Assembly (NCBI RefSeq): GCF_016804325.1
Contig: NZ_CP043627.1
Location: forward strand, 3,051,001 to 3,115,000
Reading direction: 5' to 3'
DNA length: 64,000 bases
DNA from: Methylobacterium aquaticum
GTDB lineage: Bacteria; Pseudomonadota; Alphaproteobacteria; Rhizobiales; Beijerinckiaceae
The notes beneath the pieces are model-generated. The model was not told the origin of the DNA. It searched no databases and saw only the letters and a list, made by a program, of their open reading frames with translations. The translations under genes were made by a program, and so were the position numbers. Below are positions 1 to 64,000 of the stretch, piece after piece (the first letter of the stretch is position 1; each line of letters starts with the position of its first letter).

Positions 1-249
1 GGTCGAATCGGGCGGGCCCTTGACCACGACGTGGTTGCCGAGCGCGGTCGCTACCACGCCGAGGCGCCGCTCCAGATGGGCGACGTTCTGGTCGTACTGG
101 CCGAAGACCAGGCTCGCCAGGCGGTTGTCGTCGAAGGTGAGGGCGATCTCCGCCGCCTCGCTCAGGCCCGCCACCGCCCGCGGGGCGAGTTCCCGCTCGC
201 GCGCGGGCTCACGCCCCCTCGGGCCGCGCCCGCCCTCTCCCATCGCCAT
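1..249 (-). CDS. phoH: PhoH family protein, N-terminal part only (cut by window edge)
   Basis: The minus-strand frame opens with ATG at 249 (a second in-frame ATG is at 243) and runs without a stop off the left edge, giving 83 residues. The segment IALTFDDNRLASLVFGQ followed by ALGNHVVVKG matches the region that precedes the P-loop ATPase domain in PhoH/PhoL-type proteins; that domain lies outside the window. PhoH proteins are cytoplasmic ATPases linked to RNA metabolism, and in alphaproteobacteria the gene normally follows miaB and precedes ybeY. Here it starts 11 bases after the miaB stop, so the two are probably co-transcribed. Family assignment rests on the N-terminus and this neighbourhood only. 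Confidence 0.8.
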   Translation of the reverse strand, partial: MAMGEGGRGPRGREPARERELAPRAVAGLSEAAEIALTFDDNRLASLVFGQYDQNVAHLERRLGVVATALGNHVVVKGPPDST

Positions 250-260
250 CCTGTCGTTCC

Positions 261-1700
261 TCACGCGGCGGCCGTCGTCGCGGCCGCATTGGCCGTTGCG
301 GCCGGGGTCGCGGTCAACGCCTCACCGAACAGGCTGTTCGAGCCGGCCCGGGTGATCCGCACCGGAATTTCCGTGCCGATACCCGCCACGTCGCCCTCGA
401 TCTGCACCGCCTGGAGATAGGGCGACTTGCCGGCGACCTGGCCCGGATGGCGACCTGGCTTCTCGAGCAGCACCGGCACGACCTGGCCGACGGTGGCGTG
501 GTTGAAGTCCTGGCGCTGGCGCTCGAGCAGGGCCTGCAACTCGGCCAGCCGCTCGCTCTTCACCGCCTCCGGCACCGCGTCGTCGCTCTCCGCCGCCGGC
601 GTACCGGGGCGCGGGCTGTACTTGAACGAGAAGGCGCTGGCGAAGCCGACATCGGCGATCAGCCGCATCGTCTCGGCGTGGTCGGCGTCGGTCTCGCCGG
701 GGAAGCCGACGATGAAGTCCGAGGAGAGCGCGATGTCGGGCCGCGCCGCCCGCACCCGGTCGATCAGCCGGCGATAGGTGTCGGCATCGTGCTTGCGGTT
801 CATGGCATGCAGGATCCGGTCCGAGCCCGACTGCACCGGCAGGTGCAGGTAGGGCATCAGGGCCGGCAGGTCGCGATGGGCCGCGATCAGCGCCTCGTCC
901 ATGTCGCGCGGGTGGCTGGTGGTGTAGCGCAGGCGCAGGACGCCGGGGATCGCGGCGACGCGGTGGAGCAGTTCCCCGAGCGTCCAGTCGCGCCCGTCCG
1001 GCCCGGGGCCGTGGAAGGCGTTGACGTTCTGGCCGATCAGGGTCAGCTCGCGGGCGCCGGCCGCCGCCAGCCGCTCGGCCTCGGCGACGATCTTGTCGAC
1101 CGGGCGCGACACCTCGGCCCCGCGGGTATAGGGCACGACGCAGAAGGCGCAGAACTTGTCGCAGCCCTCCTGCACGGTGAGGAACGCGGAGACGCCGGGA
1201 GTACGCCGGGCCGGCAGGTGGTCGAACTTGTCCTCGACCGGGAATTCGGTGTCGACGACCCGGCCGTCCTTCGAGGCCGCGAGCAGTTGCGGCAGGCGGT
1301 GGTAGCTCTGCGGGCCCACCACCACGTCGACGCCCGGGGCGCGGTTGAGGATCTCGCGGCCTTCGGCCTGCGCGACGCAGCCCGCCACCACCACCGTGGT
1401 GTCCCGGCCGGCCTCCGCCCGCTCGCCCTTCAGCACCCGCAGGCGGCCGAGCTCGGAATAGACCTTCTCCGCCGCCTTCTCGCGGATGTGGCAGGTGTTG
1501 AGGACGACGACGTCGGCCTCCTCGACGGCGCCGGTCTCGACGAAGCCCTCGCGGCCGAGCAGGTCGACCATCCGCGAGGCGTCGTAGACGTTCATCTGGC
1601 AGCCGTAGGATTTGACGAACGCTTTCTTCAACGAACCGGCCCTGAGCGGAGATGATCGGAGGTGGCGGGGACGGCCCGTGCGGAACCGCCTCCCCTTCAT
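261..1700 (-). CDS. miaB: tRNA-2-methylthio-N6-dimethylallyladenosine synthase MiaB
   Basis: A 479-residue methylthiotransferase that adds a methylthio group to i6A37 of tRNAs reading UNN codons, using two [4Fe-4S] clusters and S-adenosylmethionine. The N-terminal MTTase domain carries the three cluster cysteines (Cys34 in KSYGCQMN, Cys70 in LNTCHIRE, Cys108 in AGCVAQAEG). The radical SAM motif [10 protein letters not shown] lies near residue 180, and a C-terminal TRAM region ends the protein. The ATG at 1700 directly abuts the plsC stop (1701-1703), which suggests translational coupling. The product is extended by about 23 residues before the conserved [13 protein letters not shown], so an internal TTG start is an alternative. 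Operon order is plsC-miaB-phoH. Confidence 0.96.
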
Positions 1701-2570
1701 TTACGCCGTCGCGGCCGGAATGAGAATAGGCGGCGCCTCGTGGGCGGGGCGCGGAGCGGGCATCGGCTCCGGGGCCGGCGGGCGGCCGGTGACCGCCTCC
1801 TGGAGCGCGCGGCGCACCGAGGCCTCGGCCAGCGCGGTGGCGGCCTTGCGGTCGGTGCCGGCCGCGAAGGCCACCGGCTCGCCCCAGGTCACCTGGACGT
1901 CGATCGGCCCGCGCTCGAAGAACAGCTTGACGCTGGGTCCCAGCGCCATGTCGCCGTACCAGGCGATGTCCGGGCGCTCGGACCGGGTCAGCGGCAGGCC
2001 GTGGCGGCGCGTATAGGCGATGCAGAGCGGCTGGAGCCGCACCCGGTCGAGCCCGCCCTCGGTGATCGCCGCCCGCGCCGCGCCGACCAGCGAGGTGCGG
2101 AACGGCAGGAGCCGGGTGCCGTCGCCGGTGGTGCCTTCGGCGAACAGCACGATCAGGTCGCCGTCGCGCAGGCGTCGGCTCATCTCGGTGTTGACCACCG
2201 CGGTGTGGCGCTTGCGGGCGCGATCGATGAACACCGTGCGCTGGAGCCGGGCGAGCGTGCCGATCACCGGCCAGCCGGCGATCTCGGACTTCGCCACGAA
2301 GGAGAGCGGCCGCACGCTCCCTAGCACCGGGATGTCGAGCCAGGAGATGTGGTTGGCGATGACGAGCGCCGCCTCGCCCGGGGCCGGCGGCGTGCCGGTC
2401 ACGGTGATGCGGAGCTGGAACAGGCGGACGAAGACCCGGTGCAGCCAGACCGGCGCATGCCCGGCGAACCGCCCCCGCCCGAGCTTCAGGGCGAGCCAGT
2501 GGGGTCCTGCGAGGAGCGCGAAGGTCAGGGCATAGGCGAGGAGCCGCAGGCCGGCGACGAGATACGTCAT
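1701..2570 (-). CDS. plsC: 1-acyl-sn-glycerol-3-phosphate acyltransferase
   Basis: A 289-residue membrane-associated acyltransferase that makes phosphatidic acid from lysophosphatidic acid in phospholipid synthesis. It has an N-terminal hydrophobic anchor (residues about 3-25), the block I motif NHISWLD in place of the classical NHxxxxD, the block III motif FAEGTTGDG, and the block II segment FIDR. The C-terminus is rich in Pro and Ala. The ATG at 2570 is chosen because the open frame further upstream is low-complexity intergenic sequence. The gene is first in a tight plsC-miaB-phoH operon, the usual order in Rhizobiales. A related lyso-ornithine lipid acyltransferase (OlsA) function cannot be excluded from motifs alone. 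Confidence 0.88.
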   Translation of the reverse strand: MTYLVAGLRLLAYALTFALLAGPHWLALKLGRGRFAGHAPVWLHRVFVRLFQLRITVTGTPPAPGEAALVIANHISWLDIPVLGSVRPLSFVAKSEIAGWPVIGTLARLQRTVFIDRARKRHTAVVNTEMSRRLRDGDLIVLFAEGTTGDGTRLLPFRTSLVGAARAAITEGGLDRVRLQPLCIAYTRRHGLPLTRSERPDIAWYGDMALGPSVKLFFERGPIDVQVTWGEPVAFAAGTDRKAATALAEASVRRALQEAVTGRPPAPEPMPAPRPAHEAPPILIPAATA

Positions 2571-3017
2571 GGTTCGACGGCGTGGTGCTCGGCTCGGGGA
2601 GGTGTTTTCGCGGGTCGCGCGGTCTGGGCCGCGTGTGGTCTGCCGCATACCAAGTCCGGCCGTGGGCGTCCACCGCGCCGGATCGCCCTGCCAATCGCAA
2701 GGCTGTCTGGGCAAGGACGTGGCGTAGGTATCCCCTCTCCGCTGGCGGCTATCGCCTTCACACAACTCGGCTTGAGCGCTTCTCCCCTTGAAGGTAGCGC
2801 GTCTCCCCTCCCCCTTGTGGGGAGGGGTATGGGGTGGGGGTGGTGCAGGAGGCACCGCTGAGGCTTCTCCGGCACCACCCCCACCCCTAACCCCTCCCCA
2901 CAAGGGGGAGGGGAAAGCGCGCGAATTTACAAAGGTTTAGCTCCCAGAGAAGGAGTATGAGTCCGCGGGGAGAAGGGAAACCTGCGCCATTTTCCTCCCC
3001 CGCCGCCCCGTAATCCC
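2571..3017. other. Intergenic region holding palindrome C1
   Basis: No gene is supported in this 447-base gap between rimI and plsC, both read leftward. The short frames that cover it are arginine- or proline-rich shadows of repetitive DNA. The centre is occupied by a C/G-rich inverted repeat (see 2798-2919). The promoter of the plsC operon should lie in the right part of the gap on the minus strand, but I cannot point to convincing -35/-10 boxes. Confidence 0.6.
2798..2919. repeat. Intergenic palindrome, family C copy 1
   Basis: Two arms of roughly 45-48 bases face each other. The left arm begins GCGTCTCCCCTCCCCCTTGT and the right arm ends CACAAGGGGGAGGGG followed by AAAGCGC. Each arm contains its own smaller hairpin around CTTGTGGGGAGGGG or its complement. 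The loop is about 20 bases. Similar C/G-run palindromes lie at 10850-11030 and 38240-38405. Confidence 0.75.
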
Positions 3018-3500
3018 CTACCCCAACGCCGCCTGCATCATGATCGCGTTGGCGCGGCTGCCGTCGGGCCTTGCGTAGTAGCTCGCCCGCCGGCCGGTCT
3101 CGGCGAAGCGGTAGCGGTGGTAGAGGGCGAGCGCGGCGGCGTTGCCGTCATCGACCTCGAGATGGACCCGGCGCACGCCGGCATCCTCCAGGGCGACGAG
3201 ATGCGCGCGGAGGAGCTGGCGGCTCAGGCCCGCACCGCGGGAGGCGGGGCCGAGCACGATGGTGAGGATCTCGGCCTCGTCGAGCACCTGGCGCGACAGA
3301 ACGAAGCCGCCGATCACCGTGCCGAGCATCAAGGCGTGGGCGATGTGCCCGCGCTCGCACAGCATGCGCTCGAACTCGTCCGCCTCCCAGGGCCGCGCGA
3401 AGGCGGTGGCGTGGAGCGCCGCGAGCTCTCCGGCCCGGTCGGCCGAGATCAGGGGCGCGACATGGGCGGTCGGGGGAGAGCGGAACGGCATCCACTTCAT
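3018..3500 (-). CDS. rimI: Ribosomal-protein-alanine N-acetyltransferase RimI (GNAT)
   Basis: A 160-residue GNAT acetyltransferase that in the RimI family acetylates the N-terminal alanine of ribosomal protein S18 with acetyl-CoA. The acetyl-CoA binding loop lies in the stretch LGPASRGAGLSRQLL, and the substrate-side strand motif LEVDDGNAAALALYHRYRF resembles the LEVR-NxxAxxLYxxxGF signature of RimI. It begins 11 bases after the tsaB stop. A tsaB-rimI pair is a conserved arrangement in many bacteria and strongly supports the name. The Glu-Val-Asp-Asp version of the strand motif (rather than Glu-Val-Arg) is a small deviation from the textbook consensus. Confidence 0.9.
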   Translation of the reverse strand: MKWMPFRSPPTAHVAPLISADRAGELAALHATAFARPWEADEFERMLCERGHIAHALMLGTVIGGFVLSRQVLDEAEILTIVLGPASRGAGLSRQLLRAHLVALEDAGVRRVHLEVDDGNAAALALYHRYRFAETGRRASYYARPDGSRANAIMMQAALG

Positions 3501-3511
3501 CGGGGTCTCCG

Positions 3512-4210
3512 TCAGCGGCGGGCGAGGCGGGCGTGGTCCTGCGGCTGGGCGTCCGGCCCGCGCAGGTAGAGAGGACGGGCGAGGGCCTGGGCCGGATCGG
3601 CGACGAGGCCGAGCGAGGCCACCCAGGCGATCTGCGGGGCGATGTGCCCCTCCGGCACCACGGCGCGGTTGCCCAGGGCGGTCGCGGCGGCGGCGAGCGC
3701 CGGGGCGGCGGAACCGGCGAGCGCCGCCGGGCCGTGCCCGAGGAGCCGCACGGCGTCCGCCAGCGGCAGCAGGCTCGGCGGCACGGCGATGCCGCCGTCC
3801 TGGCTCAGGGCCTGGAAATAGACGTGGCCGTGGCGCGCATCGATCGCGGCGGCGAGCAGGTAGCCCTGGCCGAGGAAATCCTCTTCCGCCGCGAGCAGCG
3901 GCGCCAGCAGGGCCGACAGGGTGGTGACGCCGACGACCGGGATGCCGCAGGCCAGGCCCACGGCGCGGGCGGCCGAGAGGCCGACCCGCAGGCCCGTATA
4001 GGAGCCCGGCCCCACCGTGACGGCGACCCGGTCCAGGCTCTCGAACCCGCCCTCGACCCGGGCGATGACCCGCTCGACGAGGGGCAGCAGCGCCTCGGCA
4101 TGGCCGCGGGCGAGGTCCATGCTCTCCTGGGCCAGGGGCTCGGGCGACGCATCCGCCATGATGCAGGCCGCGCAGCGCTCCAGCGCCGTATCGATGGCCA
4201 GGATCCGCAT
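3512..4210 (-). CDS. tsaB: tRNA threonylcarbamoyladenosine biosynthesis protein TsaB
   Basis: A 232-residue ASKHA-fold protein, partner of TsaD, TsaE and TsaC in making the universal t6A37 modification of ANN-decoding tRNAs. The N-terminus MRILAIDTALERCAACI is the typical phosphate-1-like strand, and the signature VGPGSYTGLRVGLSAARA is diagnostic of TsaB. The ATG at 4210 begins exactly at the conserved N-terminus; the longer open frame to 4324 has no family support. It is probably co-transcribed with rimI. The length is normal for the family and no catalytic metal-binding histidines are expected in TsaB. Confidence 0.95.
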   Translation of the reverse strand: MRILAIDTALERCAACIMADASPEPLAQESMDLARGHAEALLPLVERVIARVEGGFESLDRVAVTVGPGSYTGLRVGLSAARAVGLACGIPVVGVTTLSALLAPLLAAEEDFLGQGYLLAAAIDARHGHVYFQALSQDGGIAVPPSLLPLADAVRLLGHGPAALAGSAAPALAAAATALGNRAVVPEGHIAPQIAWVASLGLVADPAQALARPLYLRGPDAQPQDHARLARR

Positions 4211-4480
4211 CACAGTCAGGCTCCGCCCTCTCTCGTCCGCGGGGTTGGGACGCCGCGGCCGGGTCCGTGACGCCGGCCGCGCCGGGCCGCTCGTCGGCCC
4301 GCCGCTTGAATCCCAGCCTGGCACAGACAGGTTAACATAAGAAGGACCGCCCCACGTATGGCGAGGCGGCCCGGTTCGGTTCAGCCTTTAGATCATCCCC
4401 CGCCGGGGAGGAAACCGGTCGGCGGCAGAAACGACGCTCCCGCCTCGCCGATCTGCGGGCGGCGGGCGGCGGGGGCGCCT

Positions 4481-5046
4481 TTACGAGACCGCCTGGACCT
4501 CGCGCACGTCCGGCAGGAAGTGGCGGAAGAGGTTCTGCACGCCCTGGCGCAGGGTGGCGGTGGAGGACGGGCAGCCCGAGCAGGCGCCCTTCATCTCCAG
4601 GTACACCACGCCATCGCGAAAGCCCCGGAAGGTGATGTCGCCGCCGTCGCCCGCCACCGCCGGGCGCACCCGGGTCTCGAGCAGGTCCTTGATGGTGACG
4701 ACCGTGTCGGCGTCGGCCTCGTCGTAGAACTCCTCCGCCGCCTCCTCGGGGCGTGGCCGGCCTCCATGACCGGGGCGCCGGACATGAAGTGCTCCATGAT
4801 GGCGCCGAGCACCGCGGGCTTGACCTGCGGCCAGCCGGGCTCGCCCTCGGCCTTGGTCACCGAGATGAAGTCGTGGCCGAGATAGACGCCGGAGACGCCC
4901 TGGACGCCGAACAGGGCGCGGGCGAGCGGCGAGCGCAAAGCTGCACCCTCGTCCCGGGCCTCGAAGGTGCCCTCGGGCAGGACGACCTTGCCGGGCAGGA
5001 ACTTCAGGGTGGCGGGGTTCGGGGTGGCTTCGGTCTGGATGAACAT
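4481..5046 (-). CDS. NifU-like Fe-S scaffold, Nfu type (one apparent frameshift)
   Basis: The first frame (start 5046) encodes the Nfu N-terminal domain beginning MFIQTEATPNPATLKFLPGK. After residue about 98 the reading continues in another frame as EEFYDEADADTVV and then the NifU C-terminal domain, with the cluster ligands CSGC in KGACSGCPSSTATLRQG, ending at the stop 4481-4483. Adding one base to the four-G run at 4748-4751 joins the two halves into a normal protein of about 188 residues. The family delivers [4Fe-4S] clusters to client enzymes in the cytoplasm. The break is probably a base-calling error (see findings); if real, it would remove the cluster-binding domain. Confidence 0.88.
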
Positions 5047-5175
5047 CGGTGATCCTCGAGACGTTCTCTGCGCCGGTTCAAGGCCGGCCGGGAACGGCGC
5101 AAGGTCCGTCGGGACCCCCGCGCCTGCCCGCAGATGTGGACCCGAACGGGCGAAAGCTCAATGGAGCAGGCGCCG

Positions 5176-5679
5176 TTATCCGGCGAGCGCCGTGATTTCC
5201 GCCTCGCTCAGGGCGCCGGGCACGATCACCACCGGCACCGGGAAGCTGCCGGCGCTCCGCCCGGCGATCGAGGTGACGAGCGGCCCCGGCCCCTCGCCGC
5301 CGGCGGCGGCGCCGAGCACCAGGAAGGCGATGTCCTCATCGGCCTCGATCTGGCGCAGGATCGCCTCGGCGCGCTCGCCGGTCCGCACCACCAGCTCGGG
5401 ATCGACGCCCGCCGCCTGCCGCGCCGCCGCCGCGAGCGCCTCCAGGCGCGCACGCGTCTCGGCCTCGGCCTCGGCCCGCATCGCGTCGCCGACGCCGAGC
5501 CATTCCATCGTCTCGGGCGGCTCGGCCACCGCCAGCATCACCACCCGGGCCCCGAGCCGCGCCGCCCGGCGCACGGCGAAATGCACCGCGCGGTCGCATT
5601 CCGGCGTCTCGTCGACCAGCACCATGAACTTGAGCCGATGCCCGGCCTCGAAGGACCGGCGCCGCTTGATCTTGACCAT
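5176..5679 (-). CDS. Universal stress protein UspA family
   Basis: A 167-residue single-domain Usp protein. It has a basic leader MVKIKRRRSF, then the typical first strand LKFMVLVDETPECDRAVHFA, a helix-rich centre, and near the C-terminus a strand-loop-strand LVLGAAAGGEGPG...PVPVVIVPG. The ATP-binding Usp consensus GxxGxxGx9GS is altered here, the loop reading GAAAGGEGPG, so nucleotide binding is uncertain. The ATG at 5679 is chosen because upstream translation lacks Usp similarity. The gene stands alone, 129 bases from the Nfu gene and divergent from the Sia-type operon across a 487-base gap. Confidence 0.88.
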   Translation of the reverse strand: MVKIKRRRSFEAGHRLKFMVLVDETPECDRAVHFAVRRAARLGARVVMLAVAEPPETMEWLGVGDAMRAEAEAETRARLEALAAAARQAAGVDPELVVRTGERAEAILRQIEADEDIAFLVLGAAAGGEGPGPLVTSIAGRSAGSFPVPVVIVPGALSEAEITALAG

Positions 5680-6166
5680 GCCCGGACGCCCTTCCGCCGA
5701 CGGCCGATGCTGCCCGCGCCGCCGGTCGCCCGCAAGGGGCGAGGCCAGGGGCAAGGCAAGCGGGACAGGGAGCGGCGCGCGGGGAGGACGGCTCGCCCCG
5801 GCATCCAGGCCCCGAATCGGTGGATGCGAGGCCGGTCCGGCGCTCCACTCCCGGCCCGGGATCGGCGACGGCAACGGCGCGATTGAATTGCCTGCAAGAT
5901 CGCCCTCGCGGCAGGATCGCCTGCGACTGCACAACCGGAAAGCAGGTGGCGAAATTTTTAAGCATATCCTGAATGGAAAGCCGCCACGCGGCGAGCGGTC
6001 GACGAAAAAATCCTGTCGACTGTGTGCGGACTTCCGTTGTGCAATGCAGTAACACTCCAGTGAGCCCTTCCCGGCTATCATGACGCCTGGCCGCCTTCGG
6101 CGGGCAAGGCGGGCGGCGGGGGCGAGAGGCTTCGCGGCCGGCGCGCCGGGGCGGGAGAAGAGAACG
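5680..6166. other. Divergent intergenic region between uspA-like gene and sia operon
   Basis: No gene is supported. The right half (about 5940-6060) is relatively A+T-rich for this genome and contains TTTTTAAGCATAT, and near 6040 a TTGTGCAATGCAG element resembling one half of the phasin-promoter palindromes at 40 kb. This is the likely promoter region for the Sia-type operon and possibly for the divergent stress gene. Confidence 0.5.
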
Positions 6167-6721
6167 GTGCTCGCATCTGACTTCATGGCGTTCCACGAGG
6201 CGTCCCGGCGCAACGGGATCATCCTGTCGTTCGGCGGCGATCTGTCGGAGAACGTGCTGTTCTCCCTCGGCGAGGTCCTGAAGCTGCGGATGCAGCAGGG
6301 CGCCACCGATGCCGGCGTGTCGAAGCGGGTCTTCTCGATCTTCGTCGAGCAGGCGCAGAACGTCATCCGCTACTCGGCGGACAAGCTGGTGCCGCACGGC
6401 TCGCCCGCGAGCGGCATGGTCAGCTCGGGCCTGATCGTCGTCGGCATCGAGGACGGGCGCTTCTTCGTCGCCTGCGGCAACGAGGTCCCGGGCGAGCACG
6501 TCACGGCGTTGCGCGCCCGGCTCGACCACATCGTCGGCCTGTCGGGCGAGGAACTGAAGAAGTATTATCGCGAGCGGCTGCGCCAGCCCGCCGAGGAGGG
6601 CAGCTTCGGCGGCAGCATCGGGCTGATCGAGATCGCCCGGCGCTCCAGCGCCCCGGTCGAGTACGACTTCCAGGCACGCGGCGACGACCGCTCGTTCTTC
6701 TGCCTCAAGGCCTTCATCTGA
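6167..6721 (+). CDS. siaB: SiaB-like protein kinase of the SiaABCD pathway (DUF6272 type)
   Basis: About 184 residues from a GTG at 6167 preceded by a purine-rich GGGAGAAGAG; an ATG at 6185 is the alternative. It resembles the SiaB family, a GHKL-like ATPase fold that phosphorylates SiaC. The segment SIFVEQAQNVIRYS looks like the N-box, and GSFGGSIGLIEIARR like a degenerate G2 box. In Pseudomonas aeruginosa SiaB opposes the phosphatase SiaA in setting the phosphorylation state of SiaC. It lies first in a four-gene operon, 11 bases before siaC. Assignment rests on these motifs plus the matching set of neighbours. Confidence 0.85.
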   Translation: MLASDFMAFHEASRRNGIILSFGGDLSENVLFSLGEVLKLRMQQGATDAGVSKRVFSIFVEQAQNVIRYSADKLVPHGSPASGMVSSGLIVVGIEDGRFFVACGNEVPGEHVTALRARLDHIVGLSGEELKKYYRERLRQPAEEGSFGGSIGLIEIARRSSAPVEYDFQARGDDRSFFCLKAFI

Positions 6722-6732
6722 GGCGCCCGACG

Positions 6733-7119
6733 ATGGACCGCATCCAGATCCCCGCCACCAGCCGCTCGCCGCTGGTCGATTTCGACTTTGCCGCCGGGCG
6801 CCTGCTCCTGCGCGGCGAATCCTACCCCGAGGACGCCGCTGCCTTCTACGGCCCGCTGCTCCAGGCCCTGCGCGCCTGCCTGGAGGAGGAGGGCGAGCCG
6901 ATCACCTTCGAGGTGGCCCTGTCCTACTTCAACTCGTCGAGCGCCAAGGCGTTGATGAACCTGTTCATGCCGCTCGAGGATGCCGCCGAGGGGGGCCGTG
7001 CGGTGACGATCCGCTGGCTCTACGCGGAAGGAGACGACACCATCGCGGAAGCCGGCGAGGACTTTTCCGCGGATTTCTCCCATGCCCGGTTCGAGATGGT
7101 GCAGGAGACGGCGGCATGA
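6733..7119 (+). CDS. siaC: SiaC-like phosphoprotein (DUF1987)
   Basis: A 128-residue DUF1987 protein. In P. aeruginosa unphosphorylated SiaC binds and activates the diguanylate cyclase SiaD, and phosphorylation at Thr68 blocks this. The family signature around the acceptor is Y-x-N-T-S-S-x-K-x-L; here residues 65-74 read YFNSSSAKAL, so position 68 is Ser67+1 in place of Thr. The opening segment with FDFAAGRLLLRGESYPED is also typical of the family. The ATG at 6733 follows siaB closely, and the stop overlaps the siaD start (ATGA, 7116-7119), which points to coupled translation. Confidence 0.92.
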   Translation: MDRIQIPATSRSPLVDFDFAAGRLLLRGESYPEDAAAFYGPLLQALRACLEEEGEPITFEVALSYFNSSSAKALMNLFMPLEDAAEGGRAVTIRWLYAEGDDTIAEAGEDFSADFSHARFEMVQETAA

Positions 7120-8057
7120 CGACCAGGAGGCTTCCGGAGCCCGTGGCGACGACCGACGGCGAGGCTCCCCCGGAGCCCGAGACGGGACAGCGCGGCAACG
7201 GGGCGAAGCGTCCCGGGGGACCGGCCAACGTCTTCAGCCTGTTCGACAACGAGGAGGCGATCCTCGACCGGACCGAGGTGATGCTGACCCAGCTCGCCGC
7301 GGTGGCGGACGGGGTGAAGGTGCTGGCCGAGGCCTATCGCCGGGGCTACCGCGAGCAGCGCCGGCTGGTGCGCCTGAGCGACCGGATGCAGGCCGACCTC
7401 CAGAAGGCCAACAAGCGCCTCGGCGAGCAGCAGCGCGACCTGCAGAACCTGAACGAGGCCCTGTCGGGCGAGATCGAGACCAGCGCCCGCCTGGAGGCGG
7501 AGCTGCGCCGGCTCGCCGATACCGACCCGCTGACCGGGGCGCTCGCCCGCCGGCGCTTCCTGGAGGTCTGCGCCCGCGACTGGCCGCGCCGTCCCGGGCA
7601 GCGCGCCTGCCTGCTGATGCTCGACCTCGACCGGTTCAAGCTCGTCAACGACAGCCACGGCCACGCCGCCGGCGACGCGGCGCTGATCGCCTTCGTCGTC
7701 GCCTGCCGCTCGGCCCTGCGTTCCCTCGACGCGGTCGGGCGGCTCGGGGGCGAGGAATTCGCGGTCCTGCTGGTCGAGACCGGGCCCGAGGACGCGGCCG
7801 TGATCGCCGAGCGCATCCGGGCCACTGTCGCGGGCAATCCCGTCGCCACCGAGGACGGGCCGATCGGCATCACGGTCAGCATCGGCCTCGCGGCGGCCGG
7901 GCCGGGGGAGAGCTTCCAGTCCGCGATGCGCCGGGCCGACGCGGCGCTCTATGCGGCCAAGCGCGGCGGCCGCAACCGGGTCGAGCGGGCCCCCTCCCCG
8001 GAGGCCGAGCCGGAGACGCATGCTCAGGAGACGGGCGGCTCGGAGACGCGCGGGTGA
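7116..8057 (+). CDS. siaD: SiaD-like diguanylate cyclase (GGDEF)
   Basis: A 313-residue cyclase that makes cyclic di-GMP from GTP. Residues 1-40 are low-complexity, residues about 78-135 form a coiled coil, and the GGDEF domain follows from DTDPLTGALARRRF. The active-site loop is GGEEF at 211-215, and an intact inhibitory I-site RSLD sits at 202-205 with the usual five-residue spacing. No sensor or transmembrane domain is present, which fits a soluble cyclase activated by SiaC through its coiled-coil stalk. The start overlaps siaC by four bases, and the stop overlaps the GTG start of siaA. Confidence 0.95.
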   Translation: MTTRRLPEPVATTDGEAPPEPETGQRGNGAKRPGGPANVFSLFDNEEAILDRTEVMLTQLAAVADGVKVLAEAYRRGYREQRRLVRLSDRMQADLQKANKRLGEQQRDLQNLNEALSGEIETSARLEAELRRLADTDPLTGALARRRFLEVCARDWPRRPGQRACLLMLDLDRFKLVNDSHGHAAGDAALIAFVVACRSALRSLDAVGRLGGEEFAVLLVETGPEDAAVIAERIRATVAGNPVATEDGPIGITVSIGLAAAGPGESFQSAMRRADAALYAAKRGGRNRVERAPSPEAEPETHAQETGGSETRG

Positions 8058-9717
8058 GCGGCGAGCCTCTGGCGGAGGGCGCCTCCCGCCGCGGCGGCTC
8101 CCTGCGGGGGGCCGGCCCGATGCGCCGGGGCGATGCGCCGGCCGATCTCGGTGCCACCGGGGTGCCGACGACCCGGGATGGCGGCGCCGACACGATGCGC
8201 CCGGGGGCGTTGCGCGGCGCGGCGCGGGGCCGCAACCTCGACGGCCTCGCCCATACCCTGTTCCTGCGCCTCTCGCCGGTGATCGCCGCCCTGGTGCTGG
8301 CGACCCAGGTGGTGATCGCCTGGGTCAATTACGGCGACCAGATCCGGATCGAGGGCGAGCGCGCCCGGACCATGGCGGACATGACCGCCCGGGCTCTCGC
8401 CCATCCGGGCTGGACCACGGCCTACGGCCCCGCGCTCCAGGCCCTCGGCCTCGATCCCGCCTTCCGCTCCGCGATCCTGCGCGATGCGTCGGGAGGCGTG
8501 GTGGCCCGGCTCGGCGAGGAGCCGCGGGGGCGCAGCTTCGAGCGCATCCAGGTCTCGGCCGAGATCGAGCCCGGCCCCGACGCCCAGCCCGCCGGCAGCC
8601 TGACCCTGGTCCTGTCGGCGGAGGGCCTGCGGGCCAATGCCGAGAAGCAGGTCGTGATGGTGCTCGGCGCCAGCCTGGTGCTGATCCTGGCCTTCGCGCT
8701 GTCCTTGAGGCTGGCGGTGGGGCGTCACGTGCTCGTCCCCTTGCGCCGGCTGCTCTCGGCGATGGGGCGGGTCGAGCGCAAGGAGTGGGTCACGGTCGAC
8801 CTCGCCGGCAGCCGGCGGCCGAGCCGCGAGATCGCCGACATCTCCGCCGCCTTCAACCGCATGGTCGAGGGGCTGAGGAGCGGCGACGAGGCGCGCCACC
8901 TCCTGGCCGAGCTGGAGCGTGCGCATGGGCGGCTCGCCGAGGCCAACGGGCTGGTGATGGAGAGCCTGAACTATGCCCGCCGTATCCAGCAGGCGGTGCT
9001 GCCGGGCCGGGCGCCTTGCGCGGCACCGGGCTCGAGGTCGCGGTGCTGTGGGAGCCGCTGCACGTCGTCGGCGGCGACTATTACTGGATGGAGGAGATCG
9101 ACGGCCTCGGCCTCGTGGTGGTGGCCGATTGCACCGGCCACGGCGTGCCCGGCGCCTTCCTGACCCTGATCGTCGCGACCGCCCTCGACCGGATCCTGCA
9201 CGATCAGGGCTTGCGCCGGCCCGACGAGATCCTGGCCGCCCTCGACGGCGTGGTGCGGGCGCGGCTGCGGCAGGAGGCGGGATCGCCGGACGGGTCCGAT
9301 GACGGGCTCGATTGCGGGATCTGCGTCGTCGACCGGGCGAGCGGCACCCTGGACTTCGCCGGTGCGGGCCTCGCCCTGACGATGCTGGCGGACGGCGAGA
9401 TCACCCGGATCAAGGGGCGGCGCCACGGGCTGGGCTACCGGCGCACCGGCCGGGAGGAGCCCTTCGCGCGGGTCGGCCTGCCGCTGCGCGACGGCCAAGC
9501 CTTCTTCCTGATGACGGACGGGATCAGCGACCAGATGGGGGGTGCGTCCCGCCGGCTCCTCGGCCATCGCGGCATCGCCGAGATCCTGCGCCGGCACGGC
9601 GGCCTGCCCCTCGCCGACCAGGTGGCGGCCCTGGAGGCGGCGCTCGCCGCCCATCGCGGGCCCGAGCCGCGGCGGGACGACATGGCCCTGGTGGCGTTCC
9701 GGCCGATCGCCGGATGA
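8054..9717 (+). CDS. siaA: SiaA-like membrane PP2C/SpoIIE phosphatase (one apparent frameshift)
   Basis: The first frame runs from GTG at 8054, overlapping the siaD stop. It has a transmembrane helix (FLRLSPVIAALVLATQVVIA), a periplasmic region, a second helix (VVMVLGASLVLILAFALSL), a HAMP-like linker and the stretch NYARRIQQAVLPG. The reading then jumps frame near 9000-9015 into the PP2C/SpoIIE domain, with HVVGGDYYWMEE, DCTGHGVPGAF and MTDGISDQMGG supplying the metal-binding aspartates and glycine loops. One missing G or C in GCCGGGCCGGGCGCC restores one protein of about 554 residues. SiaA dephosphorylates SiaC and so promotes c-di-GMP synthesis. The frameshift is more likely a sequence error than a pseudogene. 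Confidence 0.88.
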
Positions 9718-9766
9718 GGGAGGCGGGGATCCCGAAAGGAGCCCCGCCCGCGTCACGCACGATCGG

Positions 9767-10054
9767 TCAGAACCGGCAGATCCGCCGCGGCCCGTAGGGC
9801 GTCGGCCGGATGAAGCAGCGGCGACCGTAGACCCGCGGCGGGCCGAAATAGCGGCGGCCGTACATCGGCCGGCAGCGGCCCCAGGGCCCGCGGGCGAAAC
9901 CCGGGCCGCAGCCCTGGGCGACCTGCGTCACCGGCGCATCGGGGGCGAGCAGGCCGGCGAGGCCGGGCCCGGCCGGGGCCGCGCTCGCGGGGGCGGCGGC
10001 GAGACCGCCGAAGGCCAGGGCGGCGAGGCCGGCGATCTTCCAACGCATCAACAT
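9767..10054 (-). CDS. Small secreted GCG_CRPN-type protein
   Basis: A 95-residue protein with a clear signal peptide (residues 1-28, MLMRWKIAGLAALAFGG ending ASAAPAG), then QGCGPGFARGPWGRCRP and a tail rich in Tyr, Arg, Pro and Gly with two further cysteines. The GCGPGFxRGPWGxCR core is the motif seen in the family of small rhizobial exported proteins annotated as GCG_CRPN. Function is unknown. The ATG at 10054 starts MLMRWK; the longer open frame upstream lacks a signal-like start. It is convergent with siaA, 49 bases away. Confidence 0.8.
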   Translation of the reverse strand: MLMRWKIAGLAALAFGGLAAAPASAAPAGPGLAGLLAPDAPVTQVAQGCGPGFARGPWGRCRPMYGRRYFGPPRVYGRRCFIRPTPYGPRRICRF

Positions 10055-10301
10055 GGCGGATGGTCCTTCCGTGTCGTCGTTAGGACTTGAGGTCCGTGGG
10101 ACGGCGGGCATCGGAGACCGGTGCCGCACCGAGCGCACACAACAGGCGCCGCGCCGTCCGGTTCCCCGAAAAATGCCGTGCCGGCGCGTGTCGACAAGCC
10201 GCGGCCGTTCCTGTATGGAGCCGGCAACTCACAACAGGACGCCGAAATCCTGACGCCGGATCCCATCCCGGGGCGCGGCGACGACGGCAGGAGTTTGACC
10301 G

Positions 10302-10706
10302 ATGAACATCATCCAGCAGCTCGAGCAGGAGCAGATCGCGAAGCTCGACAAGACGATCCCCGACTTCGAGCCCGGCGACACGGTCATCGTGAACGTCAAG
10401 GTGAAGGAAGGCGAGCGCAGCCGCGTCCAGGCCTACGAGGGCGTCGTGATCGCCCGTTCCGGCGGCGGCATCAACGAGAGCTTCACCGTCCGCAAGATCT
10501 CCTACGGCGAGGGCGTCGAGCGCGTCTTCCCGGTCTACTCGCCGAACATCGACTCGATCAAGGTGGTCCGTCGCGGCAAGGTGCGTCGCGCCAAGCTGTA
10601 CTACCTGCGCGATCGTCGCGGCAAGTCGGCCCGTATCGCCGAGCGCGCCGAGCGCGGCGCCGAGAAGGGCAAGACCAAGGCCAAGAAGCCCGCCGCCGCG
10701 GAGTAA
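10302..10706 (+). CDS. rplS: 50S ribosomal protein L19
   Basis: A 134-residue protein that opens [17 protein letters not shown] and contains [48 protein letters not shown] and [26 protein letters not shown], all hallmarks of L19, which sits at the 30S-50S interface. A lysine- and alanine-rich tail completes it. GGCAGGAGTTTGACCG upstream carries a ribosome binding site. It stands alone here, without the trmD and rpsP genes that often precede it; its other side is a clear terminator at 10741. Confidence 0.97.
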
Positions 10707-10740
10707 GATTTTTCGCGAGCACCCTGTGCTCGCTGGAAGG

Positions 10741-10776
10741 AGGCCGCCTCCCCTCACGGGTCGAGGCGGCCTTTTT
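10741..10776 (+). terminator. Rho-independent terminator after rplS
   Basis: The stem AGGCCGCCTC pairs with GAGGCGGCCT across a short loop and is followed by a run of T (CTTTTTGCG). It lies 35 bases after the rplS stop. Confidence 0.9.
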
Positions 10777-10849
10777 GCGTTTGGGGCCTGGGTAGCCTCG
10801 ATCGTCATGACACAACATGTTGCGAGGTGCGGGAGCGACGGTCGAGAGC

Positions 10850-11030
10850 ATGAACCCTCCCCCCTCTGCGGGGGAGGGTGCCCCGCGGAGCGGGGCGGGA
10901 GAGGGGAACCACGCTTCCGGAGAGGTCGCGACCATGGTGACGGGCGCCACCCGGCATCGTCGCGCTGTCCCTCTCCCGGCCCCTGCTGACGCAGGGACCA
11001 CCCTCCCCCGCAGAGGGGTGAGGGTTGATG
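10850..11030. repeat. Intergenic palindrome, family C copy 2
   Basis: The outer arms are AACCCTCCCCCCTCTGCGGG and its near-complement CCCGCAGAGGGGTGAGGGTT, each with an inner block (CGGGAGAGGG / CCCTCTCCCG). The arms enclose a centre of about 60 bases of ordinary sequence. It is related in design to the repeats at 2.8 and 38.3 kb. Confidence 0.75.
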
Positions 11031-11085
11031 CGCGGCGGCCGTCGCGCCCGCTGCCGCGCAGCCTCCTATGTCGTCTGCCGTGCAT

Positions 11086-11119
11086 TCCAGGCTCCGCATT
11101 CGCGGTCCCGGAATGACAT
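11086..11119. repeat. Short family B hairpin (degenerate)
   Basis: A single hairpin reading GCATTCCAGGCTCCGC and then GCGGTCCCGGAATGAC. It is a degenerate member of the CGTCATTCCGGG family described at 21.8 kb, and it sits just after palindrome C2 and before the end of the convergent WecG-type gene. Confidence 0.65.
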
Positions 11120-11125
11120 ACCCCG

Positions 11126-11932
11126 TCATCCTGCCCCCAGCGCGCCCCGCCCAAGCGTGAGCCCCGGGCCTGCCTCCTGCCGGAACTGCAGCTGCAACCC
11201 GCCGACCCTCAGCGCCCCCGACCGCGCCAGCCGGTGCAACGGTCCCAGCATCGACAGCAGGAAGCCGGCATCCGAGGCGTAGCGGCCGGCGAGCCGCCGG
11301 GGATTGCCGGCGAGCCGCCAGGCCCATTCGAGGCCGGTGCGGCGAAAGAACACCGGCGAGCGGGCCTGCTTGCCGAGCAGGAACTCGAAGGCGGCGCCGC
11401 AGCACAGGATCGACGGCTCGACGAGGCCGGCGCGGCGAAGCCGCAGGGTGAGCATCTCGCTCTGCGGCGCGCCGACGGCGATGAACACCATGTCGGGCGC
11501 CATCTCGCGTACCCGGGCGATCACCGCGTCGACCGCCGCCGGGTCGTGGATGAAGCCGAAGGGCGGGCGAAAGACCTCGAGGCGCCGGCTCGCCATCACC
11601 GAGGCCGCCTCCTCCGCCGTCACGTTGCCGATCACCAGGACCGACCGATCGCGGAAGGTGCGCCGTGCCGAGAGGTGCTGCACCAGGTCGCTGCCGGTCG
11701 CGACCGTCATGCGCCGGCGCAGGAAGCAGGTGTTGAGGAGGTTGCTGTCGAGGGTGACGATCGAGGCCTGGCGGTAGCTCTCGCGGAATTCCGGCTCCCG
11801 GGCGAGCAGCCGCATATGCATCATGTTGAGGGTGAAGACCGAGGTCCGGCCTCTGCCCAGGGCCGTCGCCAGGGCGTCGAAGCTCAGGCCCCGGACCACG
11901 CAGGTCGGGGTTTTGTCCGCTAAGGTCGGCAT
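11126..11932 (-). CDS. WecG/TagA/CpsF family glycosyltransferase
   Basis: A 268-residue GT26 enzyme; such proteins transfer N-acetylmannosamine(uronic acid) or related sugars onto lipid-linked intermediates on the cytoplasmic face of the membrane. The conserved features are FTLNMMHMRLL and LDSNLL at the N-terminus, FIAVGAPQSEM (the GxPxQE motif with Ser in place of the usual residue before Glu), and GAAFEFLLGKQARSP followed by FRRTGLEWAWRLAGNPRRLAGRY. It has no transmembrane segment. It is divergent from the five-gene sugar operon at 12181 across 248 bases, which suggests a shared control region and a role in the same polysaccharide. Confidence 0.9.
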   Translation of the reverse strand: MPTLADKTPTCVVRGLSFDALATALGRGRTSVFTLNMMHMRLLAREPEFRESYRQASIVTLDSNLLNTCFLRRRMTVATGSDLVQHLSARRTFRDRSVLVIGNVTAEEAASVMASRRLEVFRPPFGFIHDPAAVDAVIARVREMAPDMVFIAVGAPQSEMLTLRLRRAGLVEPSILCCGAAFEFLLGKQARSPVFFRRTGLEWAWRLAGNPRRLAGRYASDAGFLLSMLGPLHRLARSGALRVGGLQLQFRQEAGPGLTLGRGALGAG

Positions 11933-12180
11933 GGTGGTGCTCCTTCGCGGACGAGTGTCGGAATCCGCCCCCTCCCCTGCCCAGACCGGAAAACGGCGAG
12001 GCGTTCCGCCCCGGCGGATCAGTCATGCCGGCGGGATATACGCCCGAAGCGGTAGAAAGACCGGACCGTTCTGGCGTCGTTCGGGGTGATTAGGGTGTAA
12101 CGTCCACCCCCGCATTGGCACGATTACTTGGCCGCGCCGGCCGCCTAGCGTCGCAATCCTGGGTGGCGACGGGGGACGGG

Positions 12181-12672
12181 ATGCCGGTCGTGAATGCGAG
12201 GATCGATGCCAGCGCCGAGTTCGCCGATCCCGCCCTCGTCAACGTCTATGGCTGCGCGGTCGGTCCGGGCACGCGGATCGGGCCCTTCGTGGAGATCCAG
12301 CGCGGCGCCTCGGTCGGGGCGCGCTGCCGGATCGGCGCCAACGCCTTCCTGTGCGAGGGCGTGAGCCTCGCCGACGAGGTCGTGATCGGCCCCGGCGTGA
12401 TGTTCACCAACGACCGTCATCCCCGCGCCGTCACCGCCGCCGGCACCCTGATGGGGCCCGACGACTGGACCCTGGAAACGACCCGGATCGGGGCCGGCGC
12501 GGTCATCGGCGCCAACGCCACGATCCTGTGCGGGCTCACGATCGGCGCCGGCGCCCGGATCGCCCCCGGCTCGGTGGTCACCCGCGACGTGCCGGACGGT
12601 GCCCACGTCGCGGGCGTGCCCGCCACCCCCACTCGCCCCTCTTCCCTGCTCGACCTCGCGGAGGCATCATGA
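12181..12672 (+). CDS. Left-handed beta-helix N-acetyltransferase (WlbB/WbpD-like)
   Basis: A 163-residue hexapeptide-repeat acetyltransferase. Repeats such as IGPFVEIQRGASVGARCRIGANAFLCEGVSL... run through the protein, and MFTNDRHPRAV contains the catalytic His typical of the WlbB/WbpD sugar acetyltransferases, which acetylate the 3-amino group of a UDP-sugar. ATG 12181 lies after GGGGGACGGG; an upstream TTG at 12115 is a weaker option. The stop overlaps the next start (ATGA). Combined with the downstream oxidoreductase and aminotransferase it forms the set that converts a UDP-hexuronate into a 3-acetamido derivative in known pathways; the substrate here is inferred. Confidence 0.85.
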   Translation: MPVVNARIDASAEFADPALVNVYGCAVGPGTRIGPFVEIQRGASVGARCRIGANAFLCEGVSLADEVVIGPGVMFTNDRHPRAVTAAGTLMGPDDWTLETTRIGAGAVIGANATILCGLTIGAGARIAPGSVVTRDVPDGAHVAGVPATPTRPSSLLDLAEAS

Positions 12673-13700
12673 TCGGGATCGGAGTCATCGGTTACGGCTA
12701 TTTCGGGCCGAACATCGCCCGCTGCGTCGCGGAGGCGAACGGCACCACGCTCAAGGCCATCGCCGATCCGTCGCCGGCGGCGCAAGGGCGCGCCGCCACC
12801 CGCCATCCGGGGGTGACGATCGACGAGAGCTGGCAGCGGATGCTGACCGACCCGGAGATCGACGCGGTCGCCATCGCGACGCCGACGAAGCTGCATTACG
12901 AGATCGCGCTCGCCGCGCTCATGGCCGGCAAGCACGTGCTGGTCGAGAAGCCGATCACGCCGACCTCCCGCGAGGCGGCCCGGCTCGTGGCGGAGGCCGC
13001 CAAGCGCCGCCTGACGCTGATGGTCGACCACACCTTCGTGTATACCGGCGCGGTCCAGAAGATCCGCGAGCTGATCGACACCGGGGTCACCGGCGACCTG
13101 TTCTACTACGACTCGACGCGGATCAATTTCGGCCTGTTCCAGGACGACGTGAACGTGATCTGGGACCTGGCGGTCCACGACCTCGCCATCCTGGACTACC
13201 TCCTGCCGGCCGAGACCCTGGCGATCTCCGCCACCGGCGCCGGCCACATCAAGGGCAGCCCGGAGAACCTCGCCCACATCACCCTCTACCTCGAGGGCGG
13301 GGTCACCGCGCATCTCAACGTGAACTGGCTCGCGCCGGTCAAGATCCGCCGCACGCTGATCGGCGGCAGCCGCCGGATGATCGTCTTCGACGACATGGAG
13401 CCGAGCGAGAAGGTGAAGGTCTACGACCGCGGCGTCGAGTTCGCCGAGCGGCCCTCGCAGGAAGAGATCCGGCGCATCCTGCCGGCCTACCGCATGGGCG
13501 ACGTCTGGACCCCGCACATCCCAGTCAAGGAAGCGCTCGTCACCGAGGTCGAGCACTTCGCCCGCTGCATCACCCAAGGTGAGACGCCCCTCACCTCCGG
13601 CGAGAGCGGGTTGCGGGTGGTGCGCCTGCTCGAGGCCGCCTCGCAGTCGCTCGCCCAGCGCGGCCACCCGATCGACCTGTCTCCCCTGAGGGCCGCCTGA
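12669..13700 (+). CDS. Gfo/Idh/MocA family oxidoreductase (WlbA/WbpB-like)
   Basis: A 343-residue NAD(P)-dependent sugar dehydrogenase. The Rossmann start IGVIGYGYFGPNIARC and the diagnostic EKP motif in HVLVEKPITPTSREAA are clear, and the catalytic region includes WDLAVHDLAILDYL with the active-site His. In the Wlb/Wbp pathways such enzymes oxidise C3 of UDP-GlcNAc-uronate to the 3-keto sugar that the aminotransferase uses. It overlaps the acetyltransferase stop by four bases, and its own stop shares a base with the next ATG (TGATG). Translation of the operon is therefore tightly coupled. Confidence 0.9.
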   Translation: MIGIGVIGYGYFGPNIARCVAEANGTTLKAIADPSPAAQGRAATRHPGVTIDESWQRMLTDPEIDAVAIATPTKLHYEIALAALMAGKHVLVEKPITPTSREAARLVAEAAKRRLTLMVDHTFVYTGAVQKIRELIDTGVTGDLFYYDSTRINFGLFQDDVNVIWDLAVHDLAILDYLLPAETLAISATGAGHIKGSPENLAHITLYLEGGVTAHLNVNWLAPVKIRRTLIGGSRRMIVFDDMEPSEKVKVYDRGVEFAERPSQEEIRRILPAYRMGDVWTPHIPVKEALVTEVEHFARCITQGETPLTSGESGLRVVRLLEAASQSLAQRGHPIDLSPLRAA

Positions 13701-14815
13701 TGATCCCGCTTCTCGACCTCGAGGCCCAGTACCGGGCCGTGCAGGAACCCCTGGAAGAGGCGGTGCTGGCGGTGCTCCGCAGCGGCGCCTACGTGCTCGG
13801 GCCCCCCGTCGCCGCCTTCGAGCGCGACTTCGCCGCCCATTGCGGGACGCGTGAGGCCGTGTCGGTCTCGACCGGCACCGCCGCGCTCCATCTCGGGCTG
13901 GTCGCCGCCGGGGTGCGCCCCGGCGACGAGGTGATCACCGTCGGCATGACCTTCGTCGCCACCATCGCGGCGATCCTCTATGCCGGCGGGAAGCCCGTCC
14001 TGGTGGATGTCGATCCTCAGACCTACACCATGGATCCGGCGGCCTTCGCGGCGGCGATCACGCCCCGCACCCGCGCGGTGGTGCCGGTTCACCTGCACGG
14101 GCGGCTCGCCGACATGGCGGCGATCTGTTCCATCGCCGAGCGTCACGGCATCACGGTCATCGAGGATGCCGCGCAAGCCCATGGCGCCGAGCGGGGTGGG
14201 GTGAAGGCCGGCGCCTTCGGGACGGTCGGCTGCTTCAGCTTCTACCCGGGCAAGAATCTCGGCGCCTGCGGCGAGGGCGGGGCGGTCACCACCGACGATC
14301 CCGACATCGCCAGGACGCTCCGGAGCTTGCGCGACTGGGGCCAGGAGGGGCGCTACAACCATGTCCGCCCCGGCTTCAACTACCGCCTGGACACCGTGCA
14401 GGCGGCGGCGCTGGGCGTGAAGCTGCGCTACCTCGACGGCTGGACCGAAGGCCGGCGGCGGGCGGCCGCGCGCTACGACGCGCTCCTGTCGCAGGCCGGC
14501 CTCAAGGCGCCGAAGGCCGGCGGGCGCGACCACGTCTACCACGTCTACGCCGTGCGGGTGCCGGACCGGGACGCGGTGCGGGCCCGGATGCAGGAGGCGG
14601 GGGTCGCCACCGGCATCCACTATCCCAGGGCCGTGCATCACCAGCCGGCCTATGCCGACAGCGTGCGCCTCGGCACGCCCTGCCCGGTCTCCGAGGCCCT
14701 GGCCGGCGAGTGGCTGTCCCTGCCGCTCTTTCCCGAGATCACCGACCGCCAGATCGCCACGGTCGTCGCGGCCCTGACCGACAGCCTGGGAGGCAACTAT
14801 GCCGAAGCCGTGTGA
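13700..14815 (+). CDS. DegT/DnrJ/EryC1 family aminotransferase (WlbC/WbpE-like)
   Basis: A 371-residue PLP-dependent sugar aminotransferase. It opens IPLLDLEAQYRAVQEPLEEA, has the PLP-phosphate contacts STGTAALHLGL, the aspartate in VIEDAAQAHGAE, and the Schiff-base lysine in FSFYPGKNLGACGEGGAV. Opening and length fit the WlbC/WbpE branch, which transfers an amino group from glutamate to a 3-keto sugar nucleotide. It is the third gene of the operon and overlaps the following epimerase by 17 bases. No unusual substitutions were seen. Confidence 0.92.
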   Translation: MIPLLDLEAQYRAVQEPLEEAVLAVLRSGAYVLGPPVAAFERDFAAHCGTREAVSVSTGTAALHLGLVAAGVRPGDEVITVGMTFVATIAAILYAGGKPVLVDVDPQTYTMDPAAFAAAITPRTRAVVPVHLHGRLADMAAICSIAERHGITVIEDAAQAHGAERGGVKAGAFGTVGCFSFYPGKNLGACGEGGAVTTDDPDIARTLRSLRDWGQEGRYNHVRPGFNYRLDTVQAAALGVKLRYLDGWTEGRRRAAARYDALLSQAGLKAPKAGGRDHVYHVYAVRVPDRDAVRARMQEAGVATGIHYPRAVHHQPAYADSVRLGTPCPVSEALAGEWLSLPLFPEITDRQIATVVAALTDSLGGNYAEAV

Positions 14816-15833
14816 GCCCGCTCGTGATCTCGGCCGGGTCCTCGTCACCGGCGGGGCCGGCTTCGTCGGCTCCCACATCGTCGACCTCCTGGTGGCCCGC
14901 GGCTGCCGCGAGATCGTGGTGGTCGACAACCTGATCCGGGGCCGGACCGAGAACGTCGCCGGCGCCATGGCGTCGGGCGCGGTGGAACTCGTCATCGGCG
15001 ACATCCGCGACCGCGACCTGATGGCCGGGCTGGTGGCGGGCTGCGACACCGTCTTCCACCAGGCGGCACTCCGCATCACCCATTGCGCCGCCGAGCCGCG
15101 CGAGGCGATCGAGGTGATGGTGGATGCCACCGCCGGCCTCGTCGAGCTCTGCGTCGCTGCAAGCGTGGGCAAGGTGGTCTACGCCTCCTCGGCCTCGGTC
15201 TACGGCATGGCGACGACCTTCCCGACCCCGGAATCCGAGGCGCATTCCGGCAACCGCACGCTCTACGGCGCGGCCAAGAGCTTCGGGGAAGGGTTGCTGC
15301 GCTCGTACAACGACATGGCCGGGCTCGACTACGTGGCGCTCCGCTACTTCAACGTCTACGGCCCGCGCATGGACCTGCACGGGCGCTACACCGAGGTCCT
15401 GATCCGCTGGATGGAGCGGATCGCGCGGGGCGAGCCGCCGCTGATCTTCGGCGACGGGTTGCAGACCATGGACTTCATCGACGTGCGCGACGTCGCCCGC
15501 GCCAACATCCTGGCGGCGCTCTCCTCGGCGGGCGACGTGGCGCTCAACATCGGGCGCGGCGAGGAAACCTCGCTCCTCGCACTGGCGCAACGCCTCGCCG
15601 CGGTGATGGGCCGGCCGGACCTGGTGCCGGTCCACGAGGCCGAGCGCAGCGTCAACCCGGTGCCGCGGCGGCTGGCCGACGTGCGGCTCGCCCGCGAGCT
15701 CACCGGCTTCCAGGCCGGAATCGGCCTCGACCAGGGCCTCGACGACCTGGTCGCCTGGTGGCGGGCCAGCCGCACGCCCGTCGAGCCGGCTCGCACCCCC
15801 CGCCCCGCCCCCGTGATGGAGCTCGCCTCGTGA
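14799..15833 (+). CDS. NAD-dependent sugar epimerase/dehydratase (extended SDR)
   Basis: A 344-residue extended short-chain dehydrogenase. The NAD-binding GGAGFVGSH motif, the catalytic Ser in YASSASVYG and the YGAAK (YxxxK) pair are present, followed by LRYFNVYGPRM and FIDVRDVARA, typical of UDP-hexose 4-epimerases and related dehydratases. The exact reaction cannot be read from the sequence. It starts inside the preceding gene and ends overlapping the GTG of the second aminotransferase, so it probably supplies that enzyme or a further sugar of the same repeat unit. The tail after residue about 320 is proline-rich. Confidence 0.88.
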   Translation: MPKPCEPARDLGRVLVTGGAGFVGSHIVDLLVARGCREIVVVDNLIRGRTENVAGAMASGAVELVIGDIRDRDLMAGLVAGCDTVFHQAALRITHCAAEPREAIEVMVDATAGLVELCVAASVGKVVYASSASVYGMATTFPTPESEAHSGNRTLYGAAKSFGEGLLRSYNDMAGLDYVALRYFNVYGPRMDLHGRYTEVLIRWMERIARGEPPLIFGDGLQTMDFIDVRDVARANILAALSSAGDVALNIGRGEETSLLALAQRLAAVMGRPDLVPVHEAERSVNPVPRRLADVRLARELTGFQAGIGLDQGLDDLVAWWRASRTPVEPARTPRPAPVMELAS

Positions 15834-16990
15834 TCCCGATCATCAAGCCGTCCCTCGGCGAGGCCGAGGTCGAGGCGGCGAGCGCCGTCATCCGCTCCGG
15901 CTGGCTCACGCAAGGCCCCCAGGTCGCCGCCTTCGAGGCCGAGTTCGCGGATGCCGTCGGGGCGCCCCATGCCTGCGCGGTCTCGAACTGCACCACCGCC
16001 CTGCATCTCGCCCTTCTCGCCGCCGGGGTCGGTCCCGGCGACGAGGTGATCACCGTCAGCCACACCTTCATCGCCTGCGCCAACGCCATCCGGCAATGCG
16101 GGGCCGAGCCGGTGCTGGTCGACATCGACCCGGTCACCATGACCATCGACCCGGATCTCGCGGAAGCCGCGATCACGCCGCGCACGCGGGCGATCCTGGC
16201 GGTGCACCAGATCGGCATGCCCTGCGACATGGCCCGGCTGATCGCGATTGCCCGCCGCCACGGCCTCGCCCTCGTCGAGGACGCGGCCTGCGCCATCGGC
16301 TCGGAGATCCGGATCGACGGGGCATGGCAGCGGATCGGCCGACCGCTCGGGGATGTCGCCTGCTTCTCGATGCATCCGCGCAAGATCCTCACCACCGGCG
16401 AGGGCGGGATGCTGGTCACCCGTCACGCCGCATGGGACCGCCAGTTCCGGCTCTGGCGCCAGCACGGGATGGGCGTGTCGGACGTCGCCCGCCACGCCAG
16501 CCGGGCGGTGGTATTCGAGGATTACCCCACAACCGGATACAACTACAGATTGACCGACCTCCAGGCGGCGATCGGCCGGGTCCAGCTCGCGCGGCTCGAC
16601 GCCATCGTGGCCGAGCGCCGGCGCCTCGCCGGCCTCTACGCCGAGGCGCTGGCGGGTCTTCCCGTCGCGGTGCCGGCCGAGCCGGACTGGGCCCGGTCGA
16701 ACTGGCAGAGCTACGCGGTGCGCTTGGGCGAGGGAGCGGATCAAGTTTCCGTGATGCAGGGATTGCTCGACCGCGGCATCGCCAGCCGCCGCGGCGTGAT
16801 GTGCATCCATCTCGAACCGGCCTATGCCGACCTGCCCTTGCGCGCCCCCCTGCCCCATTCCGAGGCCGCGCGCGAAAGCTGCATCCTGCTGCCGCTCTAT
16901 GCCGGCATGGGCGGGGATACCGTCCACGCCATCGCGGGCGCCCTGGCGGAGGCCCTGGCGGGCCGGCCCGCCCTGCCCCTCACGGCGTGA
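15830..16990 (+). CDS. Second DegT/DnrJ/EryC1 family aminotransferase
   Basis: A 386-residue PLP enzyme starting at GTG 15830, which overlaps the epimerase stop. It contains RSGWLTQGPQVAAFE, NCTTALHLALLAAGVGPGDE, LVEDAACAIGSE and the lysine motif FSMHPRKILTTGEGGM. The PRKxxTTGEGG form is that of the GDP-perosamine synthase/PglE/VioA-type C4 aminotransferases, in contrast to the PGKNLGACGEGG of the first aminotransferase, so the two probably act on different positions or sugars. It is last in the operon and is followed by a terminator at 17016. Confidence 0.9.
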   Translation: MIPIIKPSLGEAEVEAASAVIRSGWLTQGPQVAAFEAEFADAVGAPHACAVSNCTTALHLALLAAGVGPGDEVITVSHTFIACANAIRQCGAEPVLVDIDPVTMTIDPDLAEAAITPRTRAILAVHQIGMPCDMARLIAIARRHGLALVEDAACAIGSEIRIDGAWQRIGRPLGDVACFSMHPRKILTTGEGGMLVTRHAAWDRQFRLWRQHGMGVSDVARHASRAVVFEDYPTTGYNYRLTDLQAAIGRVQLARLDAIVAERRRLAGLYAEALAGLPVAVPAEPDWARSNWQSYAVRLGEGADQVSVMQGLLDRGIASRRGVMCIHLEPAYADLPLRAPLPHSEAARESCILLPLYAGMGGDTVHAIAGALAEALAGRPALPLTA

Positions 16991-17015
16991 TCTCCCGGCC
17001 CGCCACGATCGCGAA

Positions 17016-17053
17016 ACAGCGGCGGTCTGCCTCCAGTCCGCCGCTGTTCTGTT
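17016..17053 (+). terminator. Terminator of the amino-sugar operon
   Basis: A ten-base stem ACAGCGGCGG / CCGCCGCTGT with a 12-base loop is followed by TCTGTTCT. It starts 26 bases after the last stop of the operon. Confidence 0.8.
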
Positions 17054-17815
17054 CTGGTCTAGGCCGAACTGCCGTGGCATTGACGGTTAAAAATTATCAA
17101 ACGATATGGTTGGCGGGACATGCTTCGGGTGATTGTCGAGCGTGGCGGGCGGCCACCTCCCGATTGCGGCAATGTCTGATTATATGCGTCGATTCACGGA
17201 TGGGACTGGCGATGATGCAGGCCGAGGATGACGGTTTGCGACCGCACGGCACGCCCTCTATTGCGAGGATTGGTGCGCGCTGCGCCGCTTCGCGCGGAGA
17301 GGTGCGACAGCCTGGCCGTGCGACCGGCCGCTGACGACCGGCCCCTCATGCATTGGACCGAGGCGTGAATCGCTGAACACCCCACATATCTGCGTATAGC
17401 CGACCCCGCGGACAATCCAATGTCCTAGCGGGCGCCTTCGCGCGTCGTCATGCCTGCTCCAGCGTCAATATTGTTCCCTGACCGGTCGCGGGATACACGT
17501 CCTGCGTGTGTATCAAATGGCATAATTTCGATCACGATCAATCAAGCCGTGGCAAAGGATCAATGAAGAGCGGATCGTGATGTCATATTGAGGATTGTAA
17601 CTGTTTTTTGGTCGTGTTAGGACTCAATTCATGGGGAGCAGGCGGATGCGAAGGGGCGGATCGACTGGATCATGCAGTCGAAGTCCCGGCGGTGCCGGTT
17701 GCCTCAACAGATCCGGCTCCGGACCCAGGATGAGGCGGCCTGCCGCCGTCACGACCGACGGTCCGCGAGACCCATCCAATAAAAATGATCGACCGTACAG
17801 TGGTGGAGGTGAAGC
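17054..17815. other. Long intergenic region upstream of the NarL-type regulator
   Basis: No gene is supported in these 762 bases. The base composition is clearly less GC-rich than in the neighbours, especially 17080-17120 and 17460-17640. An imperfect palindrome ATACACGTCCTGCGTGTGTAT lies near 17493-17513. The A+T-rich part before 17640 is the likely promoter area of the regulator, with a long leader or several control sites possible. Confidence 0.5.
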
Positions 17816-18574
17816 ATGTCGACGTCTGCTCTCGTTGATTACGGCCTCGCTTCGCGGGGCCGCAGACCGGTCGAAGTGAGCGAAACCGCGATGGACGCGT
17901 TCCAGCCCGAGGAGGAGACCGGACTGAAGCCCGCCATCGCGATCATCGAGCCGCGCCAGCTGGTGCGGGAATGCCTGCGCAACTGCCTCGCCGAGGCGAT
18001 CCCGGACCACGACGTCGTGACCTTCGCGTCGATCGACGAGTGGGAGCGGGGCAAGGTCGGGCACCGGGACGGCGACCTGGTGGTGCTCTACTACGATCCC
18101 CGGGAGGCCGGCCGCGGGGCCGCCCAGCGCGAGGCCGCCCTGCGCTCGCGGATCGGGCCGAATACCAGCCTGGTGCTGCTCTGCGACAGCGAGGATCCGA
18201 GTGAGATCGTCGAACGGCTCAACGAGGGCGCCCGCGGCTACATCCCCACCAATGTCAGCCTGAAGGTGGCGATCGAGGCGATGCGCCTGGTGCGGGCCGG
18301 CGGCGTGTTCGTGCCGGCGAGCTGCCTTCTGCAGCGCCGCGGCGCCGAGGAGGCGGGGTCCGCCGATCCCCGCAGCCAGTTCACCCCGCGCCAGACCGCG
18401 GTGCTGGAGCAGCTCCAGAAGGGCAAGGCGAACAAGATCATCGCCTTCGAGCTCAACATGAAGGAGAGCACCGTCAAGGTCCATGTGCGCAACATCATGC
18501 GCAAGGTCGGGGCGACCAACCGGACCGAGGTGGCGATCCGGGCCTTCGAATCCCGGTCCGACATGAAGCTGTGA
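17816..18574 (+). CDS. NarL/LuxR-type response regulator
   Basis: A 252-residue regulator. After about 36 extra residues a receiver-like domain begins AIAIIEPRQLVRECLRNCL. The usual acceptor region reads LVVLYYDPRE, so phosphorylation at a canonical Asp is doubtful, and the domain closes with NEGARGYIPTNVSLKVAIEAMRLV. The C-terminal LuxR helix-turn-helix is complete: FTPRQTAVLEQLQKGKANKII, then MKESTVKVHVRNIMRKVGATNRTE. GTGGAGGTGAAGC precedes the ATG. It sits alone between the two halves of the polysaccharide region and is a plausible regulator of it, but no target site could be shown. Confidence 0.9.
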   Translation: MSTSALVDYGLASRGRRPVEVSETAMDAFQPEEETGLKPAIAIIEPRQLVRECLRNCLAEAIPDHDVVTFASIDEWERGKVGHRDGDLVVLYYDPREAGRGAAQREAALRSRIGPNTSLVLLCDSEDPSEIVERLNEGARGYIPTNVSLKVAIEAMRLVRAGGVFVPASCLLQRRGAEEAGSADPRSQFTPRQTAVLEQLQKGKANKIIAFELNMKESTVKVHVRNIMRKVGATNRTEVAIRAFESRSDMKL

Positions 18575-18630
18575 CGCCAGGGGGCGCGGGGGCAGGTCTC
18601 CCGCGCGGTCCCGCCCGGGGCGTGAGAGCC

Positions 18631-18813
18631 ATTCCTTTTAAGGTGTCAAATACTTGAATGATCTGCAAAAATTCACTATCGCGCAGCCAAGCTTGATGGT
18701 GCGCTCCGGGACCGAAAGTGCTCCCGATACCAGAACGTCGATCGAGAGAAGATGGCGCGTCGACATCTGATAAAATAAATATTATTCACAATAAAAACCA
18801 CCTTAAAAGGCCT
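18631..18813. mobile_element. MITE-like element with 12-base inverted ends
   Basis: CCTTTTAAGGTG at 18634-18645 and its exact complement CACCTTAAAAGG at 18799-18810 bound about 153 bases of A+T-rich sequence with no coding frame. The direct repeat GGGCGTGAGAGCC stands just outside on both sides (18618-18630 and 18814-18826). The layout of inverted ends plus flanking direct repeat suggests a small non-autonomous insertion. A 13-base duplication is longer than most insertion families make, so origin by slippage is possible. Confidence 0.5.
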
Positions 18814-18859
18814 GGGCGTGAGAGCCTGTTCAAGCAGGATTTCCTATAAATGATTTGAG

Positions 18860-18965
18860 CTAGAGCATTTTCCGATGAAGTGGATACCGGTTCGTCGCAG
18901 AAAATGCGGCAAAATCAACGACCTAGAGAGCTTCGCGATTGCAACGCGATCGTGAAGTGCTCTAG
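18860..18965. repeat. Intergenic repeat, family D
   Basis: It starts CTAGAGCATTTTCCGATGAA and ends GTGAAGTGCTCTAG, with GAAAATGCGGC inside pairing with the left GCATTTTC. This CTAGAGCATTTT unit resembles an intergenic repeat I recall from many Rhizobiales genomes. Only one copy is present here. Confidence 0.6.
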
Positions 18966-18983
18966 GCGAGATCATCTCTTCCT

Positions 18984-19130
18984 CCAACCTCATCCTGAGG
19001 TGCTGCGAAGCAGCCTCGAAGGAGGGCTCCAGGGATCACAGAGGCTTCTGGAAGCCTCCTTCGAGGTCAGTCGATCTCCGATCGCGTGCGATCTCTGATC
19101 GCCAACACCTCAGGATGAGGTGGAAGGATG
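18984..19130. repeat. Intergenic palindrome, family A copy 1
   Basis: The outer arms are ACCTCATCCTGAGGTG and CACCTCAGGATGAGGT. The inner arms are CCTCGAAGGAGGGCTCCAG and CTGGAAGCCTCCTTCGAGG. The total is about 147 bases. A GCTGCGAAGCAGC mini-palindrome lies in the left half. Confidence 0.85.
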
Positions 19131-19170
19131 GGATATCCCATGATCCCTCTCAGTTTGGTCGGACCGATCC

Positions 19171-19190
19171 GCTCAAATAGGCTCTGAGCC
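19171..19190 (-). repeat. Family E motif
   Basis: The minus strand reads CTCAGAGCCTATTTGAGC. Related copies lie at 18819-18838 (plus strand), 44673-44690 and 52875-52892 (minus strand). Each lies beside larger intergenic palindromes. Confidence 0.6.
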
Positions 19191-19277
19191 CCGGCCATGC
19201 TGTCGGTGTTGACCTATCCCTTTTCCCCCTCATTCCGACGACCTGTCTGGTTGGTCTCTGCAGAGTCCGAATTCATC

Positions 19278-19317
19278 CCGTCATTCCGGGCTCCGCTGGT
19301 GCGGCCCCGGAATGACG
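19278..19317. repeat. Intergenic hairpin, family B single unit
   Basis: CGTCATTCCGGGCTCCGC and GCGGCCCCGGAATGACG form a stem of about 17 bases with a three- to four-base loop. Confidence 0.8.
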
Positions 19318-19387
19318 ATGAGTGTGTCAAGACTGTCGGTTAAGTCGAAGAGTCTCCGAGTGATTGCTGCGTCATGTGGACAGCGTC

Positions 19388-20424
19388 TCACTCCCCCTCC
19401 AGCGGCGGCGGCGGGGGCGCCACCCGGGGGCCGGGGCCGCCCGGATGGGCGGCGTCGTTGTTGGTCACCATCGCCAGTACCGACAGGATCCGGTCCTTGT
19501 CCGATTGCAGGCGGTCGATCTGCGTCTGGGTGCAGCCCTCCTCCAGATAGGCGATCACCAGGGTGCGGGCGGCGGTGTCGGTGATGTAGCCGCCGAACTC
19601 CTGGAACGCCCGGGCGAGGGCCCGCCCCTCCGGAGTGGCGAGGCCGAGGCGGTCGAGCTCGACCTGCGGCGGGATCGCGAACAGCGCCCCCATCGGAATC
19701 ACGCCGGTATGGGCGTTGTGCCCGCCCCCGTCGGTCGAGGAGGCCGGCCAGACGATGCGGGTCGGGCTCGCCTGGCTGGTGCTCGCCGCCATCGCGACGG
19801 CGTGGCGGATCTCGCCGCGCTCGAGCTCGGCTCGGCGCACCAGGCCGCCGACGAGCGAGCCGCCGAAGGCGCGGATGCCCTCCGTGGCGCCCATCGTGGC
19901 GGAGATGCCGCTGCCGCGCAGGTCGGTGCGCACGAGGTACTGCGCCGAGTAGAGCTTGCGGGCCGGATCGACGGCGCCGAGCCAGATCTCGTAGGCGTAG
20001 CGCCCCTCCGCATCGACCAGCACCGCGTGCCGGTCGGTGCCGCCCAGGAAGGCGAGGCCCGGCGGGGTGCGCAGGGTGAAGCGGCCGCCTCCCGGGCTGC
20101 CGCCATGCGGCCACGGCACGGTGGGGGGCGCCCGCGATAGGTCCAGGTCCGCTCCGGATCGTCCGGGCCCTGGCGGTAGATCCCGAAGGCGTGGCCGCCG
20201 ATCCACGCATAGGCGCCGGCCGGCCCGCCGGCATTCTGGTTGCGCAGGAGCGCCGTCTCGGGCCCGTCGCCGGGCTGGAACGTCGCCCCGCGACCCAGCG
20301 GCGTGTTCCAGATGCTCGTCGAGGCGAAGGGCTGCGCGACCGGATCGCGGAACGGCCCCTCCGCCCGGGCGGGGACTCCGATGACGGCGAGGCCGAGGGC
20401 GAGGAGGGCGGCGGAACGGGGCAT
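19388..20424 (-). CDS. Secreted protein of unknown function (one apparent frameshift)
   Basis: Starting at 20424, a signal peptide (MPRSAALLALGLAVIGVPARA) is followed by PFASTSIWNTPLGRGATF. Near 20121-20126 the frame changes and continues as PWPHGGSPGGGRF, YEIWLGAVD, TDLRGSGISATMGA, GIRAFGGSLVGGLVR and GVIPMGALFAIPP to the stop at 19388. One extra C in the six-C run (on the minus strand) joins them into about 345 residues. The combination WNTPL, TDLRGxG, RAFGGSxxGGL and PMGxLxAIPP recurs in exported proteins of actinobacteria and some proteobacteria that have no assigned function. Its place among polysaccharide genes hints at a surface role. It is not recognised as any enzyme. Confidence 0.7.
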
Positions 20425-20665
20425 CGGCGCGGATCTCCCGGCGGACAGGGCCGGCAGGGTAGCGGGCTGATAGTGCGCGCGAAGCGTCGCCTTCGGGCGG
20501 CCTTCCCTCGACCGGACGGGGCGGTGCCCCCGCCCCTTTCGGCGGAGCCCGCCGCCTTTCTCAGGCCGCGCGCCGACGGATTGTCCCGGTCCGGCCCGGT
20601 CGCCCGGACCTTACGATGCCCGGAAGGCGGCCCCGGCCGCGCCCCGGCGAGGATGCGGATCGACC

Positions 20666-21756
20666 ATGACGACAGCCGGTTCGATGCAATGGGTGCTCGC
20701 CATCCCCTTCCTGCGGGACGCAGGCGGCGACTGGATTCCCCGCCATGTCGGCGGCCCCCACCGCTTCACGACGGCGCCGGCCCCCTACGACCACGACCGC
20801 TCGCGGGCCGTGACCGGCGCGGCGGAATGGTTCGATTACCTGCGCCATGCCTGGGCGGCCTGGCGCCTGGTGCGGGCGGCACCCCGGGGGAGCGCCGGCC
20901 TGATGACCGGCTTCCCGCAGCTCGCCGTGACGGCGGCCCTGGTCAAGCGCCTGCTCGGGCGGCGCGACGTGCCCCTGGTCGCCTGGTGCTTCAACCTCGG
21001 CCGGACGCCGGGGGCTGGAAGGCGCGCCTCGCGCGCGGCCTGCTGGGCGAGGTCGACGTGTTCGTGGTGCATTCCCGCCGCGAGGTCGCGCTCTACGCCG
21101 AGTGGCTCGGCCTGCCCCGCGACCGGTTCGTGTTCGTGCCCCTGTCGATCCACGACGAGCCGCGGGAGACCCGGGAGGACGAGGCCGCGCCCTTCGTGCT
21201 CGCCATGGGCTCGGCCAACCGGGATTACGCCACCCTGGCGGCGGCGGTCGCGGCCCTCGGGCTCCCCACCGTGATCGTCGCCGGCGCCCACGCGGTCGCC
21301 GGCCTCGACCTCCCGCCCAACGTGACCGTCCGCGGCGGCCTCACCCTCGCCGAGTGCCACGACCTCTGCGGCCGGGCGCGGGTCAACGTCGTGCCCCTGC
21401 GCAACACCGCCTTCACCTCGGGCCAGGTCACGGTGCTGGAGGCGATGATGCTGGGAAAGCCCGTCGTGGCGACCCGGGCCGCCGGGACCGAGGATTATGT
21501 GATCGAGGGCGAGAACGGCCTCCTGGTGCCGCCGGAGGATCCGGCAGCGCTCGCCGCCGCCATCGCGGCCCTGTGGGACGATCCGTCCGCCCGCGCCCGC
21601 CTCGGGAAGGGCGCCCGCCGCACGGTGGCGGAGGGCACCACCTTCCGGGCGGTCGCGCCCGCCATGGCGACGGTGCTGGAGGCGGCGCGGAGGCGGGCGG
21701 CGGGTTTGTCCGGCGTCGGGGTGCCGGGGGAGCCGTCGCGGAGCCCGGCGGGTTGA
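20666..21756 (+). CDS. Glycosyltransferase family 1/4 (one apparent frameshift)
   Basis: ATG 20666 begins MTTAGSMQWVLAIPFLRDAGG and reads to FNLGRTPG; the frame then changes at the five-G run 21010-21014 and continues GWKARLARGLLGEVDVFVVHSR to 21756. The repaired protein has about 363 residues. The C-terminal half has the GT-B nucleotide-sugar signature: VTVLEAMMLGKPVVATRAAGTEDYV, then GENGLLVPPEDPAALAAAI, with the Glu of the EAM motif binding the donor. Such enzymes add sugars to a lipid-linked polysaccharide unit in the cytoplasm. The donor cannot be inferred. Confidence 0.85.
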
Positions 21757-21811
21757 GCGAGGGGCCCGGACGCGTTCCCTGTTTTCCCTCGATGGGATTG
21801 TGTACCCTCGC

Positions 21812-21950
21812 CGTCATTCCGGGGCCGCGAAAGCGGAGCCCGGAATCCAGAACCGCAGGTGACTCAGAAAAAGGCGAACAGCGTTCCGCTTCATTCTGCA
21901 CCACCAGAGCGTCTGGATTCCGGGCTCCGCTGCGCGGCCCCGGAATGACG
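21812..21950. repeat. Intergenic composite palindrome, family B double unit
   Basis: Two family B hairpins face each other. The left one opens CGTCATTCCGGGGCCGCG and the right one closes GCGCGGCCCCGGAATGACG. A centre of about 70 bases contains GGCGAACAGCGTTCCGC. The outer arms pair over about 35 bases. A similar double unit lies at 25988-26122. Confidence 0.8.
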
Positions 21951-22033
21951 TGGAGGGTGTGAGATTCTCTGCGTAGAAAAACCTGAATCGGTCGCAAGAC
22001 AAATCGCCGGGCTCTCGCCCCGGCGCACCGCCC

Positions 22034-23233
22034 CTACCCCACCGACGGCCCCTCCCCGGCCCGCTCGGTCCGCACCCATTCCGACCGCCGCCGCAGCGCG
22101 AAGCGACCGAGGATCCCGGCCTTGCCGGCGACGAGGCGCGGGACGGCCGCGAGGTCGCGCCAGCGCAGCAGGCCGCCGCCCCAGCGCCGGGCCGCGAGCC
22201 CGAAGGCGAGGACGAGGAGGGCGAGGCTGGCCTCCGCGATCAGCAGCGGTCCCGTCCCGCCCCCCAGAGCCCACCAGGCGAGGCCGAGGCCGGTGAGCGC
22301 GGCCTCGGCGAGGGCCAGGGTCACCAGGGGCAGCACGCAGAGGTCGAGGGCCATGGCGGCGAGCCGCGCATCGCCCCGGCGCAGGGCGGCGCCGAGAAGT
22401 CGGCCGGCATAAGCGGGGATCAGCGAGAGGTGGCCGTGCTCCCAGCGGGTCTGCTGCGCCCGCCGCGCCGCCGCGCCGGCGGGGAGCGCGCTCGTGACCT
22501 CGGCCTGCGGGCAGAAGCGGGGCGGATGGCCGGCGAGCGCCAGGTCGAGGCCGAGCTTCAGATCCTCGGCGATGTGGCCGTTGGCCAGCCCGACCGTGCC
22601 GAGGAGCCGCGTCGGCACGGCAAAGCCCGTGCCCGAGATGCCGCAGGGCCAGCCGAGGCGGCTCGCGCCCAGCGGCCGGCCGATCTGCTTCAGCACCGTC
22701 GCGAAGGTCGCGAGGCGTAGGCCGGAGGAGGCCTGCGGCGGCGGATCGAGGCGGTAGGCCGCCTGGACCGGGCCGTCGAGGGCGGCGCTCAGGCGGGCGA
22801 TCCGGTCGAGGCCGGCCGGGCTGAAAGAGCAATCGGCATCGACCACCACCAGGGTCTCGGGCAGGCCGGTACGGGCGAGGTGGCGATAGCCGCAATCGAG
22901 GGCGTAGCCCTTGCCGCGCCGCGCGGGGTCGTGGCGCTCCACCACCTCGGCCCCCGCCGCCCGGGCGGCCGCCGCGGTGGCGTCGCGGCAATTGTCGGCC
23001 ACCACCACCAGGCGGTCGCCGGGGGTGAGGCCGGCACGCAAGGTCGCCACCGTGCCGGCGATCTGGCCGGCCTCGTCATGCGCCGGGACCAGCACCGCCA
23101 GGGCGGGCCGGCGCGGGCCCAGGGGGGCCGGGCGCAGGGCGGGCAGCGAGGCCAGCACCTGGGCGGTCAGCACCAGGACCGGCACCGCGCCGGCGAGCGC
23201 CAGGGTGCAGAGGAGGAGATCGACGAGAGCCAT
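22034..23233 (-). CDS. Membrane glycosyltransferase family 2
   Basis: A 399-residue GT2 enzyme with an N-terminal membrane helix (residues 3-25), the nucleotide-binding start LAVLVPAHDEAGQIAGTV, the DxD motif in LVVVDADCSFSP, the GxGF region GISGTGFAVP, the catalytic ED in IAEDLKLGLDLA and a QQTRWEHGH motif (QxxRW). At least two or three C-terminal transmembrane helices follow. It resembles the processive or polyprenyl-linked GT2 enzymes of exopolysaccharide loci. It is transcribed leftward after the exoY-like gene (101-base gap), probably in the same unit. Confidence 0.9.
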   Translation of the reverse strand: MALVDLLLCTLALAGAVPVLVLTAQVLASLPALRPAPLGPRRPALAVLVPAHDEAGQIAGTVATLRAGLTPGDRLVVVADNCRDATAAAARAAGAEVVERHDPARRGKGYALDCGYRHLARTGLPETLVVVDADCSFSPAGLDRIARLSAALDGPVQAAYRLDPPPQASSGLRLATFATVLKQIGRPLGASRLGWPCGISGTGFAVPTRLLGTVGLANGHIAEDLKLGLDLALAGHPPRFCPQAEVTSALPAGAAARRAQQTRWEHGHLSLIPAYAGRLLGAALRRGDARLAAMALDLCVLPLVTLALAEAALTGLGLAWWALGGGTGPLLIAEASLALLVLAFGLAARRWGGGLLRWRDLAAVPRLVAGKAGILGRFALRRRSEWVRTERAGEGPSVG

Positions 23234-23333
23234 GGGAACGAGAATCCTCCGGTCAAGAATCGTCTGGTCAAGGATCGTCGCCCGGCCGCGCGGGTGCGCA
23301 GCCGGGACGGGAAGGATGAAGCGGAGATGAGGA

Positions 23334-24227
23334 TCAGTAGGCCGCCTGCGAGCGGAAGATCTCGCGCAGCGTCATGGCCAGAATGACCAGGTCGAGCAGC
23401 AGCGACCAATGCTCGATATAGGCGAGGTCGAGGTCGACCCGGCGCTGCATCGCGGCGGCGTTCGGCGTCTCGCCGCGGCAGCCGCGGACCTGGGCCCAGC
23501 CGGTGATGCCCGGCCGCACCGCGTGCCGGTCGGCGTAGCGGGCGACCGTGCCGGTGAACTGCGCGTCATGCGCCACCGCGTGCGGCCGCGGCCCTACCAG
23601 GGACATTGAGCCGAGGAGCACGTTCACGAGCTGGGGCAGCTCGTCGAGGCTGGTGCGGCGCAGGATGCGGCCGATGCGGGTCACCCGCGGGTCGTCGCGC
23701 CGGGCCTGCCGGACCACGCTGCCGTTCTCGCAGCAGGTCATGGTGCGGAACTTCCACACCCGGAACGGCCGGTTGCCGAGGCCGATGCGGCTCTGGCGAA
23801 ACAGCACCGGCCCGGGCGAATCGCCCTTGATCAACACGGCGATGACCAGGAGGAGCGGCAGCAGCAGGACGAGGCCGATTGCGGCGCCCACCACGTCGAC
23901 GGCGCGCTTGACGACCGGGCCCGCCCCGGGCCGGGGCGGCACCGCCGGACGGCTCCGGGCGAGGGCCGGCGCGGCGGCGGCCTCCAAGGCCGGGGCAAGC
24001 GTCAAGGGCCCGGCTGTCGGCAGCACCGATGCGCGCAACCCCGGCGACAGGAGGCCCGGGGCGAGCAGGAGCGCGAGCCCGCCGGCCGGCACCGCACCCC
24101 CGAGCCCCCTTCCCGGCAAGCCCCCTCCCGTCAGGCCCCCTGCCGTCAGGCCGGTTCCGGCGAGCCCATTACTGCCAAGTTCATCACCACCGCCCACGCG
24201 GGATTGCGGTCGTGCCCCACGAGCCAT
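23334..24227 (-). CDS. ExoY-like undecaprenyl-phosphate sugar phosphotransferase
   Basis: A 297-residue bacterial sugar transferase that would start a repeat unit by moving a hexose-1-phosphate onto undecaprenyl phosphate. Residues 1-95 are low-complexity Gly, Leu and Pro sequence. The conserved domain begins KRAVDVVGAAIGLVLLLPLLL (the reentrant membrane helix), then PVLFRQSRIGLGNRPF, KFRTM, RRTSLDELPQLVNVL, MSLVGPRPH and the C-terminal RPGITGWAQVRG. The large N-terminal integral domain of WbaP is absent, which fits the short ExoY type. The start is uncertain because of the odd N-terminus. It is divergent from the exoF-like gene across a CtrA box. Confidence 0.9.
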   Translation of the reverse strand: MARGARPQSRVGGGDELGSNGLAGTGLTAGGLTGGGLPGRGLGGAVPAGGLALLLAPGLLSPGLRASVLPTAGPLTLAPALEAAAAPALARSRPAVPPRPGAGPVVKRAVDVVGAAIGLVLLLPLLLVIAVLIKGDSPGPVLFRQSRIGLGNRPFRVWKFRTMTCCENGSVVRQARRDDPRVTRIGRILRRTSLDELPQLVNVLLGSMSLVGPRPHAVAHDAQFTGTVARYADRHAVRPGITGWAQVRGCRGETPNAAAMQRRVDLDLAYIEHWSLLLDLVILAMTLREIFRSQAAY

Positions 24228-24242
24228 GCGCCGTCTCCACCG

Positions 24243-24258
24243 TTAACGAGCGGTTAAC
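24243..24258. promoter_or_regulatory. Candidate CtrA binding site
   Basis: TTAACGAGCGGTTAAC is an exact match to the full CtrA consensus TTAA-N7-TTAAC. It lies 16 bases upstream of the exoY-like start and 284 bases upstream of the exoF-like start. CtrA is the cell-cycle and motility response regulator conserved in Alphaproteobacteria. The rest of the 314-base gap holds no gene. Confidence 0.6.
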
Positions 24259-24541
24259 GATAGGCAGAGGCGCGGCCTTGCAGTCAATTTCACCACAATC
24301 GCGCGGGGATATACGTCGCTTCATCTTGGCGTACGCCATTCGGATGCAGGCGCCTTGTGCGACGAAGCGAAGGTGAACAGGGGCGCGGGGGCAAGGCGCT
24401 CGGAGGTGGTGCGGTCCCTACCGCTTATTGGGAGGCTGCGCCGTAGGGCCGGACGGCCGAGGCTTTGCGGCATCCACCGTGACGAGCCCGGCACCGTGCC
24501 GGCCGGGACGAGAGTTTCCGGGACGAGAAGGCCTGATCCGC

Positions 24542-25926
24542 ATGCGAGCCGCATACCGTCTTCCCGCCTCGCTCCGGCGCGGGCTCCTCCTCGGCGCGAT
24601 GTGTCTGCCGGCCGGGCTCGCGGGGCGGCAAACGGGCCGCGCCCGGCGCCCGCCGCCCCGCCATCGTCGGTGCCCGTCGCCGCGAGCGGCCCGTCGACCT
24701 CCCTTCCCGGCTACGCCCTCGGGCCCCTCGACCGCATCCGGCTGCGGGTGTTCGAGTGGCGGGCGAGCCGCGACGAGATCTTCGCCTGGACCGCGCTCAA
24801 CGACGAGTTCACCATCGGGGCGGACGGCACCCTGTCCCTGCCGATCATCGGCGACATCCCGGTGGCCGGCCTGCCGACCCGGGAGGTCGGCCGCCTGGTG
24901 GCGAAGCGCCTGCGCGACCGGATGGAGCTGGCCGACCCGCCCGACACCGCGGTCGAGATCGCCGTCTACCGGCCGTTCTACATCAGCGGTGCCGTCGACA
25001 AGCCGGGCGAATACGCCTTCCGGCCGGGGCTCACGGTGGGCAAGGCGGTGGCGCTGGCCGGCGGACCGCCGCGGGTCACCGATGGCGGGCTGCTGCGCCT
25101 GGAGCGCGACGCGATCACCGCGCGCGGCGACCTCGCCGGCCTGCACAAGGACCGCGACCAGCTCGCCCTGCGGCTCGCCCGCCTCGCCGCCGAGCGCGAC
25201 GACAAGCCGAGGATCGAGCTGCCGAAGGAGCTGACCGGTCGCCCGGATCCGGGCCTGCTCGCGCTCGTCGACCGCGAGACCGCGATCTTCGAGGCCCGCC
25301 GCAAGGCACTGGCGACCCAGGTCGACGCCATCGAGGACCTGAAGAAGTTCCTGCGCCAGCAGATCGACGCGCTGAACGGCCAGCTCGCCACCATCGACAC
25401 CCAGATCAAGCTGATCGCGACCGAGATCCGCAGCAACGAGCAGCTCGCCGAGCGTGGGCTGGCGACGCAGCAGCGCACCATCGCGTCCGGCCGCTCGATG
25501 GCCCAGATGGAGAGCGAGAAGCTGCGCACCACCACCGACCTGCTGCGCGCCCGCGAGGCGATCTCGCGGGCCGACCTCTCGATCCTCGACCTGCGCAGCC
25601 GCCGCGCCACCGAGGTCACCGCGGAGGCGCGCGACACCCAGCGCCAGCTCGAGCAGCTGAAGCCCCGGATGGAGGTGGCCGAGCGGCTGATCCTCGAGGC
25701 CGAGGTCTCGGCCCCGCGCTTCCTCACCGACCGCGCCCAGGCCCGGCGCGCCAAGCCGACCTACCGCGTCAGCCGCCAGACCGGCACGGGCGTGCAGGAG
25801 ATCGGCGCCGACGAGGCCATGGCGCTGATGCCGGGGGATTCGGTGAGCGTCGAACTGCCCAACATCGACCTGCCGGCGGTGTCCTGGCCGGCGCCGCGGA
25901 CGGGGGCGATGACGTCGTTGAACTAG
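24542..25926 (+). CDS. ExoF/Wza-like polysaccharide export protein (one apparent frameshift)
   Basis: ATG 24542 opens a signal peptide (MRAAYRLPASLRRGLLLGAM ending GLAG). The frame then changes at the four-G run 24621-24624 and goes on PSSVPVAASGP, then the export domain LGPLDRIRLRVFEWR, GADGTLSLPIIGDIPVAGLP and an SLBB-like segment FYISGAVDKPGEYAFRPGLTV. A long coiled coil covers about residues 190-380, and the C-terminus ends MALMPGDSVSVELPN. About 462 residues after repair. The coiled coil is typical of rhizobial ExoF rather than short Wza. No proper lipobox is visible, so the signal is probably cut by signal peptidase I. Confidence 0.88.
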
Positions 25927-25987
25927 CGGGTCGTTGTCTGAGCAGCGACAAAGCCTTTCTTGCCGCGAGAGTATCCATAGATCTCCG

Positions 25988-26122
25988 CGTCATTCCGGGG
26001 CCGCGCAGCGGAGCCCGGAATCCAGAGCCGCGGAGGATTCAGGATAAGCGGACGGCGTTCCGCTCTCTTCTTTATCACCTGAGTGTCTGGATCCCGGGCT
26101 CCGCTGCGCGGCCCCGGATGAC
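25988..26122. repeat. Intergenic composite palindrome, family B double unit
   Basis: CGTCATTCCGGGGCCGCG at the left and GCGCGGCCCCGGATGAC at the right enclose a centre with GGACGGCGTTCCGCTC. It is the same architecture as the 21.8 kb copy, and fills most of the gap between the exoF-like gene and the next gene. Confidence 0.8.
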
Positions 26123-26173
26123 TCTGTGCGGTGTGACTGTTGCGTCCTTACCAGTAGCGAATCCCTTACCGGA

Positions 26174-26545
26174 TTACCGACCGCGCCACCACGCGACCAC
26201 CCGCGCCCACTTCGCCTCCAGCCACCGGGCCGCGCGCTCCAGCGACGGCTTCATGCCCGGCAGGTCCTCGCTCAGCAGGGCGAGGCCGAGCGGCAGCATC
26301 CACAGGCCGAAGACCGGCAGCACCGCCAGGAAGCCGCCGAGGATCAGCAGGATCGCCGCCGGGATACGCACCCAGCGCCGCGACGGCGCCCGCAGCCAGG
26401 CGATCGCATCGCCCACGCGCTTCGGCAGCAGGTCGAGCAGCCGGGCGATGCGGTCGTCCCAGGCCTGCGCCAGCGGGTTCGTGGAGCCTTGCGGGTTCGG
26501 CATCGCCGTGGGGACGGGCCGGCGCGTGGTGTCGTCTGTCATCAT
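26174..26545 (-). CDS. Small membrane protein of unknown function
   Basis: A 123-residue protein. Residues 1-60 are polar (with VGDAIAWLRAPSRRW at the end), then come two closely spaced hydrophobic stretches (IPAAILLILGGFLAVLPV and GLWMLPLGLALLS) and a basic, tryptophan-rich tail WLEAKWARVVAWWRGR. Tandem ATGs at 26545 and 26542 are both possible starts; the open frame further upstream overlaps the divergent gene and is not supported. It is divergent from the FemAB-like gene. I do not recognise the family; the pattern suggests an inner-membrane protein with a cytoplasmic amphipathic end. Confidence 0.6.
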   Translation of the reverse strand: MMTDDTTRRPVPTAMPNPQGSTNPLAQAWDDRIARLLDLLPKRVGDAIAWLRAPSRRWVRIPAAILLILGGFLAVLPVFGLWMLPLGLALLSEDLPGMKPSLERAARWLEAKWARVVAWWRGR

Positions 26546-26648
26546 GGCAAGAAACAAATCAGCAAAGCGGCCGGACGGTTCCCGATCCTCACGCCTGCGA
26601 GGCCGCGCCGCATTGCCGAGCCGCCGGGTGCGACCTACCTCCCGCCCC

Positions 26649-27869
26649 ATGGAAGAGACCGGCGGAGCAGGGTGTGGCGCCACCCCGGAGACGGGCACCT
26701 TGCAGGTCCGCGTCGTCCAGCGCATCTCCGAGATCGCGGCGGCCGACTGGGACCGCTGCGCCCTCTCGGCCGAATCGCTCGCGGGCGCGGCCGAGAGCCA
26801 CAACCCCTTCGTCAGCCACGCCTTCCTGTCCTCGCTGGAGGAATCCGCCTGCGTCGGCGGCCGGACCGGCTGGCTGCCCTTGCACGTCGCCGCCGAGCGC
26901 GACGGGCAGGTGATCGGCTACGCCCCCTGCTACCTGAAATCCCACTCGCAGGGCGAGTACGTGTTCGATCACGGCTGGGCCGACGCCTTCGAGCGGGCCG
27001 GCGGCCGCTACTACCCGAAGCTTCAGGTCAGCGTGCCGTTCACGCCGGTGACCGGCCCGCGCTTCCTGATCGCCCCGGGTGAAGATCCCGAAGAGGCCAC
27101 CGCCGCCCTGATCGCGGGCCTGCGGGCCCTGCGCAAGCAGGTCGAGGCCTCCTCGATCCACGCGACCTTCCTGCCCGAGGCCCAGGCCGAGCGGGCGGGC
27201 GATCTCGGCTTCCTGCGCCGGGTCGACCAGCAGTTCCACTGGGACAATGCGGGCTACGCCACCTTCGACGATTTCCTCGGCGCGCTCGCCTCGCGCAAGC
27301 GCAAGGCGATCAAGCGCGAGCGCCGCGACGCGCTGGCCGCCGGGCTCACCATCGAGTGGGTCACCGGCTCGGACCTGACGGAGGCGCATTGGGACGCCTT
27401 CTACCGGTTCTACATCGATACCGGCTCGCGCAAATGGGGCCGGCCCTACCTCAACCGGCGCTTCTTCTCGCTCATCGGCGAGCGGATGCCGGAGCGCATC
27501 CTTTTGGTGATGGCCAAGCGCGATGGCCAGTACGTCGCCGGCGCCATCAACCTGATCGGCGACCGCGCCCTCTACGGCCGCAACTGGGGCTGCATCGAGG
27601 ACCATCCCTTCCTGCATTTCGAGGTCTGCTACTACCAGGCGATCGACTTCGCGATCGCCCGCGGCCTCGCCCGGGTCGAGGCGGGGGCGCAAGGCGAGCA
27701 CAAGCTCGCCCGCGGCTACCGCCCGGTCATCACCCACTCGGCCCACGACATCGCCGACCCGTCCTTGCGCCGGGCCATCGCCGATTACCTCGCCCGCGAG
27801 GCCCGCCACGTCGAGGCGGCGGCGGAAGCCCTCGACGAGGCGACGCCGTTCCGCAAGGGCGACGACTGA
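26649..27869 (+). CDS. FemAB/GNAT-like peptidogalycan-type protein
   Basis: A 406-residue protein with a double-GNAT (FemAB-like) fold of the type annotated as peptidogalycan biosynthesis or recognition protein. Key segments are ESHNPFVSHAFLSSLEES, YLKSHSQGEYVFDHGWADAFERAG, YPKLQVSVPFTPVTGPRFL, then ASRKRKAIKRERRDA and FYRFYIDTGSRKWGRPYLNRRFF. The C-terminal part reads RNWGCIEDHPFLHFEVCYYQAI followed by EAGAQGEHKLARGYRP. No catalytic residues are established for this family; an aminoacyl or acyl transfer to cell-envelope material is the usual guess. It has no signal or membrane helix. Confidence 0.85.
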   Translation: MEETGGAGCGATPETGTLQVRVVQRISEIAAADWDRCALSAESLAGAAESHNPFVSHAFLSSLEESACVGGRTGWLPLHVAAERDGQVIGYAPCYLKSHSQGEYVFDHGWADAFERAGGRYYPKLQVSVPFTPVTGPRFLIAPGEDPEEATAALIAGLRALRKQVEASSIHATFLPEAQAERAGDLGFLRRVDQQFHWDNAGYATFDDFLGALASRKRKAIKRERRDALAAGLTIEWVTGSDLTEAHWDAFYRFYIDTGSRKWGRPYLNRRFFSLIGERMPERILLVMAKRDGQYVAGAINLIGDRALYGRNWGCIEDHPFLHFEVCYYQAIDFAIARGLARVEAGAQGEHKLARGYRPVITHSAHDIADPSLRRAIADYLAREARHVEAAAEALDEATPFRKGDD

Positions 27870-27953
27870 CGGCGCCGTAGCGCCCGGCCCGGCGGGCCGC
27901 TACGCTGATCCCACGGGGCCCGGCAAGAGGCTCCGGTTCGGGAGAGACACACC

Positions 27954-29314
27954 ATGCGCATGAGCGAGGGAGGGCGCGGTCGCGCTTCCCGCCGGTTCCT
28001 GCTGGGCTGCCTCGGGGTTGCCGCCGCCGCATTCGCCACCCCGGCCCTGGCCGATCAGGCCTTGAGGCCCCGCGGCGGTGAGGCCCTGGCGCCGGCCCGG
28101 CCGGAGGAGGTCGGGCTGTCGCCTGAGCGGCTCGGCCGCATCAAGCGGGTCATGGAGGAGGAAGTGGCGGCCGGCCGCCTGCCCGGCGCCGTGGTGATGA
28201 TCGCCCGGCGCGGCCGCCTCGCCTATGCCGAGAGCGTCGGCTTTCGCGACAAGGCCGCCGGGGCGCCGCTGGCCAAGGACGCGATCTTCCGCATCTACTC
28301 GATGACGAAGCCGCTGACCTCGGTCGCCGCCATGACGCTGATGGAGGACGGCCGGCTCCAGCTCACCGACCCGGTCTCGAAATACCTGCCCGAGTTCAAG
28401 GACCTGAAGGTCGCGGGCACCCGCCCCAACGCGCTCGGCGAGGCCGCGCCCGATCTGGTGCCGGCGGAACGCGCACCCACGATCCAGGATCTCCTGCGCC
28501 ACACCGCCGGCCTCGCCTATGGCGAGATCACCACCAACCCGGCGGTGAAGGCGGCCTATGCCAAGGCCGGCCTGTTCAAGCCCGATTTCGACTACAACAC
28601 CACCGACCTCACCCCGGAAGAATTCACGGCCCGGATCGCCGGCGCGCCGCTCGCCTACCAGCCCGGCACGGTCTGGCAATACAGCCTCGCCGTCGACGTG
28701 CTCGGCCGCGTGGTCGAGAAGGCCTCGGGCCAGCGCCTCGGCGACTATCTCGCCGACCGGGTGCTGCGGCCCTTGAAGATGAGCGAGACCGGCTTCTCGG
28801 TGCCGGCCGACAAGGCCGGGCGGATCGCCCAGGCGCTGCCGACCGATCCCGCCACCGGCGCGCCGAACCGGCTCATCGACGGCGCGGTGCCGAAGAACGA
28901 TTCCGGCGGGGCCGGCGGCTACGGCACGGCGGCCGATTACCTGCGCTTCGCGCAAGCCATGCTCGACGGCGGCAGCCTCGACGGCGCCCGGGTGCTCAGC
29001 CGCACCAGCGTCGAGTTGATGACCGCCGACCATCTCGGCGACCGGATCAAGCCGGTGGTCGGTCCCGGCGAGTTGCTGATGGGCGTGCCCGGCTACACCT
29101 TCGGCCTCGGCTTCATGGTGCGCAAGGATGCCGGCATCGCCGGCGTGCCGGGCTCCAAGGGCGAGTTTATGTGGGCGGGCTATGCCGGCACGTTCTTCTG
29201 GGTCGATCCCAAGGAGGATCTGGCGGTGGTGATGATGACCCAGGCCCCGGACCGAGCCGGGCCTTCTACCGGCGCGAGATCAAGCAGCTCGTCTACGGCG
29301 CCATCGCCGATTGA
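27954..29314 (+). CDS. Serine hydrolase of the beta-lactamase/class C family (one apparent frameshift)
   Basis: A signal peptide with twin arginines (SRRFLLGCLGVAAAAFATP) precedes a penicillin-binding-like hydrolase with the SxxK motif YSMTKP, the Tyr motif YSLAVD and a late GYAGT segment. Near 29247-29251 the frame must change for the family C-terminus SRAFYRREIKQLVYGAIAD to be read, ending at the TGA 29312-29314. One added G does this and gives about 453 residues. Without the repair the frame runs on into the M20 gene and makes a false fusion. Members are often annotated as esterases or beta-lactamases; the substrate is unknown. Periplasmic location is inferred from the signal. Confidence 0.87.
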
Positions 29315-29432
29315 ACCGTTCGGGGGCGCGGAAAGCCATGCATTCGCGCCCCTGGACTCGCGAGTGACGACACCGGAGGATGCGCGCCGTCCGGCCCGCC
29401 TCCCGGGTCGCAATCCGGAGCGTCTTCGCCGC

Positions 29433-30602
29433 ATGTCCCCGATCGACCGCATCGCCGCCGACCTCGACGCGCTCACCGCCATCCGGCGCGATTTCCACGC
29501 CCATCCCGAGCTCGGCTTCGAGGAGGTGCGCACCTCCGGCATCGTGGCGGACAAGCTCGCCTCCTGGGGCATCGAGGTGCATCGCGAGATCGGCCGCACC
29601 GGCGTCGTCGGGGTGCTGAAGGGCCGCGGCACCAGCACGCGCCGCATCGGGTTGCGCGCCGACATGGACGCCCTGCCGATCGAAGAGGCGACCAACCTTC
29701 CCTATCGCTCGACGGTGCCGGGCAAGATGCACGCCTGCGGGCATGACGGCCACACCACGATGCTGCTCGGTGCCGCCAAGTACCTCGCCGAGACCCGCGA
29801 CTTCGACGGCACCGCGGTGTTCATCTTCCAGCCCGCCGAAGAGGGCCTGGGCGGCGCCCGCGCCATGCTGGCCGACGGGCTGTTCTCGCGCTTCCCCTGC
29901 GACGAGGTCTACGGCCTGCACAACAACCCGAGCGGGCGGAGCGGCGAGCTCTCGGTGCGGCCGGGCCCGGCCATGGCGGCGGCGGACTTCTTCGACATCC
30001 GCATCGTCGGCCGCGGCGCCCACGGGGCGCAGCCCAATCGCGGCATCGACCCGGTGGTGGTCCAGGCCGCCCTGGTCCAGGCGCTCCAGACCATCGTCAG
30101 CCGCAACGCCGACCCGCTGCAATCGGCGGTCCTGTCGATCACCCAGGTCCATGCCGGGGCGGCCTACAACGTGATCCCGGAGGAGGCCCACCTCGCCGGC
30201 ACGGTCCGCACCTTCGACGACGACATCCGGGCCCTCGTCGCCAGGCGCATGCGCGAGATCTGCGCCGGCGTGGCGGCGACCTTCGGCGCCGAGATCACGG
30301 TCGAGATCCGCGACATCTTCTCGGTCCTGCGCAACAGCGAGGACCAGACCCGCGCCGCCGCCGAGATCGCCACCGAGTTGTTCGGCGCCGCCAAGGTCGA
30401 CACCGCACCGGAGCCCAAGATGGGCAGCGAGGATTTTGCCGACATGCTGCACGCCGTGCCCGGCGCCTATGCCTGGCTCGGGGGCAAGGCCGGGGCGAAC
30501 CTGCACAACGCGGCCTACGACTTCGACGACGCGATCATCCCCCTCGGCGCGGCCTATCTGGCGCGGCTGGTCGAGCGGCGCTCGGCGGCGGCCGCCGCTT
30601 GA
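29433..30602 (+). CDS. M20 family amidohydrolase (hippurate hydrolase type)
   Basis: A 389-residue zinc aminoacylase-like enzyme. Segments are RRDFHAHPELGFEEVRTSG, LRADMDALPIEE (metal Asp), KMHACGHDGHTTMLLGAA (metal His), QPAEEGLGGARAML (catalytic Glu pair), YGLHNNP, and KMGSEDFADML with ANLHNAAYDFDD near the end. A dimerisation domain lies in the middle. This is the pattern of N-acyl-amino-acid or hippurate hydrolases. ATG 29433 is chosen because it precedes the conserved N-terminus; upstream in-frame residues result only from the frameshift in the preceding gene. It is probably co-transcribed with the serine hydrolase. Confidence 0.93.
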   Translation: MSPIDRIAADLDALTAIRRDFHAHPELGFEEVRTSGIVADKLASWGIEVHREIGRTGVVGVLKGRGTSTRRIGLRADMDALPIEEATNLPYRSTVPGKMHACGHDGHTTMLLGAAKYLAETRDFDGTAVFIFQPAEEGLGGARAMLADGLFSRFPCDEVYGLHNNPSGRSGELSVRPGPAMAAADFFDIRIVGRGAHGAQPNRGIDPVVVQAALVQALQTIVSRNADPLQSAVLSITQVHAGAAYNVIPEEAHLAGTVRTFDDDIRALVARRMREICAGVAATFGAEITVEIRDIFSVLRNSEDQTRAAAEIATELFGAAKVDTAPEPKMGSEDFADMLHAVPGAYAWLGGKAGANLHNAAYDFDDAIIPLGAAYLARLVERRSAAAAA

Positions 30603-30659
30603 GAGCGGAGTACACGACACCGGCGCAAAGCCCGCGATTGTCAGGCTTTTTCCATCCGC

Positions 30660-30917
30660 AACCTCATACTGAGGTGTCATACCAACGGTCGTTGGAAACG
30701 ACCTTTGGTTCCGTTCTCGAATTTTCGTCAAGCCTCTGGCTTGGCATGGAAAATTCGAGATGGCTCAATGGCCCGATGCGTCAGCATCTTGGGCCATTGG
30801 TGTCAGTCCATCCTTGATGGACTGACCTCGAAGGAGGGCTCCAGACGCCGCTGCGATTCCTGGAGGCCTCCTTCGAGGCTCCGCGATCTTCGATCGCTCC
30901 ACACCTCGGGATGAGGT
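30660..30917. repeat. Intergenic palindrome, family A copy 2, interrupted
   Basis: The outer arms AACCTCATACTGAGGTG and ACACCTCGGGATGAGGT and the inner arms CTCGAAGGAGGGCTCCAG and GGAGGCCTCCTTCGAG are those of family A. A second palindromic element at 30681-30801 has split it after GAGGTGTCA. The remainder of the 467-base gap (30603-31069) holds no gene. Confidence 0.85.
30681..30801. mobile_element. Small palindromic element inserted in a family A repeat
   Basis: About 121 bases with near-matching ends (ACCAACGG and CCATTGGT). They contain a hairpin CTCGAATTTTC / GAAAATTCGAG, a GGTCGTTGGAAACGACC stem and TGGCCCGATGC / GCATCTTGGGCCA. The host repeat resumes exactly where family A copies at 57.8 and 52.8 kb continue, and GTCA (within GGTGTCA) is present on both sides, consistent with a target duplication. 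Confidence 0.6.
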
Positions 30918-31069
30918 CGCGGGTGGGAAGGGTCGGCGACGCTGGGAGCGGTTTCTGTCGTGTGCCGTGTCGAAGCGCGATCGGGAACTGCTCTGGAAGC
31001 GGTTTCGATCGCGCGGCGGGTCGGGTAAGGGGCTCGGCCACGCCGCGCAAGGCTCCAGGGACCCGTGCG

Positions 31070-31501
31070 ATGACCGAGACCGCCTACGACCCCCAGAACA
31101 TCTTCGGCAAGATCCTGCGGGGCGAGATCCCCTGCCACAAAGTCTACGAGAACGAGCACGTCGTCGCGTTCATGGACGTGATGCCCCAGGCCGACGGCCA
31201 TACCCTGGTGGTGCCCAAGACCCCGAGCCGCAACCTCCTCGACGCGGATCCCGCCACGCTCGGCCACCTCTACGCCGCGGTCCAGACCGTGGCCCGGGCC
31301 GCCAGGGCGGCCTTCGCGGCGGACGGCGTCGCGGTCTACCAGTACAACGAGGCGGCGGCCGGCCAGACCGTGTTCCACCTCCACGTCCACGTCCTGCCCC
31401 GGCACGAGGGCGTGGCGCCGCGCCGCCACGTCGACGGCATGGCCGATCCGGCTCTGCTGGCCCAGCATGCGGAGCGGATCCGGGCGGCGCTCGAGGGCTG
31501 A
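31070..31501 (+). CDS. HIT family nucleotide hydrolase/transferase
   Basis: A 143-residue HIT protein. It reads NIFGKILRGEIPCHKVYE at the N-terminus and QTVFHLHVHVLPRHEG at the active site (the His-phi-His-phi-His triad, HLHVHV, whose middle His is the nucleophile). This is the Hint or bacterial HinT branch, which hydrolyses adenosine phosphoramidates or AMP-lysine type bonds. The ATG at 31070 gives the normal length; the longer open frame upstream lies in repeat DNA. It is convergent with rpsD and shares a bidirectional terminator with it. Confidence 0.92.
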   Translation: MTETAYDPQNIFGKILRGEIPCHKVYENEHVVAFMDVMPQADGHTLVVPKTPSRNLLDADPATLGHLYAAVQTVARAARAAFAADGVAVYQYNEAAAGQTVFHLHVHVLPRHEGVAPRRHVDGMADPALLAQHAERIRAALEG

Positions 31502-31561
31502 CGCGCCGGCTCTCCCGGGGCGACGTCGTCGCGCCGGGTCCTCGACCCCCCCCACCAACGA

Positions 31562-31589
31562 GAAAAGCCGCCCTCGCGGGCGGCTTTCC
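31562..31589. terminator. Bidirectional terminator between HIT gene and rpsD
   Basis: The stem AAAGCCGCCC / GGGCGGCTTT with a four-base loop has A-runs before and T-containing sequence after. It can terminate both the rightward HIT gene and the leftward rpsD transcript. Confidence 0.85.
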
Positions 31590-31621
31590 GGAAAACACTC
31601 GGTTCTCAGCGTCGCGTAAGA

Positions 31622-32239
31622 TCAGCGCGAGTAGAACTCGATGACCAGGTTCGGCTCCATCTGCACCGGGTACGGGACCTCGGACAGGGTCGGCACGCGG
31701 GTCATGCGGGCGGTCATCTTGCCGTGGTCGACCTCGATGTAGTCGGGCACGTCGCGCTCGGCGAGCTGGCTCGCCACGAGGACGATCTCGAGCTGCTTGG
31801 AGGATTCCTTGATCTCGATCACGTCGTCGGGCTTGACGAGGTAGCTCGGGATGTTGACGCGCACGCCGTTCACCCGGATGTGGCCGTGGTTCACGAACTG
31901 GCGGGCGGCGAACGGGGTCGCCACGAACTTCGAGCGGTAGACCACCGCGTCGAGGCGGCGCTCGAGCAGGCCGACCAGGTTCTCGCCCGAGTCGCCGCGC
32001 AGGCGGATCGCCTCGGCGTAGTAACGGCGGAACTGCTTCTCGGTGATGTTGCCGTAGTAGCCCTTGAGCTTCTGCTTGGCGCGCAGCTGCGTGCCGAAGT
32101 CGGACATCTTGCCCTTGCGGCGCTGGCCGTGCTGGCCCGGGCCGTACTCGCGGCGGTTCACGGGGCTCTTCGGGCGGCCCCAGATGTTCTGGCCCATGCG
32201 GCGATCGAGCTTGTGCTTCGCCTGAACGCGTTTCGACAT
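31622..32239 (-). CDS. rpsD: 30S ribosomal protein S4
   Basis: A 205-residue S4 protein, which binds the 5' domain of 16S rRNA and nucleates 30S assembly. It opens [20 protein letters not shown], has the arginine- and lysine-rich N-terminal region with [16 protein letters not shown], and an S4 RNA-binding domain with [37 protein letters not shown] and VIEIKESSK. It ends LVIEFYSR, as alphaproteobacterial S4 does. The gene is monocistronic with 160 bases of upstream gap towards the hydrolase gene. Confidence 0.98.
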
Positions 32240-32400
32240 CGCGTGTCCTCTAGAAATGCATCACGTAGGAGAGGAACGCGCCCTCCTCCCCCGTAAACCG
32301 GGGCGACAGAGCGGCCGTGACGAGCCGCTCGCGGGTGCGCAAAATGTTTCGGGGCCCCGAACCGGAGCCCCGCGAACCGGGCGCTCTTAGGCGACAAAGC

Positions 32401-33228
32401 TTACTTGGTCAAGAGTCCGGGGCCGGGCCGGAACCGCGCCTCGGCGTCCGAATCCCGGCCGCCTAAGATCGAGACGTGGTCGCCCGGCACCTCGACGAAC
32501 TCGGCTTTGGCCGCGCGCGCGAGGCGGGCGCCGTACTTGGCTGGGATCACCGGATCGGCATCGCCGTGGACGATCAGGACCGGCACCGGGACGCTGCCGA
32601 TGATCCGGTCGGAGTGCCAGGTGTTCGACAGGAGGCCCGCCGGCAGGAGCCGGAAATGGTGGCGCGCCATCGCGGTCATCGAGTCGAACGGCGCTTCGAG
32701 GTACAGGCCAAGCACGCTCGCCGCACCTGCCCGGGCCGCCACCGCGACGGCGACCGCGGCCCCTAAGGAGTGCCCGTGCAGCAGCACCGGCGCCCCCGGC
32801 GCGAGGCGGCGCGCCTCCGCCAAGGCCGCGAGCCCGTCGGCGATCAGGCCGGCCTCGCTCGGGCTCCCCGTCGAGCCCGGATAACCGCGATAGGCCGGCG
32901 CCATCACGCCCCACCCTCGCGCCCGCCAGGGTCCGGCGGCGAAGCGCTCGGCGTGCCATTCGGGCAGCGACGCGTTGCCGTGGAAGGTCACCACCATGCC
33001 GGCGCCGCGGGCCGGCGGCAGCCAGAGGGCGCGCAGGCGCTCGCCGTCCGGCGTCGGGACGGTGATCGTCCGGAGATCGGGCGGCAGCCGGGCGCCCGTC
33101 GCCGGGACCGGACCGCCCTGCCCCGGATAGAGGAGGCCGCGCTGGAACCACCAGAACGCCGCCACCACGGCGCCGTAGAGGGCGAGGACGACGAGCAGCA
33201 GGCCGAGGGCCACCCGCATCACGGTCAC
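32401..33228 (-). CDS. Membrane-anchored alpha/beta hydrolase
   Basis: A 275-residue hydrolase with an N-terminal membrane helix (VALGLLLVVLALYGAVVAAF). The oxyanion region reads VVTFHGNASLPEW, the nucleophile elbow is LLHGHSLGAAVAV (GxSxG), the acid lies in LIVHGDADPVIP and the catalytic His in EVPGDHVSIL. It resembles the ABHD13/Bem46-like family of serine hydrolases facing the periplasm or the membrane surface. The substrate is unknown. The start lies 12 bases from the murI stop, and both read leftward, so they probably form an operon. Confidence 0.9.
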   Translation of the reverse strand: MTVMRVALGLLLVVLALYGAVVAAFWWFQRGLLYPGQGGPVPATGARLPPDLRTITVPTPDGERLRALWLPPARGAGMVVTFHGNASLPEWHAERFAAGPWRARGWGVMAPAYRGYPGSTGSPSEAGLIADGLAALAEARRLAPGAPVLLHGHSLGAAVAVAVAARAGAASVLGLYLEAPFDSMTAMARHHFRLLPAGLLSNTWHSDRIIGSVPVPVLIVHGDADPVIPAKYGARLARAAKAEFVEVPGDHVSILGGRDSDAEARFRPGPGLLTK

Positions 33229-33240
33229 GGCGCTCGAGCC

Positions 33241-34116
33241 TTACTGGAGGACGAGCGGCATCGCCTCGACGGCGAGTTCGGCCAAGCCCCGGTCGCCGAG
33301 CGCCGCGCGCAGGGCCGGCGTCAGCCGGTCGCCGGAGGTGAAGGCGGCGAGCACCGGGCCGGGCACGTCGTCTCCCAATCCGCGGGCGGGGCCGCCGATC
33401 AGCTGGGTCATGCGCCGGGCGATCGCCGGGGCGGGGTCGATCCAGGTCACCGGCCAGGGCGCGATCGCCTGGTAGCGGGACAGCAGCAGCGGGTAATGGG
33501 TGCAGGCGAGCACGACCACGTCGGTGCGCCCCACCTCGCCCTCGACGAAGCAGGGCCCGATCTCGGCCCAGAGGGCGGCATCCGAGACCGGCAGGCCCGA
33601 CAAGGCCGCCTCGGCGAGCGCCGCCAGCCCCGTCGCCCCGACGAGGGTGACCCGGCAGCCCGCCGCGTAGGTGTCGATCAGCTCGCGGGTGTAGTCGCGC
33701 CGCACGGTCCCGGGTGTCGCGAGCACGCTGACGAGGCCGGAACGGGTCGCGGCCGCCGCCGGCTTGATCGGCGGCACGGTGCCGACGAACGGGATGTCGA
33801 AGCGCTGCCGCAGGGCCGGCAGGACCAGGGTCGAGGCGGTGTTGCAGGCCACCACGACGAGGTCGGGGGCATGGACCGTGATCAGCCGCTCCATGACGGC
33901 CAGCACGCGGGCCACCAGCACCGGCTCGGCGAGGCCGCCATACGGAAAGGCGGCGTCGTCGGCGGCGTAGACTACCCGGGCATCGGGCCGGGCGCGCCGC
34001 ACCTCGGAGAGCACCGTGAGGCCGCCGAGGCCGGAATCGAACACGAGGACCACCGGGGCACGGGTGATCGGCGCCGGGGGCGCCGCGGCTGTGCCGGCCA
34101 TCAGATCGAACCGCAT
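33241..34116 (-). CDS. murI: Glutamate racemase
   Basis: A 291-residue racemase that makes D-glutamate for peptidoglycan. The sequence has the expected VLVFDSGLGGLTVLSE start, VVVACNTASTLVLPALR with the first catalytic Cys, and VVVLACTHYPLLLSRY with the second. About 20 extra residues precede the core. It is co-oriented with the following hydrolase gene and transcribed away from egtB. Gene length is normal. Confidence 0.95.
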   Translation of the reverse strand: MRFDLMAGTAAAPPAPITRAPVVLVFDSGLGGLTVLSEVRRARPDARVVYAADDAAFPYGGLAEPVLVARVLAVMERLITVHAPDLVVVACNTASTLVLPALRQRFDIPFVGTVPPIKPAAAATRSGLVSVLATPGTVRRDYTRELIDTYAAGCRVTLVGATGLAALAEAALSGLPVSDAALWAEIGPCFVEGEVGRTDVVVLACTHYPLLLSRYQAIAPWPVTWIDPAPAIARRMTQLIGGPARGLGDDVPGPVLAAFTSGDRLTPALRAALGDRGLAELAVEAMPLVLQ

Positions 34117-34323
34117 GGGAGGTTTTGACCGAGAGGGAAGGAAGGTTGCCGGCGAGAGTCCGGCGCGATCGTTAAGGCTTGGTCACTGCGGCGGCAAAAA
34201 GGCCCCGCTTCTCCCGCGACGCACACGCGGCCGGATCGGCGCCCGCCTCAAGCTGCGCGGTAACGCCGCGCTGGAGAAACGGATACTCCTGACCAACGTT
34301 GATCGTGAACGATCCGTCTACCC

Positions 34324-35616
34324 ATGAGGGATGATCCGATGGCAGCGACCGCGACCGCGCAGGTCCTCGACATGCCCCATGACGCGCGTCATGACGCGCG
34401 CCCCGCCTTTCCTCCGCCGCCCGCCGATGCCCGCCCGGTCGACCGGGGCGCCTGGATCGCGGCCTTCCGCCATGTGCGCGACGAGACCGAGCGCCGCGCC
34501 GCGCCGCTCTCGCCGGAGGACCAGCAGGTCCAGTCGATGCCGGATGCGAGCCCGACCAAGTGGCACCGCGCCCATACGACCTGGTTCTTCGAGCAGTTCC
34601 TGCTGAAGGAGCGGGTGCCGGGCTACACCGTCTTCGACGAGCGCTACTTCTACCTGTTCAATTCCTACTACGTGCAGGCGGGCCCCCGCGCCCCGCGGAT
34701 CAGCCGCGGCCTCGTCACCCGGCCGACCTGCGACGAGGTCGCGGCCTACCGGGTTCATGTCGACCGCCGGGTCGCCGACCTGATCGCGAATGCCCCCGAG
34801 GGGCAGATCGCGGAGATCGTCGCGGTGGTGGAGATCGGCCTGCACCACGAGCAGCAGCATCAGGAGCTGATGCTCACCGACATCCTGCACGCCTTCGCCC
34901 AGAACCCGCTGCACCCGGCCTATGACGAGGGCTGGCGCTGGCCCGCCCTGTCGCAGCGGCCGGGCCGGGTGGCGCTCGATGGCGGTGTGACCCAGATGGG
35001 GCACGCGGGCTCCGGCTTCCACTTCGACAACGAGGAGCCGCGCCACGACGTGCTGCTGCGGCCGGTCGAGATCGACCGCGCCCTCGTCACCAACGGCGAG
35101 TGGCTCGAATTCATGCAGGATGGCGGCTACGCCAGGCCGGAACTGTGGCTCTCCGACGGGTTCGTGGCCGTCCAGACCGAGGGCTGGGAGGCGCCGGGCT
35201 ACTGGCGGCAACGCGACGGCGTGTGGTCGAGCATGACGCTCGCCGGCGTGAAGCCCGTCGATCCGGCCATGCCGGTGACCCATGTGAGCTACTACGAGGC
35301 CGACGCCTTCGCCCGCTGGGCCGGCCGCGACCTGCCGACCGAGGCCGAGTGGGAAGCGGCCAGCGGCTCCCTCGATGCCGGGTTCGGCCATGTCTGGCAA
35401 TGGACCCGCAGCGCCTATTCCGCCTATCCGGGCTACCGGCCGCTGCCGGGCGCGCTCGGCGAGTACAACGGCAAGTTCATGGTCAGCCAGTTCGTGCTGC
35501 GCGGGTCCTCGGTGGCGACGCCCCAGGGCCACAGCCGGCCGACCTATCGGAACTTCTTCTATCCCCACCAGCGCTGGCAGTTCACGGGCCTGCGTCTATC
35601 TCGATACCAAGCCTGA
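34324..35616 (+). CDS. egtB: Ergothioneine biosynthesis sulfoxide synthase EgtB
   Basis: A 430-residue non-haem iron enzyme that couples trimethylhistidine (hercynine) with a thiol (gamma-Glu-Cys or Cys) and oxygen to give a sulfoxide. The N-terminal DinB-like part carries iron ligands in WHRAHTTWFFEQF and LHHEQQHQELML (HxxxH). The C-terminal FGE-sulfatase fold includes PVTHVSYYEADAFARWAGR, LPTEAEWEAA and YRNFFYPHQRWQFTGLRL. ATG 34324 or the second ATG at 34339 may be the start. egtD follows after 61 bases. No egtA, egtC or egtE is nearby; two-gene egtBD loci are common outside actinobacteria. Confidence 0.95.
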   Translation: MRDDPMAATATAQVLDMPHDARHDARPAFPPPPADARPVDRGAWIAAFRHVRDETERRAAPLSPEDQQVQSMPDASPTKWHRAHTTWFFEQFLLKERVPGYTVFDERYFYLFNSYYVQAGPRAPRISRGLVTRPTCDEVAAYRVHVDRRVADLIANAPEGQIAEIVAVVEIGLHHEQQHQELMLTDILHAFAQNPLHPAYDEGWRWPALSQRPGRVALDGGVTQMGHAGSGFHFDNEEPRHDVLLRPVEIDRALVTNGEWLEFMQDGGYARPELWLSDGFVAVQTEGWEAPGYWRQRDGVWSSMTLAGVKPVDPAMPVTHVSYYEADAFARWAGRDLPTEAEWEAASGSLDAGFGHVWQWTRSAYSAYPGYRPLPGALGEYNGKFMVSQFVLRGSSVATPQGHSRPTYRNFFYPHQRWQFTGLRLSRYQA

Positions 35617-35677
35617 GGCGCGTTCTGCCTCGATCCGGGTGCCGTGAGGCCCCCGCCCGATTTCGGAGTTCCCGCCC

Positions 35678-36661
35678 GTGACCGCCCCGCTTCCCCATCT
35701 CGAACAGACCCCCGCCCGCATCATCGACCGGAGCTTCCTCCAGGACGTGGTCGCGGGCCTGCGCGCGCCGCAAAAGCATCTGTCGGCCAAGTATTTCTAC
35801 GATCGGCGCGGCTCGGATCTGTTCGAGCAGATCACCCGCCTGCCGGAATACTATCCCACCCGGACGGAGCTCGCGATCCTCGACAGCTACGGCCCCGAGA
35901 TCGCCGCCGGGCTCCCGCCGGGGGCGGCCCTGGTCGAGTTCGGCAGCGGCTCCACCGCCAAGGTGCGCCGCCTGCTGCCGCACCTCACCGATCTCAGCAC
36001 TTACGTCCCGATCGACGTCTCGGAGGAGTTCCTGCGCAGCGAGGCCGAGGAACTCGGCCGCGACTTCCCGCGCCTGCGGGTCGAGCCGGTGGCGGCGGAC
36101 TTCACCAAGCCGGTCACCCTGCCCGACGACCTGCGGGACGCGCCCAAGGTCGGCTTCTTCCCCGGCTCGACGATCGGCAATTTCGAGCCCGAGATCGCCG
36201 CGGCGCTCCTCGGCAGCTTCGCCCGGACGCTGGGGGCCGGAGCGACGCTGATCGTCGGCATCGACCTCGTGAAGGACAAGGCGGTGCTGGACGCGGCCTA
36301 CGACGATGCCGCCGGGGTGACGGCGGCCTTCAACCTCAACCTGCTCGCCCGCATCAACCGGGAGCTCGGCGCCGATTTCGACCTCGACGCCTTCGCCCAT
36401 CAGGCCTTCTTCGACGAGAATCTCGGGCGGATCGAGATGCATCTGGTGAGCCGGCGCAGCCAGCTCGTCACCGTGGCGGGGGTGCCGTTCCACTTCGCCT
36501 CCGGCGAGACGATCCACACCGAGAACAGCTACAAGTACACGGTGCCGGGTTTCCGGGCGCTCGCCCGCGGCGCCGGCTGGGAGCATGCCCGGGTCTGGAC
36601 CGATCCCGACGCCCTGTTCTCGGTCCACGCGCTCACCGCCAGCACCATCCGGCGGCACTGA
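35678..36661 (+). CDS. egtD: L-histidine N-alpha-methyltransferase EgtD
   Basis: A 327-residue SAM-dependent enzyme that trimethylates histidine to hercynine, the first step of ergothioneine synthesis. It contains LSAKYFYDRRGSDLFEQI, YYPTRTELAIL, the SAM loop LVEFGSGSTAKVRRLL and YVPIDVSEEFL, FFPGSTIGNFEP, and the His-binding end region FHFASGETIHTENSYKYT. It starts at GTG 35678. It follows egtB, and the product protects against oxidative stress in methylotrophs and other bacteria. No anomaly was noted. Confidence 0.96.
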   Translation: MTAPLPHLEQTPARIIDRSFLQDVVAGLRAPQKHLSAKYFYDRRGSDLFEQITRLPEYYPTRTELAILDSYGPEIAAGLPPGAALVEFGSGSTAKVRRLLPHLTDLSTYVPIDVSEEFLRSEAEELGRDFPRLRVEPVAADFTKPVTLPDDLRDAPKVGFFPGSTIGNFEPEIAAALLGSFARTLGAGATLIVGIDLVKDKAVLDAAYDDAAGVTAAFNLNLLARINRELGADFDLDAFAHQAFFDENLGRIEMHLVSRRSQLVTVAGVPFHFASGETIHTENSYKYTVPGFRALARGAGWEHARVWTDPDALFSVHALTASTIRRH

Positions 36662-36668
36662 CCGGCGG

Positions 36669-37364
36669 ATGGCCGGGTCCGACCTCGACCGGGCGCGGGG
36701 TGCGGCGGTCGACGCCTTCCTGGAGACGGCGCGGCAGGTCGCGGCGCCCTCTCGCGACGTGCCGCGGCTGATCTTCGCGCTGGACGCCACGATGAGCCGG
36801 CAGCCGACCTGGGACCTCGCCTGCGGGGTCCAGGCCGGGATGTTCGAGGCGACGGCCCGGCTCGGCGGGCTGTCGGTGCAGCTCGTCTATTTCCGGGGCT
36901 TTTCCGAGTGCCGGGCCTCGCGCTTCGTCGCCGACGCCCGGGCGCTCACCGGCCTGATGCGGGCCGTGACCTGCCAGGGCGGCCAGACCCAGATCGGCCG
37001 GGTCCTGCGCCACGCCCGCAACGAGGCCGGGCGCGGCCCGGTCAAGGCCCTGGTGCTGGTCGGCGACGCGATCGAGGAGGACATCGACGACCTGTGCGGC
37101 GTCGCCGGCGAACTCGGCCTCCTCGGCCTGCCGGCCTTCTGCTTTCACGAGGGCCCCGATCCCACGGTCGCCGCGGGTTTCTCGGAGATCGCCCGGCTGA
37201 GCGGCGGTTCTGCCGCCCGCTTCGACCTCACGGCGCCCGAGGTGCTGGCCGCGCTCCTGCGCGCCGCGGCGATCTACGCCACCCGGGGACTCGACGGATT
37301 GCGCCTGGCCGCGCATGAGGATGCGGCGGCGCGCCGGCTCCTCGCCGGCATGACCGGCGGGTAG
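36669..37364 (+). CDS. VWA-like domain protein of unknown function
   Basis: A 231-residue protein that starts seven bases after the egtD stop. The core resembles a von Willebrand A fold: LIFALDATMSRQPTWDL supplies a DxTxS-like metal site (the standard is DxSxS), followed by LVYFRGFSECRASRF and VKALVLVGDAIEEDIDDL. The sequence lacks membrane segments. It lies in line with egtBD and a J-domain gene 42 bases downstream, so all four may be one transcript. I infer a cytoplasmic adaptor or chaperone-related role from the J-domain partner only. Confidence 0.7.
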   Translation: MAGSDLDRARGAAVDAFLETARQVAAPSRDVPRLIFALDATMSRQPTWDLACGVQAGMFEATARLGGLSVQLVYFRGFSECRASRFVADARALTGLMRAVTCQGGQTQIGRVLRHARNEAGRGPVKALVLVGDAIEEDIDDLCGVAGELGLLGLPAFCFHEGPDPTVAAGFSEIARLSGGSAARFDLTAPEVLAALLRAAAIYATRGLDGLRLAAHEDAAARRLLAGMTGG

Positions 37365-37406
37365 ACAGGGTCTTCCCGCACGCATCGTGAGGGTGACGGA
37401 CAACGC

Positions 37407-38159
37407 ATGATCGCCCTCGGACTCGGTGTCCTGGTCCTCGTCGGCCTCTGGTGGCTCGGCCGCCACTATTCCACCGCCAATCCCGCGGTGATCGCGCGGG
37501 TGATCCGCCAGGCCGGCGGCTGGCTGGCGCTGGCCGCGGCGGCCCTCCTGTTCCTGCGCGGGCGCTTCGACATGGCCGGGGCGCTCGGCCTCGGCGGCGC
37601 CTGGCTGCTCGGCTGGCGCCAGGGCTCGCCCCTTCCCTTCGGCCTGGGGCGGATGGGCAATCTCGGTGGCTGGTTCGGCCTCGGCACTGCCGGCCCGCGG
37701 CCGGACGCCGTCTCGCGGGTGCGCTCCGCCCGGCTGGAGATGGAGCTGGACCATGCCAGCGGCGCGATGCGCGGCACGGTGCTCGCCGGTCCGCTGGCCG
37801 GCCAGGCCCTCGACGGTTTGCCGCTGCCGCGCCTCGTCGCGCTCCTGTCCGAGTGCCGCTCGGGCGACCCGGACGGCGCCCGGCTGCTAGAGGCGTATCT
37901 GGACCGCCGGTTTGCCGGATGGCGCGTAGACGCTGAGGCTGACCGCGACCCGGGGCCGCGCGGTACGGCGCAGCCAGGGCCGATGACGGAGGAGGAGGCC
38001 TATCAGATCCTGGGGCTTCAGCGCGGGGCGCCCCTCGAGGAGGTGCGCCGGGCGCACCGGACCCTGATGAAGCGGCTGCACCCGGACCAGGGCGGGTCCG
38101 ACTACCTGGCGGCCCGTGTCAACGCGGCCAAGGACTTTCTGCTCAACCGACATCGCTGA
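37407..38159 (+). CDS. Membrane protein with C-terminal J domain (Tim14/Pam18-like)
   Basis: A 250-residue protein. Residues 1-65 hold two to three hydrophobic segments (MIALGLGVLVLVGLWWLG, WLALAAAALLFLRG, MAGALGLGGAWLLG), followed by a soluble region about residues 105-175, and the last 60 residues form a J domain MTEEEAYQILGLQRGAPLEEV...RRAHRTLMKRLHPDQGG with the HPD motif. The order anchor then J domain, and no Gly/Phe or zinc regions, is the design of mitochondrial Tim14 and its alphaproteobacterial relatives. It would recruit DnaK to the inner membrane. Confidence 0.85.
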   Translation: MIALGLGVLVLVGLWWLGRHYSTANPAVIARVIRQAGGWLALAAAALLFLRGRFDMAGALGLGGAWLLGWRQGSPLPFGLGRMGNLGGWFGLGTAGPRPDAVSRVRSARLEMELDHASGAMRGTVLAGPLAGQALDGLPLPRLVALLSECRSGDPDGARLLEAYLDRRFAGWRVDAEADRDPGPRGTAQPGPMTEEEAYQILGLQRGAPLEEVRRAHRTLMKRLHPDQGGSDYLAARVNAAKDFLLNRHR

Positions 38160-38239
38160 TACTCCACGCGCGTGTCGACGAAGCCGCGGCAGGGACGCGC
38201 CGCGGCGGGGGAGGTCGTTCTCAAGTCTTGACGAGTGTG

Positions 38240-38405
38240 GCGCGGGATCCCCTCTCCCGTGTGGGAGAGGGGTAGGGGTGAGGGTGCTACTGTTCTGAGT
38301 TGGGCTCTGACCGTCCCGCTGCCAGCACCACGTTCAGCGTTTCACACTGAAGCGTGTCACCCTCACCCCCGGCCCCTCTCCCACACGGGAGAGGGGGGAC
38401 CCGCG
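38240..38405. repeat. Intergenic palindrome, family C copy 3
   Basis: The left arm CCCCTCTCCCGTGTGGGAG followed by AGGGGTAGGGGTGAGGGTG faces the right arm CACCCTCACCCCCGGCCC and CTCTCCCACACGGGAGAGGGG. The centre contains TGAGTTGGGCTCTGACCG and CACGTTCAGCG. It fills the 293-base gap between two convergent genes and could act as a terminator for both. Confidence 0.8.
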
Positions 38406-38452
38406 CCTTTTCCTGTTCCGTACAGCCCTCCCCTCCTGGGGAGGGGAAAACC

Positions 38453-39949
38453 CTAGCTCCGGGTCGCGAAGCAGGTGAAGCCGTTGCGCTTGAGCGCCCG
38501 GCAGGCATCCTGCGCGGCCTCGGCTTCCGAGAAGCCGGAGAAGCGGGCGCGGAACAGCGTGGTGCCGCCATGGGTCACCTTCTCGGTGAACGGGGCCGCC
38601 TTGCCGAGCGCCCCGCCGCTGCGCTGGCGCGCCTCGCTGAGCATCGACTTGGCCTTGCCCTCGTCGTCCATGGCGCCGAGCTGGATCACCCAGGGCGTCA
38701 CGGTGACGGCCTTCGCCGCGGGGGCGGCGGTCTCGCGCGGGGCCGGGGCCCGGGCCTCGCCGGGCTCGGCCGCCGGCAGGCGCGAGGCGTACTTCGTCCC
38801 CCCGGCCGCCGGGAAGGCCGCGGCGGGCGCCGGGGCATAGGCCTGGGCGCTCGCCGGCACCGCGCCGAGGCCGGCGCGCCATTTCGGCGAGGATTGCGGC
38901 GTGGCGCCGCCCCGGGGCGCGATGTCGAGGGGCTGGCCGGTGGAGTTCGTGGTCTCGACCGCGTCGTCCTCGTCGGCGGAGGCCACGAGGGTGCGGGTCG
39001 CCACCGGGCGCTCGGCGACCACGGCGGGACGCGGCCGCTCGGCCACCTCGACCACCGGCGGCGCCGTGCGGGCGCCGGCATAGGCGATCGGCAGGTTGGC
39101 CCGCACGAGCTTGGTCATGATGACGTCGCGGCTTGCGCCCGACTTGCCGCCGAGCACCACCGCCACGATGTGCCGCTCGCCGATGCGCGCCGAGGTCATC
39201 AGGTTGAAGCCCGAATCGCGGGTGTAGCCGGTCTTGATGCCGTCCACGCCCTCGACCCGGCCGACCAGGTGGTTGTGGTTGCCGATCACCCGGCCCTTGA
39301 AGGCGAAGGAGCGGGTCTGGAAGTAGCGGTAGTAGCGGGGGAACCGCTCCTGGATCGCGCGGGCGAGGATCGTCAGGTCGCGGGCGGTGGTGATCTGGTC
39401 GGCGTCCGGCAGGCCCGAGGCGTTGGCATAGTGGGTCCGCGTCATGCCGAGGGCGTGGGCCTTGCGCGTCATCATCTCGGCGAAGGCGGCTTCCGAGCCG
39501 GCGATGTTCTCGCCGATGGCGCAGGCGATGTCGTTGGCGGATTTCGTCACCAGCGCCTTGATCGCCTCCTCGACCGTCACGGTCGAGCCGGGCCGCACGC
39601 CGAGCTTGGAGGGCGGCATCCGGGAGGCGTTGGCCGAGACGGTCAGCGGCGAATCGAGGTCCAGCTTGCCGCGCTCGAGCTGCTCGAACAGCAGGTAGAG
39701 CGTCATCACCTTGGTGATCGAGGCCGGATGGCGCAGGGCATCCTCGTTGACCGCGTGCATCACGCGGCCGGTCTTGGCATCGACCACCATCGCCGCGTAG
39801 GGCGGGTTGTAGCCCCCGCCGCCGCCGGGATGGGCGCGCCGGCGCGCCTCGGCGGGCGAGGCGGTGAGCGCCGTCAGCACCGCCGCGGCGGCGAGCACGG
39901 CCGGCAACGCGGGTCCAGATTGGCCGTGAACGCAACGCATCACGCACAT
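38453..39949 (-). CDS. D-alanyl-D-alanine carboxypeptidase with SPOR domain
   Basis: A 498-residue periplasmic PBP5/6-type enzyme that trims D-Ala from peptidoglycan stem peptides. After a signal peptide (ending SPAEA) come YAAMVVDAKTGRVMHAVNED, the SxxK site HPASITKVMTL, the SxN site VTKSANDIACAIGE and the KTG motif DGIKTGYTRDSGFNL. A low-complexity Pro/Ala linker (about residues 300-415) leads to a C-terminal SPOR domain (WVIQLGAMDDEGKAKSMLSE...). SPOR targets denuded septal glycan, so a role at division is likely. The usual C-terminal amphipathic anchor is replaced by SPOR, as often in Rhizobiales. Confidence 0.93.
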   Translation of the reverse strand: MCVMRCVHGQSGPALPAVLAAAAVLTALTASPAEARRRAHPGGGGGYNPPYAAMVVDAKTGRVMHAVNEDALRHPASITKVMTLYLLFEQLERGKLDLDSPLTVSANASRMPPSKLGVRPGSTVTVEEAIKALVTKSANDIACAIGENIAGSEAAFAEMMTRKAHALGMTRTHYANASGLPDADQITTARDLTILARAIQERFPRYYRYFQTRSFAFKGRVIGNHNHLVGRVEGVDGIKTGYTRDSGFNLMTSARIGERHIVAVVLGGKSGASRDVIMTKLVRANLPIAYAGARTAPPVVEVAERPRPAVVAERPVATRTLVASADEDDAVETTNSTGQPLDIAPRGGATPQSSPKWRAGLGAVPASAQAYAPAPAAAFPAAGGTKYASRLPAAEPGEARAPAPRETAAPAAKAVTVTPWVIQLGAMDDEGKAKSMLSEARQRSGGALGKAAPFTEKVTHGGTTLFRARFSGFSEAEAAQDACRALKRNGFTCFATRS

Positions 39950-40254
39950 ACCCCACTCGATGGAAAAGGGCGCCTGCGACGGGAGGCGACGCCCTGGACC
40001 GACCGCGCCCCGCGACGAACGGCGTGGCGCATCGGCATCACTGTCAATCAGGCTAGGGAGGCTCGGTTACGCCCCGGTTAACCGGCGACGAATTCCGATG
40101 CTCGGATTCGCTGCATTGTGCAACGCACAATTCGCCCTTGACGAATTTTGTGCGCTGCACATATTGCAGGGCAGCGGGGCGCGACGCGCGGGCGTCCCGG
40201 CGACGTCCCGAATGCCGCGCGAGGAGGGGCGCCCCTTCAGGGCGTCACCATACC
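39950..40254. other. Phasin promoter region
   Basis: No gene is supported. The gap lies between the divergent carboxypeptidase and phasin genes and holds a GGTTAACCGG palindrome near 40076 and the two TGTGC-N3-GCACA palindromes described at 40115-40161. Confidence 0.6.
40115..40161. promoter_or_regulatory. Twin palindromes upstream of phasin gene
   Basis: ATTGTGCAACGCACAAT (40115-40131) and TGTGCGCTGCACA (40149-40161) have the same TGTGC-N3-GCACA core and lie 32 bases apart centre to centre, about three helical turns. Phasin genes are repressed by PhaR, which binds TGC-rich repeats in relatives such as Paracoccus. These sites are good candidates for its operator. Confidence 0.55.
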
Positions 40255-40695
40255 ATGAACCAGCAGACCATGAGCCAGCAGGCCGAGGCCGCCCAGAAGT
40301 TCGGCAAGGACGGCATGGACGCGATGCTGCGCAGCTTCGGCACCCTGTCGAAGGCCAGCCAGGCGATCGCCGTCGAGGCGACCGACTTCGCCAAGCAGTC
40401 CTTCGAGCTCGGCACCGCCACCCTCGAGAAGCTCGCCGGCGTGCGCTCGCTCGACAAGGCGCTCGAGATCCAGACCGACTACATGAAGACCTCGTACGAG
40501 CGTCTCGTGGCCCAGACCACCAAGATGACCGAGCTCTACCAGAACCTCGCCAAGGAGATGGTGAAGCCGTACGAGGGCTTCGCCGCCAAGGCCCAGGAGC
40601 AGGCCTTCAAGGCCCAGGACCGCGCCTTCGCCAGCGCCAAGGACGGCTTCAAGAAGGTCGAGGACGAGGCCGCCAAGGTTCAGTACGCCGCGTAA
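40255..40695 (+). CDS. Phasin family protein
   Basis: A 146-residue, almost entirely helical protein with no cysteine or signal. It has an N-terminal Gln-rich segment and repeats of amphipathic helix (FGTLSKASQAIAVEATDFAK; LEIQTDYMKTSYERLVAQ; AKEMVKPYEGFAAKA). This is the phasin_2 pattern, proteins that coat polyhydroxybutyrate granules and control their size. ATG 40255 is chosen over the earlier TTG because the latter would run through the twin palindromes. The gene is monocistronic with a terminator-like hairpin after it. A PHB depolymerase lies at 62.7 kb in the same window. Confidence 0.88.
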   Translation: MNQQTMSQQAEAAQKFGKDGMDAMLRSFGTLSKASQAIAVEATDFAKQSFELGTATLEKLAGVRSLDKALEIQTDYMKTSYERLVAQTTKMTELYQNLAKEMVKPYEGFAAKAQEQAFKAQDRAFASAKDGFKKVEDEAAKVQYAA

Positions 40696-40759
40696 GCCGG
40701 GCGTCGCGCACGGGCGGTCGGCCCTCGGGCCGCCGCTCTTCCGCGCAGGAAGACCATGA

Positions 40760-40793
40760 TCGCGACCGGCACGGGCCCCCCGTGCCGGTCGCG
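40760..40793 (+). terminator. Strong hairpin after phasin gene
   Basis: GCGACCGGCACGG and CCGTGCCGGTCGC form a perfect 13-base stem with a GCCCC loop and are followed by GCGCGTTTG. The T tract is short, so this may be a terminator of reduced strength. The rest of 40696-41033 shows two tandem copies of a GCACGCCCCGCG unit and no gene. Confidence 0.7.
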
Positions 40794-41033
40794 CGCGTTT
40801 GGGGGTCCATCGAGAGGTCCGCACGCCCCGCGAGGGAGCCTGCACGCCCCGCGGGGGAGCCTGCAACGACAAGAGCGCGCAGCCGACTGGCGAAGCGCCG
40901 ACTCGGCCTATAGATTAGGCTCGGCACCGGCGGCCGACGTGTTAGGCTGCCGCTCCGCACCACTGCCCGGACCCCCGCGAGGAGGCCCGCGCGGCTCGGC
41001 GCGGTCGCCCAGAGCGAGGTCGGTACGATTCAG

Positions 41034-41411
41034 ATGGCTCAGGTCCCGAGGCAGGGAGAACCCTCCACCAGGCCGGTCGCGGCCAACCCCCGCGCCCCCG
41101 GGAACGGCGACGGGCGCTCGGGAACCGCCGTGATCACGCGGACGAAGCCGCGCACCAAGCGGCCGAACCTCTACCGCGTGCTGCTCCTCAACGACGACTA
41201 CACCCCGATGGAATTCGTGGTCCACGTCGTGGAACGGTTCTTCAACAAGTCGCGCGAGGACGCGACCCGCATCATGCTGCACGTCCACCAGAACGGCGTC
41301 GGCGAGTGCGGCATCTTCACCTACGAGGTCGCAGAGACCAAGGTGACGCAGGTCATGGACTTTGCGCGGAAACATCAACATCCTCTGCAATGCGTCATGG
41401 AAAAGAAATAA
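41034..41411 (+). CDS. clpS: ATP-dependent Clp protease adaptor ClpS
   Basis: A 125-residue N-end rule adaptor. Residues 1-45 are variable and rich in Pro and Arg. The conserved domain is [21 protein letters not shown], with the Asn-Asp and Met that read hydrophobic N-terminal residues, then [36 protein letters not shown] with the conserved His. It presents N-degron substrates to ClpAP and inhibits SsrA-tagged substrate binding to ClpA. clpA starts 38 bases downstream, the conserved clpS-clpA order. Confidence 0.97.
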
Positions 41412-41448
41412 GCGCCGACCAAGACAGGCACCAGCAAAGAGGCCCGCT

Positions 41449-43926
<2,478 letters not shown>

Positions 43927-43993
43927 CCCCGGCGGATCGAGGGGCAAAGCCCCTCGATCCCGACCCGCCTCCCGTGTATGAGGCTCCGAGACG

Positions 43994-44030
43994 CGCGCAT
44001 CCCGGCGGGGCCTCCCCGCCGGGATGCGCA
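43994..44030 (+). terminator. Hairpin after clpA
   Basis: A perfect 16-base stem GCGCATCCCGGCGGGG / CCCCGCCGGGATGCGC with a three-base loop, followed by ATTTG. It lies 68 bases after the clpA stop and is likely the operon terminator. Confidence 0.75.
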
Positions 44031-44121
44031 TTTGAGGCCCCTGCCGCTCACCGAGCGCGGCCGTGGGCGGATGGATGCGCGAGGGCTGCGAGCCCGGCGC
44101 CAGAGGACGTGAGAGAATCCC

Positions 44122-44394
44122 ATGAGCGGAGATCTCAACGAGGGCCCCCTCGCCCCGGCCGCGACGGTGACCCCGCCCTCCCCGAAGCTGACCGGGCGCG
44201 AGAAGCGCCGGCAGCGCCGCCGCCGTCGCAAGATCGGCGAGGAGATCATGGGCTGGATCCTGGTGCCGCTGATCCTGTTCGCCTGCTACTGGTCGATCAA
44301 TGCGGGCTTCGCCTTCTTCGGTACCACGCCGAGCGCGGTGTTCGACCAGCTCAAGCAGGTGAAGACGGCTCTGGAGAAGCGGGAATCGCGGTAG
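44122..44394 (+). CDS. Small single-pass membrane protein
   Basis: A 90-residue protein with a polar N-terminus, a very basic patch REKRRQRRRRRKIGEEI, one transmembrane helix (MGWILVPLILFACYWSINAGFAFF) and a short helical tail. The basic patch before the helix predicts the N-terminus inside. It follows clpA by 195 bases but is separated by a strong hairpin, so it probably has its own promoter. I do not recognise the family. Confidence 0.65.
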   Translation: MSGDLNEGPLAPAATVTPPSPKLTGREKRRQRRRRRKIGEEIMGWILVPLILFACYWSINAGFAFFGTTPSAVFDQLKQVKTALEKRESR

Positions 44395-44859
44395 GCGCGG
44401 CGCCGCCTGCCCGGAGCCCGCATACATCGCTTTATCGCGTCGGGCTCCACGGTGCTCGGCAAGCCAGACGCCGTTGCCCGTCCCGCAGACCGGCCGGCCC
44501 GTCATTGCCCGGTGCCCGGCTGCGACGCGCAGGACTACCGGCCGGCCGTGGCGCATGCCGAACCGGCGCGCCAATCATATGGCACGCACGCCGATACCTC
44601 TCGACGTCATCCCGGGGCCTGGCGCAGCCGGGAACCCGGGATGACGATGGAGGGTGTGAATTCAGTCGGCTAACTCAATCAGGCTCTGAAAATCTACCTG
44701 CGAGCCCTGCACCGAGGTCGGATCGGCATGCGACCGCAAAAAGCCTGGCGGAACTCGATCGCCCAGCCACAAGGCAAGTCCCGGTCTCCGCCATCGCGAA
44801 CCCGGGGCAGCCAGACATGTGACGGAGCTATCTCGGCCGGAGCCGCTCGATCCTGCGCG
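44395..44859. other. Intergenic region with family B and E repeats
   Basis: No gene is supported in this 465-base gap between convergent genes. It holds a family B hairpin (44605-44646) followed by GATGGAGGGTGTGAATTC and a family E motif at 44673-44690. Confidence 0.6.
44605..44646. repeat. Intergenic hairpin, family B single unit
   Basis: CGTCATCCCGGGGCCTGGC and the complementary GGAACCCGGGATGACG form the family B stem, with C in place of the usual T at the fourth stem position on both sides, i.e. a compensated change. Confidence 0.75.
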
Positions 44860-45507
44860 TCAGCTCTTCTTGCGGAACGCGTCCAGGCTGACCACCGAGG
44901 CGCCCTCCTGCGGGGCGTCGGTGCGCTCGGCTGCCTCGTCGGGCTTCGCCTCGCCGTCGGCCTCGTCCTTGCCGGTCGAGTCCTTGCTCTGAGGCTTGGC
45001 CTCGGCCTTGGCGGCGGGCACGATCTTGGGCAGGTTGCTGCCGATCGCCGGGACCTTCGGCAGCGCCTCGCTCGGCTCGGAGCCGGCGCCGCGGATCGCC
45101 CGCAGGGCGGTCGTGCCGGCGGGGGCCGCGTCCTCGGTCGAGGCGGTGCCGTCGTTGAGCTCGAACTTCAGGCCGAACTGCACCGAGGGGTCGAAGAAGC
45201 CGGTCACCGCCTCGAACGGCACCAGGAGCCGCTCCGGCACGCCGGAGAACGACAGCCCGACCTCGAAGGTGTGCTCGGTGACGCCGAGGTCCCAGAACTG
45301 GTGCTGGAGAACGATCGTCATGTCCTGCGGGTACTTTTCCCGCAGGCGCTGCGAGATCCGCACGCCGGGATAGTCGGTCCGGAACGAGACGTAGAAATGG
45401 TGCTCGCCGGCCAGGCCGTCGCGCGCCGCATCGCCCAGCACCTTGCGCACGACGTTGCGCAGGGCATCCTGCACCAGGAGATCGTAGCGAATCAGATCGT
45501 CTGCCAT
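44860..45507 (-). CDS. sspB: ClpXP adaptor SspB, alphaproteobacterial type
   Basis: A 215-residue SspB-alpha protein that tethers SsrA-tagged proteins to ClpX. It opens DLIRYDLLVQDALRNVVRKVL, contains EHHFYVSFRTDYPGVRISQRLREKYP and MTIVLQHQFWDLGV, the SsrA-binding domain, then a long flexible charged linker rich in Lys, Glu, Ala, and ends in VVSLDAFRKK, the ClpX-binding tail. ATG 45507 is chosen; a TTG one codon upstream also fits. The gene ends up 46 bases downstream of the tmRNA gene, in the same direction, placing the adaptor beside the RNA that encodes its target tag. Confidence 0.95.
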   Translation of the reverse strand: MADDLIRYDLLVQDALRNVVRKVLGDAARDGLAGEHHFYVSFRTDYPGVRISQRLREKYPQDMTIVLQHQFWDLGVTEHTFEVGLSFSGVPERLLVPFEAVTGFFDPSVQFGLKFELNDGTASTEDAAPAGTTALRAIRGAGSEPSEALPKVPAIGSNLPKIVPAAKAEAKPQSKDSTGKDEADGEAKPDEAAERTDAPQEGASVVSLDAFRKKS

Positions 45508-45552
45508 CAACCGTTGCCTGGCGCCGCATCGCTCGCGGGAAGGGAATTCGAG

Positions 45553-45876
45553 TGGAGGCTTCTGTTGCCAGGTGCCTCCGAACCCCGCCTATGCAGTGCT
45601 ACCCGCTAGGACTTCGTTTGGTATTGGGGACCGCTTACGCGGCCACCGCCACCGGAGCAAAGTTGTCGTTGGCAACTATTGCATTGGCCCGATAACGGCG
45701 GAACCATGCCGAGCGAAAGCTCAACCTTTACGCCCTCGTCGATCCTATTTCGCCCCCGCCGAAGCCCGAACCGAACGGGCCGTTCCGGACTTGGGTGGAG
45801 GCGCCGGGTACCGCCCCCGGGTCCGATAGGTTTATTCCGAAGAACGTTTATCGCCATAGCCGGCCTCGCGACCGGC
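45553..45876 (-). ncRNA. ssrA: Permuted two-piece tmRNA (alphaproteobacterial type)
   Basis: Read on the minus strand, the acceptor piece comes first (about 45876-45794) with CGGACCCGGGGGCGGTACCC and GGCGCCTCC followed by ACC. After a spacer of about 36 bases the coding piece begins at 45757 with GGGGGCGAAATAGGATCGAC. The acceptor ends pair as GGGGGCG with CGCCTCC, including a G-U third pair needed for AlaRS. The tag frame at 45673-45635 encodes ANDNFAPVAVAA and a TAA stop. A GGAGGC / GCCTCC hairpin closes the 3' end near 45553. The RNA rescues stalled ribosomes and tags nascent chains for ClpXP. Confidence 0.95.
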
Positions 45877-45883
45877 AAGGGGG

Positions 45884-45912
45884 AATATAGAGGGTCCCGT
45901 GCCGCTTTTGAA
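45884..45912 (-). promoter_or_regulatory. ssrA: Candidate sigma-70 promoter of ssrA
   Basis: On the minus strand TTCAAA (45912-45907), 17 bases and TATATT (45889-45884) give a good -35/-10 pair, with the expected start about 45877, just at the beginning of the acceptor piece. The site overlaps the start of the divergent CPBP protease gene (45899). Confidence 0.55.
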
Positions 45913-46690
45913 GCCCGCCCCGCACCATTCTGTGACCGTTTCGCGAAGTGATGCGCCGGCGCCATCCGGGCCGGCCGGTTCCCGGCCGCTCGGACCCTGG
46001 TTCGGCGCGGCTGCGGCGGTCCTGCGGGTGCTGCTCCTGCAGCTTGCCGCCTTCGGCCTCATCCTCGGGGCGGTGGCGGGGCTCGGCCGCCTGCCCGCCC
46101 CGCCGCCCGGCCTCCTGCCCTTCCCGTCCCTGAGCGGCAACGAGCGGGCCTTGCTCGCCCTCACGGTGCTGCCGCATGCGGCCCTCGCGCTCCTGATCCT
46201 GGCGGCGATCCGGCTCCGCCCCGGCACGATCCTGGGCTTCGTGAGACCGGCCCTGCCCCGTCGCGCCGCCTGGCTCCTCCTCGCCTGGCCGCCGCTCCAG
46301 GTCGCCTGGACGGCGGGGCTGCTGCTCGTGACCGGGCAGATGCCGGTCCGGGCCTGGCGCCTGTCGCCCTTCCTCACCGGCGAGGTCTTTTGGGCCTGGA
46401 CGCTGTGGCTGGTGGTGCTGGCGCCGCTCGCCGAGGAGATGCTGTTTCGCGGCGACCTGTTCGGGCGCCTGGCGCGGCATCTCGCCCCGGCCGCGACGGT
46501 GGCGGTGGCGACGATGGTGTTCGTGCTCTGCCACGCCGAGCGGGGCCTGTTGCAGCCGGTCTCGGTCCTGCCCCTCGGGGTGGCGCTCGGGCTGATGCGG
46601 CTCTGGACCGGGAGCCTGTGGCCCTGCATCGCGCTCCACGCCGCGAGCAACGGCGCGGTGGTGCTGGCGCGGGTGTGGAGTACCGGCTGA
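45899..46690 (+). CDS. CPBP family intramembrane metalloprotease
   Basis: A 263-residue membrane protein with about six transmembrane helices (for example [23 protein letters not shown] and [15 protein letters not shown]). The ABI/CPBP motifs are all present: EEMLFRG with the Glu-Glu pair and Arg, FVLCHAERG (FxxxH) and IALHAASN (HxxxN). These residues bind the metal of Rce1-like proteases. The start at GTG 45899 overlaps the tmRNA promoter; GTG 45931 is a later choice. Its substrate is unknown; it may act in envelope maintenance or peptide modification. The next gene, thyA, begins 158 bases away with a hairpin between. Confidence 0.88.
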
Positions 46691-46745
46691 TTCGTGACCT
46701 CGGGCGCTGCGATTCGGCCCGGCGACGCGTTATCGTGCCGGGCCC

Positions 46746-46778
46746 GCCCGGCCGGGAGCCGTTTTTCCGGCCGGGCAC
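46746..46778 (+). terminator. Possible terminator after CPBP gene
   Basis: GCCCGGCCGG and CCGGCCGGGC form a ten-base stem with loop GAGCCGTTTTT. It lacks a T run after the stem, so function as a terminator is uncertain. Confidence 0.4.
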
Positions 46779-46848
46779 GGATTCAGAGTTGGAGCCCGCC
46801 GGGCGCCGCAGGGCGCCCCGGGTCTTTGTCACGCGGAGGATGTCCGCC

Positions 46849-47643
46849 ATGCGCCCCTACCACGACCTCCTCCGGCGCATCCTCGACGAGGGCGTCGAGA
46901 AGCACGACCGCACCGGCACCGGCACCCGCTCGGTCTTCGGCCACCAGATGCGCTTCGACCTCGCCCATGGGTTTCCCCTGGTGACGACCAAGCGGCTGCA
47001 CCTGAAGTCGATCATCCACGAATTGCTGTGGTTTCTGGCCGGCGACACCAACGTCGCGTATCTCCGGGCGAACGGCGTGACGATCTGGGACGAGTGGGCC
47101 GACGAGCACGGCGATCTCGGCCCGGTCTACGGCCGGCAATGGCGGAGCTGGGCCAAGCCCGACGGCGGCAGCGTCGACCAGATCGCCTGGGTGCTCGACG
47201 AGATCCGCCGCAACCCGGATTCGCGCCGCCTCGTCGTCTCGGCCTGGAACCCGGCCGACCTCGACCGGATGGCGCTCGCCCCCTGCCACTGCCTGTTCCA
47301 GTTCTACGTCGCGGAGGGGCGGCTCTCGCTCCAGCTCTACCAGCGCTCGGCCGACGTGTTCCTGGGCGTGCCGTTCAACATCGCCTCCTACGCGCTCCTC
47401 ACCCACATGATGGCGCAGGTGCTCGATCTCGCCCCCGGCGACTTCGTCCACACGCTCGGCGACGCGCACCTCTATTCCAACCACCTGACCCAGGCCCGCG
47501 AGCAGCTCTCCCGCGACATCCGCCCGCTCCCCCGCCTGCGGCTCGACCCCTCGGTGCGCTCGCTGTTCGAGTTCCGCTACGACGACATCGGGATCGAGGG
47601 CTACGACCCGCATCCGGCGATCCGCGCGCCGGTGGCGGTCTGA
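46849..47643 (+). CDS. thyA: Thymidylate synthase
   Basis: A 264-residue enzyme that methylates dUMP to dTMP with methylenetetrahydrofolate. It contains [42 protein letters not shown], the catalytic Cys in [32 protein letters not shown] and [15 protein letters not shown] 46849 is preceded by GCGGAGG at proper spacing; the ATG three codons upstream is too close to it. The length is identical to E. coli ThyA. First gene of the thyA-folA-hflK-hflC cluster. Confidence 0.97.
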
Positions 47644-47645
47644 AG

Positions 47646-48205
47646 ATGCCCTCCCCCTCGTCACCCTGATCGTCGCCGCCGCGAGGAACGGCGTCATCGG
47701 CCGCGACAACGCGCTGATCTGGCGCCTGCGCAGCGACCTGCGGCGCTTCCGCGCCCTCACCATGGGCAAGCCGGTGGTGATGGGGCGCAAGACCTGGGAC
47801 TCGATCGGCCGGCCGCTGCCGGGTCGCCGGGTGATCGTGATGACCCGCGATCCGGCCTGGGCGGCACCCGGCACCGAGCGCGCGGCCGGCTGGGACGACG
47901 CCCTGCGGATCGCCGAGGGCGCGCAGGAGGTGATGGTGGCGGGGGGGGCCGAGATCTACGCGCTCGCCCTGCCGCATGCCGACCGGATCCACCTCACCGA
48001 GGTCGACGCGGCGCCCGAGGGCGATGCCCGTTTCCCGGAGATCCCGCCGGATTTCCGCGAGGTCGCGGCGGAGGCGCATCCGGCCGGTCCGGAGGACGAG
48101 CACGCCTTCCGCTTCGTGACGCTCGCGCGATACGTCCGAGACGGCCGATCCATCCAGACTTCCGGGTGCGGCGATGGAACTCCCGCACATGAGCCGAAAC
48201 CTTGA
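47646..48205 (+). CDS. folA: Dihydrofolate reductase (apparent frameshift at start)
   Basis: The enzyme regenerates tetrahydrofolate consumed by thyA. The conserved N-terminus VTLIVAAARNGVIGRDNALIWRL is in the frame ending at 48205, but no start codon occurs just before it in that frame. An ATG at 47646 sits one base out of phase; one added C in the five-C run 47653-47657 connects it. Without repair the frame can start only at ATG 47762 and would lose the catalytic region. Further motifs: MGKPVVMGRKTWDSIGRPLPG, VMVAGGAEIYALAL. The tail is about 20 residues longer than in E. coli FolA. Likely a real gene affected by a sequencing error. Confidence 0.9.
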
Positions 48206-48347
48206 GAATTCGGCCGGCGCCGGTGGTTGCTTTCGCGTGGGGCTCAGCCGATATCGCTGAGTGAGCGAGTGCCAGTGCAATGCGAGTGCCGCGCGGGACG
48301 CGAGAGACAGCGCGGGGCGTGCCGGCCGGGAAAGGACGTGGGCGAGC

Positions 48348-49565
48348 ATGCCTTGGAGCAATCAGAGCGGCGGCAGTGGCGGTGGCGGCAACGGGGGCGG
48401 TCCCTGGGGCAATCGCGGCGGTAATGGCGGCGGTCCCTGGGGTGGCGGCTCCGGCGGCGGCGGAGGCGGCGGCCCGTGGGGCGGCGGTGGCGGCTCGGGC
48501 GGCGGCAACCAGCCGCCGGATCTCGAGGACCTGCTGCGCCGCAGCCAGGACCGTCTGAAGACCCTGATGCCCGGCGGCGGCTCGGTCGGCACCAAGGGCG
48601 CGGTGCTGGCAGTGCTGGTCGTGCTGGTGCTGTGGCTGATGACCGGCTGGTACACGGTGCTGCCGAGCCAGGTCGGCATCAACACGGTGTTCGGGCGCTA
48701 TACCGGCCAGTCCGGCGAGGGCCTGCGCTGGAACTTCCCCTACCCGGTCGGCGCGGTGGTGAAGCCGAATGTCGGCGAATCGCGCAGCATCCAGGTCGGC
48801 TACCGCTCGGGCGCCGGCGCCCAGCGCTCCCGGGACGTGCCCGAGGAGAGCCTGATGCTCACCGGCGACGACAACATCGTCGACATCGACTTCGACGTGC
48901 AGTGGCGCGTGAACCCGGCCAAGGCCGAGGATTTCGTGTTCAACCTCCAGAACCCCGAGGGCACCATCAAGTCGGTGGCCGAGAGCGCGATGCGCGAGGT
49001 GGTGGGCCGGCGCCAGATCCAGGCGATCCTGACCACCGAGCAGTCGAGCGTGGCGCAGGAGGTGCAGCAGATCATCCAGAAGGCGCTCGATTCCTACGGC
49101 GCCGGCGTGCTGATCAACGTGGTCCAGCTCCAGGGCGTGAGCCCGCCGGCCGAGGTGCGCCAGGCCTTCGTCGACGTGAACGCGGCCCAGCAGGACGCGG
49201 CCCGCGCCCGCAACGAGGCCGAGACCTATGCCAGCCGCGTGGTGCCGGAGGCCCGCGGCCGCTCCTCGCAGATCCAGCAGCAGGCCGAGGCCTTCAAGTC
49301 GCAGGCCACCGCCGAGGCGACCGGCCAGGCCGCGCGCTTCCGCGAGGTCTACGAGTCCTACAAGCTGTCGCCCGCGGTCTCCCGCGAGCGGATGTTCCTC
49401 GACACGATGGAGAAGGTTCTGGGCGGCGTGAACAAGGTGATCATCGACCAGGGCGGCACGGCGGGTGCCGGTGCCGCGGCGGCCGGCGTGCTGCCGGTCC
49501 TGCCGCTGCAGGAATTCGCCAACACCGCCCGACCGGGGAATGCCGTCCAGGGGAGCGCGCGATGA
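48348..49565 (+). CDS. hflK: FtsH modulator HflK
   Basis: A 405-residue SPFH/stomatin-like membrane protein that with HflC encloses the FtsH protease. The N-terminal 75 residues are a Gly/Pro/Trp-rich tract built of GGGPWG units, then a single transmembrane helix (GAVLAVLVVLVLWLMTGWYTV), the SPFH domain (VNPAKAEDFVFNLQNPE, VAESAMREVVGRRQIQAIL) and the coiled coil. It starts MPWSNQSGG at 48348. Its stop overlaps the hflC ATG (ATGA). Length and organisation are normal for the family. Confidence 0.95.
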   Translation: MPWSNQSGGSGGGGNGGGPWGNRGGNGGGPWGGGSGGGGGGGPWGGGGGSGGGNQPPDLEDLLRRSQDRLKTLMPGGGSVGTKGAVLAVLVVLVLWLMTGWYTVLPSQVGINTVFGRYTGQSGEGLRWNFPYPVGAVVKPNVGESRSIQVGYRSGAGAQRSRDVPEESLMLTGDDNIVDIDFDVQWRVNPAKAEDFVFNLQNPEGTIKSVAESAMREVVGRRQIQAILTTEQSSVAQEVQQIIQKALDSYGAGVLINVVQLQGVSPPAEVRQAFVDVNAAQQDAARARNEAETYASRVVPEARGRSSQIQQQAEAFKSQATAEATGQAARFREVYESYKLSPAVSRERMFLDTMEKVLGGVNKVIIDQGGTAGAGAAAAGVLPVLPLQEFANTARPGNAVQGSAR

Positions 49566-50482
49566 ACGGCAACGCGCTCCGCACCGGCGCCGTCGCCCTC
49601 GGCGTCCTCGTCCTGGTGCTGGTCTATGCCGGCGCCTTCACCGTCGGCCAGACCCAGCAGGCCCTGGTGCTGCGGTTCGGCGGCGTCCGCACCGTGCTGA
49701 ACCAGGCCGGCACCGACAAGCCGGGCCTGTACTTCAAGATGCCCTTCGTCGAGAGCGTCGTGCTGTTCGAGAAGCGGCTGCTCGACCTCGACCTGCCGGT
49801 GCAGACCGTCCTCTCGGCCGACCGCCAGAACCTCGAGGTCGACGCCTTCGCCCGCTACAAGATCGTCGACCCGCTGCGCTTCTACCAGTCGGTGAACAAC
49901 GTCCAGGTCGCCAACCAGCGCCTGTCCAGCTTCACCAACGCGGCGATGCGCAACGTGCTCGCCAGCGCCTCGCGGGACGCCATCGTGCGCACCCAGCGCG
50001 AGGGCCTGATGAACCGCATCCAGGAGGACGTGAACCGGCAGGCGAAGAATCTCGGCATCGAGATCGTCGACCTGCGCCTGACCCGCGTCGACCTGCCGGC
50101 GGCGAACTCGCAGGCGGTCTACCAGCGGATGCGCACCGAGCGCGAGCGCGAGGCGGCGGACCTGCGCGCCAACGGCAACCAGGTGGCGGCCACCATCAAG
50201 GCCAAGGCCGACCGCGACGTGACGGTGCTCCTGGCCGAGGCCAACCAGAAGGCCGACCAGCTCCGCGGCCAGGGCGAGGCGGACCGCAACCGCATCCTCG
50301 CCGAGGCCTTCGGGCAGGACCCGGACTTCTTCGCCTTCTACCGGTCGATGCAGGCCTACGAGAAGGGCCTGAGCGGGTCCGATACGCGGCTGGTGATCAG
50401 CCCCGGCTCGGAGTTCTTCCGCTACTTCAACGACCCGCAGGGGCGGGCCCGCCCCGCCGCGGTTCCGGCGGCCGGCCAGTAG
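49562..50482 (+). CDS. hflC: FtsH modulator HflC
   Basis: A 306-residue partner of HflK. It has an N-terminal transmembrane anchor (GAVALGVLVLVLVYAGAFTV), TQQALVLRFGGVRTV, VVLFEKRLLDLDLPVQTVLSADRQNLEVDAFARYKIVDPLRFY (shortened here) and the coiled-coil region KADRDVTVLLAEANQKADQ, ending with SMQAYEKGLSGSDTRLVI. The start overlaps hflK. A terminator follows at 50531. The complex controls FtsH-mediated degradation of membrane proteins from the periplasmic side. Confidence 0.96.
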   Translation: MNGNALRTGAVALGVLVLVLVYAGAFTVGQTQQALVLRFGGVRTVLNQAGTDKPGLYFKMPFVESVVLFEKRLLDLDLPVQTVLSADRQNLEVDAFARYKIVDPLRFYQSVNNVQVANQRLSSFTNAAMRNVLASASRDAIVRTQREGLMNRIQEDVNRQAKNLGIEIVDLRLTRVDLPAANSQAVYQRMRTEREREAADLRANGNQVAATIKAKADRDVTVLLAEANQKADQLRGQGEADRNRILAEAFGQDPDFFAFYRSMQAYEKGLSGSDTRLVISPGSEFFRYFNDPQGRARPAAVPAAGQ

Positions 50483-50530
50483 GCCGGCTCCCCCTCCGCC
50501 AAAGCGGAGCCGACACGCGACGACACCCGA

Positions 50531-50559
50531 GCGCCCCGCCCCGGCGGGGCGCACTTTTA
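50531..50559 (+). terminator. Rho-independent terminator after hflC
   Basis: A ten-base stem GCGCCCCGCC / GGCGGGGCGC, short loop, then ACTTTTATG. It separates hflC from the following short gene. Confidence 0.85.
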
Positions 50560-50670
50560 TGACGGCGGGCCTCAGGTCCGCCGTGCCGCGGAGACCAACA
50601 AGATGCGACCGCAGGGGGGAACAGGACAGGCGCAACGGCCCGCCCGCGGGCGGCCGCGCGGTGTCCTGCC

Positions 50671-50865
50671 GTGAAGGATCTCGTCGCCGCCCTCGGCCTG
50701 GCGCTGGCCATCGAGGGCCTGCTCTGCGCCGCCTTCCCGGCGGCGATGCGCCGGGCGATGCAGGAGGCCGCCCAGAGCCCGATGGAGCGGATGCGCCTCG
50801 TGGGCCTCCTGTCGGCCGCGGCCGGCGTGGTCGTGGTCGGGGTGGTGCGCCTGCTGCTCGGCTGA
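50671..50865 (+). CDS. DUF2065 family small membrane protein
   Basis: A 64-residue protein starting at GTG 50671. Two hydrophobic helices, DLVAALGLALAIEGLLCAAF and MRLVGLLSAAAGVVVVGVVRLLLG, are joined by a polar helix RAMQEAAQSPMERM. This is the DUF2065 (YjeT-like) family, normally next to hflC and also seen before degP-type genes. Function is unknown. The hflC terminator lies upstream, so it may be transcribed with degP. Confidence 0.85.
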   Translation: MKDLVAALGLALAIEGLLCAAFPAAMRRAMQEAAQSPMERMRLVGLLSAAAGVVVVGVVRLLLG

Positions 50866-51039
50866 CGTTTGGGCCAAGGCGATGCGCCGGGACTTGAACC
50901 GGTCCGCCGGGAGACGATCTTAGAGGGGTTCCCGGCCGGTCGCCGGGGCTGCCCGGGCCGGGCGGACGGGGGCGGCGTGCCGCCTCTCCGCTTTCCAGGC
51001 CCGAACCGTTTCGACGATCCTTCCCAACGAGGTTCCCCG

Positions 51040-52551
51040 ATGGCCGCTTCCTCGCGCCGTAACCCCGCCTTCGCGAGACGGCGCCTGCCCGCCCTCGCGG
51101 GGGCGCTCTTCGCGCTCTCCGTCGGCACGGCCGTCCTGCCGAGCGTCGCGCTGGCCAAGGGGCCGGCCTCGCTCGCCGATCTCGCCGAGCAGGTGACCGA
51201 TGCGGTGGTGAACATCTCGGCCTCCACCACCGTGGAGGCGCGCGGCCGCACCCTGCCGCAATTGCCCCAGGGCACGCCGTTCGAGGACCTGTTCGAGGAG
51301 TTCTTCAACCGCCGCGGCCAGGGCGGCGGCGGGGGCGAGAGCCAGCCGCGGACGCCGCGCCGCTCGAACTCGCTCGGCTCCGGCTTCATCATCGATTCGT
51401 CGGGCATCGTGGTCACCAACAACCACGTCATCGGCGACGCCAACGACATCCAGGTGATCCTGCATGACGGCCGCAAGCTGAAGGCCGAGATCGTCGGCAA
51501 GGATCCGAAGATCGACCTCGCGGTGCTGCGGGTGAAGCCCGATCCGGACCGGCCGCTGAAGTCGGTGCCGCTCGGCAATTCCGACAAGATGCGGCCGGGC
51601 GACTGGGTGATCGCGATCGGCAACCCGTTCGGCCTCGGCGGCTCGGTCTCGGCCGGCATCGTCTCGGCCCGGGGCCGCAACATCGAGTCGGGTCCCTACG
51701 ACAACTACATCCAGACCGACGCGGCCATCAACAAGGGCAATTCCGGCGGTCCGCTGTTCAACATGGACGGCGAGGTGATCGGCATCAACACGGCGATCCT
51801 GTCGCCGACCGGCGGCTCGGTCGGCATCGGCTTCGCGGTCCCGACCTCCACCGCCAGCCCGGTGATCGACCAGCTGCGCCAGTTCGGCGAGGTGCGCCGC
51901 GGCTGGCTCGGCGTGCGGATCCAGAACGTTGACGACACCACGGCGGAAGCGCTCGGCCTCAAGGGCGGCGCCCGCGGCGCGCTGGTCGCCGGCGTCGACG
52001 AGAGGGGCCCGGCCAAGACCGCCGGCCTCGAGGTCGGCGACGTGATCACCAAGTTCAACGGCGTCGAGGTCAAGAGCTCGAGCGACCTGCCCCGCATTGT
52101 CGCCTCGTCCCCGGTCGGCAAGGTCGTGGACGTCACCACGATTCGCAAGGGCCAGGAGCAGACCAAGCAGGTCACCCTCGGCCGCCTCGAGGACGGCGAC
52201 AAGCTGCAGCAGCAGGCCGCCCTCAACCGCCCGCAGCCGGAAGCCGACGTCACCCGCCAGGCCCTGGGCCTCAACCTCACCGGTCTCTCCGACGAGGGGC
52301 GCAAGCGCTTCGGGGTGAAGGAGAGCGTCAAGGGCGTGCTGGTCACCCGGGTCGACCCGAACTCCAACGCCGCCGACAAGCGCATCCAGGCCGGCGACGT
52401 GATCGTGGAGGTCGGCCAGGAAGCCGTGACCTCGCCGGCCGACGTCACCCGCCGCATCGACCAGATCAAGAAGGACGGGCGGAAGTCGGCTCTGCTCCTC
52501 GTGTCCAACAAGGACGGCGAGGTGCGGTTCGTGGCGTTGAGCCTGGAGTAA
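51040..52551 (+). CDS. degP: Do family periplasmic serine endoprotease (DegP/DegQ type)
   Basis: A 503-residue HtrA protease. A signal peptide ending SVALAKG is followed by the protease domain: the His in VVTNNHVIGDANDI, the Asp in DPKIDLAVLRV and the Ser in NKGNSGGPLFNMDGE. Two PDZ domains follow (GWLGVRIQNVDDTTAEALGL and a second ending LLLVSNKDGEVRFVALSLE). A Gly-rich Q-linker sits at the LA loop (FFNRRGQGGGGGESQPRTP). It degrades or refolds damaged periplasmic proteins. ATG 51040 is chosen because the signal starts there. A terminator follows at 52561. Confidence 0.96.
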   Translation: MAASSRRNPAFARRRLPALAGALFALSVGTAVLPSVALAKGPASLADLAEQVTDAVVNISASTTVEARGRTLPQLPQGTPFEDLFEEFFNRRGQGGGGGESQPRTPRRSNSLGSGFIIDSSGIVVTNNHVIGDANDIQVILHDGRKLKAEIVGKDPKIDLAVLRVKPDPDRPLKSVPLGNSDKMRPGDWVIAIGNPFGLGGSVSAGIVSARGRNIESGPYDNYIQTDAAINKGNSGGPLFNMDGEVIGINTAILSPTGGSVGIGFAVPTSTASPVIDQLRQFGEVRRGWLGVRIQNVDDTTAEALGLKGGARGALVAGVDERGPAKTAGLEVGDVITKFNGVEVKSSSDLPRIVASSPVGKVVDVTTIRKGQEQTKQVTLGRLEDGDKLQQQAALNRPQPEADVTRQALGLNLTGLSDEGRKRFGVKESVKGVLVTRVDPNSNAADKRIQAGDVIVEVGQEAVTSPADVTRRIDQIKKDGRKSALLLVSNKDGEVRFVALSLE

Positions 52552-52560
52552 GCGACGATT

Positions 52561-52596
52561 GCGCGGCGGGTTCTTCGCGGCCCGCCGCGCGTTTTT
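52561..52596 (+). terminator. Rho-independent terminator after degP
   Basis: A ten-base stem GCGCGGCGGG / CCCGCCGCGC followed by GTTTTTCG, ten bases after the stop. Confidence 0.9.
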
Positions 52597-52642
52597 CGCG
52601 ACCGGCTGTTTGATTTTGCTCCCACCGACTCGACACCCTCCG

Positions 52643-52680
52643 CGTCATTCCGGGCTCCGCGGCGCGGCCCCGGAATGACG
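52643..52680. repeat. Intergenic hairpin, family B single unit
   Basis: CGTCATTCCGGGCTCCGC and GCGGCCCCGGAATGACG with a minimal loop. It is the same unit as at 19278. Confidence 0.8.
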
Positions 52681-52758
52681 AGGAGGGTCGCAGGAATGGG
52701 TTGAGGCCCGGCAGGCACCGTGACAATGCTTCATCTATCCGGAGCCTCTGAAGCATTC

Positions 52759-52839
52759 ATCCCACCCTCTAACCTCATCCTGAGGTGTTAGTCGATCTCC
52801 GATCGACTAACACCTCAGGATGAGGTTAGAGGGTGGGAT
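52759..52839. repeat. Perfect 39-base-arm palindrome, family A derivative (copy 3)
   Basis: Left arm 52759-52797 and right arm 52801-52839 are exact complements around a TCC loop. They start ATCCCACCCTCTAACCTC and contain CATCCTGAGGTGTTAGTCG. Compared with other family A copies the central CTCGAAGGAGG part is missing, leaving only outer and proximal segments. A family E motif follows at 52875. Confidence 0.9.
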
Positions 52840-52981
52840 GATCTCGCCGTCTCAAGTCTTGGGTAGATAATCCTGCTCAAACAGGCTCTGAGGCCGTGGA
52901 TGGATGGGGCCATAGGAACGGTCGGTCGTGAGTGAGCGCCAGCGAACCGGGTCCACCGACGGGGGCCCGGCTCCTCGCACC

Positions 52982-54337
52982 CTACTTCTGCGCGTCGATC
53001 AGCGGCGACCAGGTCGGGTCGGACGCGTAGGACGGCGTCGGGACCGGCTGCTCGACCTTGCCGGTGATGTCGACCATGTAGAGCTTGCCGCCGGCCTGGC
53101 CGCCGGGATCGCGGAAGAAGATCAGGTACTGGCCGTTCGGCGCCCAGGTCGGGCCCTCGTTGTGGAAGCCCTCCGTCAGCACCCGCTCGCCCGAGCCGTC
53201 GGGCTTCATGATGCAGATCGCGAACGAGCCCTTCCGCTGGCGGGTGAAGGCGATGTAGTCGCCCCGCGGGCTCCAGGCCGGCTGCGAGGCCGAGCCGTCG
53301 CCGAAGGTCAGGCGGCGCGGGTTCGAGCCGTCGGCGCCCATGACGTAGACCTGCTGCTGGCCGCCGCGGTCGGATTCGAACACGATCTCGCGCCCGTCCG
53401 GCGAGAAGGACGGCGAGGTGTCGATGGCGTTGGCGTTGGTGATCCGGGTCTGCGCCTTGGAGGCGAGGTCCATCACGTAGATGCTGGCATTGCCGCCGTC
53501 CTGGTCGCTCATCACCAGGCGGCGCCCGTCCGGCGAGAAGCGCGGGCTGGTGCTCATCTCGGCATTGGTCGGGATCACCTGCCGGGCGCCGGTCGACAGG
53601 TTGATCACCTGCACCCGCGGCTGCTGGCCGGTGACCTGGGCCATGTAGGTGATGTCCTGGGTCGAGGGCGAGTAGCGCGGCGCCACCACCGAGGCCTCGC
53701 CGCTCGTCAGGTAGCGCACGTTGGCGCCGTCCTGGTCCATGATGGCGAGGCGCTTGCGGCGATGCTCCTTCGAGCCGGACTCGTCGACGAAGGCGACGCG
53801 GGTGTCGAAGAAGCCGCCGATGCCGGTGATCTTGGTGTAGACCGCGTCCGAGATCAGGTGGCCCATGCGGCGCGCATTGGCGCCGTCGCCGGCATATTGC
53901 TGGCCGACCATCTGCTGGCCCGAAAGCACGTCCCAGAGCCGGAACTCGGCCTTGAGCCGGCCCGACCCGTCGCGGATGACCCGGCCGGTGACGAGGCCCT
54001 GCACGCCGGCCTCCTTCCAGGCGGCGAAGTTGGGCGCGGCGTCGAAGTTCGGGCTCTCGGGGAAGCGCGCCTTCTCGACCGGCGTGAAGTAGCCGGAGCG
54101 CTTCAGGTTGTTGGTGACGATGCCCGACAGGGTCGGCCCGAGGCTCGGATCGCCGGAGAAGTCGGCGATGGCGATCGGCATCGGCTGGAAGGCGCCGCCG
54201 GGGCCGATGCGCAGGTTGAGCTGCGCCTGGGCGGGCGAGGCGAAGCCCGAGACGAGGCCGGCGGCGAGGCACAGCCACAGGACAGCGGAGAGCGCGAAAC
54301 GCAATCGCGAAGGAGAGTGCATGGAGGGGACGTCCAT
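52982..54337 (-). CDS. tolB: Tol-Pal system beta-propeller protein TolB
   Basis: A 451-residue periplasmic protein with a signal sequence (cleavage after PAQAQ), an N-terminal domain (QPMPIAIADFSGD, GIVTNNLKRSGYFTPV) and a six-bladed WD40-like propeller with repeats of the type DTSPSFSPDGREIVFESDRGG. Start at 54337 or at ATG 54322, which gives the shorter, more usual signal. It binds Pal and links outer membrane constriction to TolA. It is last in the tolQRAB block; pal does not follow as it normally does. Confidence 0.96.
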   Translation of the reverse strand: MDVPSMHSPSRLRFALSAVLWLCLAAGLVSGFASPAQAQLNLRIGPGGAFQPMPIAIADFSGDPSLGPTLSGIVTNNLKRSGYFTPVEKARFPESPNFDAAPNFAAWKEAGVQGLVTGRVIRDGSGRLKAEFRLWDVLSGQQMVGQQYAGDGANARRMGHLISDAVYTKITGIGGFFDTRVAFVDESGSKEHRRKRLAIMDQDGANVRYLTSGEASVVAPRYSPSTQDITYMAQVTGQQPRVQVINLSTGARQVIPTNAEMSTSPRFSPDGRRLVMSDQDGGNASIYVMDLASKAQTRITNANAIDTSPSFSPDGREIVFESDRGGQQQVYVMGADGSNPRRLTFGDGSASQPAWSPRGDYIAFTRQRKGSFAICIMKPDGSGERVLTEGFHNEGPTWAPNGQYLIFFRDPGGQAGGKLYMVDITGKVEQPVPTPSYASDPTWSPLIDAQK

Positions 54338-54369
54338 CGTGGGGTGAGGCAGGCGGCCGGGGGGCTTTC

Positions 54370-55962
54370 TTAGGCTCGCGGCAGCTCGAACTCGGCGTTG
54401 ATGACCCGCCAGTCGTTGTAGAACGGGGCGAACTGGGACGGGATGCGGAAGGGCGCGCAGCGCCGCACCGCCCGCACCGCGGCCTCGGCGATCGAGCGGT
54501 CGACCGCGCTGCCGCCGGCCCGCAGGATGCGCGGATCGGTGGTGAGCGACCCGTCGGGGTTCAGGCGGATGTCGAGCTGCGGCAGCACGATGCCCTGCGC
54601 GGCGCCCGGAGGCGCCGAGTAGCAGCGCTCGATCTGCTGCTGGAGCAGGCCGACCAGGGCGTCGCGCTGGCTCGGGTTGAGGCGCTGCGACGTGCCGGTG
54701 GCGGCGCCGAGCGCCGCCGTGCGCTGGACCTCGCGGCCGGTGGCGCCGGTCGATTGCGACGGGCCGTGCGCGGCCAGCATGTCGCGGATCGAGCCCGAAT
54801 TGAACTTGGCGGCGAGCTCGGCCTGGCGCCTGGCCTTGGCCTCGGCGGCGGCCTTGGCCTTCGCCTCCGCCATGGCCTTGGCTTTTGCTGCGGCCTCGGC
54901 CTTCGCCTTGGCCTCCGCGGCGGCGTGGGCCTTGGCCTCGGCTTCCGCCTTGGCTTGCGCCTTCGCTTCGGCTTCCGCCTCGGCCTTCGCTTCCGCCTCG
55001 GCTTTCCGGGCCTCCGCTTCGGCCTTGGCCTCGGCGCGGGCCTTGGCTTCCGCCTTGGCCTTGGCCTCGGCGACCGCCTTGGCCTTCGCCTCGGCCTCCG
55101 CTTGAGCCTTCGCCTTGGCTTCGGCCTCTGCCTCCGCCTTGGCTTCGGCCTTGGCTTTCGCCTCGGCGTCGGCGCGGGCCTTGGCTTCGGCCTTGGCCTT
55201 GGCAGCCGCCTTCTCGGCGGCGGCCTTTTCGGCCGCTGCCTTGGCCTCGGCCAGCTCCTCGCGCCGGATCGCCTCGGCCTCGGCCTTCTCGGCGGCGGCC
55301 TTTTCCGCCGCGGCCTTGGCCGCTTCCTTGGCGGCCACCGCCGCCGCCTTCTCGGCCGCCGCCTTTGCAGCTTCCTTCGCGGCTTCCTTCGCGGCTTCCT
55401 TGGCCGCGGCCTTGGCCGCTTCCTTGGCGGCCTCGCGCGCCGCTTCCTTGGCCGCCTCCTTGGCCTCGCGCTCGGCTTCCGCCTTGGCTTCGGCGCGCGC
55501 GTCGGCCTCCGCCTTGGCCTTCGCGGCGGCGGCAGCCGCCGCAGCCTTTTCGGCGTCGGCCTTGCTGGTGTCGGGACGGGCCGGCGGCATCGGGGCGGGT
55601 TCGGGCTGTTCGAGGGCCGGGCGCAGGGGCGGCGTCGGCATCTCCTCGGCGTTGGCGACCTTGATCTCCGGCGGGCGCGTCGGCGGCGTCGGCACGTTGG
55701 CCTTGGCCTCGCCGGGATCGTTCTCCTGCTGCTTGTCGGCGACGCGGTCGGCGCGCGGGCTCTTGGCCGGGGCGTCGCCGTCGCGCTGGCCCTTGGTCAG
55801 TTCCGAAAACTGGTTCTCGGTGATGACCTCGACCGGTACGCCCTCCTCGGCCTGCGGCAGCGTGTGCGAGGCGGCGGCGAACAGCGCCAGCCCGATCAGC
55901 ACCACGTGCGCGCCGGCCGAGACCCAGACGCCGGGCTCGGACCTGTCGAAGGGAAACGCCAC
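54370..55962 (-). CDS. tolA: Cell envelope integrity protein TolA
   Basis: A 530-residue inner-membrane protein spanning the periplasm. It has an N-terminal membrane helix ([20 protein letters not shown]), a Pro-rich region near residues 80-125, a very long Ala/Lys/Glu helix (about residues 127-390) built from AKAEAEAKA and EAAKEAAK units, and a C-terminal TonB-like domain with [19 protein letters not shown] and [11 protein letters not shown]. It connects TolQR to TolB/Pal. It starts 20 bases after the tolR stop. The minus-strand sense is clear because the opposite frame is a Leu/Arg shadow of the repeat. Confidence 0.95.
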
Positions 55963-55981
55963 CGGAGAACCCCGCCCTGAA

Positions 55982-56425
55982 CTAACGCTGGTCGGGCTCG
56001 GTCACGAGGGCGACCTTCTTGAAGCCGCCGCCCGTCACGATCGCCATCACCTGGGCGACGCGGCCGTAATCGACCCGCTTGTCGCCGCGCACGAACACCC
56101 GCTCCTCGAACCCGTCCTTGGCGGCCGACGACAGCTTGGCGACGATGGTGTCGTCGGTGAGCTCGTCCTCGCCGAGGAAGACCTGGCCGGTCTGGCGGAT
56201 CGACAGGGTGATCGGCTTCGAATCCTGGTTGAGCGGCGCGGCCTTGGTCTGCGGCAGGTCGAGGGGCACGCCGACCGTCATCATCGGCGCGGCGACCATG
56301 AAGATGATCAGGAGCACCAGCACGACGTCGATGAACGGCGTCATGTTGATCTCGTTGATCGCGCCGCCCCGCCGGCCGCGCCGACGGCGCCCGCCGCCCT
56401 GTGCCGCTCCGGAGGCCATGCCCAT
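55982..56425 (-). CDS. tolR: Tol-Pal system protein TolR (ExbD family)
   Basis: A 147-residue single-span protein. It has a basic Gly/Arg-rich N-terminus, the helix [24 protein letters not shown] with the proton-channel Asp ([10 protein letters not shown]), and a periplasmic domain with [17 protein letters not shown] and [18 protein letters not shown]. It forms the TolQ5R2 motor. It lies 30 bases after tolQ and 19 bases before tolA. Confidence 0.97.
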
Positions 56426-56455
56426 CGCTCAATCCTTCCTGAGAGGTCGCGGGGA

Positions 56456-57172
56456 TCAGGCCGCCAGCGCCATGCGCTCGTCGATCTGGCGCGACAGGAT
56501 CGCCGAGAACTCGTCGGCGAAGCCCTCGAGGCGCCCCTGCGCCTTGGCGACCGAGGCCTGGAGCTTGTTGTAGGCGAGCACCGCGGGGATCGCCGCGAAC
56601 AGGCCGATCGCGGTGGCGAACAGGGCCTCGGCGATGCCCGGCGCGACGACCGCCAGCGAGGTGTTCTTGGAGGCGGCGATCGAGGTGAACGCCGTCATGA
56701 TGCCGAACACCGTGCCGAACAGGCCGATATAGGGACCGGCCGAGCCGATCGAGGCCAGGAACAGCAGGCGCGATTCCAGCCGCTCGACCTCGCGCTGGAT
56801 CGTCACGTCGAGCACCTTGTCGATGCGCTGGCCGAGGCTGCGGATCGAGCGGCCGGAGCCCTCGTAGGAGCGGCGCCACTCGCGCATCGCGGCGACGAAC
56901 AGGGCGGCGAGCCCGGTCGCCGGCTTGTCGTTATAGGCGCGGAAGAGTTCCTCCAGCGGCCGGCCGGACCAGAACTCCTCCTCGAAGGCGTCCATCTCGG
57001 CCTTGGCGCGGCGGAACAGCAGCGTCTTGTCGACGATGATGGACCAGCACCAGATCGAGGAGCCGAGCAGGCCGAGCATCACCACCTTCACGACGAAGTG
57101 GGCCTGCCAGAACAGGCCGAACATCGTGATCTCGACCACGGGCATCGCCTGGGCGGCATCGGCGGGATTCAT
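56456..57172 (-). CDS. tolQ: Tol-Pal system proton channel TolQ
   Basis: A 238-residue ExbB-like protein with three transmembrane helices (FFWQAHFVVKVVMLGLLGSS region; IGSAGPYIGLFGTVFGIMTAF; GIAEALFATAIGLFAAIPAVLAY). The conserved Thr and Ala residues of the channel lie in the last two. ATG 57172 is preceded by GCGAGG at a good distance; GTG 57217 is an alternative that adds 15 residues. It uses the proton gradient to drive TolA. First of the tolQRA block, 186 bases downstream of ybgC. Confidence 0.96.
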   Translation of the reverse strand: MNPADAAQAMPVVEITMFGLFWQAHFVVKVVMLGLLGSSIWCWSIIVDKTLLFRRAKAEMDAFEEEFWSGRPLEELFRAYNDKPATGLAALFVAAMREWRRSYEGSGRSIRSLGQRIDKVLDVTIQREVERLESRLLFLASIGSAGPYIGLFGTVFGIMTAFTSIAASKNTSLAVVAPGIAEALFATAIGLFAAIPAVLAYNKLQASVAKAQGRLEGFADEFSAILSRQIDERMALAA

Positions 57173-57358
57173 GCGGCTCATCCTCGCGTCCCGGGCCGAT
57201 GAACGGCCCTCGGGCACTCCAACCGGGATCGGGGCTTTGCGTATCGTGGTTCGATCGCGCCCGAATCTGTCGAAAGTATGGGCCGCCGCTCCGGAAAGAG
57301 CGTTCGCCCGCCGCGAGTTAAGCCCCCGGCAGGGTTAAGGAATGGTGAGCGCGGTCCT

Positions 57359-57799
57359 TCAGCGGCGCGTCAGCGTGCGGCGCAGGGCCTCCGGCAGGCG
57401 CACGGCGCGGCCGTCGCGCACGCAGGCCACCACCACCTCGGCGCGCACCAGGACCTCGTCGCCGCGGCGCACCTCCTGGTCGAGATGCATCGAGGCGCCG
57501 CGCAATTCCCGCGTTGCGGTCAGCACGGTCAGCGCATCGTCCATCCGGGCGGGCTTGAGGTAGTCGAGGCTCATCCGCCGCACCACGAAGACGAGGCCGT
57601 CGGCTTCCCGGTGCAGGTCGGACTGGTCGCCGGCCAGCCCGCGCAGCAGTTCGGTCCGGCCCCGTTCCATGAAGCGCAGGTAGCTCGCATGGTAGACGAA
57701 GCCGGAGAAATCCGTGTCCTCGTAGTAGACGCGCAAGGAAAGGGCGTGGGCGTCCGGGGGTAGGGGTTCGGTCACGCGGCGATCGTCCTTCTTGCTCAA
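57359..57799 (-). CDS. ybgC: Tol-Pal associated acyl-CoA thioesterase YbgC
   Basis: A 146-residue hot-dog-fold thioesterase. The motif LRVYYEDTDFSGFVYHASYLRFMERGRTELLR is shown here in part as YYEDTDFSGFVYHASYL and carries the catalytic Asp. It has LDYLKPARMDDALTV and VRAEVVVACV after it. It hydrolyses acyl-CoA and is linked to phospholipid enzymes in the Tol cluster. It stands in the conserved position before tolQ. Confidence 0.95.
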   Translation of the reverse strand: MSKKDDRRVTEPLPPDAHALSLRVYYEDTDFSGFVYHASYLRFMERGRTELLRGLAGDQSDLHREADGLVFVVRRMSLDYLKPARMDDALTVLTATRELRGASMHLDQEVRRGDEVLVRAEVVVACVRDGRAVRLPEALRRTLTRR

Positions 57800-57838
57800 C
57801 GTCTGCTCACCTTGCGAGGCTTTGCGAAGAATTCTGTT

Positions 57839-57982
57839 ATCCCACCCTCCGCCTCATCCTGAGGTGTCAGTCCATCACCGATGGACTGACCTCGAAGGAG
57901 GGCTCCAGGGATCGCAGGGGCTTCTGGAGCCCTCCTTCGAGGCTCACTCCGTTCGCACCTCAGGATGAGGTCGTGGATGGGA
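57839..57982. repeat. Intergenic palindrome, family A copy 4
   Basis: It opens ATCCCACCCTCCGCCTCATC and closes CACCTCAGGATGAGGTCGTG and GATGGGAT. The inner arms are CCTCGAAGGAGGGCTCCAG and CTGGAGCCCTCCTTCGAGG. The left branch contains GTCAGTCCATCACCGATGG, which is the empty-site form of the sequence interrupted at 30.7 kb. It fills the gap between ybgC and the phosphoesterase. Confidence 0.85.
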
Positions 57983-58040
57983 TGGGTCGTAGAGAGGATG
58001 AGACATGCGCGTCGAGCAGACGATCACGTCAAGCCGTCTG

Positions 58041-58985
58041 TCAGACGGAGGCCCCCGCCCCCAGCTCCACCACCACGATCTCCGGCGGGACCCCGATGCG
58101 GATCGGCGCGATGCTCAACCCCAGGCCTCCGGAGATCACCAGGTCGCTCGCCTCGCGGACATGGCCGTAGACGTAGCGGGGATTGCGCGAGGCCACCACC
58201 GGCGACCAGCCGAACAGCCGCACCTGGCCGCCATGGGTGTGGCCCGACAGGGTCAGCGCCACCCGGGCCGGGACACGGGCGAAGATGTCGGGCTCGTGGG
58301 CCAGCAGGATCACCGGCGCGCCGTCCGGCACCGCCGCCAGAGTCTTGGGCAGGTCGTGCAGGCCGACCCGCCCCTGACCGGTCCGGCGCCGGACCGGCAG
58401 CAGGGCGAGCTGGTCCTCGAGCCCGGCGAGCCAGACCGGCCCGGCCTTTGTCGCGAGCGGAACCGCCTCGTTCGACAGCACCCGGATGCCGTTCTCGGAG
58501 AGCGCCGTGCCGGCGATGGTCGGGCCGTGCCCGCGGCGCAGGGCCTCCTTGTCCTCCCACCAGTCGTGGTTGCCGAGCACCGCGTAGACGCCGAGCGGCG
58601 CCGTGAGCCGGCCCAGCACCGGCGCCCATTCGGCGGCGGGCACGGTGCGGGTGACGTAGCGCTGGCCGGCCATGAAGTCGCCCACCAGCACCACGAGATC
58701 GGCCCCGAGCGCGTTGGTCGCCGCCACGATCCCGGCGATGCGCTCCGCGCTCATCCAGGGCTCGCAGGCATGGATGTCGGTGAGCACGGCGATGCGCAGC
58801 GTGAGTCCCGCCGGCCAGGGCGCGGCGGGGTTGGGCGTGATCGCGTAACGGGTCACGACCTGCCGGAACGGCTCGATCCCGGTGGCGTAGGCGCCGGTGC
58901 TGACGCCTGAGAGCGCGACGGCGCCCGCGCCCTGGAGCACCCGGCGGCGGGTGAGCAGGCGGTAGCCCCTCCCCGCCTCACGCAT
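58041..58985 (-). CDS. Tat-exported metallophosphoesterase
   Basis: A 314-residue calcineurin-like phosphoesterase. The N-terminus [18 protein letters not shown] is a twin-arginine signal. The metal motifs are LTDIHACEP (DxH), LVGDFMAG (GD), [10 protein letters not shown] (GNHD), LLAHEPDIF and [13 protein letters not shown] (GHTHGGQ). It resembles YkuE-like enzymes, which act on UDP-diacylglucosamine or other lipids, but the substrate is open. The start overlaps the ruvB stop by eight bases, so the two genes are coupled. Confidence 0.92.
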
Positions 58986-60030
58986 CCTCGTCCCCGCCGG
59001 TGAACAGCCCGAACTGCACGGTCCCGTCGCGCTTCGGCTCCGGCAGGCCGAGATGGCGGAAGGCGTGGGCGGTCAGAACCCGGCCGCGCGGCGTGCGCTG
59101 CACGAAGCCCTTCTGGATCAGGTAGGGCTCGATGATCTCCTCGATCGCGTCGCGGGGCTCCGAGAGCGCCGCAGCGATCGTCTCGACCCCGACCGGCCCG
59201 CCGTTGAACGAGTGCGCGATGAGGGTGAGGTACTTGCGGTCCATCGTGTCGAGGCCGGCGGGATCGACGTCGAGGAGCCGGAGCGCCCGGTCGGCGATGG
59301 CCCGGGTGATGGTGGGCGCATCCTCCACGATGGCGAAGTCGCGCACCCGCCGCAGGAGCCGCCCGGCGATGCGCGGCGTGCCGCGCGCCCGCTTGGCGAT
59401 CTCGTTGGCGCCGTCCGGCGCCATGCCGATGCCGAGCACCCGGGCGCCGCGGCTGACGATGAGTTCGAGTTCGTCGATCTCGTAGAATTCGAGCCGGACC
59501 GGGATGCCGAAGCGGTCGCGCAGCGGCGTGGTCAGGAGCCCCGCCCGGGTGGTGGCGGCAACCAGGGTGAATTTCGGCAGTTCGATCTTCACCGAGCGGG
59601 CCGCCGGCCCCTCGCCGATGATGAGGTCGAGCTGGTAATCCTCCATCGCCGGATAGAGGATTTCCTCCACCGCCGGGTTGAGGCGGTGGATCTCGTCGAT
59701 GAAGAGGACGTCGCGCTCTTCGAGATTCGTGAGCTGCGCGGCCAGATCCCCCGCCTTGGCGATGACCGGGCCTGAGGTCGAGCGGAAGTTCACCCCGAGC
59801 TCGCGGGCGACGATCTGGGCGAGCGTGGTCTTGCCGAGGCCCGGGGGACCGACGAACAGCACGTGGTCGAGGGCCTGGCCGGTCTTCTTCGCCGCGTCGA
59901 TGAACACCTGGAGATTGGCGCGGGCCGCCCTCTGGCCGGTGAAGTCGGCCAGGCTGAGCGGCCGGATCGAGGCTTCGACGTCGTCCTCGCGGCGCTCGGG
60001 GGTGAGGAGGGCTTTGCTGGGCTTGCTCAA
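58978..60030 (-). CDS. ruvB: Holliday junction branch migration helicase RuvB
   Basis: A 350-residue AAA+ motor. It opens with [20 protein letters not shown], has Walker [20 protein letters not shown], Walker [16 protein letters not shown], sensor 1 [17 protein letters not shown] and a winged-helix end with [21 protein letters not shown]. It drives branch migration with RuvA. Neither ruvA nor ruvC lies upstream here, where they normally are; chrA is divergent instead at 60168. Confidence 0.98.
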
Positions 60031-60167
60031 CGCGGGACCTGACGGTGTGCATCATCGGCGGCGCGAGGCCGGCGGCGCCCGCATGCCGGATGTAATCGCT
60101 GCCTCGTGTCGCACAACGCGACCGATCGCGCTACGCTGCGGCGCCCCTGACCTGGAGAGCTTCCTGC

Positions 60168-61553
60168 GTGACGACCCCTGAGCCCGCGACGCCGGACCGG
60201 GCGCCGCCCCGGCCCGTCACCCTGGGGCAGGCCCTGCCGGTCTGGCTGCGGGTCGCCGCCCTGTCCTTCGGCGGGCCGGCCGGGCAGATCGCGGTGATGC
60301 ACCGGGTGCTGGTCGAGGAGAAGCGCTGGATCTCCGAGAACCGCTTCCTGCACGCCCTCAACTTCTGCACCCTGTTGCCCGGGCCGGAGGCGCAGCAGCT
60401 CGCCACCTATGTCGGCTGGCTGATGCACGGGGCCCGGGGCGGTCTCCTGGCCGGCGGGCTGTTCGTGCTGCCGGGGCTTCTCGCCATCATGGCCCTGAGC
60501 TGGGTCTACGTGCTGTACGGCGAGGCCGGGCCGGTCGCCGGCCTGTTCTTCGGCCTCAAGGCCGCGGTGCTCGCCATCGTGCTCGAGGCGGTGCAGCGCA
60601 TCGGCCGGCGGGCCCTGCGCGGCCCGGTGATGACCGGGCTCGCCGCCGCCGCCTTCGTGGGCATCTTCTTCCTCAATGTGCCGTTCCCGCTCGTCGTCGT
60701 GGCGGCGGGCCTCGTCGGCTTCCTCGGCGGCCGGGCCGGGCATCCGGCCTTCCGCCCCGGCGGCGGCCACGCGGCGGGAGCGGGCGACGGTCCCTACCTG
60801 TTCGGCGACGACGCGCTGCCGCGCGAGCGCACCACCTGGCGCGCGACGGCCACTACCTTCGCGATCTGGGCGGCGATCTGGCTCGTCCCGGTCGCCGCGC
60901 TGCTCCTGCTGCCGGGGCCGGACGACGTCTTCTCCCGCATCGCGGTGTTCTTCTCCAAGATGGCGCTGGTGACCTTCGGCGGCGCCTATGCGGCGCTCGC
61001 CTACGTGGCGCAGGCCGCGGTGGAGCAGTATGGCTGGATGCGCCCCGGCGAGATGCTCGACGGCCTCGGCATGGCCGAGACCACCCCCGGCCCGCTCATC
61101 ATGGTGACGCAGTTCGTCGGTTTCCTCGCCGCCTATCGGGCGCCCGGGGCGCTCTCGCCCCTCGCCGCAGGCACGCTCGGGGGCTTGCTGACCACCTGGG
61201 TCACCTTCGCGCCCTGCTTCCTGTGGATCTTCGTCGGCGCCCCTTACGTCGAGCGCCTGCGGGGGCACGCGGCGCTGGCCGGCGCGCTCTCGGCGATCAC
61301 CGCGGCGGTGGTCGGCGTGATCCTCAATCTGGCGGTCTGGTTCGCACTCCACACGCTGTTCCGGACCCTGCGTCCGGTGACGTTCGGGCCGCTCAAGCTC
61401 GACGTGCCGGTGCTCGCGAGCGTCGACCCCTACGCGCTCGCTCTCGCGCTCGCCGCGATCGTGGCGGTGTTCCGGTTCAAGGCCGGGATGATCCCGGTGC
61501 TCGCGGCCTGCGCGGCGGCGGGGATGGGGTTGCGGCTGGCGGGGCTGATCTGA
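60168..61553 (+). CDS. chrA: Chromate transporter ChrA family, bidomain
   Basis: A 461-residue membrane protein made of two homologous halves with about 10-12 helices. The first half contains SFGGPAGQIAVMHRVLVEEKRW and FLHALNFCTLLPGPEAQQLATYVGW; the second half MALVTFGGAYAALAYVAQAAVE and GMAETTPGPLIMVTQFVGFLA. These are the CHR signatures (FGGPxxQ and PGPxxQ/M). The family exports chromate; whether this member does so cannot be told. The start is GTG 60168. It is divergent from ruvB with 137 bases between. No chrB or other resistance gene is adjacent. Confidence 0.93.
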   Translation: MTTPEPATPDRAPPRPVTLGQALPVWLRVAALSFGGPAGQIAVMHRVLVEEKRWISENRFLHALNFCTLLPGPEAQQLATYVGWLMHGARGGLLAGGLFVLPGLLAIMALSWVYVLYGEAGPVAGLFFGLKAAVLAIVLEAVQRIGRRALRGPVMTGLAAAAFVGIFFLNVPFPLVVVAAGLVGFLGGRAGHPAFRPGGGHAAGAGDGPYLFGDDALPRERTTWRATATTFAIWAAIWLVPVAALLLLPGPDDVFSRIAVFFSKMALVTFGGAYAALAYVAQAAVEQYGWMRPGEMLDGLGMAETTPGPLIMVTQFVGFLAAYRAPGALSPLAAGTLGGLLTTWVTFAPCFLWIFVGAPYVERLRGHAALAGALSAITAAVVGVILNLAVWFALHTLFRTLRPVTFGPLKLDVPVLASVDPYALALALAAIVAVFRFKAGMIPVLAACAAAGMGLRLAGLI

Positions 61554-61591
61554 ACCTCGAATCCCAAACTCGAGTGAATGCTCTTTTCTTT

Positions 61592-61738
61592 CATCCCACC
61601 CGCAACCTCATCCTGAGGTGCGAACGGAGTGAGCCTCGAAGGAGGGCTCCAGAAGTCGCGGTGATTTCTGGAGTCCTCCTTCGAGGTCAGTCGATCTCCG
61701 ATCGACTAACACCTCAGGATGAGGTTTCGGATTGGATC
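61592..61738. repeat. Intergenic palindrome, family A copy 5
   Basis: It opens ATCCCACCCGCAACCTCATC and closes ACACCTCAGGATGAGG plus TTTCGGATTGGAT. The inner arms are CCTCGAAGGAGGGCTCCAG and CTGGAGTCCTCCTTCGAGG. It separates the convergent chrA and glutathione transferase genes and lies within the 227-base gap. Confidence 0.85.
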
Positions 61739-61780
61739 GATGGGGCTCTCGTATCCCTCCGCCGCTCGGGAAAAACGGCC

Positions 61781-62434
61781 TCAGAACTCCATGTCCAGCT
61801 CCTCGATCTCCTCCGGCTCGTCGGCCGCCGCAGCGGTCCAGTCGCGCATCAGGTCCCAGTCCATGATCGTGTCGCGGTAGGCGGCGCAATCGGGCGGCAG
61901 GGCGACGCCGTAGGTAACGAAGCGGGTGCAGACGGGGGCGTACATCGCGTCCGCCACCACCGGGCGGTCGCCGAACAGATAGGGCCCGCCATGGGCCTTC
62001 AGCGCCTCCTGCCAGATCTCGATCACCCGGGCGATGTCGGCCTGGGCGCCGCCCCAGAGCTTGAAGTCGCTGTAGCGGGCGCGCAGGTTCATCGGCAGGG
62101 CCGAGCGCAGGTTGATGAAGCCGCCATGCATCTCGCCCGAGATCGAGCGCGACCAGGAGCGGGCGGCGAGGTCGTCGGGCAGGAGGCGGGCCTCCGGCCG
62201 CACCTCGGTGAGGTACTGGGCGATGGCGAGCACGTCCCAGACCCGCACCGCGCCGTGGGTCAGCCGCGGCACCAGGAACGAGGGCGTGAGGTGCAGGAGC
62301 TCGGCCCGGCTCGCCGGATCGCCGGACAACACCTCCACGTCGAGGTCGAGCCCCGCCATGCGGCAGAGCAGCCAGCCCCGCAGCGACCAGGACGAATAGT
62401 TGCGGCTTGAGATCGTCAGCGTCGCCTCGGCCAT
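61781..62434 (-). CDS. Glutathione S-transferase family protein
   Basis: A 217-residue GST. The thioredoxin-like domain begins LTISSRNYSSWSLRGWLLCRMAG with the probable catalytic Ser, then the glutathione contact VPRLTHGAVRVWDVLAIAQYL (with Val-Pro, and Val-Trp-Asp in place of the usual Glu-Ser). The helical C-domain includes ARSWSRSISGEMHGGF and GDRPVVADAMYAPVCTRF. The ending is acidic (EEIEELDMEF). Function is general detoxification or unknown. The N-terminal NYSSWSLR motif marks a proteobacterial GST branch. Confidence 0.9.
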   Translation of the reverse strand: MAEATLTISSRNYSSWSLRGWLLCRMAGLDLDVEVLSGDPASRAELLHLTPSFLVPRLTHGAVRVWDVLAIAQYLTEVRPEARLLPDDLAARSWSRSISGEMHGGFINLRSALPMNLRARYSDFKLWGGAQADIARVIEIWQEALKAHGGPYLFGDRPVVADAMYAPVCTRFVTYGVALPPDCAAYRDTIMDWDLMRDWTAAAADEPEEIEELDMEF

Positions 62435-62733
62435 CGCGTCTCCTCCCCGGGCCGGTGTCGCGCGGCCCGTCTGCCCCTGGATTCCCGTCCCGCCGATCCA
62501 AGACTCGTGCCGAAGAACATCGGCCGATCGACGTGCCCGCAGGCGCGCAATCTCCGCACAAGTTAGCCGGACCTAGACTGCACCCGACACTGACTTGGCA
62601 CGAGGGTCGCATCCCGGATGCGGGGATGCCTCTCGCGCTCCGCCGAAAGTCCGGTCGCGGGAGGAGGAAGCCGTGCCCTACGCTTGTCGCCGGGCCGCAT
62701 CCCGCGCGTGTCCGTGAGGGAGAGCCCGGGCCG
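62435..62733. other. Intergenic region with candidate sigma-54 promoter for phaZ
   Basis: No gene is supported in this 299-base gap between the divergent glutathione transferase and phaZ genes. The only notable site is TTGGCACGAGGGTCGCA at 62595-62611. Confidence 0.5.
62596..62611 (+). promoter_or_regulatory. Candidate sigma-54 (-24/-12) promoter
   Basis: TGGCAC, five bases, TCGCA agrees with TGGCAC-N5-TTGCA at all but one position, with the invariant GG and GC pairs 12 bases apart. The predicted start is about 62622, giving a leader of about 112 bases before phaZ. It is a single motif match, so the chance level is not negligible. Confidence 0.4.
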
Positions 62734-63960
62734 ATGCTGTACGATGCCTTCGAGGTCCAGTCGGATTTCGTCACCGCCACCCGCGCCTGGGGGCGGATGC
62801 TGCACCAGGGCGCGGCGCCCTGGACGAGCGGCGGCTACGGCGCGGCGACCTGGGTCTCCGCCGCCGCCCGGATGATGATGCGGGCCGGCCTCACCCACGC
62901 GCGGCCCTCCTACGGGATCGAGACCCTGCGGATCGGCAACCGCGAGGTGCCGGTCACCGAGGAACCGGTGCTCTCCACCCCCTTCGGCACGCTCTTGCGC
63001 TTCCGGAAGGACATGGTCAGCGAGCAGCCCCGGGTGCTGGTGGTGGCGCCCCTGTCGGGGCATTTCGGCACGCTCCTGCGCGGCACGGTGCGCACCCTGC
63101 TTAACGACCACGACGTCTACATCACCGACTGGCACAATGCCCGCGACGTGCCGCTCGGCGCCGGCCGGTTCGGCTTCGACGACTACGTCGCCCATCTGGT
63201 GCAGTTCCTGGAGGCGATCGGCGACGGCGCCCACATCGTGGCGGTGTGCCAGCCCTGCGTGCAGGCGCTCGCGGCGGCCGCGGTGATGGCCGAGAGCCGC
63301 AACGCGGCGCAGCCGGCGAGCATGACCCTGATGGCCGGCCCGGTCGACACGCGGATCAACCCGACCAAGGTCAACGAGCTCGCCACCTCGAAGCCGATCG
63401 ACTGGTTCGAGCGCAACCTGATCGCCACCGTGCCGCGCCGCCATGCCGGCGCCGGGCGCCGGGTCTATCCGGGCTTCATGCAGGTCGGGGCCTTCATGTC
63501 GATGAACGCCGCGCGCCACATGCACGGCCATCTCGACCTGTTCTGGCACCTCGCCGAGGGCGAGGGTGCCCCGGAAGCGAAGGCCAAGGCCGAGCAGATC
63601 GAGACCTTCTACGACGAGTATTTCGCCGTGCTCGACCTCGCGGCGGAATTCTACCTCGAAACGGTCAAGACCGTGTTCCAGGACGCCACCCTGGCCCAGA
63701 ACAAGCTGACCTTCCGCGGTGCGCCGATCGACATGCGGGCGATCCGCAAGACCGCCCTGATGACGGTGGAGGGCGAGCGCGACGACATCTGCGCCGTCGG
63801 CCAGACCGTTGCCGCGCACGACCTCTGCACCGGCCTGAAACCCTTCCGCAAGAGCCACCACCTCCAGGCCGGCGTCGGCCATTACGGGGTGTTCTCCGGC
63901 CGCAAGTGGGAGGGCCAGACCTACCCGCTGGTGCGCAACTTCATCCAGGCCAACGCGTGA
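62734..63960 (+). CDS. phaZ: Intracellular polyhydroxybutyrate depolymerase
   Basis: A 408-residue enzyme that mobilises stored PHB. It opens MLYDAFEVQSDFVTATRAWG, has VLVVAPLSGHFGTLLRGTVR, VYITDWHNARDVPLGAGRFGFDDYV and the nucleophile region HIVAVCQPCVQALAAAA. Intracellular depolymerases of this type use Cys rather than the Ser of classical lipase boxes, and CQPC fits. The C-terminal acid and His lie in MTVEGERDDICAVGQT and HHLQAGVGHYGVFSG. ATG 62734 is chosen over upstream in-frame starts. It pairs functionally with the phasin at 40.3 kb. Confidence 0.93.
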   Translation: MLYDAFEVQSDFVTATRAWGRMLHQGAAPWTSGGYGAATWVSAAARMMMRAGLTHARPSYGIETLRIGNREVPVTEEPVLSTPFGTLLRFRKDMVSEQPRVLVVAPLSGHFGTLLRGTVRTLLNDHDVYITDWHNARDVPLGAGRFGFDDYVAHLVQFLEAIGDGAHIVAVCQPCVQALAAAAVMAESRNAAQPASMTLMAGPVDTRINPTKVNELATSKPIDWFERNLIATVPRRHAGAGRRVYPGFMQVGAFMSMNAARHMHGHLDLFWHLAEGEGAPEAKAKAEQIETFYDEYFAVLDLAAEFYLETVKTVFQDATLAQNKLTFRGAPIDMRAIRKTALMTVEGERDDICAVGQTVAAHDLCTGLKPFRKSHHLQAGVGHYGVFSGRKWEGQTYPLVRNFIQANA

Positions 63961-64000
63961 TCCCACGATCTTGATCTCCGGACGCCGCCGCCTATCTGCT

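What the first reader, a model, noticed from the sequence alone, without database searches (positions are those of the whole stretch)
6167..9717. SiaB-SiaC-SiaD-SiaA phospho-switch operon controlling c-di-GMP outside Pseudomonas
A GHKL-like kinase, a DUF1987 phosphoprotein, a sensorless diguanylate cyclase with I-site and a membrane PP2C phosphatase occur in one coupled operon (ATGA and GTGA overlaps) in the order B-C-D-A. This is the full known Sia set, in a different order from P. aeruginosa siaABCD. It lies about 1.4 kb from an extensive polysaccharide region, which suggests that the module sets polysaccharide output or surface life in this organism.
Basis: partly seen in the sequence, partly recalled or inferred. 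Interest (0 to 1): 0.7.

Follow-up and report, generated by a model that had tools for sequence, protein, structure and literature searches.

The report
Sia phospho-switch controlling c-di-GMP in Methylobacterium
A Methylobacterium genome carries the four-gene switch that Pseudomonas aeruginosa uses to turn c-di-GMP production on and off, in a common alternative gene order, with one docking site instead of two, and with its phosphatase gene broken by one base in this assembly, probably a sequencing error.

Summary
The four genes are present in the order B-C-D-A. Each matches its Pseudomonas aeruginosa counterpart by family and by solved-structure sequence. One correction: siaA is not one open reading frame. 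Its membrane half and PP2C half lie in different frames, separated by a one-base deletion near 9003-9013. All 47 same-genus relatives that show both halves have them in one ORF. Other one-base deletions nearby and unrelaxed selection favour an assembly error over a dead gene. B-C-D-A is not unusual: 48 of 50 Methylobacterium loci (the other two end at a contig edge) and 50 of 80 named loci from several genera. The polysaccharide link is not supported: 34 of 49 relatives carry the operon elsewhere. Differences from P. aeruginosa: serine for Thr68 of SiaC; one SiaC-docking motif on SiaD instead of two; a small periplasmic sensor in SiaA. Most interesting: the docking motif nearest the catalytic domain lies exactly 21, 28, 35 or 49 residues before it in 225 of 225 SiaD-position cyclases with a motif (21 non-redundant clusters), always whole heptads, which suggests that SiaC acts through coiled-coil register.

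The parts
6167..6721 (+). siaB, SiaB-family protein kinase (DUF6272), 184 aa, GTG start
   Evidence: PF19788 133.9 bits; NCBIfam SiaB_fam_kinase 188.8 bits over cut-off 85; phmmer to PDB 6kko_A E 4.3e-21
6733..7119 (+). siaC, regulatory phosphoprotein, 128 aa
   Evidence: PF09345 137.4 bits; PDB 6kko_C E 2.8e-22; only SiaC match in this genome
6934..6936 (+). codon of Ser68 of SiaC (motif YFNSSSAK), at the place of phospho-Thr68 of P. aeruginosa (YLNTSSIK)
   Evidence: alignment; Ser in 50 of 50 genus loci
7116..8057 (+). siaD, diguanylate cyclase without sensor domain, 313 aa
   Evidence: GGDEF 125.4 bits; PDB 7e6g_A E 2.1e-31; predicted as one helix 42-135 plus GGDEF domain, mean pLDDT 87
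7377..7391 (+). single SiaC-docking motif SDRMQ (residues 88-92 of SiaD), 49 residues before Asp137 of DPLTG
   Evidence: S88 D89 R90 M91 Q92 invariant in an alignment of the window's SiaD with 49 of the 92 proteins
7719..7730 (+). I-site RSLD (residues 202-205 of SiaD)
   Evidence: translation; R202 and D205 nearly invariant
7746..7760 (+). GGEEF active-site motif (residues 211-215 of SiaD)
   Evidence: translation; invariant
8054..9006 (+). siaA, membrane half: disordered N-terminus, TM, small periplasmic domain, TM, HAMP
   Evidence: HAMP; two hydrophobic stretches; model
9003..9013 (+). place of the one-base deletion that breaks the siaA frame (G/C-rich; exact base ambiguous)
   Evidence: all 47 relatives with both halves have them in one ORF
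9016..9717 (+). siaA, PP2C/SpoIIE phosphatase half, in another frame
   Evidence: SpoIIE 83.9 bits; PDB 6k4e_A E 1.5e-42
5176..5679 (-). universal stress protein gene, divergent upstream neighbour (context, not part of the module)
   Evidence: Usp 67.4 bits
10302..10706 (+). rplS (ribosomal protein L19), between the operon and the polysaccharide genes (context)
   Evidence: Ribosomal_L19 169.8 bits
11126..11932 (-). WecG/TagA-type glycosyltransferase, nearest polysaccharide gene (context)
   Evidence: PF03808 94.4 bits

Best explanation
This is a Sia-type partner switch for c-di-GMP. SiaB phosphorylates SiaC on Ser68. Phospho-SiaC cannot dock on SiaD. The membrane phosphatase SiaA, through a small periplasmic PAS/Cache-like sensor and a HAMP domain, removes the phosphate. 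Free SiaC then docks at one SDRMQ site on each helix of the SiaD dimer stalk, seven heptads before the GGDEF domain, and stabilises the active dimer; c-di-GMP at the I-site feeds back. The expected complex is two SiaC on two SiaD, not the four on two of P. aeruginosa. The break in siaA is most likely an assembly error, so the living strain probably has a working SiaA. Shown here: the genes, family membership, motifs, order and the break. Inferred from homology: the kinase, phosphatase and docking steps and their direction. Unknown: the signal and the c-di-GMP output.
For: All four proteins match the solved P. aeruginosa Sia proteins by sequence. Motifs of the mechanism are kept: the SiaC docking surface YxNSSxxK with Ser in place of Thr68, the SiaD stalk motif SDRMQ, GGEEF and I-site, the DG and DD motifs of PP2C. 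SiaD is predicted as one unbroken helix from 42 to 135 into the GGDEF domain. The four genes stay together as B-C-D-A in 48 of 50 genus loci, the other two ending at contig edges, although nine upstream-flank clusters show that the block sits in different places. dN/dS of siaB, siaC, siaD and both siaA parts is 0.10-0.41 against six relatives. Assembly error: an intact SiaA that matches the window's halves at 97 and 98% identity exists (P0001, source not shown), and one-base deletions also break nfu near 4747 (against four relatives) and a serine hydrolase near 29245 (against three relatives). P. aeruginosa mechanism: PMC8457831 section 8 and passages, PMC7647112 passages, PMC7278518 whole text.
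Against: No experiment in this organism. NCBIfam equivalog cut-offs for the Pseudomonas proteins are not reached (SiaB 100.5 of 225, SiaC 93.5 of 150, SiaD 163.9 of 290 bits). Taken literally the sequence encodes no complete SiaA. The genome has about 47 GGDEF domains (51 matches, which I read as 47 domains because four are second fragments), so this cyclase may matter little. Genome-wide support for assembly errors is thin: 2 of about 47 GGDEF domains are frame-split here, against 0 of 36 and 1 of about 40 in two relatives, and the overall rate of frame-breaking gaps against four relatives (0.40-0.59 per kb) overlaps that among the relatives (0.25-0.59 per kb).
Confidence: 0.75

Rival explanations
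1. siaA is truly broken in this strain. The PP2C half is not made, SiaC stays phosphorylated and SiaD stays off, so the module is locked.
For: The one-base deletion is in the sequence; the genome is reported 99.99% complete in five contigs, so the assembly is not obviously poor.
Against: Of 48 genus loci with both halves only the window shows a break. No relaxed selection behind the break: C/N dN/dS ratio 1.09-2.35 in six window pairs against 0.92-2.38 in 15 other pairs, though a very recent break would look the same. One-base deletions also hit nfu, an iron-sulphur scaffold gene by family.
Confidence: 0.18
2. The module is dedicated to the polysaccharide genes about 1.4 kb downstream.
For: Polysaccharide genes are there; the P. 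aeruginosa module raises Psl (PMC12834913 passages).
Against: 15 of 49 relatives share this location, 34 do not. rplS and a hypothetical gene intervene. None of the 8 PilZ matches of the genome lies in the window. In six other contexts sampled I saw no polysaccharide operon, only one AlgX-like gene about 2 kb beyond siaA in one of them.
Confidence: 0.1
3. SiaC here acts mainly on a partner other than SiaD, with SiaD a minor branch.
For: Several B-C or A-B-C loci outside the genus have no GGDEF gene detected next to siaC.
Against: In all 50 genus loci a SiaD with the docking motif follows siaC.
Confidence: 0.07
4. SiaA is made by programmed frameshifting at 9003-9013.
For: The two halves are in overlapping frames and both are conserved.
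Against: All 47 relatives with both halves, and P0001, encode SiaA in one ORF.
Confidence: 0.01

Closest known systems
SiaABCD of Pseudomonas aeruginosa
   Same: Same four protein families, same conserved functional motifs, GGEEF cyclase without a sensor domain and with an I-site
   Different: Order B-C-D-A, not A-B-C-D; Ser for Thr68 in SiaC; one docking motif at -49 instead of two at -21 and -53; SiaA shorter (554 aa in the intact relative P0001 against a 658-position model), with a small periplasmic domain; SiaB, SiaC and SiaD score under the NCBIfam equivalog cut-offs
Sia operons of Enterovirga, Roseomonas-type bacteria, Roseospira and Thioalkalivibrio
   Same: B-C-D-A order; single docking motif at -49 in 16 of 16 B-C-D-A loci outside Methylobacterium; Ser at position 68 in those read (the search used the peptide YFNSSSAK, which favours Ser)
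   Different: SiaA sensor part and D-to-A distance vary; Azospirillum has B-C with siaA inverted; Tistrella has A-B-C-D with spacing 35
Phytochrome-activated diguanylate cyclases (PadC) with heptad-stepped coiled-coil linkers
   Same: Linker length to GGDEF changes in steps of seven, tied to coiled-coil register (PMC9587094 passages)
   Different: There the input is a covalent phytochrome and 54% of linkers fit seven; here the input is a separate docked protein and every measured motif nearest the GGDEF domain fits
RsbT/RsbS/RsbU and HsbR/HsbA/HsbD partner switches (recalled, from no call)
   Same: Kinase and PP2C phosphatase acting on a STAS-like protein that releases or binds a target
   Different: Other kinase type or target; not compared here

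Membership tests
SiaC family (PF09345) | Pfam score over the curated cut-off | tested here: met
   137.4 bits, cut-off 24.5
SiaB family kinase (NF038262) | NCBIfam subfamily score over cut-off | tested here: met
   188.8 bits, cut-off 85
P. aeruginosa-type SiaB, SiaC, SiaD equivalogs (NF038264, NF038265, NF038266) | NCBIfam equivalog score over cut-off | tested here: not met
   100.5 of 225, 93.5 of 150, 163.9 of 290 bits: a homologue, not the Pseudomonas equivalog
P. aeruginosa-type SiaA equivalog (NF038263) | score over 700 bits for the whole protein | tested here: inconclusive
   only the two pieces were searched, 41.8 and 177.6 bits; the break prevents a whole-protein test
Sia module | all four genes A, B, C, D together | tested here: met
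   siaA broken in the assembly
Sia module | phosphorylatable Ser or Thr at position 68 of SiaC in the N-x-S context | tested here: met
   Ser68, YFNSSSAK
Sia module | two SiaC-docking motifs on the SiaD stalk, as in P. aeruginosa | tested here: not met
   one motif, at -49; exactly one pattern match in 50 of 50 genus loci
Sia module | SiaB phosphorylates and SiaA dephosphorylates SiaC; free SiaC activates SiaD | not testable with these tools
   needs purified proteins
Active diguanylate cyclase | GG(D/E)EF and RxxD I-site | tested here: met
   GGEEF and RSLD translation; conserved

The most novel reading that the evidence does not exclude
SiaC controls SiaD through coiled-coil register, not through distance. 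Docking sites may sit 3, 4, 5 or 7 whole heptads from the cyclase domain, one or two per helix, as long as the phase is kept. The two-site, phospho-threonine Pseudomonas complex is then one special case of a wider family in which a single docked pair under phospho-serine control suffices.
Probability: 0.55. Interest if true: 0.5.

Novelty: new variant of a known kind. Interest (0 to 1): 0.35.

Why it matters
In the papers seen here the Sia switch has been worked out only in P. aeruginosa. The survey shows that it is a widespread module with variable gene order, and that Thr68 and two docking sites are not general. The whole-heptad rule turns an open question (how SiaC binding on a distant stalk activates the cyclase) into a simple test: insert or delete 7 residues against 3 or 4. 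The broken siaA frame is a warning for anyone annotating this genome.
Full report
What is there. The window is G000:C1:3051001-3115000 of a 7.28-Mb genome in five contigs. Its closest named relatives are Methylobacterium species. From 6167 the + strand encodes a SiaB-family kinase, a SiaC phosphoprotein, a GGDEF protein without sensor domain, and a HAMP plus PP2C/SpoIIE membrane phosphatase. Each matches the solved P. aeruginosa protein: 6kko for SiaB and SiaC, 7e6g for SiaD, 6k4e for the SiaA phosphatase domain. siaC and siaD overlap by ATGA, and siaD and siaA by GTGA. This genome has one SiaC match.

siaA is not one reading frame. The frame that starts at 8054 holds the membrane half and HAMP; the PP2C half lies in another frame. 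Against the five relatives aligned the window lacks one base in a G/C-rich stretch at about 9003-9013. In the genus, 47 of 49 relatives show both halves and all 47 have them in one open frame; the other two loci end at a contig edge. A 554-aa intact SiaA at 97-98% identity is in the protein collection (P0001). nfu near 4747 and a serine hydrolase near 29245 also show one-base deletions against four and three relatives. Selection is not relaxed behind the break. I read this as assembly error at about four to one. Genome-wide evidence is weak: 2 of about 47 GGDEF domains are frame-split here, 0 of 36 in G095 and 1 of about 40 in G090, and the overall gap rate is not clearly higher than among relatives.

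Order and distribution. A SiaC match is in 50 of 111 genomes of the genus, 15 of 298 of the family, 14 of 397 of the order, 14 of 385 of the class (13 over the cut-off) and 67 of 398 of the phylum (66 over the cut-off); the wider draws include some genomes of the genus. Of 50 genus loci including the window, 48 are B-C-D-A and two are cut after D. Of 40 loci outside the genus fetched are A-B-C-D, 5 A-B-C without D, 5 have siaA inverted, 6 are incomplete or other, and none is B-C-D-A. Ten more loci (L189-L198) gave one B-C-D-A (Enterovirga), one A-B-C-D, six A-B-C, one with siaA inverted and one repeat of L109; twelve short loci did not reach far enough to show the order. A second collection gave 584 pattern matches, of which the best 80 were kept. 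Of these 80, 50 are B-C-D-A: 34 from Methylobacterium or a Beijerinckiaceae MAG, and 16 from Enterovirga, Roseomonas, Pseudoroseomonas, an Acetobacteraceae strain, Roseospira, a Rhodospira MAG, Roseospirillum, Thioalkalivibrio and Allochromatium (in L245, L253, L262 and L271 about 0.8-1.3 kb more lies between D and A). The other 30 are B-C with siaA inverted (17), B-C-D (7), A-B-C-D (2), B-C (2) and two mixed orders. Many named Methylobacterium loci are the same genomes as unnamed ones. On a tree of 44 representatives the place of siaA (first or last, 42 rows labelled) changes at least three times; Methylobacterium, Enterovirga and two Acetobacteraceae form one supported clade (100/99). Order is therefore a recurrent variation, not a discovery.

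Location. 15 of 49 relatives have the operon at the usp-rplS location, 34 do not; upstream flanks form nine clusters. In six other contexts, one locus each, 28 flank ORFs were scanned; those with a Pfam match include an amino acid kinase, ABC transporters, an SbcC-like ATPase, a Na+/H+ exchanger, a periplasmic binding protein, a MOSC protein, a response regulator, and one AlgX-like protein about 2 kb beyond siaA. None of eight PilZ matches is in the window. As far as I can see the polysaccharide link rests on closeness alone.

How it differs from P. aeruginosa. Position 68 of SiaC is Ser in 50 of 50 genus loci and in 52 of 62 others (10 Thr). In the 80 named loci the site reads Ser in 79; in L262 the pattern fell on an unclear place, and the search itself favoured Ser. 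P. aeruginosa SiaD carries two docking motifs on its stalk (PMC8457831 section 8; sequence). Here there is one, SDRMQ, invariant in an alignment with 49 of the 92 proteins, and one per protein in all 50 genus loci. SiaA has two hydrophobic stretches around residues 64-94 and 196-228, and between them a small domain, predicted at moderate confidence, that resembles PAS/Cache-type sensors.

The heptad rule. I measured the distance from the serine of the motif to the Asp of DxLT at the start of the GGDEF domain in 231 cyclases (139 found downstream of siaC, 92 proteins); one had no anchor and five no motif. In the other 225 the motif nearest the cyclase lies at 49 (193), 28 (13), 21 (11) or 35 (8): whole heptads in 225 of 225. 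These are highly redundant; at 60% stalk identity there are 25 clusters, 21 with a motif: 49 in 7, 21 in 6, 28 in 5, 35 in 3. The second, distal P. aeruginosa-type motif lies at 53 (seven proteins), which is not a multiple of seven, and six proteins show a pattern match at 59 that I take for chance. Hydrophobic residues peak at distance 0 and 4 modulo 7 in all four classes, though in the 21 class position 4 (0.40) barely exceeds position 2 (0.37). The distance from an N-terminal FSLF motif to the docking serine is 48 in all 129 proteins where that motif was found (these have spacing 49, 35 or 28). So, in those, upstream length is fixed and only the part between docking site and enzyme varies, in whole heptads. 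The tree needs at least four changes of spacing; four changes that all fit seven by chance would have odds of about 1 in 2400, a figure given after the fact. The SiaD model is one helix from 42 to 135. The held main text of the SiaD-SiaC structure paper does not contain the words heptad or register. A search for SiaD with heptad gave 37 papers, and none of the 20 listed is on this protein by title. A similar rule is published for phytochrome cyclases (PMC9587094 passages).

Mechanism and limits. The phospho-switch itself is taken from P. aeruginosa work (PMC7278518 read whole; section 8 of PMC8457831; passages of PMC7647112, PMC8457831 and PMC12834913). Nothing in Methylobacterium was tested. 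Searches for print on this module in Methylobacterium found none (no paper with DUF1987 and Methylobacterium; no paper with the family name; none of 11 papers with the Sia terms holds Methylobacterium), in an open-access library only.

Noticed in passing
window 4484-5062 (- strand), break near 4747: nfu (iron-sulphur scaffold) is cut by a one-base deletion in a C run relative to four relatives; its listed ORF ends in a wrong-frame tail.
   Followed up: partly
window 27936-30602 (+), break near 29245: A serine hydrolase (Beta-lactamase Pfam family) reads on in frame into a downstream M20 peptidase; the one relative read in full (G015) has two genes and three relatives show the base, so the fusion is an artefact of a one-base deletion or a recent event.
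   Followed up: partly
L191-L194, L196, L197 (one genus of the same order): A-B-C loci without a GGDEF gene detected behind siaC; SiaC there may have another target.
   Followed up: no
L240, L243, L256, L274, L278 (Magnetospirillum-type): The GGDEF gene more than 2 kb downstream of siaC is a PAS-GGDEF type without docking motif and may not be a SiaD.
   Followed up: no
P0149 (MAG labelled Sphingomonas): A SiaD close to the Methylobacterium type with spacing 35 instead of 49, two heptads shorter: a natural test case of the register idea.
   Followed up: partly
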